Assembly: GCA_030272585.1 (NCBI GenBank)
Contig: BSYQ01000008.1
Span: 5,704,001 to 5,768,000, forward strand
Direction of reading: 5' to 3'
DNA: 64,000 nucleotides
Origin: Bryopsis sp. KO-2023
Lineage: Eukaryota > Chlorophyta > Ulvophyceae > Bryopsidales > Bryopsidaceae
Shown here: positions 1 through 64,000 of the stretch, piece after piece
How positions within the stretch are numbered: the stretch's first letter is position 1
How the letters are laid out: each line of letters opens with the position of its first letter
Position numbers and translations under genes: made by a program
The notes under the pieces: generated by a model
Databases searched by the model: none
What the model saw: the letters and a program-made list of their open reading frames with translations, nothing else
What the model was told of the DNA's origin: nothing

Positions 1-1798
1 CACTCTCGAGGCCAGCACAGGATTTGCATTCCAGCACCGCACGCCTGCAAAACTTACTGGGAAATGCCTGACAAGGATTTGATGAAAGACGTCATCATGC
101 AGGTTTGGGACAAAGACGTGAAAGTGGCTTGTATGCTAGTTTGACCATGATTTGGACAAATGGACACCAAGCAATGACTAGAGTGTGGGTTGTGGTGTAC
201 AAAGGGTACGAAGAAGCGGCAGCTCAGAGCTTGATTGCGGGGATCAATGCTGCAAGGCAAGCCCAGGGTTTGTCGGAGTTTGAGTTGTACACGGGGACTC
301 TTATCAACGATTTGGCCACAAAAGATCTTCGAGAGCCCTACAGGATGTTGACCAGCAGATCGGAATATGGTTTGATGCTACAGTCAGACAATGCAGACGA
401 AAGGCTGACGCCTCTCGATCGAGAAATTGGCCAGGTGAGATGATGTTCAATGGGAAAAATCCAAACCAAACAGGTAAGTGTGGTGGCCGATGGAAAAGTT
501 TTGAGTTTTTGTTCGAAAGGCAATCCGACTGCTTAACCGATCGGAAAGAGATCTTTGAGGTGTATTGGGGATTTAGCGTAAATGAGGGTTGATCTGAAAA
601 GGGGGAGGGGTAGCGACAGTCCAAACCTTTGTTTCTGCATGAATTTGATGTTAAGAATGATTCCTTGTAGAAAAAAATTAGGGCCGAGAGAGAGAGGCTA
701 GCCAGCATCTGGGTGGATCCTGGCAGCGAGATATTCCAGGAAATGGTGTTGTTGACTCAGCAAGAAATGAGAAGGCTTTTTCAGATCAGAAGTGGGTTAG
801 TGTGACAGTCATTGTCGTTCAATTGGTGATGTGCATTTATCTATCTCTGTCAGTTTTATCGTTTTTTTATTGATACATTTTTTTTAGATTTCTGAAGAAA
901 TCTAAAGAAAGTAGTATTCTTCATTCAATCAACGTGATTTTGGTTTCTGTTGCCAACAGGACAGAATGGCAAAGCCTCCACCAAAGGCTGCAGCCGCTCC
1001 TCGTGTTTGGTCACTTTGGAGGAATTGCTGAGGTGGCTTCATGTGCACCCTGGGATTGTCGATGAGTATGACATGGGCCCTCCTGTGGTGAACTTCCGGT
1101 ACTGCATCCTGATGCAGTGTGGTTGTGTTGCTTTTGTTGAGATTGCTGGGCTGTTTTCATTTTTGCCCTTGCAATGGAGAGCCAACCAACCAGGTTGTAA
1201 GGGTTGGATTTGGTGGGTTTCATCTTGTGTGCAGAGCGAAGCTTTGAATTACTTGGAGGAGTCTGTGGAGATCAACACAAAATACGAAGGTTTCATCAAG
1301 CGCCAGAAGAAACATTTGGAAAAGTGCAGGGGAAGAGGGGGAAAAAGATTCCTGACAACATTGACTACTCGACCATTCAAACGCTGTCGATGGAGGCTGG
1401 AGAGAGACTGCAAAAGGTTGGGGTTAACATTGCAAAGGCAAGCCACCATCATATGTTCCTGTTGAGAAATGTTTCTTGTTTGGGATCGGTTGCTACGGCT
1501 TCCAACTCAAAATTAAACAGAACACCACCTGTTCACCATTGAGCAAGCGCCATCTGTTCCAAGAAATGACAGGCTGTCGACCATTCACATGGAGCTGCTG
1601 ATGGATGTGTGGAAGTTTCTGTCTTTGCAGATTCGACCGAGGAAAATCGGACAAGCTTATATGATCGGTGGCGTGAATCTGGCTTATATCAGCTCCCCTG
1701 TTGGTGAAATGCCTCGTGGTCGGCCCGAGTTTGTTGACGAATTATCTGGTTTTTGGGGAAAGACCAACCTCCAGAAACCGAAGCGGTTGATGACGTGA
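1..1798 (+). CDS. MnmG/GidA (MTO1)-like tRNA uridine 5-carboxymethylaminomethyl enzyme, 3' part
   Basis: The 3' half of a GidA/MnmG gene, the FAD enzyme that with MnmE/MSS1 modifies the wobble uridine of organellar tRNAs. Seen: the exon at about 205-434 has the family block [17 protein letters not shown], then [22 protein letters not shown] and [15 protein letters not shown]. Later exons are 479-~516 (RWKSFEFL), 671-795 ([11 protein letters not shown]), ~960-1098 ([20 protein letters not shown]), 1235-1416 ([14 protein letters not shown], then [19 protein letters not shown]) and 1631 onward ([15 protein letters not shown]). These follow MnmG order through the C-terminal helical domain. The FAD-binding N-terminus lies off the window. 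Oddities: within 1235-1416 the frame changes near the G5/A5 run at 1343-1352 with no room for an intron, and the 3' end is unclear. Either a decaying copy or an indel. An organellar role is inferred from the family. Confidence 0.8.
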
Positions 1799-1852
1799 CG
1801 GAATACATCGCGGACTCCGAGGACTTAATAAGAGGCTACAAGAGTTACGAAC

Positions 1853-2343
1853 GTGGTTCGCGGGATATCAGAGAGCAAGGGCAGAACTCCTGAATCTAAA
1901 CCGTTGGACCCTCCCAAGGCCCCACAGACAGATCCTCTGAGGGATGGACCAGCTCAGCGGCCTCACCCTGCTTATGTGGGGGGGCCAAGGTACCCATATT
2001 ACCCTGGGGGTCAAGGGGGCATGATGCCAGACATGGGAATGGGAGTAGGGGGTTTGGGTGGGGGAAGGATGGGGGGTGGAATGCATGTGGGGCCCAATGA
2101 CCCTATGTTTCGGGGCGGGGTGTGGCACCCTGGAATGCCAGGAAGGCCAGGGCCCTGTGTCCCAAGATTTGATCCGATTGCACCTTTGGGACTGCCGGGT
2201 CAAGGCCAGAAGACTTCCAGCGGGGAGAACCATTCAGAGGGGAGCCACGACTTCTCGATCCTGACATGGAGCAGTTGGGCCCTGGTTTGGGTCCTGACTC
2301 TGACAGGATTTGGGTGAATTTCTGGGACGGGTCGGAGGACTGA
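1853..2343 (+). CDS. PI31-like proteasome regulator C-terminal domain (partial, frame-broken)
   Basis: A Pro/Gly/Met-rich stretch with the marks of the PI31 (PSMF1/PTRE1) C-terminus: GGGMHVGPNDPMF, then PRFDPIAPLGLPG. In the family this segment binds and regulates the 20S proteasome. After about 2210 the reading must shift to another frame to give EPRLLDPDMEQLGPG, like the end of plant PI31, with a TGA at 2341-2343. That shift is a frameshift or an unseen intron. The usual N-terminal FP domain of about 150 residues is missing, because MnmG-like exons lie directly upstream. So this is a truncated PI31 tail, or the end of a gene whose 5' part I cannot place. The start given is the first in-frame ATG and is only nominal. 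Confidence 0.55.
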
Positions 2344-2875
2344 ACATGAAATTAGATATTCAGATATTCCTTCTCGGTTTTGTTTTCGAGTTTGCTTTAA
2401 ATGATGAGAATGTGCAGGAATAGCAGTCTTTTGGTGCACTTGGAAATGCAGTACAGACTGGAAAAGAAAGAAACAGAGTGACTCTGTCAGCCACAGAAAA
2501 GTGTATGTTTTGCTTCGCCTGCCAATAGTTTCTTCCAGCAGTTTATCTTGATTTCTTGGGATTCTTTGCGTCAACAAATTTCTTGTCTCAGGTGACATGG
2601 GATACACAAGTGCATTTGCAGAGATACCTTTTTGCTTATTGGTGGGATATTTAGCCCAGTGACGCTGATTTGGGAAAGATGGCACCAGTTGCAAGTGGTT
2701 TCTTTTTGGGAGAGAATGGCAATAGAGCTTGTTTCTAAATCAAGGGAACAACAATATTCTGGGAAAAATAAAAGAGAGGATATCCTCGTTTGCTGGCAAT
2801 CAAATGAAGTGAATCAGGAATTTAGGGTATTGTTTAGTGGGCTTCAAGTACCTTCGTTGTTGTGTAAAGAATTTT
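2344..2875. other. Intergenic, nothing recognised
   Basis: AT-leaning sequence between the PI31-like stop and the CATCGC repeat. Only short ORFs; no RNA gene or repeat family recognised. Confidence 0.5.
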
Positions 2876-3379
2876 CCAACAATAAAACTGACATCGCCTC
2901 TCTTTTCATCGCATAAACGGGGGCACAACATCGCCCAACAGAACATCGCACAGGTGCTGCCACAACATCGCCCAACAGAACATCGCGTAAACGGTGCCAA
3001 AACATCACACGCCGTGCGTTGTTCGAACAGCCCCGTGCGATGTCTCTCGCAAGAGTCGTCATCGCAAGACATGTTACGATACGACATCGCGTAAACGGGG
3101 CGAACGCATCGCATAATGTGCGATGCTGCATATGCACTGTGCGATGTCCCAAGCAAAGACGTCAGGAATGCAACATCGCACAGCGCGACATCGCGTAAAC
3201 GGTGCCAACTAGTCGCACAGCCGTGCGATGTCGCGCATACTATATGCGCTGTGGATAAAAGATTGTGCGAGGGTGTGTCAAACGTCGCCCAGGCGGGTTT
3301 TTCCCATAGTGACATCTCCACACCCAGCTGGGCAAACGCTCCTATTTTTCACAAAATGTTTTTCTGCCAACAATAAAAC
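2876..3379. repeat. CATCGC/GCGATG-rich repeat between 13-bp direct repeats
   Basis: CATCGC and its complement GCGATG occur many times between about 2891 and 3290. A 14-mer, CATCGCRTAAACGG, starts at 2907, 2981, 3085 and 3189, so the last three are exactly 104 bp apart. The block is flanked by the direct repeat CCAACAATAAAAC at 2876-2888 and 3367-3379. It looks like an inserted repetitive element or a small satellite. No coding potential is convincing. Confidence 0.6.
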
Positions 3380-3399
3380 AGATTTCTGAGTATTGATAT

Positions 3400-5580
3400 T
3401 TTTTTTGACTCATCCTTGATCCAAGGTCTCAACCAATGTTTAGTCATCATCATCGCAGAGATCTCCAGGATCTCGAGATTTGATACTCCAGATAGGTTGC
3501 CAAAGATTGAAATTCCTTGAAAAACAAGTGATTTTGATAGTTGCTGCAGCTGTGGCTCTATTTTTCACCAACCGGGCATCAAACTTTGAAGGTATTGCTC
3601 AGAAATGAAACCGATAATGGAGGTTTTTATGGTGATCAAAGTTGGGCTTCCCAATTAACCAGATAAAATTGACATGATATCTCGAATACAACAGAACCAA
3701 GATCTCCATTAAGAATAGCGATTTCTTCGAAAATCTTTCTTTCCAGGGTGGTACCAATTATGTCGAGGTGACTTATTCTTCCTTTATGCAATTTTTTGTA
3801 CTGGTCATGGTAATTTTGCATTTCCTTGATCCCAACATGTGTGTAAATGTACAATACCACAGCATGGCATGTTTGCTCTTTTCCCAGTGCAACCAGATTT
3901 TTAAGATCAGATTGATCAGATTTAATTTCACTAGTCAGCAGTTTTGGGGGGGGTTGTATGGATGAAGCTCACAAAGTTATCTTGTGGGTTTACATGCCAT
4001 CAAAAATTTTCCATCTGTTGGGTCGAAAAAACATCAAATTCATTTCGAGAACTGTTGAGGATTCGAAATTTTCCCAGTTCTCAATACTCAAACCATCTTC
4101 TTAAAATAGCTGGCTCAGAGCTTTGCTGGTATCGTTACCACCTATAAAAGAAACCTCTTCCTTGTTCAACTTTTCATCTCCGGGTCACATCGATTTGATG
4201 TCAAGTATGATTTGAAAACCGATGATAAGAAACTGTTCTTGATCTTCATAGAAAAAATTGATAGTTTTTTTTCTCTGTCAATTGAAAACAACAAACTTTG
4301 CCTATGGATTGTCTCAAAAATTCATAGGTTTGTTGACCTCCAGTATAGTCATATTATTGCATCTTCATAATATACCAACAAGAAAACCACGAAATGCTTT
4401 CGAAATAAGATGCAAGTGGTCCGAGCAAGATGAGAAATCCGGTTGAATTGGCGATGAAGGAGGTCACCTGGTCAAGACAGCAGCCAAGCCGAGCAGACTG
4501 GTTCGAGACGTACAGCAGAAAGAATTGGACAATTTGACAAGGAGTTTTTATTTCATCCTTGATATGGCTAGAGAGTTGAAAAGGATGTAAAACTGAACTC
4601 AATACAAATACAGCAAAAAGAAGAACCGCTTCCTGTTCCGGAACGACATTAGAACACTCCTGAGATACAGGAGATACTTACAGGAGATAAGTATTTCGAT
4701 TTATTCCTCACATAGCTTGAAAAATTGGGAATGGAAACTTGTTGGCTCGGGGAAAAAATTGATTGACTTGGGTGGAAATGACACCAAGAAACTCACGAGC
4801 GAAAACCTGGCTCTGCTTCAGAATGCCGTATACTGGTTCCCTGTAAGGGTGATCAGCACATATTAAAAAAAGGGGTGTTCAGTGTACGATTGCCTTCATG
4901 ATCGAAGGTATGCATCAACTTTGTCAAAGACAGTGGTAACTGGGTTTCTGCTGGTAGGCTTCCCCTGGAAATCACTTGATCGCTTTTTGAGTTGTTATGC
5001 CCAACAGGACTCATTGAAGCGACTTTGACGCCAGTTGAACACAACCTGGCAGAATCACTGGTTCCTTTGATTCGATTTTGCTCAGCTGTCAGCTTCGTGA
5101 AGGGCTATCTTTTCCCCCTCATGAAAGGCAAGGTTATCGGCACAGGGGGATTTATCAGTGGTTGCCTGCCCGGTTTTCTGAGGAAGAAGCTGGGAGGTGC
5201 TCCATCAAAAACTGCATCAACAATCTCCCCGTGGAAACTCACCCTTCAGTTGTTCACAGCCCTGGAACACTTGTTCGAAATCGCGCTCCCACTGTTAGAA
5301 GCGGTGTACAACTACAACTGCGTTCATTTCACACAGTTTTCAAAGGGGATACGAATGATGCTGAGCGTCCTCACAGTCCAGCGGTGTCGAATTCGACTCT
5401 GAGAAATAGAGAAATGGAGGTCGTCGCAGAGCGAGCTGATTCTTGCAAGGAATCCCAAGAAGATACGCCACGTGAGAACACGAGAGGTCGGGTTCCATGG
5501 GTGCGCGGCAATTGAATGCCAAGAACGACCAAACTTTGCGGCAGGCGCTCTATCAATCGTGCTTCAATTTTGCTATTGCC
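3400..5580 (+). other. Exon-like ORFs; weak FANCD2-like C-terminus at 5040-5515
   Basis: This stretch has plus-strand exon candidates but no confident gene. An open segment at about 4743-4840 (ending in TSENLALLQNAVYWFP) stops at a good donor, CCCT|GTAAGG. At 5000-5515 two overlapping frames carry pieces reminiscent of the FANCD2 tail: GGFISGCLPGFLRKKL, KLTLQLFTALEHL, VRNRAPTVRSGV and STLRNREMEVV, then a Ser/Glu/Arg-rich end at 5515. Reading them as one protein needs a frame change near 5275. FANCD2 is the monoubiquitinated partner of FANCI in crosslink repair. The resemblance is by eye and weak. Confidence 0.25.
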
Positions 5581-5955
5581 GTTCATTGAAACATAATGCC
5601 ATTAAATGACAAAACGCCATTTTTCGTTCACCCAAAATTGTGACGACCGAAAATACAGGCAACATTTTCCTCCTTTGCACAGCTTCAACTGAGCATATAC
5701 TAATCAACAGAATTTCTCAACAATCAAACGTACAAGAAAACACATGTCAAAAATGAAAACAAAAGTACCAAATGTACTTGCGACACAATACATGAAATCC
5801 CTGCAATCCCCAACCCCCCCCCCCAAAAAAAAAAAAAACACTACAAAAACACAAAAAACTCAACAAAAACAGACCACCAAAGCTATAAGACAATGTTCTA
5901 TTGTGTGTTTTTGATTGATGCAATGTGCAACCCCTCATGTCAATGACTTCCATTT

Positions 5956-8606
5956 CTATTCGCTGGGTGCTGGCTCCTGGAGGTCAATCACAAGCTTTCC
6001 ATGGGCACCACCACTCTTGTTGAAATCAAAGGCATCTTGGACCGATCCAAGACCGACATACACCTTGTCTGTCACTGGTTTCATTTCACCAGATTCAAAG
6101 TACGAGGCAATCGTTCGAAGAGCAGGACCATTAGGTTCAATGCCCACTAATTGATACCTGGGATTTTGCATGCACACGCAAAAAAAAAACATATAATTAA
6201 AACGTGCACCTTCTCTAAATCATTTTTTTTGGAAAAAAAAATCGAAGCCAATACAATCATTCTGCCAGCGAATGCTAAAGTATTGTCCAGATGCATCTGG
6301 TCTCCTCCGCTCCGTCTCGAATTTGTATTCTGTTTTTAAATCATCACTCGATTCTTTAGAGGAATTCATATTACTAATCATTTTTTCAATGTTGAAACAA
6401 AGAAAATAGGAGCTGATCCTCGGCTAAATTGGATTTTTTTCTGTACCTCACACTGGGCCCATCATCGCTAGTGGAATTCAAATACTGGGTGAATGAGTCC
6501 ATTTGCTCCCCTTTGCGCAGATGACCGAGACTGGGAGGTCCAGTCAAATCGACAAGAATGCCAGACCCCTTTTTAAGAACTTTTGCAGCTCGGCGACACT
6601 TATCATCATACCCAATGGCATCAAGCTGATTTAATAAAAACACAACATTACACTGTGCGGAGGGAGTTCAACAGCAAGAATATTTTTTTCCTGGATAGAA
6701 CGGTCCTCAACTTGCAGTTGACTCTTCGGGATGGTGAATCTATCTGGAAATGCAATTAATTACATTCACAATGCTGAGGTGTTTTCACCCCATTCAGTAT
6801 ATTACATAACCAAGATATCGACCATGACTTCACATCCTCCACAAAATGATCGAAAAAAGTAGGAAAAACTAATAGGCAAAAGAAGGGGTTGAAAGGGGGC
6901 CGGGGGTTTACGAGCAACCAATGCTGTTTACTCTAGGCGGCATTTTTGAAACAAGGTACAATAAATCTGGTCAAGACATTTAGGATTCCTACCACGCAGT
7001 CGTAATCACTGCCCTCCAGGACTTGTTCGAAATTTTCCTTTTTGTAATCGATGACCAAATCTGCACCCAAAGATTTGACCAAAGCTGAAGAGCTTTCGCT
7101 GCAAGTCACAGCGACCGTATCGCACTTGCAATGGGCTTTGGCCAACTGGATTGCCAAAGTACCCACCTTCAAACGAAAACGTAAACAAGGATTTTTTTCA
7201 CCGAAACAAATTGGGCAATTCGAAAGCGTCTGTGGACAGGATTAAAACACAGGTGAGGAAATCGAACAGGTAGATTCAGCTCAGTGTTAAAATCTTCATT
7301 TTAGTCAATAGAATGCTTACCCCTCCAGCCCCCCCAAGGATTAAAACTTTGGACCCATCTTTCAATTCGGCCGTGTCCACCAGGGCTTTCCATGCAGTAA
7401 GGGCTGCCAACGGAATTCCCGCAGCATCGACATGACTGACATTCGATGGCTTTTTTGCGCTGGTGCTTGCATCGAGAGTGGTGTAAGTTCCATATGATCC
7501 ACTGGCTATTGTTGCACTGTTCAAACTGGCAAGATCGAACGAGAATCCTGTCAGTCCCATGGCTTCATCCCCTATGACAGACATGGGGCATGGTCGTCAA
7601 AAACACTTCCCCACAACCATCCTTTTGCACATATTGATTTTTTGCAACATGTATTATTGGAGTATAATTTACAGACTGACAATATTATTACTTATTAGTA
7701 TATTAAGTGACAATATTATTTCACACACATTATACGGAAATGGGGGTGAGGGCAGAGCTTTCACATTTGATAAATATCTTTGGGAAAAGAAAAGGAAGGA
7801 AAATGTGCAACAGAATCAACCTTCTTTCCATTCGCCTGAATTCGGTCCCACTTCCACCACTACTCCAGAAACATCTTTTCCAGGAACGTAGGGAAAAATC
7901 CTGAGAAAGGAGGGCAGCTTCCGAAACGCATTAGCAGTAAACCAGTCGATCGCATTCACCCCGGCGGCTTTCACCTACATACACGATTAAGCCATCAGCT
8001 CTTTCTTGACTGCTTTTCAGCATGGAAACCAAAATGTGAATTTGATTCTGTGATGGTAACCGTAACCGCCAGCCATTCTTGCAGACTCAGTGAGTGAACA
8101 ATATGACAAAAAGCGTTTTGATCCATTCCTTCCCCAACACCCCTTTGTTAATGCTGATTGATGACTCATCTATTCGAGTAAATGACATTAACACCACGAG
8201 ACACTTTTCTACAGCCCGAGGTAAATTCAATTATTGAAAAAAAGGCGAAAAGGGGCATCTATGAAATCAAAATGCCTTGAAACTGCAAAATTAAAATTGA
8301 AATTAAAATTACAGAGAGAAAAAAAATCACTGGTCATCTCACTTCGATCAAAATCTCCCCAGACTCTGGGATTGGCATGGGAAGTTGGGCGATTCTCATT
8401 TCGCTGCCGGATGTCTTTCGATCCACCACGAGGGCTGTGCGGTTCCGTGGGAGAGCATTGCACAAAGTACACCTTCGATTTTTGGACGATTTACCGTTCA
8501 CCCTACTGGCATGAGAACAATCTTCGGTCAAAAGACCGGGCGGCGGGATCCGATGTGCATTAAGCAGGGGGCGAGGCAACGAGACGGAGGGTATTTGAAA
8601 GTGCAT
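5956..8606 (-). CDS. MDR-superfamily NADPH:quinone oxidoreductase (RTN4IP1/alkenal reductase-like)
   Basis: Six minus-strand exons join in phase: 8606-8343, 7974-7821, 7571-7321, 7166-6993, 6625-6447 and 6157-5956, giving about 407 residues. Seen: an N-terminal GroES-like part (TALVVDRKTSG, PESGEILIEV, KAAGVNAIDWF, VPGKDVSGVVVEVG), then the Rossmann part with KVLILGGAGG-VGTLAIQLAKAH, SLGADLVIDYKKENF, LDAIGYDD and the closing GGAHGKLVIDL. Zinc ligands are not obvious, as in quinone-oxidoreductase MDRs. These enzymes reduce quinones or reactive enals with NADPH. The first ~50 residues precede the fold and may be an organelle presequence; the start is the ATG at 8606, and an upstream exon cannot be excluded. 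The end of exon 1 has a near-identical copy at 50857-50931. Confidence 0.85.
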
Positions 8607-9718
8607 TGTTTGGGTTTTTTTTGGTGTCGGAGTACCAACAGTCGGAGTTATGAGAGTAAAACCTTTTTCCGCACCGCAATGTTCCGAAGTGGTGTCCCTC
8701 CGATTCATTGCAATACTAGTACGGCTTGGAGATGTCCCCCTGTGTACGCGTCCCTTGTCTGGCGGAAAGAGGACACCGAGGTAGTACATCGTGGATATCA
8801 TTATACCCCTGCTATTTCCCTTGCGGAGCGGTGGCCCGACCGACGCCCGCCGACGCGCGCGATACCAGCGACAAACGCAGGAAGGCCTTGAAAGAACTTG
8901 CCCTTCACCCCTCGAGAATACGTCGTCGAAGAGAGAGAGCACGCACCAAGACACGATGTGGATCGTGCCCCCCCCCGCCCCCCCAACTACCGTTTTTCAC
9001 TTCGGAAAACCTGTGGTGTTCCTGTCGTGAATATTGTGGATACTTTCCAGGGAAGGTTCTGACGAGATCGAGGTGAGGCTGTGGACAGAGTGGCTGAAAA
9101 AAAGTTTTTTGGAAGAGATTCTTTCTTCTCTGGTTAAACTTCATGTTCCAACACTGAACATCTTTCACTACTCAACAAGCTGCTCTGAGAGACCATTTTA
9201 CCCAACAAAAGAAAGGGGCCATGAACTGAGTTTATATAATACTTTTCTGCTGCAAGAAAAGGACAGACCCCCCCCCCCTTCCCTGTTAAAATTGAAAATT
9301 ATTAAGTTTATGACGGGAAAAATGTTAAATAGATACCCCTTACGATTTCCTGATCTTTTATCTTGGTATTTGTAGGCTTCGGGTAAGTGAAACTTGTCGG
9401 CAGGGAGGATATCAATCAAGCTCAATCAGTGAGACATACACTTCCTGCCTGGTTTTCACCAAAATCAGCTAATATCATTTGGGGCATTTCTACTGCGGCT
9501 TGGCAACAGTGGAGGGAAACCAAATCTGCCAAAGGGAATCATTTCCAGACACAGCCACCCCACACTCCAACTGAATCATTGAAAGCACCTTGTGCTCGAT
9601 TTTCAACAAATGCCGAAGCCCTGATCCTCAAATGAGCTGGGTAAAAAAATTGTACCGCCTGATGTGAAATCAAAACAAATCTTAAGAGCAAAACAAAGAT
9701 TGGAAAACGAGATTGGCA
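8607..9718. other. Intergenic/5' region, no gene recognised
   Basis: Upstream of the minus-strand oxidoreductase. 8700-8960 is GC-rich and probably holds its promoter or 5' UTR. 8965-8985 and 9270-9280 carry C runs. No conserved protein segment seen in either strand. Confidence 0.5.
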
Positions 9719-10110
9719 TTAACTGCTTTCTCTTTCCCGTCCATTGCAACAGTTTGGAAAGCGAATCACAGCCGCGGATAGCCAACCCCACTCCTGTGCC
9801 AGGTTTCCGGTGAAGTTGGATTCCACAATCGAGGTGTCTGGCACACTCCACACATACACTCTTCCCCCTCCTGTACGACCTGAGCTCTCCCCAATTTCCA
9901 TGGAAGTCCCCTGCAATCCATTGATTCCACAGACAATGCGTGCGGACAGAAATGTTAAGATTTCGTTTTTCATATTTTTTGGAGGGTTCCATGACAAGGT
10001 CTGCCACAGATAGCCCAATCTAATGTTGGAAGGCATCTGTACCAGAGTGCCTATCAGGGAGTTGGCAGGCCAAGGAATCCTGTATCGCTAGATAAATTTG
10101 TGTAGTGTCA
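9719..10110 (-). CDS. Hypothetical C-terminal exon(s), unrecognised
   Basis: A minus-strand frame is open from an acceptor-like CAG near 10082 to a stop at 9719. It contains NSLIGTLVQMPSNIRLGYLW, a second acceptor-like site, and GTSMEIGESSGRTGGGRVYV followed by WSVPDTSIVESNF. GGRVYVWSVPD recalls a WD-repeat strand but no second repeat is seen. Another open minus frame at 10484-10263 (Ser/Ala/Pro-rich tail) could be an upstream exon of the same gene. No function is proposed. Confidence 0.3.
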
Positions 10111-10489
10111 TTCCGGCCGGAATCCTGTTGGCAAATTGGGTAGAGAGATTCCTGGGAGTGTGAGTGGTTCGGAGACCTGAATGGGTCTTCTACCGCCCAG
10201 AAATATGGGGATCGTTCCTTTCAGTGGAAAAAAATAAACACACATGAAAAACCTCAAAAGATTCAATGGACTTTCGATATGTTGGTCTCTGTTGATCCAG
10301 AGGGAGAGGCAGAGGCAGAGGCAGTGGGGGTTATCCTGATAAATGCTGCTTCACCTGTGGAATGTTCTGATCGGGTAGAGGGGGGTTGTTGAGAGGCACC
10401 ATGTGGCAACAAAGCAAGCAGTGGGTGGAGGTCTTGCTGATTTAGCATGTTGGGATATATGGCTCCATCTGCCCTCCAAGCCATGATGA

Positions 10490-11721
10490 GAAAGGGAAAA
10501 GTACAGGCAGCATGAGAGCTGGGAAAATAGCAGCTATAGGAAAGCAGTGAAAAGCAATTATTCCATCATGGTATGAGCAGGATTCCTGCACGCATTGTCA
10601 CCCAGAAATACATGAGAGAGCATACACATACAGAGGCAAGGAGAAAAGAAGAGAAAGTATCATTTCTTCTTTCATAGAAGGAAAGAAAGTTGAGCAAGCA
10701 ACCAAAGTCACTGCAGTGCGAAATGTAGCTGACCTAAGCCATAACACTTGGCAGAAACCCAAGGGCTCCAAGGGAATAAGTCCCCTGACTTTTTAAGTTA
10801 AACGAGGTCATATTTGCCCGGCAAGGATTCACACCTTTCCTCATGAGGGAAACTGAGAAAAAAAACAAGGTGGTGAAGTCCTGCAACTATTTTCTCAAAA
10901 AACGAACCAGTGTTTAAAAATACATAGTGTTTTAAAATGCATGTATACACAAGATTCAGTGCCCGTTCAGACAGCGCTCGTCGAGTGCTACACTGCCAAC
11001 AGTAGAATAATACGAAACCAGGCAAGGAAATATTGAGACGATGTGGACGTTATTGAGTTAGTACTGGCTGGGTAACGAGGGGGCGATCACGAAACGCAGG
11101 TGCAGGTTACTCCGGAGCACTGGCCAGAAAACGACCGCCAACGCAACCCGCGCGACACACAGGGGGCAGCCACGTAGGATATTGTAGAGTGTAAACAATC
11201 TGTCAAGGGCGCATGGAAAAAGAATAGACAGCTCCTCCAGTCCTTATCACATGAACCCCGTCGCCCTGCGAGTGACAGAAAGAGTGCGTGCAACATGGAT
11301 CCACCACAACGCTCCCTACGAAAAAAGCGTCGAACCGATCGTTTGGCATTGATGCCTACACAGTCTCTTCCACAGGCATTCGCACGAATACTGTGAACTC
11401 GTCGTGGAAGCTGCGGAGGTTCATAGCACTGAGCGGAAGTGACGCATTCTTGCTTTCCGTTGTTTGTGTGTGCGATGCAGCTCAGGAGTGACTTGAAATG
11501 AAAGTGGAAGGAGGCCCGTCCGAAGCGGACACCTTCCCCGTTCTGGGAGGTTGAAGTTCTCAGTGATATTCCTTCAAGTGTAACAACCTATTTGGTACAT
11601 AACTCCGCGTAGCCGTTCCTTGTATAGAAATTTCAAAGCCAGTGAATCCGTCAAGCTTCTGGAAACAATAAGCCCATTGGGTAACCATTGCGCTACGCTT
11701 GAAGTTTGACGACCAGCAGCA
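10490..11721. other. Intergenic, no gene recognised
   Basis: Mixed sequence with only short ORFs on both strands, none resembling a known protein. It includes the upstream region of the secreted protein gene that starts at 11722. Confidence 0.45.
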
Positions 11722-12974
11722 ATGATGCAAGCCATCGCAACTATCCTTGCTTTCTCGTGCCTTGCGCACTTTGCATCTGCGAGTGTGCAACCGTTGGACT
11801 GTCCCGACGGCCCATCCTCGCGATGCACGGCGGTCGCTGGTCTGCAGATCGTCACAACCAGTGGGTCTTGCTCCGGGAGAGTCGGGGCGGACTGTACGGT
11901 AAGACTTGTGTGGGGGTGATGTGTGGAGCGGAATTAGTGATGCACCTCCTGCTAACCCAGTGCAAAAGTGCCACTGAGTGTTTCCCGTTCCACAGGTGTG
12001 GACCAAGTCGGAAGATGTTTATGTCGGCGAATTCGTTACATTTTACAGCAACCCAGACAGGATCTGTGACAGAGGCTTCGTCATGGCAAGGGCCACGGCG
12101 ATTGCAACAGCCATCGCGGAGGTCCATGCCAGCACTTTCGTGTCGCTCACTTGCACTGGAACAGGATTCGCCTGTGGTTGGTCATTCGCTGGGGGCGAAG
12201 GATTCGCTCTCTCGGTTGCAGAGGCCGTCGCCTTCGCAGCGGCTACTGCAAGTGTGCAGACTGGGACCGACATCGCGAATTCCTTTTGTTTCGCTGATAT
12301 TCGAGCCATTTCGGGTGCTATCGCAGCAGCCACTACCTCTGCATTTTCAGATACTTGCACTAGTGGTGGCACTGCTGAAGATTGGCAGAGGAGCTACGCC
12401 CGCGCCATTCAACAAGTCGTCGTCAACGCTCTCGCAACTGCTTTCTCAAGGGCATGCATTGGTACGCAGGAATTTCTTTTTCCATTGTATACCCCCAATG
12501 CTTTAGGCCCTCGCCTGGCATGTCTTGTATATAATTTTTGGTTGGTTGGACCGCGGGAAAAATTTCGACACACAAGTATTATTAAGTGCTGTGGACATGT
12601 ACTAAGGATTTTTTCCCGATGACGCAGAACCTTCAGACACATCAAGTGCGACGGAATGCACAGGAGGCACATCGAATGCCTCATCGGGAGGTGCCGGGGG
12701 AACTGGAGAGTTCTGCGCAGGGACTGATATCGTTACTGACCTTTGCACCGGCTCGGCTGGTAATCGTTGTTGCGCGAGCACTCAAGATTTCTGCCCCCCC
12801 ATTGGGCCGTGCCCAGGGTAAGAACTGTCACTGGTGCTGAAGCTACTCTGACCTCTCTTGCCATTGCGCTGACTTGGAGCCTTTCGCTTGTGTCACAGTT
12901 GCCAGCTCCCATGGGTGCGTGCAGGACCGAGCGTGTGGCAGAAGAACGACGGCAAATTTTGCCTGTGCGCCTAG
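11722..12974 (+). CDS. Secreted Ala-rich, Cys-rich protein of unknown family
   Basis: Four exons join in phase: 11722-11898, 11996-12461, 12628-12817 and 12899-12974, about 303 residues. Seen: a signal peptide (MMQAIATILAFSCLAHFASA); a middle domain of about 150 residues in which Ala alternates with other small residues (ARATAIATAIAEVHAS, AEAVAFAAATASVQ, ISGAIAAATTSAF) broken by sparse cysteines; then a Gly/Ser/Thr linker and a cysteine-dense C-terminus with paired cysteines (GNRCCAST, FCPPIGPCPG) ending at TAG 12972. The pattern suggests a disulfide-bonded extracellular or wall/scale protein with helical Ala-rich repeats. I recognise no family and infer no activity. All three introns have clean GT/AG borders and the length is multiple-of-three consistent, so it is a real gene. 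Confidence 0.8.
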
Positions 12975-14395
12975 GACCGAGTTTTGATACTTTGAAGTTT
13001 AGCTAGGCCTTTGATGGTCGAAAATATTCCTCCCTAGAGGCGAATCTTTTGAATAAAAAGCTTTTTAAAGCATGTGTGTAGGACTGTGTTTGTGTAACCT
13101 GTAGTACTTTGTGTTTGAATTTGCTAAGACTTAAACTTGTAAACTTGCTTTCGAAACGAGGCCCTGTCAATGATCGATGTATCCTAATAACGCACGAAAC
13201 AAAAAAACCAATTGCCAAATAATGTGCAGAACAATTCCTACTCATAGCCAGTTTCCTTTGTTCACAGCCACCGTCAGCAACATGGTTTAAGGACTAGAAT
13301 CAGTCAGTCAGCAATTGCTGATTGAAATTTAACATTCAACCAGGAAAAAGGAACCTGGAACGGGCAAATGCCTCTGTACCAAAACTATATTGACCAACAA
13401 TATTATTAATAAGTTTCGTAACAATATGACCACTGAACTGGGGGGGGGGGGGTTACAACATTTCCACTCCAACGGACAGAAGGGTTTTTTCACGAGTATA
13501 CCAAAACTTGGTTCATGGTCAAATATTGCTATTTCTGTCAGGTAAAACTAATTCAACTCATCCAACCAATCTACAGCAACATAGACAAAGAATGACTCAT
13601 ATAATTTGAGGTTAAGGAGAATCAAAGTAATTAGATTTTGTTCGAAAACCACCCACTGATATGTGTGAATAAATCGGAGTGTGGTACCAGCGTGCACAGC
13701 CTCCTCAGTCAATCGGGTCAGGTATATATATATATATAACTAGAGTGACCAGGAGGTGAGAGTTTCTACACTGGGGAGTTAGCCTGTCAGTTGGTTCGAC
13801 TCAATGATCGATACATTGAAGGACATGTTTTTTGGGGGAACATTGAACACAGAGTTTCAATTAAAAAAACTGGCTAGTAAGGCTACATAAAAACTTCCCA
13901 GAAGCCAACTACTTCAATGTACTTCCCCGCATCTATCTATCTAGTTGCAATTCATTTTAACTGAGACTCTCGCTCGCGAAGTTTTGCTTCGTTCACCCCG
14001 TTGTGTGTATTCCCACCGTTTTTTATCGTTATATTATTCAGGTAAAGAGTTGAGGTCAGAGAACCACCCGTTTCACACTCAGCCAAAGTGGGTTCACCCT
14101 CACACGAAAAGTGGGGGAATACAATTTATTAATTTTGAATCAATTAATGCGTGCATTCGTCTGCCACCGAATCATGACTAACTGAGAGAGTTTCTGGCAG
14201 TTGGTGGCATGTAGGAAGGTGTCGTTGGGGGTGCGCGTCTGGGGTATGGCCTCCTCTGACGATTGGAGGAAAACTTGAGACTTGCATATCGCCCAGCGGT
14301 AAGTTTCTGGATCCCATCTTAGCTGGAAGCTTCGCTTTGCTATCGACGAGGGCAGTGTGAGTTACTGACGATGTTTTGGTGAAGAAGGGAGGAGG
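12975..14395. other. Intergenic; simple repeats
   Basis: Probable 3' UTR of the secreted protein, then AT-rich DNA with a G run at 13441-13452 and a TA microsatellite at 13723-13738. The last ~300 bases are the EXO1 promoter/5' UTR. No other gene seen. Confidence 0.5.
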
Positions 14396-17300
14396 ATGGG
14401 GATAAATGGGCTGTTGCCTGTTTTGAAGTCGATAACTCGAAAAACCCACGTGAGCGAATATCGTGGGGAGCGGGTAGCGATTGATGCGTACTCCTGGCTG
14501 CACAAAGGCGCATTCGGTTGCGCTTTTGAATTGGGCCAAAATATTCCCACGGACAAGTATGACTCAACGTCGTCCCCTCGTGCTGCTCACAAAAAAATCA
14601 CATGTTGTTCTCGAGAAAAAAATAGTGCCCAAACTTAGTTGTAAGAACCATCGTCGTCAAGTTGTTTATTTCTCAGAGGTAAAAAAGAAATAGTACCTCA
14701 GAACTAGCCGTATAAGTGTTGTTTTTTTGCTGATACATGGCCACCTGCAGCTTTTTCCTCCTGGCTGTCTTTTCTTCTATTTCCCTTGTCGAATGTTTTC
14801 TGTATTGGTTTTAGTCTGACATGAACCCCTCTCAGACGAGTATTTTTCTCGATTATTCTCCAGGTTTGTGAAGTACTGCTTGACCAGGGTGAATTTGCTG
14901 AAGTCATGTGGTGTCATTCCTGTTCTTGTATTTGATGGTGCCAGATTGCCACTCAAAGAAAATGAAGAAAACTCCAGGCACAAGTACGGCGACAGGATAC
15001 ATTCATTCATTCATTTTTATTTTTGTTAATTTTTGTTATTTTTTTGCCAAAGAACAGGTGATCATTGGGCATGTCTTAGTTTCTTTTTTCATTTCCGAGT
15101 TGAATTGCATACAACGTTTTGTGGATTGTCGAATAATCAAAAGCTGTCTCAATTGTTCCAGTTTTATTTTTCCTTTTCTGTAAACCCGATTTGGCACGCA
15201 TTGGCCTGAGAAATTCATGCACTGATATTTTGGGTCTGTGTGCTTTTGTTGGGAAAAATAACTTGAAAAAAAAAAAGATCAAGGCAGGCTAATCGTGAGA
15301 AGGCTGAGGAACTAATGCGAAATGGGAGAAGATCAGTCGCTATTCAATTTTACCAAAGATCGATCGATGTGACTCCCGAGATGGCCAAACAGCTCATCGA
15401 TGTAAATTGAACAGAGTAGTAGCACAGATTCATTGCTTATTTCTGGTTGGTTTTATTGCAATGTTCGAGAAGAAATTATGTGCATCTCAGCCTCATTGGT
15501 TTTGAAGATTTCCTGTGAAATTTTTAACGACGTTTTTTTTTTTCAAGTCTATCGGATCCTTGTTTTGCCCTTTCGTTAAAGAGTAGTGCATATGGGAGGG
15601 GTGCGATTCCTTTTTTTTTTATTTGTTTTTGGAAGTAATTTCGATATGCCCCCCGGTTCATGCTGTTCAAAACATGGCGCCTTTTTTTGCTGTTATTTTT
15701 TCCTTGTTTATGTGGTTTCCAGTCTGACTTAATGGATTGGTGATTGTTAAAAAGGAGCTGAAATCTGAAGGAGTGGAGTATTTCGTGGCCCCATATGAGG
15801 CCGATGCTCAATTGGCCTACCTTGCTCACCGAAAAGACGTTCATGCAGTTATCACCGAAGATTCAGATTTGTTGGCTTATGCATGTCCAAGGGTAAGCTG
15901 CCAATTTTGCCACCTTTCAAAAAAAAAAAAAAAAAGAACAATCACTCAGTCAATTTTGGATGCATCATGCCACAGGATTTTCTTTAAAAATATTTATTTT
16001 TTTTCTTTTGCTTTTTTTGGGGGTGGTTGAGCCATCGCTCTTTCTAACAGATTGATTTCGGCTCGCCACGTTTCGTTTCATTTTGCAAGTTGAGATGTGT
16101 GAAAGAGATGGTCACACTTTTGACTTTTTTGTGTGTGTGTTTTCTGGGGGAAAGGTTTTTTTCAAATTTGACAAAAACGGGGAAGGCCAAGAGATCAAAC
16201 TAGCTGACCTGCCTCGAAACAAAGGCATCAATTTGGTTGGATTCGACCACCAAATGTTTTTGGAGGTAAGGGGCAAAACAAAGGGGAATTTGCCAAAAAA
16301 AACCCACTGAAGTTTGAACGAAAATATGCAGTATAGTTTATTGCTTCCAACCCAATCAACAAATGTTGTGCCCAGTTCTGTTTGGAAAATGTACGTTCAC
16401 TGGCTTACCTATTCTGGGACCTGTTGTTAATTCCCATTTTCTTGCAGTTCATTTCATGGCTAGAAAGCAGATGGTTCTTTTTTGCCCTTTTTAATTCTTC
16501 GTTCTTTTTTTAAAGGCAAAATGGAGGCCGGAAGTCGCAAATAGCCCATCTACCTTGCAACTGAGTGATATGCGTTCGTTGTGCGAAAAGTCTTGGCGTT
16601 TGATTCTAAGAAATTCTTTAAATCTATTATTTGTTTTGAAGATGTGCATAATGGCTGGCTGCGATTTTTTGAAAACTCTGCAAGGAGTCGGGATGAAAAA
16701 GGCTCACAAGCAAATCCAAACGTCAAGAAATTTTGTCAAAGTGAGGTCCTTTCGCTGCAATATGTCACTTTCCAGCAAATATTTTTTTTTCGCTTCAAGC
16801 TAGAAAGGAAGAGCAAAACAAACCAACCAGTAAGCAGCCAATCGCTGTTTTTCCTTACAATAAAGTACACGTTATAGTTACTCCACCTTCTCCCACAAAG
16901 TATGCAAAATTCTTGCAGCAATAACAAAATTCCTCCATTGGATTTTCTCAAATTCCGCCCCCTCGTGTGCATTTTTTTTTTCGACTCCCTTTTTTCAATA
17001 CACTTTTCAACATCTTAAGTTTTACTTGTATAACAAATATTTCTTATGTTTCCCAGAAGTTTGTCTCAATCATTTTTTTTTTTTAATAATTTTTTTTTAT
17101 GTTTTCTCCCTCCCTGAAGGCATGCAAGATTTTGCGGTTCAGCAGTCAATCCGTACCGAAAAACTTCGAATCAGATTTCCAAAAAGTGATTTGGCTGTTT
17201 CGACACCAGCGAGTGTACTGCCCAGAAGCAAAAGAACTGGTCCATCTAACCCCTTTGCCAGAAGGGGGAATCGGCTCAGCAGATGTTGATGTGATCGAAG

Positions 17301-19768
17301 CCATTCCAACAGGGGATGAATTGACTGCTCTGACATTCCTTGGCCCAGATATCCCCAAGGAAGAAGCCAGAGAAATTGCTACCGGTAATTTATACTTTTA
17401 GTTACAATTTTTTAATTGTCTGTCGAGCATGACATCGACAGAAAAGGCCATATGTTTCCCTGCGCAATGATTGGATATTCACGAAAAGATAAAAAAATGA
17501 TTTTTTTTTGGGGGGGGGGGGTATTTGAAGGTCTAGCTTTTTCTTGCGATACTACTTGTTTTGGAAAAGAAAGCTTGATATTATGGATGCTTCCACAATC
17601 TGAAAGCTTTTCAGTGAAAGGTGAAAAAAAAATCAATCCACCATTTCGAGGGTGCATTGTGTTCCCCCCCCTTTTGAATTTTGAAATCGCTGGACCATGT
17701 GCCATAGACTTCCAAAACCGGTTCTGCTTTTTGCGATTTTTCAAGAGAGATGCAGCAATGGGTAGCACCAGCTCCAAAAAAAACATAATAGCTACCATAT
17801 TCTTTGTCGTGTGAGAAAAATCATAGGATATGCAGTACAATCGAAACTGGAGTGTGTGGGCGTGGTTGCTTTTTTTCAGGCAATTTGCATCCAATGACCA
17901 GGAAGCCGTTTGGCAAAAAGGAGAGGCAAGAACAAAGCACACAGAATTCTCAAACAGAACGGCGCAGTTGGAGCTCCCGAAACCACCAGTCTACCAAAAA
18001 CTCAGGTATTTTTTCGTTCGATTATTTGTTGGCTTTTTCTTTCCCTACCCCGGGCCTACAAAAAGGGACTTTACTGTGAAAAGCAAACGAAACAAGAAAG
18101 CTGGAAAGGGCCGATGAACAGCGAATGTGGAAGCATCAGGCTGGGATTTTGAAGCAAATGGCAAACTCAGAACCATAGTTTTTCTATCAAACACAATACA
18201 CCCTTTTGTTGTTGTCTGCAGGGTGTGTGCATGTTGCTTTCCCCTATTTTCCACAGAACCAGAAAAAGATCCTCCTGTTCTTTTTTTAATTGTGCATTTC
18301 AAGCGTATGACATCCAGACTGGATGCTAGGTTGTTGGCCCATATTTGCAAACATATAGAATCCAACCCCGTGACTGTGCTTTTTGATCCAATTTTTGGGT
18401 GTTCATTTTCCACCAGGTGTTAAAAGAAGGCCGATGCCAGCCCAATCCGTGGGAATATCGCACTACTTCCCTTCTGAAAAACAACTACCGGGGAAAATAA
18501 GCAAGCAATTCGTTCCACCCAGGCCTTCGGGGGGGGCAACCCAGAAAACCAAATCAGCAATTTTTTCGCAGGAAATGGAATCCAGTATCTCTCAAGCGGC
18601 CCCTTCCCAAATCAGCGAGTCCGTTTCCTCCGTCAGCGTAGCCAAGAAGCCTCGCTTAAAATACGATTTATCAGTTTTCAAATGCGGAAAATCTGAGCCC
18701 AAGGGTTTGCAGGGTGATGGGGACCTTTCGTTTTCCCAAAGCATTTTTCAGAAACGAGTCCTGGACGACAGCCAGGAATCAAGCTTTGCATGCGGCTTGG
18801 AACAGGATGCTTTTCTCGGAAGGGGCTCCCTGGATGTCAGACATACAGACATCGACAGGAACTCGATGGAGGTTGATGGTCTAGGGAGTGATTTCCTTGG
18901 CAAAAATCTGGTCAGAGGTGGAAGTGATTCGCTAGGTGGCACCACCCCAGCAAAGCGAAAGTTTGGAAGGAAAGAGCCCCCCAAGAATTCGACGTTCAGC
19001 AGTGTTGAAATTCGAGGACTGGATGGGGAGGATGATATTCTTTCTAGTTGGGCATCGCCGGCTACCCCCAGATCGACCCCGTTTTTTGGCAAAGGAGATG
19101 TCAGTCCAGATTTACTAGGCGACGATATCGGTTTCGAAAATCAGTTTTCAAATGGATTTTGTGAGGGGGGGGATGCAGACACTCTGGGGAATTTGGGAAA
19201 AGAGGATAATTCGTTTGATGGAACCTTTCTGAGAAAGGGTAAGGTGGATTTGTTAACGAGCCGGCCGAAGAAACTGGACATGAGCTGGGCTGAAAGGAAA
19301 CTTGGGGAAGAAAATATCAACCTTGCAAATGACCTGGACCCTCCCAGCACCGAATCAGGGCTGAGGGGTGACAGACAAACTGTAGATAATATTAAGAGGG
19401 GGGGCACTGTTCTAGGGAGCAGGGGTGCAACCGAAATCCAAGATGGGGAAAGAGATACTGAATACGATCAGGAAGTGTCAGTCAGACATATAGGAAAGGC
19501 CGGTGATGAGGGTAGGGCCGATAAATTCTTTAGCATTCGACATGTGGAAGGGTTTGCTGCTGTGGCTAGGCAAACTTTAGATAGGTTGGAAAATCGTAAA
19601 AATTCGGGATGGGCATCTCAAAACACGAAAGCAAAATTGGATGGCTACAAAGGAGGGCAGCCGATCGGCAGAAATGGAGGGAAACAAAATACTCGAAAAG
19701 CCGAGGATCAGACAGGAAAGAAGCGTGGCCTTTTTTCAAAATTTGCTTGTCCAAAGCGAAAGCAGTAG
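14396..19768 (+). CDS. EXO1: Exonuclease 1 (Rad2/XPG family 5'-3' exonuclease)
   Basis: Nine exons in perfect phase: 14396-14556, 14864-14983, 15278-15401, 15755-15892, 16155-16265, 16642-16740, 17120-17384, 17880-18005 and 18417-19768, giving 831 residues. Seen: N-terminal [11 protein letters not shown] with [21 protein letters not shown], the I-domain [12 protein letters not shown] and TEDSDLLAY carrying the metal-binding acids, IMAGCDFL, the helix-hairpin-helix region [11 protein letters not shown], and [20 protein letters not shown]. The long last exon is a charged, low-complexity tail, as in other EXO1 proteins, with the basic [12 protein letters not shown] and a Lys/Arg-rich end (CPKRKQ) that may act in nuclear import. 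Role by family: end resection, mismatch repair and flap removal in the nucleus. Exon 4 is placed at 15755 because it keeps the length of human EXO1; the upstream TGA at 15725 rules out a longer exon. Confidence 0.95.
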
Positions 19769-20523
19769 TATTTCAAAAGTTCTAGGAGCAGTTCTTTTCG
19801 ATGGCGGGAATTTTAATTTTTTTTTTTTGGGGGGGTGGAAATCCATTTGCTTGTGGTCCCCGTTTTCTTGGAAATTTCCTTTTTTGGGGGCGTTTCTTCT
19901 TTTTTTTGGGGGGGGCAAGTTGGTTCAATCACATGCCTTATCTATGTACATATGTTTTTGTTTCTCACCACAGAAAAAATAAACAAATAAAGCAATCGCA
20001 AAGTATTATTGGCACATCATATTTCCTTTGTCAGTTTTTTTCGCAATATTATGGGACGATGTTGATTTTTTTTTGCCTTCATGTGGTGGTCACCAGCAGC
20101 AATTGCATTCGGAGGGAAAAAAGCTTGGATATGTTATTGTATTAGATTATATTGCATATTCTTTCACACAAATCAGGCCTCGGGGATTGTCCATATGATC
20201 ACCACAAAATTACAGAAAATGAAAATGCGTCAGGTACACCCCCATTCCACTTCCTGGTCCACTGGCTTCGTAAAGTCAGAAATCGGTTTCGAAAAATTAG
20301 TGTTTTTTCCAAAATTTGGTGCCACCCCATCCTGCAAACCCAACATTTTTTTTGCTCAATAAATATTTGTTGATAACATAAATATTTTTTCGGCACAATT
20401 TAATCCAAGGTGATGGCAGCAGCAACATTTTCTAGGAGGAAACATATCCAGATTCTCAACTTTTTATCTTGTTACATTACATGTAACGGCTTTCCAGTTT
20501 TGCCAGTTGTGGAATGCACTTAC
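19769..20523. other. Convergent 3' regions of EXO1 and the SPAG8-like gene
   Basis: Contains T-run/G-run tracts at 19818-19835 and 19897-19915 and AATAAA-like signals (19978-19990; also 20355-20362). A last small exon of the minus-strand SPAG8-like gene may lie near 20430, after a CCTAG acceptor, but its frame cannot be fixed. Confidence 0.45.
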
Positions 20524-22657
20524 GTTTTTGGAGTGCTGCTTTGCAAGCGTTTCTGAGTAGATGGTGATAGGAACATCTTGACTCTGTAAGGCAGTGGTGG
20601 ACACATTTGCCGTTTGGGTTGCTCCACCATTCATCAGCCGATCAATGGTCGCTTTCTTGCAAATTTTTGATTCGACCAAAAACACTGGATCACGAGCCAC
20701 CGGTCCACCATCCATTGTTTTCATTACCCTGGCTCCTCTGGGGAAATGTGAAGGGCGTTGAGAAGCAATCAGCAACAGCATTCATTTTGATATCATGGTT
20801 GACTACACCCTTAATTGTATCTAGTGTAGCCTGCACTATGCTATAAAACGGCAGAATTTCAGCAAAACAGACAAATGTGGGCCACACTCTTTCCGAATCT
20901 ACACTCTTTGGGTTTTCATGAATTATTGTGGCCTGCACTATTACTGGGGTGAAACTATGAAAAACACCCACACTAAATACAATTGATGGTGTGTCCCCCA
21001 AAAAAAAAATTAGGAAAGAAATTTGTATGTTGAAATTTGAAATTAATTTGACTGCCATCAGGAAAAGCACAGGTCTACTCTCCAGATGATGGCCAGTAGT
21101 GTCGTGCAGATCTGGGTGGTAAAGTAGCATAGGAGTGGCAGTTACACAACTACTCAATATACTGTTCGCTATTTGAGTTAGGATGTGAAGTGGAAACTGT
21201 GGAAGTAATGGACATGGATGGGTGCACTTTAGTTTTGGTTTTTTCATTTCTTACATTTTATCAGTGGTCACTTTCCACCCGAAGGCATCCCCAGTGGTGG
21301 TGCTCAGATCAGCATTGAATTCTGGGGGGTTGATATAATCGTGTCGCTGAGATTCTTGCAACAGCTCCTCCAGTTCCTGTTGAGTGGACCGTCGTTGCAT
21401 GACACAGTGAGTGTGAGAAGTCAAACAGCATATTGTTGGTTTCATTTCTTACTGAAGCCATTTCCAGTGGAAGGTGATCTATGTCTGACATAGCTCCTGC
21501 TTTCAACCAGCCAGTTTGGGTCATTTCTTTTCTTCTCAGAATTGCTTGAAATTCCTTGGTTTTGTCTTTTTGAGAACAATTTTTTTCATTTTTTTTTGTT
21601 ATATAATATATATAGTGTTTTGTCAGTGTTATTGCCATGGTAGATCGCAGTTAGCACCTGTTTCTCCCTTTTACCGATGTGGTTGATTTTGGTATTGAAG
21701 TTGAGAAGGTCCATTCGGGCTTCTGGGTTCTGGTAGGAAACTTGGCTCTGGGAAAGCCATTCTGCATCCAGCTGAGAATACACAATCAATATTAAAAACA
21801 ACTTCTCAACAATATCTTGTATTGTATACTGTTTCAGCACAAGAGACCATTCCTTAGGTTGGGTTTTTTTTGCGGGGGGTGAGTGAATTTTAGGTGCCTG
21901 ATAATAAAACTCTAGGAATTTTCAAGACGCACATTCATTAGATTAGAGTCAAAGACGAAGCAAAAGCACCCCCCCCCACGAAATATCATATCATACCAGT
22001 TGTTCAGAGTGTTCAAGCACTCGAGGGCGTGTGGAGAGTGAGGTGGGGTTTTCAGCAGGAAACCTGCCAGTTTGAGTCGTGTCAATGGGCTTCCCTGTTT
22101 CCTGAGATTTTGAAAAATAACAGAAAAAAACTCAAAGACAGAAAAAATTTGCCCACGTCGTGTCGTCTCAAAAATCTTCAAGTTCAAACGTGCTGCTCAG
22201 ACTGACATTTGTGCACTGATCAAGAGTGAGAACGGCCTGTCCAAGATTTTATTAAGGTCAGCATTTCTCGCTGAGGATGAGAATTATTTGCCAAGTGGAA
22301 GATATGTCTTCATTTATGGGGATCGTGTTCTGAAAACCATTGATCAATTTTTCAACATCTGACAGGAAAGCAGTGGCGCAGAGAACAGAGTTTCAGTTTT
22401 CAATCATCTTTTCCTGTTTCAAAAAGGGGGAGAAGAACTACCTCCCAATCACAACCAGCGACCAAAACCACCAGAAATTAAAAATCCTCCTCGAGCGCTT
22501 CCGGCCGTCGAGGAAAATAACCCTACTCACACACCTGCAGTCTGTGTCTGCCAGTCACGGTGTGTAGAACTCGCTCTTCCACCCAATTTCCCACCAGCGC
22601 GCCATCGGGCGTGGTTTTATTGTAGCCAGTGAAGGGATTGTTGGCTTTCGTCGACAT
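20524..22657 (-). CDS. SPAG8-like axonemal (microtubule inner) protein
   Basis: Minus-strand exons: 22657-22535 (start MSTKANNPFTGYNKTTPDGA, then VGNWVEERVLHTVTG), 22094-21997, 21771-21675, 21565-21453, 21376-21255 and 20737-20524. Exons 2-6 join in phase; exon 1 ends in phase 0 while exon 2 needs one leading base, so one exon at 22100-22530 is unplaced. Seen: NWVEER, as in vertebrate SPAG8; Gln/Arg-rich segments (FQAILRRKEMTQTGW, QELEELLQESQRHDY); and a last exon with MKTMDGGPVARDPVF and DVPITIYSETLAKQHSKN. Vertebrate SPAG8 is a ciliary doublet-microtubule protein. The family call rests on one short motif plus general composition; a cilium protein is inferred. Confidence 0.5.
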
Positions 22658-23874
22658 GATCTCCTCCCTTCAACCAGGCGTCAGGTCGTCCATTACCGCT
22701 CCAATCACAGAAGGGGCGAACTCTTGGCGCCCTAAATTCACTCTCATTATTCGAATGATGTGCAGCATCTCATCGGTTCAGTTCAGTTCAGTTAATTTTC
22801 TTTGTTTGTTCTGGTGGGGTGTGGCAAATCCTTGAAAATTGAAAGCTATTTTTCATGTATTTTTCTGGAAATGTTTGTTTGTTGTTCTTCTGTTGGTTTT
22901 TTGACATTGATCATTGGATTGGTCTTTTGTGGGGTGGTGTAACACCACTGGTGTTGGGGATTGGAGAGGAACAAGAGCGCATTTTGGGTCGTTGCCTCGA
23001 TTTGTTTCTATGGCTGACCATCGAAGTTCACAGTGTAAAGTAAGACACAGAATGCAACACACAAATTTTTTCGCGCGCACATCACACGCCGCAGCGTGTT
23101 CCGCAACGAAACTCCACAAGCGGATACCACAATAAAACTCGGCCGTTCATCCTTCGATTTCGGTTTCCAAGTTTCGATATGGAGAAAAATAGTTTGCCCA
23201 AACAGAATAGAGTTCCTGGAAAACCGCTGCACGGGCAAAACCCAACCAACCATGTGTGTGGGGTCACGCGCAACACGCGGGATTGGCGGGTAGTCTCGTA
23301 GCATGAGTGGGGCACAGACCTCTTCAACACACACACGTGTTGTGGACGACTTTCCATGAACACCTCGTCCAGGTATGCAGGGGTCGGTGGTTTAATGGGG
23401 CTTCAAGCTTCGAAGAGCACCCCCAACTGCCAATCTTACCATCCACTTTTTCACTGAATGACAATCCTCTGTTTGTTCAGGTGGGAACCCATGGTTCAAT
23501 CTGCTTGTCCAAGCCAATCAATAGGCCACCAGCTAAAAGTGAGAGAAAGATCAGTGCTTTTAGCAGGGGGGGAAGCCTGTGGAGGGACATCCGTCTTTTG
23601 CATGGAAAGCTGGGAAAGGGGTCGAGGCCAAAACGTTTCAAGTTCAGCCTCATACCCCCATCTTGCCACAATGTCCGTTCATCAATTGACCACCAATGAG
23701 AGAACCTGTTCCTTGGAAATCGCGACGATGGGACCGAGTCAGTCATGGCGAGATCTCAATTTTACGACCTTGAAATAAATACTGTCGGCGTCCAGATCTC
23801 AGCGTCCGATCGTGTTGTTTCCCGCTCTCCTTCGTTTTGTCAAGCAACCTCTTTCTATCCATCCTCTACCAACC
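22658..23874. promoter_or_regulatory. Divergent intergenic region between the SPAG8-like gene and petJ
   Basis: About 1.2 kb separates the two divergent starts (22657 on minus, 23875 on plus), so both promoters should lie here. Short open frames occur on both strands (e.g. 23307-23699 plus) but none has a recognisable domain or splice-consistent neighbours. A CAGTTCAGTT-like tandem lies near 22778-22794. Confidence 0.4.
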
Positions 23875-24768
23875 ATGTCTTTCTGCGCCGCCCCCTCTAA
23901 GATCGTCGCACCAACCCAGGTCGCCAGGCCTGGACGTGCTTTGGTGGTGCGCTGTGAGGTGAGCGCTTTTCCAAACGGTTTTTCCGCTGCTGAACACACC
24001 TCGTAGAGTCTTTCGGAATATTATGGCTCGATGAATCGGGACGGAAACGCTCTTGCGTCGTGGCTTGTTTTTGTTTGTATCCGACCTGGAAGTTTGGAGC
24101 CTAACGGCGTTTCCTTGGGGTCCTGTGAGGTGAAACCTTTTTGTGGTGTTGCTAGGCTGCCCAACCAATGCAGCGCGTGAAGCAGGTCGGTGTCGCTTTG
24201 TTGAGCACTGCTGTGATCGCCACCGCTGTCCCAGCTATCGCTGCCGTAGACTTGGAAGTTGGAGAGGACGTTTTCAACGGAAACTGCGGTACGACCCACA
24301 GCCCTTCTTACCAGCCCGTCGTCGGGGAACCCCATTTCCTGACAGCCACATTAATCTAGGTTTCTTTTTAACGAATCCCACAGTGGAGGGGAAAATGGAT
24401 GGCACCGTGGAGTGAACTGTCATTGTTCAACTCGATAAATGATTGATCTTCGAAATCTGCCCTATTCACCGCCCACTTTAGATTTCCGGTTAGCCAGTGA
24501 GACTTGGAGATATCTTGAAACGCTGGTGTTGGATTGTTCTGCAGCTGCCTGCCATGCTGGTGGTGACAACAGCGTCAAGCCCGGGTATACCCTGCAAAAG
24601 GATGCTCTGGTTCAGTACTTGGACGGTGGCTTCAGCGTTGAGTCCATCACCACCCAGGTCAAGAACGGAAAGAATGCCATGCCTGCCTGGTCTGACCGAT
24701 TGGATGATGATGAGATTGACAGCGTTGCTGCCTACGTTTTCAAGACCGCCAGCGAAGGCGCCTGGTAG
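23875..24768 (+). CDS. petJ: Cytochrome c6, plastid-targeted precursor
   Basis: Three exons in phase: 23875-23958, 24156-24288 and 24545-24768, 146 residues. It carries electrons from the cytochrome b6f complex to photosystem I in the thylakoid lumen, replacing plastocyanin. Seen: a stroma-targeting start (MSFCAAPSKIVAPTQVARPG, without the leading Phe of red/glaucophyte plastids); a hydrophobic thylakoid-transfer segment (VGVALLSTAVIATAVPAIAA) ending in an AxA site; the mature start VDLEVGEDVFNGNC; haem motif CAACH split by intron 2; axial Met in KNAMPAWSDRL; and the C-terminus IDSVAAYVFKTA. The mature protein is about 88 residues, as usual for c6. There is no extra cysteine-bearing loop as in c6A, and the Gln before VKNGKNAMP favours true c6. 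In algae petJ is often induced by copper shortage; no site was identified here. Confidence 0.96.
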
Positions 24769-25610
24769 ACACTTGAACACGATGGAAAATATCCCTCTTT
24801 CTTGGCTATAGGGGCATTCCTATCGAACCAAGCTCTACTCTGTTGAGTGGGCGATGAGAAGAACATGAAAGAGAGGTTGATTTTCGGAAACTAGAAGTGT
24901 TTTGGATTGTGTGGTCGGTCCGCTGGCTGCATCACTTCTTTTTGATGCAAGATTTTGGTTGTGCAATATGTTTGTACTTGTCGAGAAGAACAACAGCACC
25001 ATTGTTACATTTTTTGTGAATGTAATCGTTGGTGGTCAATGTGTGGTACCTGGCTGCAGCTGTGATTTCAGTTGTCTGGAACCACGTACTTGCAAACAGC
25101 AATGCATGGATGGCACTTAGTCATTGTACATGCTTAGTAGTTAACAGTCACCAAAAGTCTAGGGAGTCTAGGGAAATACTTCTATTCCTATAAAGGTAGG
25201 AAGGAATTCGTAACTGCAGCGAACAAATAGCCTGGGTATTCCTTGTGGCACTCCATCATCCAACTAGGATAGACTTGGGAGGGAATTTCCATCCTTCCAC
25301 ATCTTCTGAACAAGTCAATAGGAAACATGAGGATCCTCGATAAAACTACCTTTCCACCCTAGAGAGGATTTCTTTGCAACACTGAAATGAGATTCCAAAA
25401 CTGTTTTCTCCAGCGACGGTCAGATTTGTGCGCTTGAAGTGGCCGCTTCTCACTCAAGCGTAACTCGGGTCATTAACTCGTCACATTTATTTTTAGCCCA
25501 AATCCCAAAATGGGCTTATTAACCCGGTGCCTGTTGTGTAAAATCAGCAAGTTGCTCGTCGAGAGATGGATTTCCTTGCGTGTTTTCCATGTCCGCGGAT
25601 GCTCATTTCC
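24769..25610. other. Intergenic, nothing recognised
   Basis: 3' region of petJ followed by sequence without a recognisable gene. A short open frame at 24902-25120 is Cys-containing but has no known domain. Confidence 0.45.
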
Positions 25611-25889
25611 TCACGAGCGTAGAATTAATTGCATCCCCAGGCCGACCTCCACCGTCCGCCCTTGATCAAAGAATGCCAGAAACGTTGTTGTCAATGAACC
25701 ATTCTCTTCATTACTCTCCTTCAATGCAACGGCAGCCAAGGTGCCTATGAACAGCGCACTGAAAACGAGAATCAACAAACGCTTCTTGGGCAGGGAATGT
25801 CTTGAAAGGGGGGGTTTCTTTGTTTTGACGTGGGGGTGCGCAGACGTTTTGGTTTCTTGTGGGTTCGCGTGCGAGAATGCCTGTTCCAC
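25611..25889 (-). CDS. Possible small single-span membrane protein
   Basis: A minus-strand ORF of 92 residues with a basic stretch (SLPKKRLL) followed by a clear hydrophobic span, LILVFSALFIGTLAAVAL, then a polar tail. No homologue recognised. It overlaps the likely first exon of the plus-strand CCCH gene by about 13 bases, so the two may share a divergent promoter, or this ORF may be chance. Confidence 0.25.
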   Translation of the reverse strand: MEQAFSHANPQETKTSAHPHVKTKKPPLSRHSLPKKRLLILVFSALFIGTLAAVALKESNEENGSLTTTFLAFFDQGRTVEVGLGMQLILRS

Positions 25890-28800
25890 TGAAGCCTATG
25901 CTTTCCGACTGGATCGAACGCGCGAGGGCGGCACCGGCAAGGCCAATGCCTCACCAAGACTTTTTCAGGGTGAGTAGTAGGGACACGTGCCAAGACAGTT
26001 TAGCCGATCCCGACTGTTTCTGGCACAGCCAACCTCAAGGGTGGTGCGCCTTTACGCTGATGGGGCGACCGCAGTGATCCCATGGTATGTTTTCGAGGCT
26101 GGGGTGTGTCCATCGTTTCGTTTCTGGGGCGATACTTCGTTTTCGTCTCGTCCATCCGGTTGGTTTTCAGTTTGGTGGTGAGGATCCTTTGTGTGCGTGG
26201 TTGTCTTGCGCTTGTAAACGTGCTTTTCCAGCCTGTTTTTGCTTCTTTTCTCGCAGGATCGGTTGGGTGAGGGTCTCACGTGTAGAGCGAACGGAATTCC
26301 TGGTGAGCTATCAGGGGCGAACTGCTGGGCGTCGACCTGGGACGTCTTTCCGCGCGCCAAAACTAACACAGCACACAAAAAAGCTATCACCATTCAAGAA
26401 GTTCAATTGAATTTATAAGAAGTCCTGTCTGTTACGACTGGTCGTGGGCGAGACAGCCGCCATTTGTCCCCCCCTCATTCCGACGAAGAAATTCCATGGG
26501 TGGTGCTGATGGAAGAAGTTTGGTTTTTATCCGGACCGCTCGGGTTGTGACGTTTTCCCTACGCACGTGGTTTTGCATGCAGGTCCCTTCGATATTGATC
26601 CAGCTTTCTACCGCATGTGCGAAGGAATCGAGAAATCGGACCAGCAAAGGAGGCAATCAGCCCAGGCCTTCTTCGGCGGATGCCGAGAGAATGTCCCAGT
26701 TTGCGGCGTGGACTCGAGAAATTCCCAATTGACCGCGTTAACTCACGAGCCGTCGATTCCGGTGTCCTCCGTGGGGACAGCCACCGTTTCCAATCGAGAC
26801 CTGAATCCCATGTGGGAGAGGGACTTGAGGCAGAAAATTAACGCTGGAATCGACCGGTTGCCGTTTCAATCGATCGGGAATGTGCAAGAACATGGAGGGT
26901 GTGGCCAGACGTCAATCCAAGGCGCCCTGCCAAAAAGCAGGATCTCCATCATGGATAGTCAGACTCTGGAGGCTGAGAAGGCGCTGGCTGGAGCATTTGC
27001 AGGCTTTTCTATCAGTGGGCATTCGATGGTGGGAAAATCCAGCCAGAATATGTGTTCATATGGTTGTATGATGTTATGTTGATCCACACAGTTTTTTCCC
27101 AGGCCGTAGCTCCCAGCAGTTGAATTTCTGGCCCCAATGCTTGCATGACTGACTCATATATTGCTTTGTCAAGAGTGGGGAGTGCCTGTTTTCTGTCAGG
27201 TCAACGGATCCACGATTCATGGCCTGCAGCACGCTCAGGCGACTCCTGGGCTGCAGTCTATTCCAGCAGTGGAAACTCGCCAGTCACCTCAGGCCCATTT
27301 CAATGTTCCAGTCTATGCCACTGGTCAGCCAGTATCATCAATCAATCAGCAGCCATCCCCTGCCTTAGCAGGTAAAGCTGTCGACATGGGCCAAAGTGTG
27401 CATGCAATGCACTCTGGTCAGAAAGGGATGGTGGACGATCCCACCACGAAACTAGTCCTGGACGCCATGATGAACCAACAGCAACTGATTCAGGCAGGCC
27501 TGCAGGTGTGTGAAGCTTTCAGTTGTTCTCTCTCCCACATATTCTATTTAACAAGTTTGACACTAAGCCAGGGCTGCTGTGTACAAGCTCCCATGAATAA
27601 GGGGTCGCTGTCAGTATGAATTTGCTGGGGATATTCCTCAACCATTGGTCGTTGGTCCACTCTTGCAACTTTTTTTCACCTTGGGTTTGCAGGCTTGTTT
27701 GCAGAACACCTTGACGGTGCAATCGAACCAGAACAGCATGGTGGCAGCCATCCTCCAGACTGTCGCTCAAAGCCAAACCACATCTGTCACCAGCAGCCCT
27801 CCAAATCAACTCCAAGCCCTGCTACAATCCTTGGGAGCAATGGCGGTCCAAAGCGCGATGAACTCTGCAGTGGGAGGCCGCCACCACAGCTCAATGGCTA
27901 GCAGCAGAAAGGATAATCAAAGTCCGGGCAGGCCTCAGGCGAGGGATGCTCCAGTCGACATTCCGATTTGTTATGATTTCGTTCAGGGGAAATGCAGCCG
28001 GCGAAACTGTAGGTACTCCCATGACACGGACCGGATAATCAGACACAACAGCAAGGAGAAGGGCATTTGTTTCGATTACCTCAGGGGGGAATGCAAGCGG
28101 GGGGCGATGTGCAGGTTTTCACACAATTTGAAGGACATTGTGCGTAGATCACATGTAAGGGGGAAGAATGGCCCAAAAAAATGTGTCGATTTGTCAAACC
28201 TCAATGAGGACCCCCCTTTGATTGCTTTCTGTTTCATGTTCCCAAGCTGGGCATCATATTTTTGTCTTGTGTGGTGGCAGTGCGAAGGCTCTGACCTCGG
28301 CCAGGACACCGCCTCAGTTCTCAGTGGATTGAGCAGTGCAAACAGTGGAAAGAAATGGGGAAAGGGCATCTGCTACGATTTCGTCCGAGGAGCCTGCAGT
28401 CGAGGCCAGAATTGCCCATGGAGCCACGATTTGATGGAAATTGCCGTCGTCACGAAGAGAGACAGTAGCCTCATCGGACCCTCTGAGCAAGCCAAAATGT
28501 GGGTGATTCTGGGGAGTGTCAATAACACTTTGGGTGTTGATTTGCTTGCATGTTGGTTTTGGTTTTTGGATATCGAACAGACTTAATCGGCCAAGCAGAT
28601 TGGGGGCGGCTTATCAATTTGTATATGGGTGTGAGTGGGTGTTTTGTTTCGTTGCTTGTTCAGGGCATGAGTCCTGTCTGGGTTAACCTCATGTGTTCGA
28701 TCGGGTGCTGATTTTCCCTTGGTTGATGTTGACAATGTGAGTGTTTGAGCAATTATTGAGGTGTTCTCTTTCTTCCAGTTTGTTTTCAACATGGGGGGAT

Positions 28801-29007
28801 ATGACAGAATCGGTCGATTTGGTGGTGGACGGATCGACCCAATCCAGCGATTGCCAGCATGGAGTGAATGAAACGACGGACGATACGGATCCAGAATCAG
28901 AGCCCCACGAATGGCAAACCGTGGCTGACGATGATTCTCAACTGTTTATTGAGAATGATATTGAAGTTTTGACAGTTGAGGCTCTGGAGCAGTTTCAACA
29001 GAACTGA
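25877..29007 (+). CDS. Three-finger CCCH zinc-finger protein (ZC3H10-like), probable RNA-binding
   Basis: Exons: probable first exon 25877-25969 (MPVPLKPMLSDWIERARAAP), then 26583-27028, 27200-27505, 27693-28154, 28281-28498 and 28779-29007. The last five join in phase and end at TGA 29005. Seen: a Gln/Pro-rich middle (AMMNQQQLIQAGLQ, TVAQSQTTSVTSSPPNQ) and three fingers: CYDFVQGKCSRRNCRYSH (C-x7-C-x4-C-x3-H), CFDYLRGECKRGAMCRFSH and CYDFVRGACSRGQNCPWSH (both C-x7-C-x5-C-x3-H). A C-terminal acidic tail follows (ETTDDTDPESEPHEWQTVAD). Finger form resembles ZC3H10/muscleblind-type RNA-binding proteins. Exon 1 ends in phase 0 but exon 26583 needs one base; a 10-nt microexon at 26257-26266 between AG and GT would supply it (QDFFR-DRLG-PFDID). 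The 5' end is therefore provisional. Confidence 0.82.
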
Positions 29008-30500
29008 AAAGTTCTACTTTAATTATATATATAATCGAAAAAAGCCAAAGATTTTGAGAGGGCACCAGAGATAGGGATTTTTGGGAAAAAGTTGGAAAAC
29101 AGAAAGAAAAATTGGAAAAATACATAAGTACAAAAAGAAAGAAGATGAAGGTAAAAAAAAAGCACCGTGGTGTTTTGTGTACAATTCTGACCATCAAAAA
29201 AAAGGGAAAAAAAAGTTTGAAGAAAAAGATGAAAACAGACTACGAATAAGAGGGGACTTGAAGATTAAGGACGTTTTCCAAAAAGAAAAAATTGATGATT
29301 GGAAAAAAATTCAATAGAAATAGAAACATTATGTGCGCTTTTTTTGTTTTATGTTTTCTGCTCTTTTTTTTTCGTGAAGGGAATAGGAGGTTCACTGTTA
29401 GTCCAGGCATATGCATATGTATATATAGATAGATGAAGTCATGCTTGTTTTTGTGGATGGATGCGTATGGCAGCTTGTTGAGGTGTCGGATGGGCTGAGG
29501 AGGCTTTTCCCCAGATAGTTTCACCGAAATTCTTTAGACTTTGAGAAACCTCCAGAGGTAAAAAACAAAAAAAGAAAAAAAAATCAAAAACGGGAATACC
29601 TTCGAGGATTTAATCGGTGATAGGGGTTTGGTGGCGGATGCAAAAACACATTACAAAAGAATGTACTGTTATCAGTTTTTCTGTATTTTCTTCCTTTTTT
29701 CTGACGAAAAAAGGGGGGGGGGGAAGGGAAAATCAAGCATAGAGGGAATATGTTTTCAATTGTATGTTCCCTTATCTATCTTACAAAAATACAAAAAAAA
29801 AGCTTGTATACAGGGAAAAAAAACAGAATATAGACGGCGGAAAAAAAAGGGTTGTTTCATGTTGATGATTTTTGTGGATCTTTTTTTGAGGGGTGAAGAA
29901 AAAAGACAGGAGGTGGTATGTATTTTTGCGAGAGTTGTTATTTTGGCAGAGGAATCAATTGTTCAAAAACTGGCATGTTGTTGAAACACATGCACAGAGA
30001 AGTGTGTGTTCAGAATATGTATTTCAGCAGCTCCAGTCGGTTGGCTTTCGTTGATTGGAAGATTGAACAGAAAAAAAAAAATTGGGAAAAGAATACCCTA
30101 AATAAAGATGGGGAAGCATGCTTTAAGAGAAATTGAAGGGGAAAAAAAGCAATTGGAAAGGGTTTTTCCAGAAAAAAAGGCAAAAAAGCAAACACAGCAC
30201 GGAGTGAATGAATGAATCGAAGGAACACAACGAATGTGGGAATATCACCTGTACAATCAAGAAGCAACATTTTTGTTTGCTCTATCAAAGGGTATTTTGG
30301 ATTATTTGTGTGGAGGTTGGCTGGGGAGGGGGAAGAGAGGTGTTCTGCTGAACATTGATTGGTTAGATTTATCGAATGCTTTTACCCTTTTTATTGAAGA
30401 GAGGGGAAAGGGGAAAAAGCATTCACTCTTTAGAAGAAGGCAACATTGTGGAGGAGGTTGAACTGAAAAACTCAAAAGAACTGGATCATAATGTAGGGAT
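29008..30500. other. A/G-rich strand-biased region downstream of the CCCH gene
   Basis: The plus strand is strongly purine-rich, with many A runs and GAAAA/GGGAAA blocks over about 1.4 kb. ORFs are Lys/Glu-rich products of this bias and not credible. A TATATAG microsatellite lies near 29418-29432. Confidence 0.5.
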
Positions 30501-32262
30501 CGTCTGAGGGAAAGAAATCATCTTAGTTGTGTGCATGTGGCGAGGACATTTTGGGGAGAAGTACTGGAGAGAATCTTTCTCTGCAGTGGATTCTGAGTGT
30601 TTTTGTTTTCATTGTTTGTGTGTGTTTGCTCTGTGAGCTCAACTTGATTTGAGTGATGGGTGACACTGAAAAGATTGTAAAGAGTGCTTTTTCTTATGAT
30701 TGCCTTTCTCTGTGTCTCTTCCTCAGAATCCCATGCAATCCAATGATTCTGCATACAATTACGTAATTGCATGCAAAAATGTGCCATAGGGAAGACGACA
30801 AGATTCACAACACATAAATAAAGCAGATAAAGATCATGTTCTATGGTTCAAAATTTTGCTTTGGAAAAAAATAGGGTTTCATGAATGTATGGTGTGCCTG
30901 AATTTTTGCAGGGGGGCATTTCTTTGTCCAACGACTCCTGTCAGCCATGTGTGGAATAATGACATGATTCACCTTATCCCAACCATGGTATGCCTCACTG
31001 TCACTGTTGAACAAAGGGACACATACCAACATCAGTCACATCATGTGTCATGATGACATATGACATCAAATGTTTCCCCACATCTTACAATTCTTTGTTA
31101 TTTTTAAATTCTTTCAACCAAGTCTCGATGAAATGAAGAATCCAAACCCCCTCCCCCAAGAGAGCAATCATACAAGGCTGCAAACTAGAATGCAAAAAAC
31201 TAACTAAAAATCAAAGATAGAAAAAATGGACGATCCATTTGACAGGACAAAGAGGTTTGTTCATGGAGTAGAGTGAAATCATGCTAACTTCTGAGAGGTT
31301 GGCAAACATGTTCAAGCCTGGGGAATCGAATTCAGATGTGAGGAAGTGCACTTTAATTGGGGGACTGGGATCATGCAGCAACAGCACATGCTGATGCACC
31401 CCGTTTTTTTTTGCCTGTTTATGGGAGTGGTTTGTGCATCCTTCAGTCTATTTATATTTCTGATGCATATCTTCTGGAAGGCGAAGAATCCCTGGTTTGA
31501 TATTTCTGTGATCTTGTTTTGGGGAAATATGTGCATTAGAACAGGTGGTGAGAATTTTCTCTATTCTATTTTTAGTTTGCGTTCGATTGTGCACAGGTCA
31601 CTGAACAGCACAATCAGGAGGGTAAGAGAATCGCAACAGAAAATTACCACAACAACAATTGATGCCCTTTTCCATTCTGATCAGAATGGAAAAGGGGATT
31701 AGTCAGCAGTGAAGAGAGCATTCGAGAAGGGGTTGTGGCTGTATAAGAAACATCTTGGGAATGTTCCTGTAAGCTTATCTTTGACCTGTCAATCCTGGTG
31801 CATGGTGTTCAGAACCCCAATCACACTTGCCATAACACAAGTTTCAAAATTCGTCTCAAAGGCTCTCATGCTATTGCGATTAAACACCAAGTTACAATGT
31901 GGAGGAGCATCGTTGCCCTTCAACAGGATAGCTAACATGAAGACAAGAAAGAGAATTCGGTGTTTGGTGCGATGATCCATTGAAAAGTTTTCAATACGAA
32001 TCACAAAAACTGTACGAACGATTCCTCTACTGAACAAAACCCCACAAACTATAAACTAATTAATTTTTAATAAATCCACAAATACCCTCATGGACATGGT
32101 GAATTCAGACAGATTCACGACGGATGTCATCCCCCCGTGCACACATCATAAAAAGGAAAAACCTTTTTGGCCAACCCTGCCGGTTCTCTCTCCGACTGAA
32201 ATCCTTTACCTAAACTCCTGGTTGTCTTATTTCTTACAGCCAAACTAGCACATCATTTTTTC
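30501..32262. other. Intergenic, no gene recognised
   Basis: Short ORFs on both strands. A plus-strand frame at 31346-31702 has a hydrophobic run (PVFFCLFMGVVCASFSLFIF) but no splice-consistent neighbours or known domain. 31668-31696 holds a short palindrome around ATTCTGATCAGAAT. Confidence 0.4.
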
Positions 32263-33009
32263 CTATCTCTTTTTCTTGGATGACTCTGGATCAATTTCTC
32301 TCTTGGACAAATGACATTCACAATGGAAGGGGCTGGGGAAATTCAAAAAGTAAGCGAAGCTGCCAGAGAAGCTCCCTATGCAAGCTCCCGCGACGATGTC
32401 CGAAAAATGATGCAAATGATCCAGAGTCCGACTGACGCCTATGCCGGCCGCAACCCCCAAAGGCGTCAAAACCACCAAGGCAACAGGAAAACTGGTATAT
32501 CTTGATTCGAAAACGTGCAGTTTTCCAACCAAGTACCAGAAAACGGCCACCATGCTCGAAAAAGCATACGTGGTGTGTTCGCTGGGGAAAGAAGTGCGGC
32601 CATCCAAAACCAGGTGTTCGTTCCCCGTTGCCAGACGCTCGAGAAAATCAGGTCGAAGCCTACCCGACAATTTCATATATCTAGCGAACATCGACGCCAC
32701 CGTGATCCCTTGCGAAACGCTCAAGAAAGCGACCTTGACGTCTATAAAGCTCCTCCTCCGACACTGAAAAGCAAAGAAAACCAGTAACGGAGCCAGGAGT
32801 ATGACCGTGATCAGCCGCCAGTCGTCGACGATCTCCGTCCCCGTGTGAGGTAGAGCGAGGGAGGCGTCCGTTTCTGAAAAGTGTCGAGCGTAGGGCTTGA
32901 CGATTTTGCCGAGCGCCCCGAAGTTGAATATTAGCACAACCCAGCAAGTCAGAACGTCCAGGATCATGCGCACATCGCGAACTTCCCGCTTCAGAAAGTC
33001 GAACACCAT
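32263..33009 (-). CDS. PAP2-family lipid phosphate phosphatase
   Basis: A single-exon minus-strand gene of 248 residues, started at ATG 33009 because the more upstream in-frame sequence is low in similarity. PAP2 enzymes dephosphorylate phosphatidic acid and related lipid phosphates in membranes. Seen: membrane spans (ILDVLTCWVVLIFNFGALG, LITVILLAPLLVFFAF, FPVALVVLTPLGVAAGIGV, IVAGACIGSFSGSFAYFL); LPP-type FSETDASLALP; motif 1 KLSGRLRP; motif 2 SFPSEHTTYAF; and motif 3 SRTLDHLHHFSD, which fits SR-x5-H-x3-D exactly. Oddities: motif 1 has one residue fewer than K-x6-RP, and motif 2 reads PSEH instead of PSGH. It is intronless among intron-rich neighbours, and lies 196 bp from the divergent aminopeptidase P gene. 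Confidence 0.88.
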   Translation of the reverse strand: MVFDFLKREVRDVRMILDVLTCWVVLIFNFGALGKIVKPYARHFSETDASLALPHTGTEIVDDWRLITVILLAPLLVFFAFQCRRRSFIDVKVAFLSVSQGITVASMFARYMKLSGRLRPDFLERLATGNEHLVLDGRTSFPSEHTTYAFSSMVAVFWYLVGKLHVFESRYTSFPVALVVLTPLGVAAGIGVSRTLDHLHHFSDIVAGACIGSFSGSFAYFLNFPSPFHCECHLSKREIDPESSKKKR

Positions 33010-33205
33010 CGAACAGAGACCCCTTCCACAGCCGCTCTTCTCAACTGGGAGCGCCTCAGGTGCACACACACACACAGTATTACGCGCGCACAGAAGTTTG
33101 ACAGAAAAATAAAAATAAATAAATGAAATTAAATTGCGACATTTTCTGGTCGGTTTTGCTCGGAATGACTTTCTGGATTTAACTTCCCAACCCCTGCTGC
33201 GAAAA
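33010..33205. promoter_or_regulatory. Shared divergent promoter, PAP2 phosphatase / aminopeptidase P
   Basis: Only 196 bp separate the two ATGs. The gap holds a short CA repeat (about 33062-33076) and an AT-rich stretch (33103-33135), and must contain both core promoters unless starts lie elsewhere. No TATA box is clear. Confidence 0.5.
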
Positions 33206-36200
33206 ATGATTCCAGCAACGTGTTGCAAACACTTGGGGCTCCTTCGAGTTTTTCCTACTCCGTATCGGACTCTTGCTGTGAGAAGAGCTTGTTCAGCCTT
33301 CAAGCGCTATTCCATCGTAAGATCTGACGGCTTGGTTTGGTTTGGTTTGATCGCTTGTCATCACGATGTCTTAAGTCTGGCTCTGTGGGGTGCAGGGAAC
33401 TGCTGAGAATCAAGATCGTGGTTGCAAAAACTGGTCCCAGGTAAACAAAGGACCATGCAATAGCTGTGGGAGTTTCTGTTGTTGAGTTTTAGGTTGTCAG
33501 CATAACCCATCAATTTGCAGTGGAGCTGTGTGATTGAAAAATGGATATGAATTTAATTGTTTTTCCCAATTGCAGCTCAAGCTCAATAATATCAACATAC
33601 ATATGACCAAAGCACGAATTGTGGGCAACATTTATCGGGGGCTCTCGAACACTTTACAATGAGAATCTTAGGATATGATTTAGGCGAAGATGGGAGTCCG
33701 AGACAATTTTATGAAAAAAAATAATTTCTTCGGTTTTTTCAAAATTGCTTCCTGGCTGTTGTCTTCAGAATCAGTCACAGGGAAGGTGCAGTTCAACGGT
33801 TGCCATGTCTGCCACGGCAACAGCGGTGGGGGCTGACCCCAAGCTCCTTTCCGTGAGGGAAGAAATGAAAAAGGCAGGGGGGTTGGCAGCCTTGGTTGTA
33901 CCCACATCAGATCCTCATATTTTGGAATGCCCCCCTGCACACCAAAAGAGAAGAGAGTTTATTTCTGGATTCACTGGCACCGCTGGTGAGTAGTAAAGCA
34001 TTTGGTTGGCCAAGGCATGATTCGGACCATGTGCTGTTAGATATGAAATTGAAATTGATGACGCTATGTTGCCAAACCTACGTTTTTGCTTAGCCAATAT
34101 CAGCTTTTCGACTGGGTGATGAGAACTGCTTTGCAAGAGGTTTGATGATCAAATGCCGATGATTACGTGTACGAACTGTCTGACGGTCTGTACTGTCTAA
34201 AAAAAAGCCAAAATTCCATGTGAAAGAATGGGTTTGGTTGCATTGGCTGGCAAAGTAATTACAAATTGGAAGGGTCCTTCTGTCACCATTGTTCTGTCGG
34301 AAAAAAAGGGGGAGGGGGTTGCGCCCATTCTATTGATCGATCACTGTATTCTTTTTTCTTCTTTTCATTTTCAACATTAGAAACCCACACTGGGCCGTTG
34401 TCGTAATGAAACAAAAGTTCTATGTTCAGATTGTTGTGTTTTGTTTTTTTCCCACCTTGCACTAATTCAGGCACTGCGGTTATCACACCTGAAAAAGCTG
34501 CCTTGTGGACGGATGGCCGATATTTTCTTCAGGCAGCTGATGAGCTGGGTCCAGACTGGACCCTGATGAAAGCGGGGACCCCTGATTGCCCTACGGTAAT
34601 CAATCAAAGCAATAATCCAATATCGATCGAGGCATTGATTTTCTTTCAAACATGTTATTTCAATTTCATTGCCCTGCAACAGCAGGCATGCAATTTCAGA
34701 CCTTCGATGTGGTTTGATAAATGATCGATGGTGCATTGTTGCCATGGCTCGACTTGAATGTGTCAAATTGATATGTCCTTTAGATCGGTGAGTGGCTGGG
34801 GACAGAGATTCCAAAGGGAGGAAAAGTTGGGATTGATGGTTTCTGTCATCCTGAGTCGGCGGTGGAATCCTGGATGAAAGCCCTTGAGGTAAAGACATTT
34901 GGTAGCAAGTTTTTTATCTCTTCAAAAAAAAAAAAAAGGGTGCTTGAAAATGTGATTTTTTTTCAATGGGTTTTGAGATGTCAGATTTTATCATTGAGAT
35001 AAGGATGGTTGGCTGGAGCGAGGTCACTGTATCCATGATTGAACTTGGAGGGAGTTTGCTTCACACATGTTGGTCGGTTTATTTTTGGTGAACCATCATG
35101 CTCTACTGTCCTGACTGTGTTTTTTTGGTTCTCTTTTGCGTAGCCAAAGGGTGTTGAGATTTTGTCGACGGAAAATAACCTGGTGGATGCTGTTTGGACA
35201 AATCAGCCCCCAGAATCTGTGCATCCAGTCAGAATTCATCATGAAAAATTTGCAGGGGAAGCAGTAAAATCCAAGTTGGAAAAATTGAGGGCCGATATGA
35301 CTAAGATTGAAGCTGGTGTTCTGCTTGTATGTAAGTATCATTATATTGTACTACATTGTTGTCGGTTTTTTTTTGAATTTATGTGGTTGTAATCTTCATT
35401 CATTTTTTCACGAGTGATAGATGTCTATAGCTGCAATTTTCTTTAAAAAGAAAAAAACCTAAAAAATGAAAGGTGAGAAAATCCCTCGGAAAAATTGCTG
35501 TGGGCAGACACTCGTTGATCGAGTTGAAAGAAGAAATATGCACATCTACATGGTCCGTTTCCTTAATTGATTGCATTCTTGATTTGTTCTGTGGTTGTCT
35601 GCCTATGTGTGAATTTCCAGCCAAACTGGAAGAAATCGCTTGGATTCTCAACTTACGGGGCGGTGATGAGCCGTACACTCCGATTTTCATTTCTTATTTG
35701 CTCATTGAGCAAGACTCTGCGACACTTTTCATCAATCCACAAAAGGTACCGTCGGAGGTTTCCTCTCATCTGGCTGAAAACGGCGTCCATGTGAAAACAT
35801 ACGAAGAAGCTGCTGATGGAGTGGTTTCTGCAGTGAGCTCTGGATCAAATATTTGGATGGACCCTGACTTGGTGAGTTTCTCAGCCCTCTTGAAACAACA
35901 ATCATATATATATTTTTTGCTTTCTTTTTTTTTTGGGGGTGGGGGGGGCTATCCTGAGAAAACGACAGAAGAGTTCGAGTCACAAATGTGCCTTTGATGG
36001 CACTCAGTGGAAGCAATTTCCAACTCACTCTCTCCGGTTTTTTACTTATTGTCCCAACTTGAGTGGATTTTTGAATTTTTTTTTGTCAATATCAGGTGAA
36101 CGCCTCCATGTTTAATGCTGCAAGAGGGGCAATCGAGAAAAACACAAATGGGGCCACGGTATGCACATCCTCACATTTTATTTGTCTTTTATTTTATTTT

Positions 36201-38836
36201 TTTGGGGGGGAGCACTGGGTTTTGAGAGATTTCACTCTTAAAGAAAATGTTTTGATTAGATGTACTCTTTTTTTTCCACCTTTTCCTCTTGTTTTTCAAC
36301 TTTGTTTTTCAATCGTCTCCAGAGTTTTTTTGCTATAGCAGGGATATCATTGAAATTTTCACCGACTCGTTGAAATTTGATGCATGCATTCTATGAGATG
36401 CTTTCTTTTCCTCCTTTTTTTTTTGAATGTTTTCTTTTGTCCCGTTCTTTTATATTGATATTATGATTCTGGATGATAGGTTGGCAAAATCATCAGTGAA
36501 AGCACCCCAATCACACACTACATGGGGGTCAAAAACAAGCAGGAAGTCGAAGGAATGCAAGAAGCACATTTGAAAGATGGTGCAGCTATTGTCGAATTTC
36601 TTGCTTGGCTTGAAAAGGAGGTAATTTCTTCTTTTTTGATGCATTTTGTCAAACTTTTTTAAACCAAAAGAAGAAATTCAAAATCTCTCTCAGATGCTTA
36701 TTTATGCCTTTTTTGATTTTTGGGTACTTATTTTGGGGGTTGACTGTCAGGTTTCTGGTGGAAAGACAATCACTGAAGTTGAGGTGGATAAGGAATTGAC
36801 GAGCCGAAGAGCGAAGCAGGATGGATTTGTCAGTCTGAGTTTTCCTACGATTGCGGGGGCCAATGCGAACGGAGCAGTCATTCATTACAATGCATCCGAG
36901 GGAACTTGCAAATCAGTAGACGGCAACACCATGATGCTCATCGACTCTGGAGGTTGGTGTTTTTAGCGTCCCTCTTTTCCACATCCTCCCAAATCAGTTA
37001 AATGTTGAAAAAAAACACGGAAAAAGATGTTCAAACAAGTATTTTGCCGCATATTAACACAGCACGAGGCTTTTGGACTCGATGCCATAAAAAACAAACC
37101 TGTTGTAGTGATTTTCTGATTTTTTCTTCCTCTTAGGTCAATATGATTGTGGGACCACCGATATTACCAGGACGTTTCATATGGGGACTCCAACCGCACA
37201 TCAAAAAATGTGTTTCAGCCGGGTAAGTGAAACCCATTTTCATATCAACTGTGTATTAATGAATTTTGAGACGAAGGCTGATCACCTTGCCAAGGGTTTG
37301 TTTAAGGAGTGGTGTTGTATTTGGGTCCAAAAAATACCCCAAAATTAAACAAAAAATGTGATTACTATTTTGATAACATAATATTGAAAAAGAAAAAGAA
37401 TGAGAACACTTCATAATATTAATTTATTAATTATTATATATTTTTTACCTTCATCGTCCGAAAAAGAAGTGTCCATCATAAACATTGTGTGATTTGTTTT
37501 TTTAATTTATGCGTGTGTTTTTTGGTTTTTTTTTCCCCCGAATTCAGGTCTTCCAAGGTCACATCGCACTCGCTATGGCCGTATTTCCTGAAAAAACTCC
37601 AGGTGTTGCATTGGATGTGTTGGCAAGGGGACCTCTTTGGAGCATTGGATTGGATTATCGACATGGAACTGGACACGGTGTCGGAGCCCATCTCTCTGTT
37701 CATGAAGGTCAGTGTGAAAATGCTACGATTTAAAACAAATTTTTGGTTCTATTCTTTCGTAGTAGCTCAGTGTTCCATTTTTGATCATGAATGGATATGA
37801 TGGGTGGAGAATATATGTCGATTACGAAAGCCTCTTTGATTTTATTTTTCTCGAAAGAGGTTTGCACCTGTGATTGTTGCAATTCAGAAAATTCCGAAAC
37901 GGAACAGGTTTTCGAAATGTTTTTCTCTGATGTTTTTGTTTTTTTTCCTCTTTCTTTTTTGGTGCCCTTCCCCCCCTTTTTTTTGCCCTTCATTCTTTTT
38001 GTGGTGTGTTGAACTCCCTTTTCAGGCCCCATCGGAATTTCTCACAGATACACCAGCAAGCTTGCAAACGAGCCTTTGTTGGAAAACATGATTGTCAGCA
38101 ATGAGCCAGGGTGGGGTTACTAAAGAATCCCCCATTATATATCATTTACATATCAAACAAACCAGCCATTCATTACATTACATCTTTAAAGAATTTTAAT
38201 TTCATATTTTTTCATACAATACCTTGGTGCAGCATTTTTTATTTCATTTCATTTCATTTCACTTTTTTTTTTTTTTTCCGGGCTGCAAATTGGGAAGTAT
38301 AATTATCATGTATCATTTATGTTCCAAAATTGGCCATTATCCCGATTTTCTCTCTGATTTTTTCTTTTTCGGTGGAAAACTTGCAGGTACTATGAGGACG
38401 GCAATTTTGGATGCCGAATCGAAAACCTGGTCCTGATCAAAGAAGCCTCCACCCCAAACAAGTTCGGGGATGTGAAATACTTGGGCTTCGAAAACCTCAC
38501 TTACGTGCCCTTCCAAAAGAAGATGTTCGACATGGAGCTTCTGACCAGCATCGAGAAGAATTGGATCAATGAATACCATGCCCAGGTCAGTGCTCCCTTT
38601 TTTCTTTCTTATTTTTTTTTTGTGTCTGACAGAGAAACTGGAAGATCTGACCATTTTAACTCTGCGTGGATGGCCTTCTCAGAATTGGGGTTATGAATTC
38701 ATCAATTGATAAATTCATAATTCATGAATTCAATTCGTGTGTTGTGTTTTAGGTCTGGGAGAAGATTTCTCCAAGAATCAAGGATGAAGCGACTTTACAG
38801 TGGTTGAAGGAGAGCACAACTCCAATCCCTGTGTGA
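33206..38836 (+). CDS. Xaa-Pro aminopeptidase P (M24B metallopeptidase), XPNPEP1-type
   Basis: Fourteen exons in perfect phase: 33206-33316, 33769-33985, 34471-34595, 34784-34888, 35144-35330, 35621-35871, 36096-36158, 36480-36620, 36751-36952, 37137-37222, 37548-37707, 38026-38110, 38387-38585 and 38753-38836; 671 residues. It removes the N-terminal residue from peptides with Pro in second position. Seen: [63 protein letters not shown], then the pita-bread domain with [18 protein letters not shown] (two metal Asp), [17 protein letters not shown] (metal His), [19 protein letters not shown] (metal Glu). The first 37 residues ([20 protein letters not shown]...) are basic and lack acids, like a mitochondrial presequence. 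Exon 2 has a second ATG ([15 protein letters not shown]) that fits a cytosolic start, so dual targeting is possible. Confidence 0.95.
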
Positions 38837-39600
38837 ATGACTTGTTTCGTTGTGTGGTTGGGGGTGGAGATGTGTTGGGTGTACAAAAAATCGTCATCGG
38901 ATGGACAGTTTCATTGCAAATTTGTTTTCCGCTCGTCGGTCTCAATGGATCATCGGTTTGGATTTCCCGAACAAAGACAAATCGTTCAACGCTCAAGGAT
39001 TCTTTCAATGTGGCGGCTGTTTTTTTTCGGCTCTATTCGTTTCTCATCTTTTCGTACTCGTTTAAAACACCAATCAAGAGGGTCGTCGTCCGACCAAGTC
39101 CATTGTGCTCTCGAACAACAAAATTATTTCACACTTTTTCGTCAAAACGAATCAAATCTGTGCGACAAGGACGAAACGGGGGTTCTGTTTCATGGCGACC
39201 GCAATCTACCATATCTCAAGCGAGTTCTCTTTCAACGGCGGCTATCTTTCGACCGTGAGGAGGCGGCCGCAGATTCTTTTCCCCATCGAGGAAAGTTTGT
39301 CGAATCATCTTTTTCCAAGGCTCTCCGCAGATTCTGTGCCTCCTTCTAAGATTTCAATGCACCAAGTGTTTGTTCAAGGAATGTGCTGTCCCCAATCCCA
39401 GTCCAGCCTAATCACTTACTGCAATTCTCATTACGGTCGCAATTTTTTCAAGGGTCTTATTTCCATTCTGAAGACAGGTTGACAAGAGTATCTAAGTCCA
39501 AATCCGTTTTCTAATGTGCAAAGAGCTGAGTGTCCCATTCAAGTTGCCATGATTTCGAGAAAATTAACGATCTGTATTGGTTCTGTATTCTTCGTTACAA
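38837..39600. other. 3' region of aminopeptidase P and a possible orphan first exon
   Basis: After the stop at 38836 no exon clearly follows. A plus frame from ATG 39193 (MATAIYHISSEFSFNGGYLS) is rich in Ser and hydroxylated residues like a transit peptide and reaches a GTGAGG donor near 39251, but no downstream exon was matched to it. Confidence 0.3.
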
Positions 39601-39624
39601 ACTGCCAAGGCTCTTATACAAAAG

Positions 39625-39850
39625 GCAAAATACACAAGATGAATGATACGTGTTTCTTAACCAATAATCAAACTGCTCGGGAGTCGTTTTCTTGAGCAAT
39701 TGTGAGGAGTGGATAAACATTGTTCCAAGAGGAAGTGCAGGGAAAAGAAGAACAGGTGGGAGAACTGGTTTCAAAAGTATGAAAACCTTCAACCTGCATT
39801 TTTTTTATCGTGGACTAGGATCAAGGGGAAACAAATATGTTTGATGATGT
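39625..39850 (+). repeat. Repeat module Q, copy 1
   Basis: Shares with 46129-46440 the blocks ACAAGATGAATG, TGAGGAGT, GGAAGTGCAGGGAAAAGAAG-like DNA, then GTATG-AAAACCT--CCTGCAT. A shorter copy lies at 41640-41760. Not coding in any consistent frame. Confidence 0.5.
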
Positions 39851-40111
39851 GATTCCACAACCTACAGTAAAAACTGGAAATCCTGTTCAAGTAGCCCTGT
39901 CACCTGACTTTGGATTTGACAGCCGATGCCCAGAAAACGAGTTCGATAATACATTGCTTGTATGCTGGTATTGGATCAAACAAGGCAGTATTTTGTTTTT
40001 CTTTTGGTTGTCGGACTTTACTTTTTATAAATCTCTTGTTTTTTTGGGGGGATAAGGGGAGCTGCATTGGATGCCGTGTTTTACCCGCACTTCAAAAGAA
40101 ATAATCATTGC

Positions 40112-41090
40112 CTCCTGAAAACAAACCTTTTTTTATTTTTCAGATGTTTTAAAATTCTGCTGCTCTGGGGGTGGCATTTGTGGAAAGAAGCCAAGGATTC
40201 AAAAGGAAAAAAAAGTGAACTGATGGGATTAGTCAGTCTGATTTTCCAGAAGAAGTGACCTGTCATCTTTATTTTGGCAAGAAAAAAAAGTGAAAGTGAC
40301 AAAGGGACAAAAAAGATGAGTTTGTATCTGAGGTTAGTCAGACCAAGACCAGCGCGATGATTCACCCCTGATTTTTGGGGAAAAAAAAATTGTTGAGAAC
40401 AGTGGGCTTCACTAATGTCAAAGAAAAAAAAATGGTGAGAGAAAAAAATTATATGGATAGTTCATGAAAAGGAAACAATTCTTAGATTTGAAAAAACTTC
40501 AGGGTTTTTTTTAAGGATTGAGGAGCGCTGGTCTTAAGAAAAAGAGTCCCCCCTCCCCCCTTAAGATGATAAAAAAAACACTGAATTGGAAAGAAAAAAA
40601 AAAAAAGAGATACAAAGGGTAGGGATTTCCAGAGGGGCTCCTCGCCATGGCACCGTCCCACGCGCCATTTCCCCCCGTCCCAGCCCCATGAACCCCCAAC
40701 TTTCCCCGCCCCCACCCCTGTGGCCTCAAGCCTGGAGCCTGGAGCCTGGAGCCTGGAGCCGAAACACTGGAGAGTCGTCTTTGACGCTTTCCCCCGACGC
40801 ATCGTCATGAGCTTTGGTATGTATTTGTCTTCTTTGCAATGTTCTGGCTCTTTTTTTTTCCATGACACTCTATTAACGTTGCAGTTTTGCCATGGGGCAA
40901 GGGGGTGAAAGCTCCCTTGCCCCAACCAACAGGTGGCCAGAAGAGAAGCCATGTAGCCATGAAGATTGAAGCCTCGAGATCAAGGAGCTCTGAAAACGGA
41001 GCCCCCGACCAAGCCCCCGGCGCGTGGGACCCGGCGAGGAGTTTGGGTTTGGGTGGGTGGAGCTCTGGAAATTCCGGGGGGAGGGGGGGG
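40112..41090 (+). repeat. Compound repeat module S+R, copy 1
   Basis: S part (40112-40420) has CAGCGCGATGATTCACCCCT and a gap, then R part (about 40505-41090) starts AGGATTGAGGAGCGCTGGTC and includes CTCGCCATGGCACCGTCCCA, CCCCATGAACCCCCAACTTT, CAACAGGTGGCCA and GAGCCCCCGACCAAGCCCCC. The R part is much more GC-rich than its surroundings. Copies at 43831-44830 and 46517-47590. In copy 1 a GGAGCCT 7-mer is expanded in tandem at 40734-40759. Confidence 0.8.
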
Positions 41091-41209
41091 TAAAATTAAA
41101 AAAAAAAAAAAGAGATGAATTTTAGGAAAAAAAAGAAAAAAAAATTGGTGAAGAAGGTGAAAAGAATTTTAACAAATCCGAAAAAGGATGATTAAAATGT
41201 GAACCGATT

Positions 41210-41600
41210 TGGAGAGAGCGGGAGTCGAAGATTTTGAAGTTGGCTGTGGATGTTTTGCATCCCAAAGTGTGCAAGGGAGTCCCCATGCCTGAAGCTGAAG
41301 GTGAGAATATTTTTGATGGTTTTTTCGCTGTGGTTTTATGTGTTTTTTCACTTCATATTCAGCAGTTCTGAATGCCTATGCAAGTTATGGCCTGTTCTGT
41401 CCTTTTCTCAAACAAATATTTATTTGGTTAGCCTTGCAGTTTGAGTACAGCTCCACACATTCTGAGATTTGTTCTCTGTCGATTTCTGCAGCTGTCATCC
41501 AATGGACCGATCGAATGCAACCAGGACTTCCAATGCATCTTGATGAGTGAAAAAACACCACCTGTGTTGCGTTCATGAATCAGGCCTTCTCAAGCTGCAT
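41210..41600 (+). repeat. Repeat module P, copy 1
   Basis: Shares with 45230-45800 the blocks ATCCCAAAGTGNGCAAGG, then a GTGAG donor-like site, TTCTCTGTNGATTTCTGCAG and ATGAATCAGGCCTT--CA. The conserved splice-like borders suggest decayed duplicated exons of an unknown gene. Confidence 0.5.
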
Positions 41601-41699
41601 CATGGACTCAAAATTTTCAAACTGCCGTATCTGAATAGATCCCATCAAGGGACCAAGTTTCTGGCAAGCATTGTTCCCAGAGGAAACACGAAAATAAGA

Positions 41700-43153
41700 A
41701 AAGGTGAGAGTACTGGTTTCAAAAGTATGGAAATCTGCAGCCTGCATTATTTACTGTGGGCTGGGTTCAAGAGTAAAATACTATGTTTGGTCGGCTGCCT
41801 GTCCATCACAGCCAGCTACACTCCTGACTGAAAAAAATGGTGGAAAACCCCAAAGATGTAATGGTATAAGTTCAAAACCGCATTAAGAAAGAACCCCCTG
41901 TTTCTGTTTCTTATTCCCGTCAAATTTCCTATGGACCTTGTTATTTTTTTCTTCGGTCGCTGAAGAAAAGGTGGTGCATATCTAATGTAAACCCCCCCCC
42001 CCCGAATACAGTCCCCCGGGGGACTATAGATTTGCAGTTGTGTGGCAGTTTTAAGGGGGGACTCTATTTGGGGGGGGATTGTATTCGGAGGATTATACAA
42101 AAATTCTGATTAATATGTCCCCTGACTTCTTTATAAACAAACAACGGAACGGTAGCCAATGCCCCCGAAAAAAAATCACTTGAACACATCTCTAGTAGAT
42201 AATTGTCTGAACTTTTTTTCCCTCGTCCAGTTCGACTTCGAGGTCGATGTCACTGTCGCCCATGTTTGGATAGAAGCGTCGCTCAGAAACGTCGAGTCGG
42301 ACGTCGATGTAGCTGATGTGTGAAAAGAATCGTCACAACCGTTTTTCAGTTTGTTTGTTTTCGTGTCTTGGATGTCCACTACAATCGAAAGTCTTGCAGA
42401 CGCGACTCGCGTCGTGGTTCCCCCACCCAGTCGAACTTGGGTTTTTTTTTTGAAGGGGGGGACTGTATTTAGGAGGAAAACCACGTTCGACTGGGGGGGA
42501 TTGTATTTGGGGGGGGGGATACTAATCGGGGGGGGACTGTATTCGGGGGGGGGGGGGGTTATTTCTTTTCATTGGTTTGCTAGAATGTGGATTGTGTTCA
42601 GTTCATGGGGAAAAACAACGTGGCCATTTCATGGATGTAATTTTCCCTATCACTTTGCTGGGAGCCGGCGAGGAGTGGACCATGATCAGAAACATCTCAG
42701 TTACCAAAAACTCGAATTTGGAAGTCGGAAAATTCTCAAATATACGATCCACAGGTGGGTGTGAATTTGTTTTCCCTCCGAACGCTGACCCAAATCCATC
42801 TATGTTAAAATGGCGCTCGCTCTTTTTCCTGCAAACTATTGTTCAAGGTTTTCTTTCTGTGAGGGTGCTTTTGTTTGAATCTGAAATGAAGTGCTGGTGG
42901 AGGGAGATGATATTTTTGTCCCCTTTCGCACTCAGAAGAATCTAAGCAGTTCCCATATTTTGGCATATTGTGTTTTCTTCGTCAGCTGAATAAACGTCCT
43001 GGTGGTAGCGTAGGCGTGTTTGGAATTGATGCCATGGAGACTGGCATCTCTGCCGACGTATGGAGGCGCTACATATTGACAAATCGACCCGAACAGCAAG
43101 ATACGGATTTAATGTGGATAAACCCAGCTATCAAAGCAATGACGAGCTCCTGA
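41700..43153 (+). pseudogene. Methionyl-tRNA synthetase pseudogene fragment A (catalytic core to KMSKS exon)
   Basis: Three decayed exons in normal MetRS order. (1) 41793-41868: GCLSITASYTPD, then a TGA where the family has Trp, then KKMVENPKDV. (2) 42584-42754: QFMGKNNV in one frame, then MDVIFPITLLGAGEEWTMI, NISVTKNSNLEVGKFS in another, so a 1-nt indel; the KFSKS signature is changed to KFSNI. (3) ~43009-43153: SVGVFGIDAMETGISADVW, RRYILTNRPEQQDTDLMW, then a frame change before SYQSNDELLKK. MetRS charges tRNA-Met; this copy cannot. The intron between 1 and 2 holds the G-run inverted-repeat element. Since five neighbouring genes read cleanly, these breaks are taken as real decay. Confidence 0.85.
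41990..42560. mobile_element. Inverted-repeat element with C-run/G-run ends (GACTGTATTCGGGG arms)
   Basis: Left end AACCCC...CCCCGAATACAGTCCCCC (41989-42015) is the inverse of the right end GGGGGACTGTATTCGGGG... (42533-42560). The motif (A/G)CTGTATT(C/T)GGGGGG recurs inside both arms (about 42058-42095 and 42460-42555). The core (42180-42400) is unrelated and unrecognised. No clear target duplication. Non-coding; probably a MITE or foldback element inside a MetRS pseudogene intron. Confidence 0.6.
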
Positions 43154-43371
43154 AAAAAACTTGGTGAGTGAAATTGTGTCACAGCACTCCTAAAATTTTC
43201 AGGCCAGCTTGGGAAATCATCAGGAATGTCTCTTGGAAGAATCAGAATGCTGTTCCGTGATATTTAGGGAGATTTTCTTTTCTTCTTTGGGGACTTGTGA
43301 CCTAAAAAGATATGACTATTTTTTCCGAACCGAGTCAAATGAGCGAATTGTTATCTCACTTTGCACTGCAG

Positions 43372-43817
43372 GATACTGGGGGGGAGCGGTGCGATAATTG
43401 TGGAGCGGTGTTGAACCCCACTGAATTGATCGAGCCCAAATGTCTGGCAGTCTGACAGGAGCTACCCGAAGTTATCCGAAGAAGCTGCAGGGCTGGTGGA
43501 TGGAGCTCAAACTGTGTCCAGGTAGGTTGAATGAAACTTATGGGATTCCAGTAGCAATTCAAATAAGGACATCGACCAACACCAGAGCAAAAAAAATGGC
43601 TGATGTAAAACTGTTCAAATGAAGAAATTATGATTGTCTGTTCAAAAAAATCTGCTTGATGTGGCAATAGGTGACCAGGGCTTGGATGAGGGATGGGTTG
43701 AAACCCAGATGTATTACCAGGGATTTGAAATGGGGAGCGACTGTGCCTTTGGAGGGATTTCCCAACATAGTGTTTCATGTTTGGCTTGATGCTCCGTCTG
43801 ATATGGTGGTGGAATGA
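43372..43817 (+). pseudogene. Methionyl-tRNA synthetase pseudogene fragment B (zinc knuckle and ITRDLKWG exons)
   Basis: Two adjacent exons from the part of MetRS that precedes fragment A in a normal gene. 43372-43521: ERCDNCGAVLNPTELIEPKC (CP1 zinc knuckle), then a TGA, loss of the HLFLEL part, and a frame change before LSEEAAGLVDGAQTVS. 43671-43817: [20 protein letters not shown] and [20 protein letters not shown], a nearly intact exon of the active-site core, but with no donor after DAPS and a stop at 43815. The order B-after-A is reversed from the gene, so this is a rearranged tandem copy, not one gene. Confidence 0.85.
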
Positions 43818-43830
43818 ATCTTAAAAAAAC

Positions 43831-44830
43831 CTCCTGAAGTCAAACCTTTTTTTCTTTTTCGTATGTTTCGGGAGGGTGCTGCTCTGGAGGGTGGCATTTT
43901 TGGGAGGGACCCAGGGATCCAAAAAAATCTCTAATAATATGATGGGATTACTCAGTCTCCTTTTCCAAAAGGAGTGAACTGACAACAGACAAAAAAATAA
44001 AGATGGGGATAAGTAAGGATTTTTTAAATCGAGACCAGCGCGATGATTCACTCCTGCTTTTTCAGAAAAAAAAAAACAAAAAAAACAGACATTGTGGAAG
44101 TCTCGTTCCCTTTCAGATATTTGATCGATTTGAAAAAATAAGTGGGTCAGAGGCAAAGAAAATGACAGGAATTTGATGAGAAAAAATAAAAATGCCCCCA
44201 GCATGGGAGGATTAGATAAATACCTTTTTTTTTCCTACAAGGATTGAGGAGCGCTGGTCTTGGGAAAGAGTTTACTCCCCCTCCCCCAAAGATGAAAAAG
44301 AAAAGAAGATAAAATCAAATTTTAAAAAAAGGGGAGATAAAAGGGTAGGGATTTCCAGCGGGGCTTCTCGCCATGGCACCGTCCCACGCGCCATTTCCCC
44401 CCGTCCCAGCCCCATGAACCCCCAACTTTCCCCACCCCCACCCCTGTGGCCTCAAGCCTGGAGCCTCAAGCCTGAAGCCTGGAGCCTGTTGTTCACTGGA
44501 GAGTTGTCTTCGACGCTTTCCCCCGACGCCACGCTATGAGCTATGGTACGTGTTTGTCTAGTTCGCTTCATTCTTGTTTTGTTTTTCTTTCTGACAGTCT
44601 ATTAACGCATTATTTTTGTCTTGGGGTGAGGGAGTGAAAGCTCCCTTGCCCCACCCAACAGGTGGCCATGAAGACAAGCCTTGTAGCCGTGCAACCATGT
44701 AGCCTCAAGATTGAAGCCTGAAGATCAAGGAGCTCTGAAAACGGAGCCCCCGACCAAGCCCCCGGCGCGTGGGACCCGGCGAGGAGTCTAGGTTTGGGTG
44801 GGTGGGGCGCTGGGAATCCCGTTTAGTAGG
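43831..44830 (+). repeat. Compound repeat module S+R, copy 2
   Basis: Same blocks as copy 1 in the same order: ACCAGCGCGATGATTCACTC (S), AGGATTGAGGAGCGCTGGTC, CTCGCCATGGCACCGTCCCA and GAGCCCCCGACCAAGCCCCC (R). The end has a long G run at 44836-44851. It directly follows the MetRS fragment B exon. Confidence 0.8.
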
Positions 44831-45229
44831 AGAAAGGGGGGGGGGGGGGGGGAGAGGAGGAAAAAATAGATGAAAGAAAAAAAGAAAGGATAGGGTTTTA
44901 ATCGGAGAAAAGGTAGTACATAAGGTTAAAGAAAAAGGCCTCTTGGAGATGCGGAGGAAGGAAGGGGGCAAATAAATTTTCAGAAATGGCAAGGATGGAT
45001 CAGTAAGGTTCCTAAAAGCAGAGAATCATGGATGGAAGATAATGGAAAAGCTTTACTCAAGCATCACATGGAAATGGTGCCGAACTTCGAGCGATAAGGT
45101 AAATTCTGCTCTTGTTATTTGTGATGTGTTTGTTTCCTTTTGAAAAATTTTTGCTTGCTCTATTTTTTCCTGTTTTTCATTTTTGTGTATCAGTGGATGT
45201 TTTCATAAGATTCTGTGTTTATTCTACAG

Positions 45230-45800
45230 GGAAGATGTGAGCCTGATCGAACAGTGTCTGTCAAAACCCCCTGAGTGGATGTTGATATCCACAGATGGTG
45301 GTGCTTATACATTGATAAAGGGAAACTCCAGAATTGCAGTTGGAATATTGGAAGCACAATAAGAATTTTTCTGGATCCCAAAGTGCGCAAGGAAGTTCTG
45401 CCACATGGAGGTACAGGTGAGGATTTTGTTCATTTTTTTCAACTGATTTCGTATGTTGTGTTCACTTCATATTTGGTGCTTTTGAGTTTATCTTCGAGCC
45501 GTGGTCTGTTAGAATTTTGCAGCGTTCAGTCCTATTTTCAGGCTGAGGAATATTTCGGTTTGTATCTCCAAAATTTAATATGTACATGTTTGCACATTCT
45601 GAGTTTTGTTCTCTGTTGATTTCTGCAGATGGCATTCAATAGTTCGATGAAATACACCAGGAATTGTATTGCATCAGATGAGTAAAGCAACAAAAGCTAT
45701 TCAAAGGTCATCTGTCTTCCGTTCAATCAATGAATCAGGCCTTGTCCAGTTGCATCTCATGGACTCAAAAATCAATCTTCAAATATCTCAACAGGTCCCA
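45230..45800 (+). repeat. Repeat module P, copy 2
   Basis: Second copy of module P; see 41210-41600. Here ATCCCAAAGTGCGCAAGG begins at 45375 and the CTGCAG acceptor-like site is near 45624. Confidence 0.5.
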
Positions 45801-46128
45801 TCAGGGGACCATGCCAATGCGCACCAATGCACACCTGCAAGTTTTGAACATCATTTTTCGTTGGTTCTTTGTTTTTTTCTTGTTGGCAAGATTTACATGG
45901 TGTTCTGGACACTGTTAACGAACGGGCTTTCCTGGCCTTTGCTGAAAAGAGTATAAACTCTTCAAGTTCTCATTGTTTCAATAAAATTAACAAAAATGCC
46001 GGGCGACACAGCAAGATGAAAATAGCTTGGTTCTGCATTCTTCTATCCAAAGTTCCATGGAATTCAACGCAGTATTTTTTGCTTCTTCATGTGAAGCTCT
46101 TTTCAATATTCAAAAAACTTAAAAATAC

Positions 46129-46440
46129 ACAAGATGAATGGACAAAGACACGTGTTTCTTGTTCAATTCTGTCAAATATTCTCACTGAGCCAAGTGCTTG
46201 GCCTTTTTTTCAACTGGTTGGGGTAATTTTCTTTAGCAATCGTGAGGAGTTTGTTCATCAACAGTCAAGTTTCTGGCAGACATTGTTGGAAGAGGAAGCA
46301 CACCATTGGCAGGGAAAAGAAGAAAAGGTGAGAATTGATCTATGTTCAACAGTATGGAAAACCTGCATTTTGTACTATGAACTGATATCAAGAAGGAAAA
46401 AAAATATGTTCGGTGGTGGACAGAATATTTGTGTGTGAGT
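46129..46440 (+). repeat. Repeat module Q, copy 2
   Basis: Longer copy of module Q with ACAAGATGAATG at 46129, the GTGAGGAGT block, GCAGGGAAAAGAAGAAAAG and a final GTATGGAAAACCTGCAT. Lies just before S+R copy 3, as copy 1 lies before S+R copy 1. Confidence 0.5.
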
Positions 46441-46516
46441 GTGGGGTGTGTGGGTGTGTTTTTGCGTTGAAGCCTGTGTTTTGTCCGTACTTCAAAATAA
46501 ATAATTAGTTGTCTCC

Positions 46517-47590
46517 TGAAATCAAACTTTTTTTCTTTTTCAGATATTTCAAAAGGCTGCTGCTCTGGGTATCTTGGACATGGCTCAGTTGGGATGATAT
46601 ATGTTTTCACTGAGATTGGCATTTTTTGGAGCTTAAGCGGCAAAAAAATATTTTCATGATGGGATTAGTCAGTCTTATTTTCCAGAAGAAGCGAACTGAC
46701 AACAGCGAAGGATTGGCTGCGAGGAAGTTTCTGAAGAAGTGAAACTGAAAATGTAGAAGAAAATATTAGTTCTATTTTGAGTTTATTCAGACCAAGACCT
46801 GCGTGATGATTCACTCCTGTTTTTTGGGGAGAAAAAATTAAAGGCATTTTGAAAGTCTCCTTGGTCTTCGAATTTGATAGGGTGAAAAAAAAAGGATCAA
46901 GAAGAAAATAAATGGGTCAGAGGAGAAAAAATGATATGGAAAATTGATAAAGAGGAAGTAGTTAAAAAGATTAAAATGATGGGAGAATAGGATAAAGGGT
47001 TTTACTTTTTTGCAAGGATTGAGGAGCGCTGGTCTTGGGAAAGAGTTTAACCCCCCCCCCTTTAGATGAAAAATAAAAGAGATAAATCAAATTAAAAAAA
47101 AGGGAGAAATAAAAGGGTAGGGATTTCCAGCGGGGCTCCTCGCCATGGCACCGTCTCACGCGCCATTTCCCCCCGTCCCAGCCCCCATGAACCCCCAACT
47201 TTCCCCGCCCCCACCCCTGTGGCCTCAAGCCTGGAGCCTGGAGCTTGCAGCCAAATCACAGGAGAGTTGTCTTCGACGCTTTCCCCCGACGCAACGCTAT
47301 GAGCTATGGTAGGTGTTTGTCTTGTTCGCTTCATTCTTGTTTTGTTTTCTTTCCGGCAGTCTATTAACGCAGCATTTTTGTCCTGGGGTGAGGGGGTGAA
47401 AGCTCCCTTGCCCCACCCAACAGGTGGCCATGAAGAAAAGAGCCTTGTAGCCATGTAGCCTGAAGATTCGAGCCTGAAGATCAAGGAGCTCTTAAAACGG
47501 AGCCCCCGACCAAGCCCCCGGCGCGTGGGACCCGGCGAGGAGTCTAGGTTTGGGTGGGTGGGACGCTGGGAATCCCATTCAGTAGGAGAA
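46517..47590 (+). repeat. Compound repeat module S+R, copy 3
   Basis: Third copy: the S part has CAAGACCTGCGTGATGATTC at about 46793 and the R part starts with AGGATTGAGGAGCGCTGGTC near 47016 and ends in a G run near 47592-47603. Order and content match copies 1 and 2. Confidence 0.8.
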
Positions 47591-47604
47591 AGGGGGGGGG
47601 GGGG

Positions 47605-50600
47605 TATAGGTTTAAAAAAAAAAAGATACACAGATTTGAGAAAAAGGACAAGACAAGATAAAAATTAGAGAAAACATGCGTGGATCAAAAACGGAGGACA
47701 TATACTTCGACAGTTCCTTTTGAATTTTTTTTCCAAAGGAAAGTGGAGCGAGATTGTGGAGTGGAGTGGGATGGAACTCTTCAATCAAATTATTTTGTGA
47801 AGAAGAAGAGGAAGCCAACAAGATCCGGACGTCAAGGTAAAGCGATATCGTGTTTCTTTCTTGTTTGTTATTGTGCTTTCTTGCCACCATTCAGTTGTGC
47901 CGGAATTTTAACTTTGAAATGGATCAGTCCAGATAATTGAGATTTTTTTTATATGTCTGCAGGGTGCTGACCTGTCAACTCCAAGGAGGCACACCAGAAT
48001 TGAGCAAAAAGTTCACACAAATCAACTCTCTCAAGACCATATCTTGGTTTTCTTGGTTTTTAATTTTTGTCAAGTTTCAAGCAGCATGGAAATTTCAACA
48101 GCCATTTTTCTGGCAGATCCATCACGGGAATCTTTCAATGTGGCATGCAAGCGTGTATCTTCTCTCAAAGGTACCAAGTCAATTTCTCAACGGCTTTTGT
48201 TCTCACCAAAAGAACATGTTTTTCCGGACTGAGAATTTTTTCAATCAAACAGCTTGATTTCATTACAAGCAGACATAAGAGATTTTCTGGACCATGTTTC
48301 TCTAAAAATGGAGTCAAGATGAGTTTAATCGCCGCCTTTCAAGCTTTACTAAGTTCAAGTGGGACTATTTTTTGTTTTTCTTCTGAGTTTTGCTCCTGCG
48401 TATAAGTATGGAACAATATACAAAGATCGTCAAAAAAAAATTCAAGGAATGTTTTTTCACTTCTTAACTCAAATATGCCTTGCATCTGAGCATGGAAATA
48501 TAAAACCCCTGTGCAGTCAATGACATCTCTGGAGCAGCCCATATCAAACTGCCCAAATTTTTCACATTTACTCGCAACTGACTGGATCTGGTTATCGACA
48601 GTTCATTCTACTGGAGGGATACACAACAAAGCTTTGCAACACATGATTGTTGCTACCTATCGCCACTTGTTCCTATTTTATTCACCCCATCAGTCTGCCG
48701 ACATTTATGGGGATATGCTAAACCAGCTTCTGCACTTCAATCCAGCAGAAATCCAAAAAATCTGGAAAAATCTAAATATGATTTCAAAAAATATTTGTTT
48801 GTCGAGTTGTATCTTTTCAATGCAATGCAACATGGCAGTCGAGACAATGAAAATTCATAAGGGGTGCGTTATTGAACCCAATCGTATTAACACAGGTTTT
48901 GTTTTCGAAGAGACTCATGTGAATGATCAACAGAATGATAAACTGTATTCAATATTTGTTCTTCAAGCTATTTTTTAAATCAATATTGGCGAGCTTCGTT
49001 GTGAAGATTATTTGAGCACAAGTCTATCCCAAATCTCAACCGTGGGGATCCACAATGATTTGTGCAGTTTCTTTTTCCAGAAGTCAAAAAAACAATTTGT
49101 TGGGTGGGTTGGGAGGCTGGAATGTGTTTCTAGGAATGGTCAAACCTGTTTACCTTATTTGACCTCGAGAGGTAGAGGTTGCCAAAACCATTTTTTCAAA
49201 AACTTCAGGTGAGAATCACAACATAGCTATGGATTGAATAGGAAAACCAGTGAAATAGAGGGGGCATCGGAAAGGCGATGGTGGCTATGTTTTTTATTGT
49301 TCGAGCTTCTGGGGCGGGTGGCTGGGAGCCTTGCCACAGTGGCAGCAGATGTTTTTGTTGAGTTATGGGGAAGGAAATGAATTTGATTTTTGCATCTCTG
49401 TTTTTATGAGAGGGTTTTCTGTTTCCTCAATTTTCCTCACTTTCTTTTGCAGTTGTGAGGGAGGGGCACTCAGAATCACATTGACGAGGCGTGCATACGG
49501 CATTAGATGGTTCCTAGATGTAGGGCGATCGACATTCTCAGCATCCCCAGCCAATAATTGAGTTGCCCGCTTTCATCATCCAGCAAGAAGAGCTGCCGAG
49601 GGTGAGCATTGTTTTTCTTGACAAGAATCCGGCTTTGATATTCCTGATTTCTGTGGCTGATTGCAATTCAATTTTCTTTTTTTAATATATTTTGAATAAG
49701 TTCTGAAATGGGTCACCATCTGAAGAATTTTATTTTTCCTGTCAGGGACATGTGGATGGTATTTGCTGTCGAAGTTTTGGACTTTATTTTCAAACAGTTG
49801 GGAAGAAATCAATGACCAATTGTAGCTGCGTTTGCAAAAAATGGGGACCAGCAAGGAAGGAGTGTGCATGAAGGCACTGATTCAAGATTTCGGCACCAGC
49901 TGCACATCGATCACAGATTTGGAAGAACACTCGATGTTCAACAGAAGTTGGAAATTCAACCTCTTGGAAGCAAGAAATGAAGGAGGATTTTGTGAAGAGT
50001 GTGGATGGGCCAGAGATGCGATGAAAAAGACTTGGAATGGGAGTGGGACTTGGATGACCTTAATTTGATGTGTTTTTTGGGGGATCTGGTGGTTAAAGAG
50101 TGTGTGATGTATTGTCGTGGGGAGGCAAAAGGGTTGCAGGCCAGATTGGTGTGTATCAAGAGCGATCTGTTCTGATCTTGAAAGTATTATATTGGTTGAA
50201 ATGAGGAATTTTCGGATATTTGGAGTGCTGCTGCTACTGGACATGAGCGCATCTCGGATTGATGGCAGGATGCACCCAAGGATTCCCCGTTCAGTGGAGT
50301 TTAGGAATCCATGAATAATGATTAAAAGAAGATTGAGGGGGCTTTTTTTCTTGTCTACTGCATATCTTGAATTAGAAAGCCGATTCGTGAAAAAAAGGAA
50401 ATTCGAAGATACTGACAATGGTGACGGGGTGCGGCTGGATGAACAATGGGAAATAAGTGATGCAATCTGATGAATAATAATTCCAATTGTATGATGGAAG
50501 AGGTGCAAGTTTTGGTGTCACTCAAAGTAGATTTTGACAACCTTGAGGGGCTGTGGGGGTTCAAAGGATGGAGTCAAAATTAACCTCAAATAGGGGCTGA

Positions 50601-50840
50601 AAATTTTGAAGGGTGACATTAGACATCATCGCTCTGGTCTTGGAGTGGGGCCTTTTGGTTATTTGCCTGTTGGGAATGCAAGTGTGTAATAATCTGAGTT
50701 GGCCTATTTCAGTAGCTCCTTCGTTTGGACTGCTGAAGCTACCGATTCTCAAATCCCAATGGACATCTGATTTTGAGTTGCAGACTTGAACACCGACGAT
50801 CGACGAGGTGACCATAAGCCCCACTTGAGAAAGAGTGCCA
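47605..50840. other. Degenerate repetitive DNA, no gene recognised
   Basis: Many short ORFs and splice-like sites but no recognisable domain. Some pieces (e.g. around 48280-48350) recall the Q/P modules at low identity. 49840-50068 is an open frame without a known match. Confidence 0.4.
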
Positions 50841-50856
50841 TGTCTAGACACCCAGG

Positions 50857-50931
50857 AGCGAAATGAGAATCGCCCAACTTCCCATGCCAACCCCAGAGTC
50901 TGGAGAGATTTTGATCGAAGTGAGATGACCA
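50857..50931 (+). pseudogene. Duplicated 3' end of the MDR oxidoreductase exon 1
   Basis: A 75-bp segment matches the reverse complement of 8331-8405 with only two differences by eye. It carries the codons for EMRIAQLPMPTPESGEILIE, the splice donor GTGAG and the next bases GATGACCA. No other exon of the gene is seen nearby, so it is an orphan exon fragment in the opposite orientation, about 42 kb away. Confidence 0.8.
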
Positions 50932-51410
50932 TGTAATGGATGTTCAGACAGGTTAAAGGAGGCTGATGAGCCAGATGAGGGAGGCTGAGTAAGCTGTTGT
51001 GAATTGCAGGAAACAAAACCAGTTCTGGAACCAAGTTAGTCTTTTTTTCGACAAGAGCCTTGTCGTTTTCAACACCCGGCCCTCCCTCCCGGGTGAGAGT
51101 AGAAGGAAGGAAAGAGTTCTTGGAGAAAAAAGAGGTGCTAAGGCGTGGTGATACCAGTTTAGGAACGAGTGGTTTTTTCAGAGTAGCTCAGAAATGAAGT
51201 GGGATTTGCAGTGGACAGGATTGGGACTTTGTAATTTTCTTAAGCAGTAAAAGTGCAAGGAGTGGGAAGTACACTGGACATGCTATTGAAATGTACTGAA
51301 AGAATAAAGTAAAGCACAACCTGGCAAGACAGACGAACTGGTGGATGGCCTAGTTTAACTATTGCAATTGCGAGTATGTCGGACTTTTGCTAAGGGTTGC
51401 CGCGCTCGTA
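50932..51410. other. Intergenic, nothing recognised
   Basis: No gene recognised. Contains a short inverted repeat CCCGG...CCGGG near 51078-51093. Confidence 0.4.
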
Positions 51411-51985
51411 CATGTTTTGGGTAAACATTGGGTACGACCCAAACAGTACCCAATATGTGCCAGAGTTTGGGCACGTCTGGGTACAGTTTGGGTACACAAC
51501 AAGTAGTTCTGCCAAAAAGTACCCAATGTTTACCCAAAACGTACCCATGCTTTTGCATGTTTTGGGTCAATATTGGGTACTACCCAAATCGTACCCACTA
51601 CGTACCACAGTGGGTACGCTTTGGGCATGTCTGGGTAAAGTTTGGGTGGACAACAACTGGTTCTACCAAAAAGTACCTAATGTTTACCCAACACGTACCC
51701 ATCTCTATAATTTTTTGGGTGAACATTGGGTACTACCCAAAGCGTACCCACAGCATACCAAGCATATTTCGCTTACCATAGGCCTGTGGTATGTGTGCGG
51801 TACTTACCCAATTCTACCCACTATTGGGCATGGATTGGGTATGGTTTGGGTACGGTTTGGGTAGTGAGGTGGGTAGTTACCCAAAACGTACCCAATGCTG
51901 GGTACGGTCTGGGTATTTAATGGGTATTGTTTGGGTACTTGGGTATGCAGTGGGTACGATTTGGGTAAAAGTGCCGTTACGCGAG
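51411..51985. repeat. GGGTAC/GTACCC-rich tandem array
   Basis: Dozens of TTGGGTA and TACCCAA motifs in both orientations. It begins as a tandem repeat of about 145-153 bp: the segment starting CATGTTTTGGGT occurs at 51411 and 51556, with a third diverged start near 51709, then becomes irregular. Each unit is itself internally inverted, so single strands could fold into hairpins. All ORFs here are repeat translations. Confidence 0.8.
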
Positions 51986-52009
51986 TGATAGCTACGTGAT
52001 CACCACATG

Positions 52010-52264
52010 TGATACGAACATTTTATGTTCGTAGTGGTTGTCCGTGACTGGATTACTTCCGTACCATTTGGTCGGACGAGATCTTGTCCATCCCAGTTGA
52101 CTCAGTTTGATCGACTGGGACGGGGACGAGATCCCTCGATCTCGTCCCGGACAGACCCTATAAGTACCGTCCCTAAACCACAAACCTAACTCTCTTATTC
52201 TCCCTCAACAACCTCGTGATCCCTACAAAGGCACCCGGCCCTTTGGGGCCTCGACTTTGTATCA
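52010..52264 (+). repeat. 5' LTR of the LARD-like element
   Basis: 255 bp, beginning TGATACGAAC and ending CTTTGTATCA (TG...CA ends). A TATA-like TATAAGTA lies at 52159-52166, about 100 bp before the LTR end, and is a plausible core promoter. Near the start ACGAACATTTTATGTTCGTA is a near-perfect palindrome. Confidence 0.93.
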
Positions 52265-55200
52265 ACTGGTTTCGGAGCAAACCTCCCGTTCACCTCCATT
52301 CTTTCCTGACGGAGCAATGGGGACCGCGTGCTTCAAGGACGAAGACGAAACCTCTTCCCGTGATGTGTGCTAACACAAGCCTACCTTCTAGGCACTTTTG
52401 AAGCCAAGGGAAGACGCCCAGACACGGTACGTCGAGAGGGTCACCTCTAACGACTATTCTCTCGACTTACAGGACCATCACTTCTGCCAATCTTTCGAAG
52501 AGCCATCGTCCGCACCACCAGTCCGCAAGGAGGATCTACTTCGTCTCCCAGAGGGACGAGCAGGTCGAACACTACGAACCTCTGTTGTGACTCGCCCGCG
52601 AGAAAGGAAAAGAGTGAACTCGGACGGGCGAGATAGGTCTGGAAGAGCTGTCTCTCAACGACCGAGCTTATGTTCGAGAAGGAGAAAGACTGTACTCTTA
52701 CGGGCCAAGCAGGAAGGAGTTCCAGCTTCTACCAAGTTTGCGTGCATATTTATCGGCCGAACTGGTGGGAGGCTGTACTGTGGATCATGAGTTATGGGAC
52801 GAGAACGAACTGAATTGAACGAGTGGAACAGTACAAGTGGGCAAGAAAGGAAAGAAGTCCGAGTAGTTCCACCTCACACGGCTTCGTTCAGCGTAAAAAG
52901 CGGAACGGAACGTGTGGGCTCTGGTTCTCGTACCACAAAACCTCAGACGAAGATCTTCTATACCGGGACTTGTCTTCCAGCGTCTGGAGACGCCAGCTGA
53001 AAAGTTCAAAGAGGTCAGCGAGCAAGGCAAGTAGGCTGAGTGCGTCAGAGAACTCAAAGCACAGATCGAAGATGAGCCGAGGAAATCCGGACGGGAAGGA
53101 AGAAGAAAATGGGTCTGAAGAAAGTCCAAGGACCGATACCCAGTTCCGCGGAAAAGCACACGAAGTCGGGGCGAATTCTTCGAAGAACGCCTCAAAAAGT
53201 ACAGATGAAGGCAGATCTTCTGAGAAGATGAAGAAAAGAAAGTCCCAGGAGAAATGAGGAACTGGTGATCCACCAGTGCGGACCAACGGAAGGGAAAAAG
53301 AGCACGGAGCTCCACGCAGCTCGGTCTGTGAAAACACGTCGCACCAGTGCCAAAGGAGCAGCAATCAGGTCGGACCAGCAAGAAGAACCACGGACAGGAC
53401 GAGACGATACCAAAAAGCCGTGCGCGGACCGTCCTGAAGCGTATCATGCATCATACATATGTGCTCAATAATTGTACTGCCCAACTCGTCCGAACTGAAG
53501 GATCCCAAGTACCACAAGGACGCCGACTCCCAGAAGACTTTTTGCCACTACAGTTAGCCTTTGCGTTCAGCCCTGTTGCAGCCGTGGATCTGTTTCAAGT
53601 TCCTACGAAAAATGGAAAGGAAGACGCAACCAACGCGGACCACGGGCGAAGGAAAAGATGGTCTACGACAAAAGTGACCTGTACAGAGCCAGTAGTGACA
53701 GTGAAGGAGGACTCCTGGTAGCCTCCACAAGATCAGCCTAAGGGGCGCAAGGGGTGCTCAAAGGAGATGTATCGAGTAGCCTCGAGCGGGGCCACTCAAA
53801 GCAGCCAAGGCGACTTGAATGAAGACGGGACGAAGACACCAGTCAAAGCGTACCAGTGCTAGTTGAACTATAGTGCACGAGTTTCGCTTGTTTGAAAAGA
53901 GAACGTTTACGTTCAGAGGTCGCCGAGTTGTGTACAAGTATCTGAGGACATATACAGGAATCTTTGTTTTTGGGCGTGAAAATGCCAACACGGACCGTCA
54001 AGGTTTTGGTTGGTGCTGAACCGCATTGCTGGTAGACTACGTTGTTTTGTAGTGACGAACGTTTGGTTGACGATGGAATTTTCTGTGAGGTCGCTATGAC
54101 GAAGAGAAAAGAAAAGAAAAAGTGGTTGGCCGAAAAGAAAGAGTTTTGGCTGAGAAAATGTTGCTCTGCGGAAAAGAACAGAACAGAAGGACGATACATC
54201 GTTACTCACAGAATGTGAGGACGTTTTGGTTTTGTCTGGCATTGTCTGTTGCCCTTGTTATTGGAGTAAGGTTTTTCTGGTCGTTTCAACTCGGCCGTGA
54301 AAAAGAAGGCCGATGAGAAAAAAAAGAAGTTTGTCCAAGGGGAACAAGCCAGTCTACCATAGGAAAAAAGCCAGCCGAGTCTTATTCTGGAGGCGCACGG
54401 ACTATTCAAGCCAAAACAAGGCTCATGTACCACGGACGTGGACAACCCAGGACGAGAACGACCCAGGAGACCTCGTCCAGGCTTCAAGGACGTCGATGAC
54501 CAGCGACACACGGACGTACACGTGACCAGAGGAACGAGGACGGGAATATTTGAACGTCGGACCAATTACCTCGGACCGTGCCTCATGACGATTCTCGTTG
54601 TAAGCACGAGCAGCCAGAAAACTGTGCGTGCGTTAAGGGGTACAGGTCCACGGCCGGAAACATCAAAACGGCCAGGGCCACTGCAAAAAGAGGACCGTGT
54701 TATGTGCATGCTGACACCACCCCAAGCAAGCGGACGAAGTTGCTCCAGCCATGAACGAAGCGCCGAGGAGTTCTGTATATTTCTGTACTGTGCTGCAAAC
54801 GTCACAGTGGACCACTGTCGATACCACTGGAAATAATGGTCGAGCTATCAAAATGAGCGACGAGACAACGCTGTACAAAGAAGGGTACTTGTCTCTGAAG
54901 CGGACGGACCGCCTGAAGAACTACACTACCTGGACGCACTGAAGCAGGCACCTCCAAGAAACGATGTCCATGCGACACCATCCTCCATTAACGAGCTCAT
55001 TGCGGCCAAAAGACAAAGGACCATCGACATATCATTACACCAATGGGCCATGGCCGCAATAACGAAGACAAAGAGCTCAGGGAAGATGAGGTCGGAACTT
55101 GGTGGCGTGGAAGGTAAAAAGAGTTCTCTCAGCAACAAATGGCGGTACACTATGCAACGATGCCTGAAGCTTGAAGAGCCTTGCGTGCAATCCATGGAAC

Positions 55201-56628
55201 AAGAAATGCGCATGCAAAGAGGACGATGCACAGTGACTGAGAGGACAAAGCAAGGAGGAACGGAGACCGGAAAAACAACAAAAAGGTTAGGAGGGTGACC
55301 TGGGGAAAGTTATCACGAGAGAGAGAGAGAGACCTTCGCACCGCGAGACGATCCCACGTATGGGACGCGGTTGGACGAGCAGGGACACCGTCCTTAATGA
55401 CGAAGTTAGCATTCGAGGGGAATGCAAGGTGCCTGCCTGCATGCAACGGGAGCGACGTCACAGACGCCCGGGGCGCACCCAGGAGAATAGCCGTCCGAAT
55501 AGGGTCGGACGACGGTTGTGTTCAAAGGAGCGAATGCAACAGAGAGCCATCCAGTTCGAAAGGTCGAACGTGGATGCAGCCTTGTTGAGGAGAACAAGGC
55601 AGCGTTCTTTTGGGGCCTAGCCAAGGGGCAGGCAGAACGTGTTCCTTCACAGTGAGGGCTGTGAAGAGGGCCGACGCTCCTGAAGTCTGAAACTTCGTCT
55701 AGTAGGACGGTCAGGTGGTCGAGCGTAGCGTTTATTTTGGTTCGAAAAGGTTTTAGATAGTTAAGAGTTCTGGTACAGAACGAAAGATTTTGGGTTCTTT
55801 TGGGGTTTACCATTTTTATTTCGATATGGAGTTTTCGACTCAACGACAAGTGGCAGGTTTCTTTTGAACGAAGAGGTTTTGGTTGCAAAAAAAAAACGGA
55901 CTGTCATACATTTGGGGTTGCATGTTCAGAAAAAGAATACCTCTGGAAAGAGGAAGGCTGCTTTGACAAAAGGAAAAAAAAAGAAGAAAGAAGCTATTGT
56001 GAGATTTTCACAGATATGTTAGCCTTGGGGTCGATTTTGAACGATAAACAGGACAGACGTCGACCTTATTCTGATTTTGGACGATTATATCCCCACGCGT
56101 TTACGTCACTGACTAGCAGACCTGGGCGCCGACCCGTTGGACCGGACCGGACCGGACCGGCAACCACTTTCTGGACCGGATTTGACCTTTCTTAGACAGG
56201 TCAAATCCGGTCTGGAAAGGTCAAATCCGGTCCAAGAAAGGTCAAATCCGGTCTAGTAAAGGCCACCTTTTCGAGACCGGATTTGACCTTTCTGGACCGG
56301 ATTTGACCTTTCCAGACAGGTTGTCGCCTGTCTAGTACGGTCATACTCGTGTGACCTGTTTTAGACCGGTGTGACCCTGTTTTAGACCGATGTGACGCCC
56401 AATATGACCTGTTTTAGACCGACTCCAAGTCGGTCTGGACAGGTGGGCCGCCTGTCCAGACCGACCTGGCACCTGTCTAAAACAGGTCACACAATTAAAC
56501 ACTTTTTAATGTGTTAATCGACTGAGAACTGATTCAATGGATTAAAGAACGAAGTATTATTTATTATATGCATTTTTAATGCATGAATGACGTGAGCCAA
56601 GCCCACCAGCCACCGACTAGAGGGAGTC

Positions 56629-56702
56629 GGTCGACTCAAGGAGGATTCGAACCCGGGTTGGCTAAGCCCGAGTCGAAGACACTATCGCTAGTGGACCCCA
56701 CC
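56629..56702 (-). other. tRNA-like sequence, left arm of foldback element 1
   Basis: Mirror copy of 56806-56878, with the B-box complement GGATTCGAACC at 56643-56653. It cannot form a full cloverleaf: the T stem has mismatches and no acceptor stem pairs. Confidence 0.55.
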
Positions 56703-56805
56703 ACAGGGACGCTCAAACGGGGGCCGTTACTTTTAAGTACCCGTTTAATTTTCTAAAATTAAACGGGTACTTAAAAGTAACGGCCCCCTTTTGAGCGTCC
56801 CTGTG

Positions 56806-56878
56806 GTGGGGTCCACTAGCGATAGTGTCTTCGACTCGGGCTTAGCCAACCCGGGTTCGAATCCTCCTTGAGTCGACC
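56806..56878 (+). other. tRNA-like sequence, right arm of foldback element 1
   Basis: Has a perfect B box, GGTTCGAATCC (56854-56864), and an A-box-like TAGCGATAGTG (56817-56827). CGACTC (56832-56837) and GAGTCG (56870-56875) can pair around it. Resembles a decayed tRNA or pol III promoter rather than a functional tRNA gene. Confidence 0.55.
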
Positions 56879-59800
56879 GACTCCCTCTAGTCGGTGGCTG
56901 GTGGGCTTGGCTCACGTCATTCATGCATTAAAAATGCATATAATAAATAACACTTCGTTCTTTAATCCATTGAATCAGTTCCCAATCGATTGATACACAA
57001 TTAGCACGTTAAAAGTGCTTAATTGTGCGACCTGTTCTAGACAGGCTCCAGGTCGGTCTGGACAGGCAGCCCCCCTGCCCAGACCGACCTGGAGCCGGTC
57101 TAAAACAGGAGAACAACCCTGTCAAGACAGGGTCGTTCCGGTTTTAGACAGGTCACATCGCCGGTCTAATAAAGGCGAAATGTGGGTGTGACCTGTCTAA
57201 AAACGGAAAATCTGTCAGAAAACCGGTCCAGATTTCTGCAGATTTCCGAGGTTGATTGGACCGGAGTGGACAGGACCGGACAGGTCACAACCTGTCCGGT
57301 CTTGCAAGGACCGGCGTTTTTTCGTTGGACCGGACCGGACCGGACAGGTCAGCCGGTCCATGGACAGGTTGGACCGGACCGGACCGGTTTTTCGCTGCCG
57401 GTCCGGTCGGGCCCAGGTCTGCTGACTAGTTATATTTGCCAAGAGGAAATTGAAATATTACTGAGCTGGAGTCACCGAGCGGGAAGCTCAGGGACGTGTG
57501 TTTATGCACTCGAGGAATAGCTTCGCGTTAAATACTGAAGTTCGTTTGGCCGACGCATGAACCATGACCAAAAATGGAGTGTATGGAGACCGTTCAACAA
57601 GGACAGGACGCTGCAGGAATAGCATTGAGTACACCATTGAGCTGAGACGACGCCTACACCTCATGTGAACGAAGACGAGGGCCAGGGCCAATGGACCAGG
57701 GGGCGTGCTTTGAACGTGTTTTGGACGTGGAGGGCGACCTTACCTACCACCCAAACGAGTCTCAAGAAAAACACAACAGTCGTCAGTGGAGTTCTCAGCA
57801 AAACTGGATCTGCGGAGTTGACCTGTTTCTCGATGAAAAGAGGCTGTTTGTGATCCTCCTCACTTCTCTTCGGACGCTACACATCCTGTGGCCAAAACAA
57901 ATCTGCTGGCCATTTGGGTTACCAACGTTTTGGAGGGCCAAAACTCGTTGGGGGAGGAGGCACAAGTGGATGCAGAAGTGGAACGACATGCGATAAAAAG
58001 GGAACCAGCCCATTGAACAAAGTAATTATACTGGTGGGATCGTCCCAACGGAGCCGGACGCATTTCCTTCTCCACCAGTTCGAACCAACATGCGGACCTA
58101 AAGAGGTTTGCATTGCGCTAAGTGGCCAACGAGCCACACCAGAGGCTAGCAACACCAAGGACAGTTGTTGAGCCGACTTGATCACGCCGAACACAAGAGG
58201 TATCACGGCAGAGGAAGGACCGTGGACCATCTTGCTCGGGCAATCGCAATGGACTGGGTGATGGTATGAGGATACGCCAGGACGCCGGCGGAAAGGTTGT
58301 TGAACCGACCTCGCTTCACCAAACAAGGAGGAGCACATCACCATGAGTCTCAAGAAGAACTAAACACAGTTCATGAGATTCGCGGTCGTAGCTGATTGCG
58401 GACGATAGGAGGATCAAGGATGCACAAGTTTGTACCAAGTATAAATACGGCCGGAAAAGGAATTTCCTAAGGCTCGAATACATGGATACACTTGAGGCAC
58501 AATAAAGGATTATCCACACGCATCACCAAGCTATCTCAGCTCAAGAACAGGGAGTACATATCAACGAGTACGATCACTGAATCTAGAAGTGATTGTGGAC
58601 GAGGAGCTCGATTGAAATTGGAGCTCGAAGAAAGCGTAAAGGGAATTCTGTACACGAGCTAAGCTCTACAAGATGTGGACCATCGAGGGGAAGCAAAAGC
58701 TCGAAGAATTCATATTCTAGTGACGTTTAGGCTTGGGCCTGGAATCAAGATATCTTGGAACATAAGCTTGTCTTGTGCTTTGGACGAAAGTCAAGACTAT
58801 TCAGCGAGACCCGTACGAGGAAGGTGGAGACGGAGTGAGTGTAAAGTCAAACTCGTCCCAGTGGAGGGCCGGAATGGGACGGATCGAATCCGCTGCCACG
58901 AGTCTGACGAGGTGTCTCCAGCTCGTACGAACTGGATAGCTTGACCCACCGAAAGGAAAGCGAGACAAAGGTTATTGATGTGAGGAAGAGTTCGATGATA
59001 CGACGATCGAGCAAGACAAGTTGAGTCCATTAATGCGACCAAGAGAAAGTTTATTGATGGAAGAAGGTCGGAGACAACAGTGATCTTAAAAAAGGACGAC
59101 CAAGACGACGGAAAGGAACGGGACAGAATGGTCGTGATACCAGCGGGAATTAAGCAGTGGATGAAGATCTATTGGCTGTACTAAAACGAAAGGAAATTGG
59201 AAATGGCCCAAGGAGAAGGACCCTTGGACGAAGAAACTCACAGATGCAGAAGAAGTGGTAAAGACTTGAAGTAACAAGCTGTTGACAAAAGAACTGCGGA
59301 AGTCAGGGACTGAAGGTCTGGTTCAGGAAGACAGGGTACGAGCAGGACTTGAACCAACGCCACTGAAACAAAAGCCATGTGAAGCGTGACAATAGTTGTC
59401 GTCAGTAAAGGAAAGAAGTTTATCGAACGGGCAAAGAAGTCGTCACACAACAAGAGTTCGTCGGTCGGGGACAAGACTTCACTGTCCGAACAAAGGAGTT
59501 CGTCGAACGAAGACAAGAGTTCGCTGGCCGGGCAGAGGAGACCTTTGAACGGGGACAGGAGTGAGCTGACCGGAAAAAGAACAGTTTGTTGGACGAGAGT
59601 CCGTCAGGCTGGGAACGTCGGCCAAGTTGAACCCCCACTGTCCCAGTCGAACGAATGACACTTCAAAGTGTGCCATGCTCGTACCAAACGGGTGATCGAG
59701 TCAGCTACGGACGAAGGTGGAAACGCTCGCCAATAGGCACGCGCACCAGCACTCGTTCGAGTTGATAATGTAGCCTTGGGCACGATGCAAACTGAGATGT

Positions 59801-60901
59801 CAACAGGACCAGCACCTGGACAGCGCAGAAGCGAGCGGACGAGGTGACTGGCGCAAGGCACGAGCTTTTTCGAGTGTGGACGAACGGTACAGTGCACTGG
59901 CGTTGAGAACGAGTCGTCACTGAGCACCTTTCGACGCGACTGGTGCAGAGGCCAGTGGACGAAGTAGACCAAAGGCGCGCCTGAACGAAGAAGCTGACGC
60001 ACACTTCGGACATGGTAGACGAGACTTTGGGCGACTGGGTACCACCCTGCAGCAGGAGGCGACCACCCAATGACTTCACACTGATCACCATCACCACATC
60101 GCCAAGGAGGAAACGAATCCTCAGACACCATGTGAGAGAAATCAGCATGAGAAGATGTTGCGGACGAACACTTCTGGCAACACGGACGACACTCCGGATG
60201 ACCAAGGACCAACAGAAGGGCAAACCTTGAACTCGGACGACTACGTCCGAGAAGGCATAACTAAGCGACTATTGATCCAAATGGCTTGTACAAGGTACCG
60301 TTGGATGCAAAATTAAACAGGCTATCCACCGAAGGTTGTTTCAGAGTAGTCGAAAAAGTACTGAAGCAGTTCTGCCTGAAAAACTGAGTCGAGGTCACAG
60401 GTATTCGGACAAGTCTTTTTGGACAAACCGAGTTTATGCGGGACAGTTGCGTTTACTTGTTCCCTTTGATTTTTGTGGTTCCGGTGGTCGGGAACTTTAT
60501 ATTTGTGTTTATGGTTGATTGTTCTATCGGCATTATGCCTGTCGAAGTGTCGAGATATTCTCGCTGCAAGCCAATAGGTATAGCGCCCAGTATCGACCTG
60601 GATATTTCGACTGTGGTTGGATAATGCACTGAGTAAGGAATTGTAGGATGAACGACCACACTTGTGGAAAGCACTGTGGGGTATAAATGTTCAGTTGATT
60701 TCAAGAGGAACGACACTAGTCGTCAGGATATTGTTTCGGATTTGAAAGAACGGTTGTGGACTTCACAGAGTGGAGTACAAACGGAATTTGTTTTTGAGAG
60801 ACGTGAAGGAGGGAAGTGAATATTGAACGAGGGACAAGTTTTGGACTATATTATTGTTCAGTGATATTCCTTTAAGAAAACACAGGGAAGGTTTTGGTCT
60901 A

Positions 60902-60938
60902 ACCCCCCACATTCACGAGGGCGTGAACTCGTGGGGGG
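60902..60938 (+). other. Hairpin next to the polypurine tract
   Basis: CCCCCCAC at 60903-60910 pairs with GTGGGGGG at 60931-60938, and TTCACG with CGTGAA between them, giving a long imperfect stem that includes the start of the polypurine tract. Confidence 0.6.
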
Positions 60939-60948
60939 AGGGAGTAGT

Positions 60949-61203
60949 TGATACGAACATTTTATGTTCGTAGTGGTTGTCCGTGACTGGATTACTTCCG
61001 TACCATTTGGTCGGACGAGATCTTGTCCATCCCAGTTGACTCAGTTTGATCGACTGGGACGGGGACGAGATCCCTCGATCTCGTCCCGGACAGACCCTAT
61101 AAGTACCGTCCCTAAACCACAAACCTAACTCTCTTATTCTCCCTCAACAACCTCGTGATCCCTACAAAGGCACCCGGCCCTTTGGGGCCTCGACTTTGTA
61201 TCA
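60949..61203 (+). repeat. 3' LTR of the LARD-like element
   Basis: 255 bp and apparently identical to the 5' LTR when read base by base. It is directly preceded by the polypurine tract and followed by the ACATG target duplication. Confidence 0.93.
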
Positions 61204-61793
61204 ACATGCACGAGCCACACGGTGTGCCGAACCCACTGGAACCTCATGATTATCCTCGTGCGCTTATACGGGGTGTGGCAGGAACAGCGAATCGACCCGC
61301 CACAGGCATACTAGGGATATGATAGGCAATGATCGGCCTGCTAAAAATAGGTCTAAACGGGGTCGGATCGGGATCGGATTTTCACTAATGTCTATTATAG
61401 GGTGATACAAAAATAATCGGTTTTTTTTTTTTTTTTTTTACCGATCATGATCGGTGCCGATCATCGGTGATCGGTGTCTTGATCGGACCGATTAATCGAG
61501 ATCGGCGACCGATCCGATCAAAGAACGGCGTCGGCCGATCCCGATCCCGATCCGATCAAGGCGCGGAGCTGTGATCGGAATAGTCGGCCGATCAAAGTCG
61601 GCGTTTTTTTTTGATCGGTACAATGATCGGGGAGAACCGATCATGATCGGTATGAAAGGCGCGAAGTCGGTGAATTTGGTAAATTTCCGATCAGATCGGA
61701 TCTGCCGATCACCCACCGATCCCGATCCGATCATGATCGGAAATCGGGTGACGCACAAAGTAACCCCCGCAGGGTCCCCAGAACCCAAGGGAA

Positions 61794-61866
61794 CCGAGTG
61801 GGATTCGAACACCATACCGCACGATGCCGAGTCATCTACACTGAGCACTAAGCCAAGTGGACCACG
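61794..61866 (-). other. tRNA-like sequence, left arm of foldback element 2
   Basis: Mirror of 61957-62031 with the complementary B-box-like GGATTCGAACA at 61801-61811. Differs from its partner by about one base in the D-arm region. Confidence 0.55.
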
Positions 61867-61956
61867 ATGATTTCGTGGCTGTTGCGATCATATACCTTAA
61901 TCTGTTTGTAATTCTGTGAAATTAGGGTATATTATTGCAACAACCACAGAATTATC

Positions 61957-62031
61957 GTGGTCCACTTGGCTTAGCGCTCAGTGTAGATGACTCGGCATCG
62001 TGCGGTATGGTGTTCGAATCCCACTCGGTTC
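61957..62031 (+). other. tRNA-like sequence, right arm of foldback element 2
   Basis: Contains TGGTCCACTTGGCTTAGCGC and a B-box-like TGTTCGAATCC (one base off the GGTTCGANTCC consensus). It shares GGTCCACT and GACTCGG with the tRNA-like unit of element 1. A full cloverleaf does not form. Confidence 0.55.
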
Positions 62032-62378
62032 CCTTGGGTTCTGGGGACCCTGCGGGGGTTACTTTGTGCGTCACCCGATTTCCGATCATGATCGGATCGG
62101 GATCGGTGGGTGATCGGCAGATCCGATCTGATCGGAAAACGCCGATCCCGATCCCGATCCGATCTGGTTTCCGAGGCAGAATTGGGTGATCGGCCGATTT
62201 TGATCGGAAAAGTCGGACCGATTTTTGTGATCGGTCCGATTTTGATCGGTGATCGGTTTGATCGGACCGATCTGATCGATGATCGATTTGATCGGAAACC
62301 GCAGGTGCCGATCTTGATCGGAGATCGGTTTGATCGATGACCGACATGTCGGCATCGGATCCCTAGTATGGCCACAGG

Positions 62379-62754
62379 TTCAGCTGAAGGACCTACATTT
62401 GGACATGCGGGAGCCAGACTTCCAGCCACTCCTTCAGGCTCCACCCACGACCCAGACTCTCACCGAGTGCTATCAGTGCTTGAGAAGGGACATGGGCTTT
62501 CCGAAAGGCCCAAATTGATAGTAGTAACTCGGGTTTAGGGTTATTGTGTAGTACAATGGGATGTACGACAGGGTTTATAGGGCAGGGGGCCCTCCTGTAA
62601 AAATTAATCTTCCCAGTGACTCTCTCTCTCTCTCTCTCTGTGTGTCCAATTGGTGTTTGTTTTACAGAAATGTTCATACAGACCCAAATCTGCCCGCGAC
62701 TCTTCGCTTTCACATATAGCCGCAAAATCTAACTTCTGAAAAGTAAAAGAAAAC
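62379..62754. other. Spacer with a CT microsatellite
   Basis: A CT dinucleotide run lies at about 62620-62640. Part may be the 3' end of the minus-strand LINE fragment next to it. No gene seen. Confidence 0.4.
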
Positions 62755-63150
62755 TTATCGACCCCACGGTCGACAAGTAAGATCCCATTTCTTCTTCACT
62801 CCAAGTAAAAAATGCCCGAGGGGCTCCAGCTGCTCAATAAAATGGTCCCAAGCAAGATTGGACGAAGCATAAGCTTCAAATAAAGGTTGTCTCAGATGCT
62901 CATATAGACCACAAGAAAAAATAATGTGGTCCCTGTCCTCCGTATGAAAACCACAAGCACACTGGGTGCGTGTAGTACCTAAAACCTTGAACCTACTCAA
63001 ATACTGATAACACGGAAAATGCCCGGAAAGAACTTGGGCCACCAAACTGCTGTGGGGCTTGGCTAACTGCACTGTCCAACACTTATTGTGCTCAAAGAAA
63101 ATCCCCAAAGACCGTGGACCACTCCCTTTCACAAGGCGGAAGGGGGGTAC
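62755..63150 (-). mobile_element. Truncated non-LTR retrotransposon (LINE) C-terminal fragment
   Basis: Minus-strand frame with the C-terminal pattern of LINE polyproteins: QVLSGHFPCYQYLSRF followed by the zinc-knuckle-like CACGFHTEDRDHIIFSC (C-x-C-x8-H-x4-C) and a short end at a stop, 62755-62757. The reverse transcriptase itself is absent; upstream the frame runs into the GTCGGCGACG satellite. A 5'-truncated or rearranged copy. Confidence 0.75.
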
Positions 63151-63486
63151 CGCCGACGCCGTCGCCGACACCGTCGTTCGTGACAAGCGCGTCGGCGACG
63201 TCACCAGGAGCGTCGGCGACGGAAATATGATGTGATTGTCACATCGGTTGGTGCAGTCACAGCGTCGCCGTCAAGTGTCATTCGTCGGCGACGCTGCGTC
63301 GGTGACGGAGGCGTCGCCGACGGCATCGTTTAGGGCGTCGCCGTCGAGTGTCATTCGTCGGCGACGCTGCGTCGGTGACGGGCGCGTCGCCGACGGCGTC
63401 GTTTATGGCGTCGCCGTCAGGTGTCATTCGTCGGCGACGCTGCGTCGGTGACGGGCGCGTCGCCGACGGCATCGTTATGGCGTCGT
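63146..63486. repeat. GTCGGCGACG satellite with a 73-bp tandem unit
   Basis: From 63263 a 73-bp unit starting CGTCGCCGTC repeats at 63263, 63336 and 63409 with few changes, ending near 63486. Each unit has the palindrome-like CGTCGGCGACG and GCGTCGCCGACG. The part at 63146-63240 has the same motifs without the period. High GC contrasts with the surroundings. Confidence 0.85.
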
Positions 63487-63752
63487 TGAATGGTGAACCC
63501 ATCCCAACCAGATTTGATTGTACAAATCATGTTAATTTTTAACGTCAAGTGTGACCCCGACACCAAACCCAACAGCGCAATCGCATCAACCCCTTTCGCC
63601 GCTCTGGGAAATTCGACGCGGTGCGCGCGTGTGCGTCTTTCTGCGCTGTTGGAACAAGGAAAGGAGGGAAAGTGGAAAGTGAAGGGAAGTGGTAACGGCG
63701 GCGGTGCGGTGGCGGTGGTGTTTGCCAGCATTTTGGCCGAAGCTTGTGAACC

Positions 63753-63806
63753 CCTGTAAGGCTTCATTCCTGTTGTCTCCCTGTAAGGCTTCATTCCTGT
63801 TGTCTC
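63753..63806 (+). repeat. 27-bp direct repeat, two copies
   Basis: Two adjacent 27-bp copies (63753-63779 and 63780-63806) with the core GTAAGGCTTCATTCCTGTTG, identical by eye. Confidence 0.85.
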
Positions 63807-63914
63807 TTGAAGACATTTTCCTTCGTGTTTCAAAGTTCGTGGATAGTTCGGGGCCTTCCCTTTCCTTTCCTTTGCTTCGTTTTTTTCTGACAGAAGACCT
63901 GTGTGTCTTGACAG

Positions 63915-64000
63915 GAGGCTGAGCTGCACAAATTTGTGGAGAGGCTGAATAAAGAGGGCCGGCTCAATTTCGACTCAGGGAAAGAGAAAGGAGGAGAGTT
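63915..64000 (+). CDS. Possible internal exon cut by the window edge
   Basis: After a good acceptor (GTCTTGACAG) the frame reads EAELHKFVERLNKEGRLNFD and stays open to the end. It looks like an exon of a gene that continues off the window. Its 5' exon may lie at 63490-63750. No family recognised. Confidence 0.35.

Follow-up and report, generated by a model that had tools for sequence, protein, structure and literature searches.

The window analysed here, a stretch of 64,000 nucleotides of Bryopsis sp. KO-2023 DNA, contains two genuine non-autonomous hAT transposons, designated element A and element B. With a probability of roughly 0.8, both are derivatives of two resident hAT families, which keep the parental ends and subterminal hexamer arrays and carry a palindrome in place of the parental interior, as an exchangeable core. 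The part found in several contexts is the core and not the arms; the A and B pair is itself no example of such sharing. The preliminary description saw in A and B a family that keeps ends and core and swaps the arm satellite. This reading was not upheld, as ends and arms move together and A and B come from different hAT families.

Element A (56117..57421, + strand) is 1305 bp long and begins one base before the start given earlier, 56118. Its terminal inverted repeats (TIRs), with the sequence CAGACCTGGGC, are located at 56117..56127 (+) and 57411..57421 (−), and agree at 11 of 12 terminal bases in the window copy. Arms composed of a GACCGG array (56117..56376 and 57157..57421, both +) enclose the core palindrome alpha (56408..57109), which matches its reverse complement at 92% identity. 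Within alpha, a facing pair of tRNA-like units carries the box-B-like sequence GTTCGAATCC at 56643..56652 (−) and 56855..56864 (+), 212 bp start-to-start. Tens of near-identical copies are present in the 91-Mb genome, where scoring covered 40 of the 291 first-look candidates. Twenty-seven out of thirty A loci showed an exact 8-bp target-site duplication (TSD), when the ends were placed at the best-fitting position up to 6 bases away. Three ORFs of at least 60 aa were present at element A, all crossing the element ends. The single frame of at least 130 aa at the left end gave only a sub-threshold Pfam match, to DUF7808.

Similar to element A, element B (61307..62370, + strand, 1064 bp) possesses TIRs, with the sequence CATACTAGGGAT, at 61307..61318 (+) and 62359..62370 (−), and these agree at 12 of 12 terminal bases in the window copy. 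Its arms consist of a GATCGG array (61307..61745 and 62077..62370, both +) and enclose the 331-bp core palindrome beta (61746..62076), in which GTTCGAATCC is located at 61801..61810 (−) and 62012..62021 (+), 211 bp start-to-start. Element B is also present in tens of near-identical copies in the genome (40 of 682 first-look candidates scored), and twenty out of thirty loci showed an exact 8-bp TSD under the same fit of the ends. No Pfam match was found in its three frames of at least 130 aa.

Several features noted earlier for both elements were found again. The 8-bp duplications are exact, CTGACTAG for A (56109..56116 and 57422..57429) and GCCACAGG for B (61299..61306 and 62371..62378), and the ends have the same base at 7 of 10 terminal positions, as compared by eye. 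Both cores are palindromic, with GTTCGAATCC in facing orientation. The core sequences described as shared, GGTCCACT and GACTCGG, do occur in both, but, judged by eye, at different spacing. The longest inverted repeat is central in both elements, matches from outer arm to outer arm reach at most 36 nt, and the arms contain nested inverted repeats.

The arm hexamers, one base apart as previously described, are both enriched in the window. GACCGG was found 33 times versus a shuffle mean of 18.1, and GATCGG 68 times versus 22.6, counts that none of 100 shuffles reached in either case. Twenty-seven out of the 33 GACCGG lie in A, and 50 out of the 68 GATCGG in B. In the thirty A loci read, GACCGG occurs 21-27 times per locus, and GATCGG once across all of them. 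Twenty-two of the thirty B loci (L031-L052) contain 47-51 GATCGG each and no GACCGG; when the count was extended by 6 bases on both sides, a single GACCGG appeared in this set. The other eight B loci (L053-L060), which are diverged or partial, contain 22-52 GATCGG, with a single GACCGG in two of them. Stray hexamers of the other type, one each, were seen in L023, L053 and L054, and no mixed array was detected among the sixty A and B loci read. Thus, in these copies the hexamers do not vary freely within a family.

Larger elements with matching ends and arms (82-95%) were identified for four out of four families tested, namely A, B and the newly found C and E. Each of these parents possesses a hAT domain match and its own exact 8-bp TSD. 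Positions 1-184 of A match the right end of L063 at 82%, and positions 1076-1305 the left end of L064 at 84%. For B, positions 1-365 match the right end of L061 at 88%, and positions 816-1064 its left end at 94%. The corresponding values were 94% and 84% for the parent of C (L076/L077), and 95% and 87% for that of E (L062). The arms of A and B are collinear with the parent ends, and the core region of B found no match in L061. The hAT domain PF05699 was detected in a 784-aa frame of L061, in an 811-aa frame of L062, in an exon of L063, and within the TIR-bounded interval of the C parent; a full single-frame transposase was seen in the parents of B and E only. Since ends and arms match a parent in all four families, the arms travel with the ends and are not swapped under constant ends.

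These matches bear on the explanation that places A and B in a single family with constant ends and core, whose hexamer array would change in situ by amplification and drift. The similarity of the ends (7 of 10 positions, by eye), the single base between the hexamers and the distance of 211-212 bp between facing sites in both cores would agree with it. Nonetheless, it is highly improbable and largely refuted, because the arms and ends of A and B match two different hAT parents, whose C-terminal transposase pieces are 32% identical over 63 residues, and the sixty loci hold no mixed array. A common core is likewise not supported: the best alignment of A versus B had an E value of 1.1, and alpha and beta, compared over the 62 bp that precede box B, aligned no better than shuffles (p 0.094; 103 of 1000 shuffles equally high in the local alignment test), so that homology outside box B was not demonstrable.

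In the terminal 300+300 bp, GACCGG is present 26 times in A and 26 times in its parent, GATCGG 39 times in B and 35 times in its parent, and GATCGG 25 times in E and 19 times in its parent. The expectation that each arm hexamer type has a matching hAT element with the same subterminal motif was borne out in all four families. The proposal that the arrays give transposase specificity fared less evenly: the derivative shares the motif of its parent in four out of four families, as predicted, but GATCGG is common to B, E and both of their parents, whose transposases are 52% identical. One hexamer per transposase therefore fails, and the hexamer alone cannot separate B from E. This is also a point for regarding the arrays as satellite-like sequence that replication slippage or hairpins leave behind, with no role in transposase binding, an origin to which the nested inverted repeats in the arms would be suited, the binding role being predicted from sequence. 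We consider such an origin unlikely, given the agreement of parent and derivative in the four families and the binding of transposase to subterminal repeats in Ac and Hermes (PMC3260210, PMC10368747). Several hAT families with partly different arrays, every tested one with a non-autonomous derivative, coexist in one genome. They offer a natural setting in which to test how a hAT transposase discriminates between its own ends and the ends of related elements: GACCGG and GATCGG, one base apart, occur with distant transposases, and GATCGG is common to a pair that are 52% identical.

The beta core was also found in four loci of family C (L012, L065, L066, and L067), at 94-95% over 331 bp, between ends and arms unrelated to those of B. 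In arm searches covering 21 loci, C arms matched C loci only, and B arms matched no C locus. Two of the C loci, L065 and L066, were read with both ends and a TSD, and L067 is missing the greater part of its left arm. Conversely, L079 is a coreless A-type element of 640 bp, with A arms and its own TSD. The segment missing from it corresponds to 56437..57080 (A positions 321-964), with limits that are approximate because the junction lies within a short shared repeat. What fills a small DNA transposon can recur in another family, so interiors by themselves are no basis for classifying such elements. A tree of 31 beta cores, from which matches shorter than 300 bp and L003, L054, and L057 (duplicate or partial) were left out, gave AU tests with p 0.195 and 0.212. 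The arrangement with B-armed cores as one clade and C outside was not rejected (p 0.195), and consequently the tree fixes neither the direction nor the number of core exchanges.

Facing box-B pairs at the spacing seen in A and B number 250 genome-wide, versus 0 in the control. Thirty-four of them, located on C1 or in the part of C2 below 4.93 Mb, were assigned to core classes by eye. Among these, the beta core adjoins three end types, in 9, 1 and 1 cases. A known hAT end, of at least one of the three types, lies within 700 bp in 32 out of the 34 pairs; the remaining two are alpha2 cores, whose ends were absent from the pattern set. The number of facing pairs and the occurrence of the same type of core between unrelated arms could suggest that the palindrome is a mobile or self-copying element inserting into hAT elements, and element D, with a single unit sharing 52 bp at 90% with beta, could be viewed likewise. 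This is quite unlikely, considering the 32 pairs near a known hAT end and the single alpha units of L069 and L070, which sit in broken A-type elements (two read, from the part of the candidates scored). No core-specific target duplication was noticed in an unsystematic reading.

It is somewhat less improbable, although still tentative, that unrelated sequences were captured independently as cores, with the sharing between B and C a single accident and no system of modules. The lack of demonstrable homology between alpha and beta is in agreement with this, and because a spacing pattern was used to find gamma, delta, and alpha2, the spacing they have in common is in part a circular argument. However, alpha and beta, with spacings of 212 and 211, were both given beforehand and not found by pattern, beta adjoins three end types, and locus L075 has an alpha-like core (79%) with no match to any of the three TIR patterns up to 700 bp away.

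The term tRNA-like refers to boxes and spacing only. ARAGORN predicted no tRNA in the whole window, Rfam listed no tRNA match for the alpha, beta, and gamma units, and none exceeded the cut-off for any core; the possibility that the window cores hold intact tRNA genes was rejected. Scores of the delta core against tmRNA models were 20.4 and 11 bits, below the gathering score of 47, among the matches shown, beyond which there are lower-scoring ones of the same clan. Element D reached 22.0 bits versus a gathering score of 29. Matches of arms and cores to microRNA families were below gathering scores and are probably a hairpin effect. tRNA-derived SINEs have variable-length duplications and a 3′ tail at their borders. 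The cores possess neither these nor a head that fits the tRNA model, and the copies with TSDs have hAT ends and 8-bp duplications.

Under the preferred origin from two resident families, A and B would be mobilised in trans by two different hAT families. Each derivative would have retained a few hundred bases from either end of its parent, with the TIR and a subterminal array of a single hexamer. These arrays would most likely be docking sites of the parental transposase, by analogy with AAACGG in maize Ac. The interior would have been exchanged for filler, a palindrome in which two tRNA-like units face each other, acting as a module that an element may carry or lack and that different families may share. 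Interrupted gap repair following excision, accompanied by template switching or by conversion between palindromes, is the likely route, after which the new combination of core and ends would be amplified. A wider system, in which several transposase-specific sets of ends and arrays combine genome-wide with several palindromic cores as interchangeable hAT parts, is doubtful. In it, cores would hitch-hike between families, perhaps through facing pol III-type promoters or a hairpin that raises transposition or escape from silencing.

Drosophila Foldback elements have long inverted repeats as outer arms, with short subrepeats. Long inverted repeats and short subrepeats are also present in A and B, but in these the long palindrome occupies the middle, and neither outer arm is an inverted copy of the other. 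Maize Ds2, of the Ac/Ds system (hAT), is described as having about 200 bp of the autonomous end on each side, AAACGG hexamers, 8-bp TSDs and a filler interior (PMC3260210). A and B likewise combine parental subterminal arrays with an unrelated interior, whereas their filler is a palindromic tRNA-like block, one of which is common to hAT families with different ends. The BED domains of the Hermes transposase bind subterminal repeats (PMC10368747), and a role has been suggested for hexamer repeats in the ends of Kat1 (PMC4763223). Short repeats within hAT ends are shared with A and B, but the B arrays are dense (47-51 GATCGG per intact element), and arrays are unlike between some co-resident families. 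The MITE MER6, of Tc1/mariner origin, contains a conserved SINE V domain and is similarly a small DNA transposon with SINE-type sequence inside, according to its abstract, which mentions no facing tRNA-like palindrome or exchange between families (PMC6887750). We recognised no description of a palindromic tRNA-like core in hAT elements in the literature searched, which mostly excludes subscription journals.

A 9.2-kb interval bounded by CAGACCTGGGC (C2:1524770-1533967) was rejected as a parent of A, since its 8-bp flanks differ and each end corresponds to approximately half of an A-type element. A separate interval of 10.3 kb (C1:2120610-2130922) possesses A-type ends, an exact TSD, GCAGGAAC, and a long insertion.

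Two non-autonomous hAT elements of the window, element A (56117-57421), with GACCGG arms, and element B (61307-62370), with GATCGG arms, are each flanked by an exact 8-bp duplication, as the preliminary description had proposed. The window corresponds to C8:5704001-5768000 of an assembly (91 Mb, 28 contigs) that is probably eukaryotic, judged by its genes and transposons. Across this assembly, scoring covered the best 40 of 291 first-look candidates for A and the best 40 of 682 for B, and 30 loci were then read per element. Of these, 27 A loci and 20 B loci have exact duplications; the B loci that lack one include partial copies as well as the full-length or near-full-length L036, L037, L046, L053 and L054. 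Among the candidates scored, identity to the copy in the window is 97-100% for the top 23 A matches and for the top 22 B matches, so both families probably spread recently. The location of A between a pair of identical 257-bp direct repeats, likely LTR ends, also points to recent insertion. These repeats (100% identical) begin with TGATAC, finish near GTATCA and have ACATG on both outer flanks; the stretch of about 9.2 kb (52010-61205) is probably a young LTR-type element into which A was inserted.

The 30 A loci contain 21-27 GACCGG words each and one GATCGG in total. Twenty-two of the 30 B loci (L031-L052) possess 47-51 GATCGG and zero GACCGG, or one GACCGG in a slightly wider recount. Window counts of both hexamers exceeded those of all 100 shuffles. 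Maize Ds2 elements retain the Ac ends, whose AAACGG repeats are bound by the Ac transposase, and most of these elements have a filler interior (PMC3260210); subterminal repeats of the Hermes left end are bound by BED fingers (PMC10368747). Elements A and B conform to this pattern.

The hAT dimerisation domain PF05699 has at least 150 matches genome-wide (150 of 185 candidates scored). Terminal inverted repeat (TIR) patterns CAGACCTGGGC, CATACTAKGGAT and CAGAGCTGGGC were detected at 409, 572 and 157 sites, against 10, 3 and 17 for the reversed controls, with 100 positions per pattern among the matches listed. Pairing covered the 22 PF05699 places of contig C1 and of C2 below 4.93 Mb. Six carry one type of TIR at either side, no more than 6.5 kb away (three of class 784, two of class 839, one partial), twelve have a TIR on one side, three on neither, and one has unlike TIRs on its two sides.

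Larger hAT-bearing parents were found for A, B and two further families, C and E, all four with their own exact 8-bp duplication. L061, whose two ends align to B 1-365 (88%) and 816-1064 (94%), contains a frame of 784 aa. Both ends of C1:9347146-9361218, which includes a PF05699 exon, align to A (82% and 84%); this element has in addition a long frame that by eye resembles a Ty3/gypsy polyprotein and is probably nested. The ends of C3:7809920-7815148 match family C (94% and 84%), and those of L062 match family E (95% and 87%). Adjoining another PF05699 match, a stretch at L078 is 79% identical to the A left arm. The 784-aa and 811-aa transposases share 52% identity, and the exon of the A parent shares 32% with the 784-aa protein over 63 residues. 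A CxxC...HxxxH finger was seen by eye near the N-terminus of both long proteins, in which Pfam reported no BED domain. The proposed match between arm type and hAT partner thus held in part: arms and ends align with a parent in four families, but GATCGG is common to B and E despite their different parents, which cuts against a simple hexamer code. The terminal 300+300 bp contain 39 GATCGG in B and 25 in E, and the extra word GATCGTGATCG 11 times in E versus 0 in B.

The preliminary description envisaged one family keeping ends and core while exchanging its arm hexamer array. A search with the B half core (best 40 of 425 candidates scored) turned up places outside the listed B copies, and family C was recognised by reading L012, L065, L066 and L067. 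Family C has ends CAGAGCTGGGC and arms with many CGTTAC and CGGTAC words, and these loci hold the complete 331-bp core palindrome of B (beta) at 94.3-95.5%. The reading of L065 and L066 took in both ends together with an exact duplication; the sequence of the L012 locus extends no further than the far end, and only 45 bp of left arm remain in L067. Cores of the diverged B-armed elements L053, L055 and L058-L060 are 83-90% identical to B, lower than those of family C, which suggests that core exchange came later than the split of the B-arm lineages; the tree of cores (AU p 0.195) does not prove this. Filler may have passed between hAT families. As far as our searches show, a recurrent palindromic tRNA-like filler in hAT families with unlike ends is new relative to the literature searched.

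Genome-wide, GGATTCGAAC facing GTTCGAATCC at 187-217 bases occurs at 250 places (control 0), 50 of them among the matches listed, and a 32-base beta word, allowing 3 mismatches at most, has 77 forward and 79 reverse matches (control 0). Thirty-four facing pairs, from C1 and from C2 below 4.93 Mb, were sorted into core classes by eye. Beta lies next to CAGAGCTGGGC in nine, CATACTAGGGAT in one and CATACTATGGAT in one; the core classes gamma (14) and delta (3), and one non-palindromic place, adjoin CATACTATGGAT, and alpha, the core of A (3), adjoins CAGACCTGGGC. Beside two alpha2 cores none of the ends CAGACCTGGGC, CAGAGCTGGGC, CATACTAGGGAT or CATACTATGGAT was found. A known end is present on both sides in 22 pairs, on one side in 10 and on neither in 2.

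A copy without the core also exists. L079 (640 bp, with its own duplication) lacks the middle of A and is 97.5% identical over A 1-320 and 99.7% over A 965-1305. Among 20 CAGACCTGGGC pairs less than 3 kb apart, 8 span 640-784 bp, L079 being the one read. Copies L068, L069, L070 and L072 show a break or an interruption in or close to the middle of the palindrome, as would be expected if the hairpin is fragile. In L072 (G000:C5:4145300-4147000), a C-type element, the interruption of about 480 bp holds two more GTTC(A/G)AATC words.

Element D (466 bp, duplication ATTGGGAA, ends CAGAGATAGGAC) has a single GTTCGAATCC and 52 bp in common with beta at 90%, which suggests that the palindrome may have arisen by inverted duplication of a D-like single unit. 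At L080/L075 (G000:C1:11380650-11382550), D adjoins an alpha2 core that is 79% identical to the core of A; the right-hand arm of this alpha2 core, rich in CTGTCCTGTGC-type words, is possibly a further end family.

The facing box-B-like sites lie 208-216 bases apart, start to start; for gamma, delta and alpha2 this spacing was constrained by the search pattern. Box-A-like words, seen by eye in the cores, back a tRNA-like reading. ARAGORN detected zero tRNAs in the window, tRNA model matches were not listed for alpha, beta or gamma, tmRNA model matches for delta were far under the cut-off, and D scored 22.0 bits (cut-off 29). In 15 comparisons outside box B (p uncorrected), alignment exceeded shuffles for alpha-gamma (0.003), beta-gamma (0.007), beta-D (0.014), delta-D (0.014), gamma-delta (0.001) and alpha-alpha2 (0.001); the alpha-beta alignment was not beyond shuffles (p 0.094).

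Tens of equal-scoring tRNA matches, many about 3.19 kb apart like a tandem array, lie at about 3.12-3.77 Mb of G000:C5. The window also possesses a tandem repeat at 63262-63485 (73 bp unit, about 3 copies, 94% matches) and a repeat pair at 44135-44848 and 46905-47604 (86% identity), of which a third copy, at 40063-41152, is more diverged.
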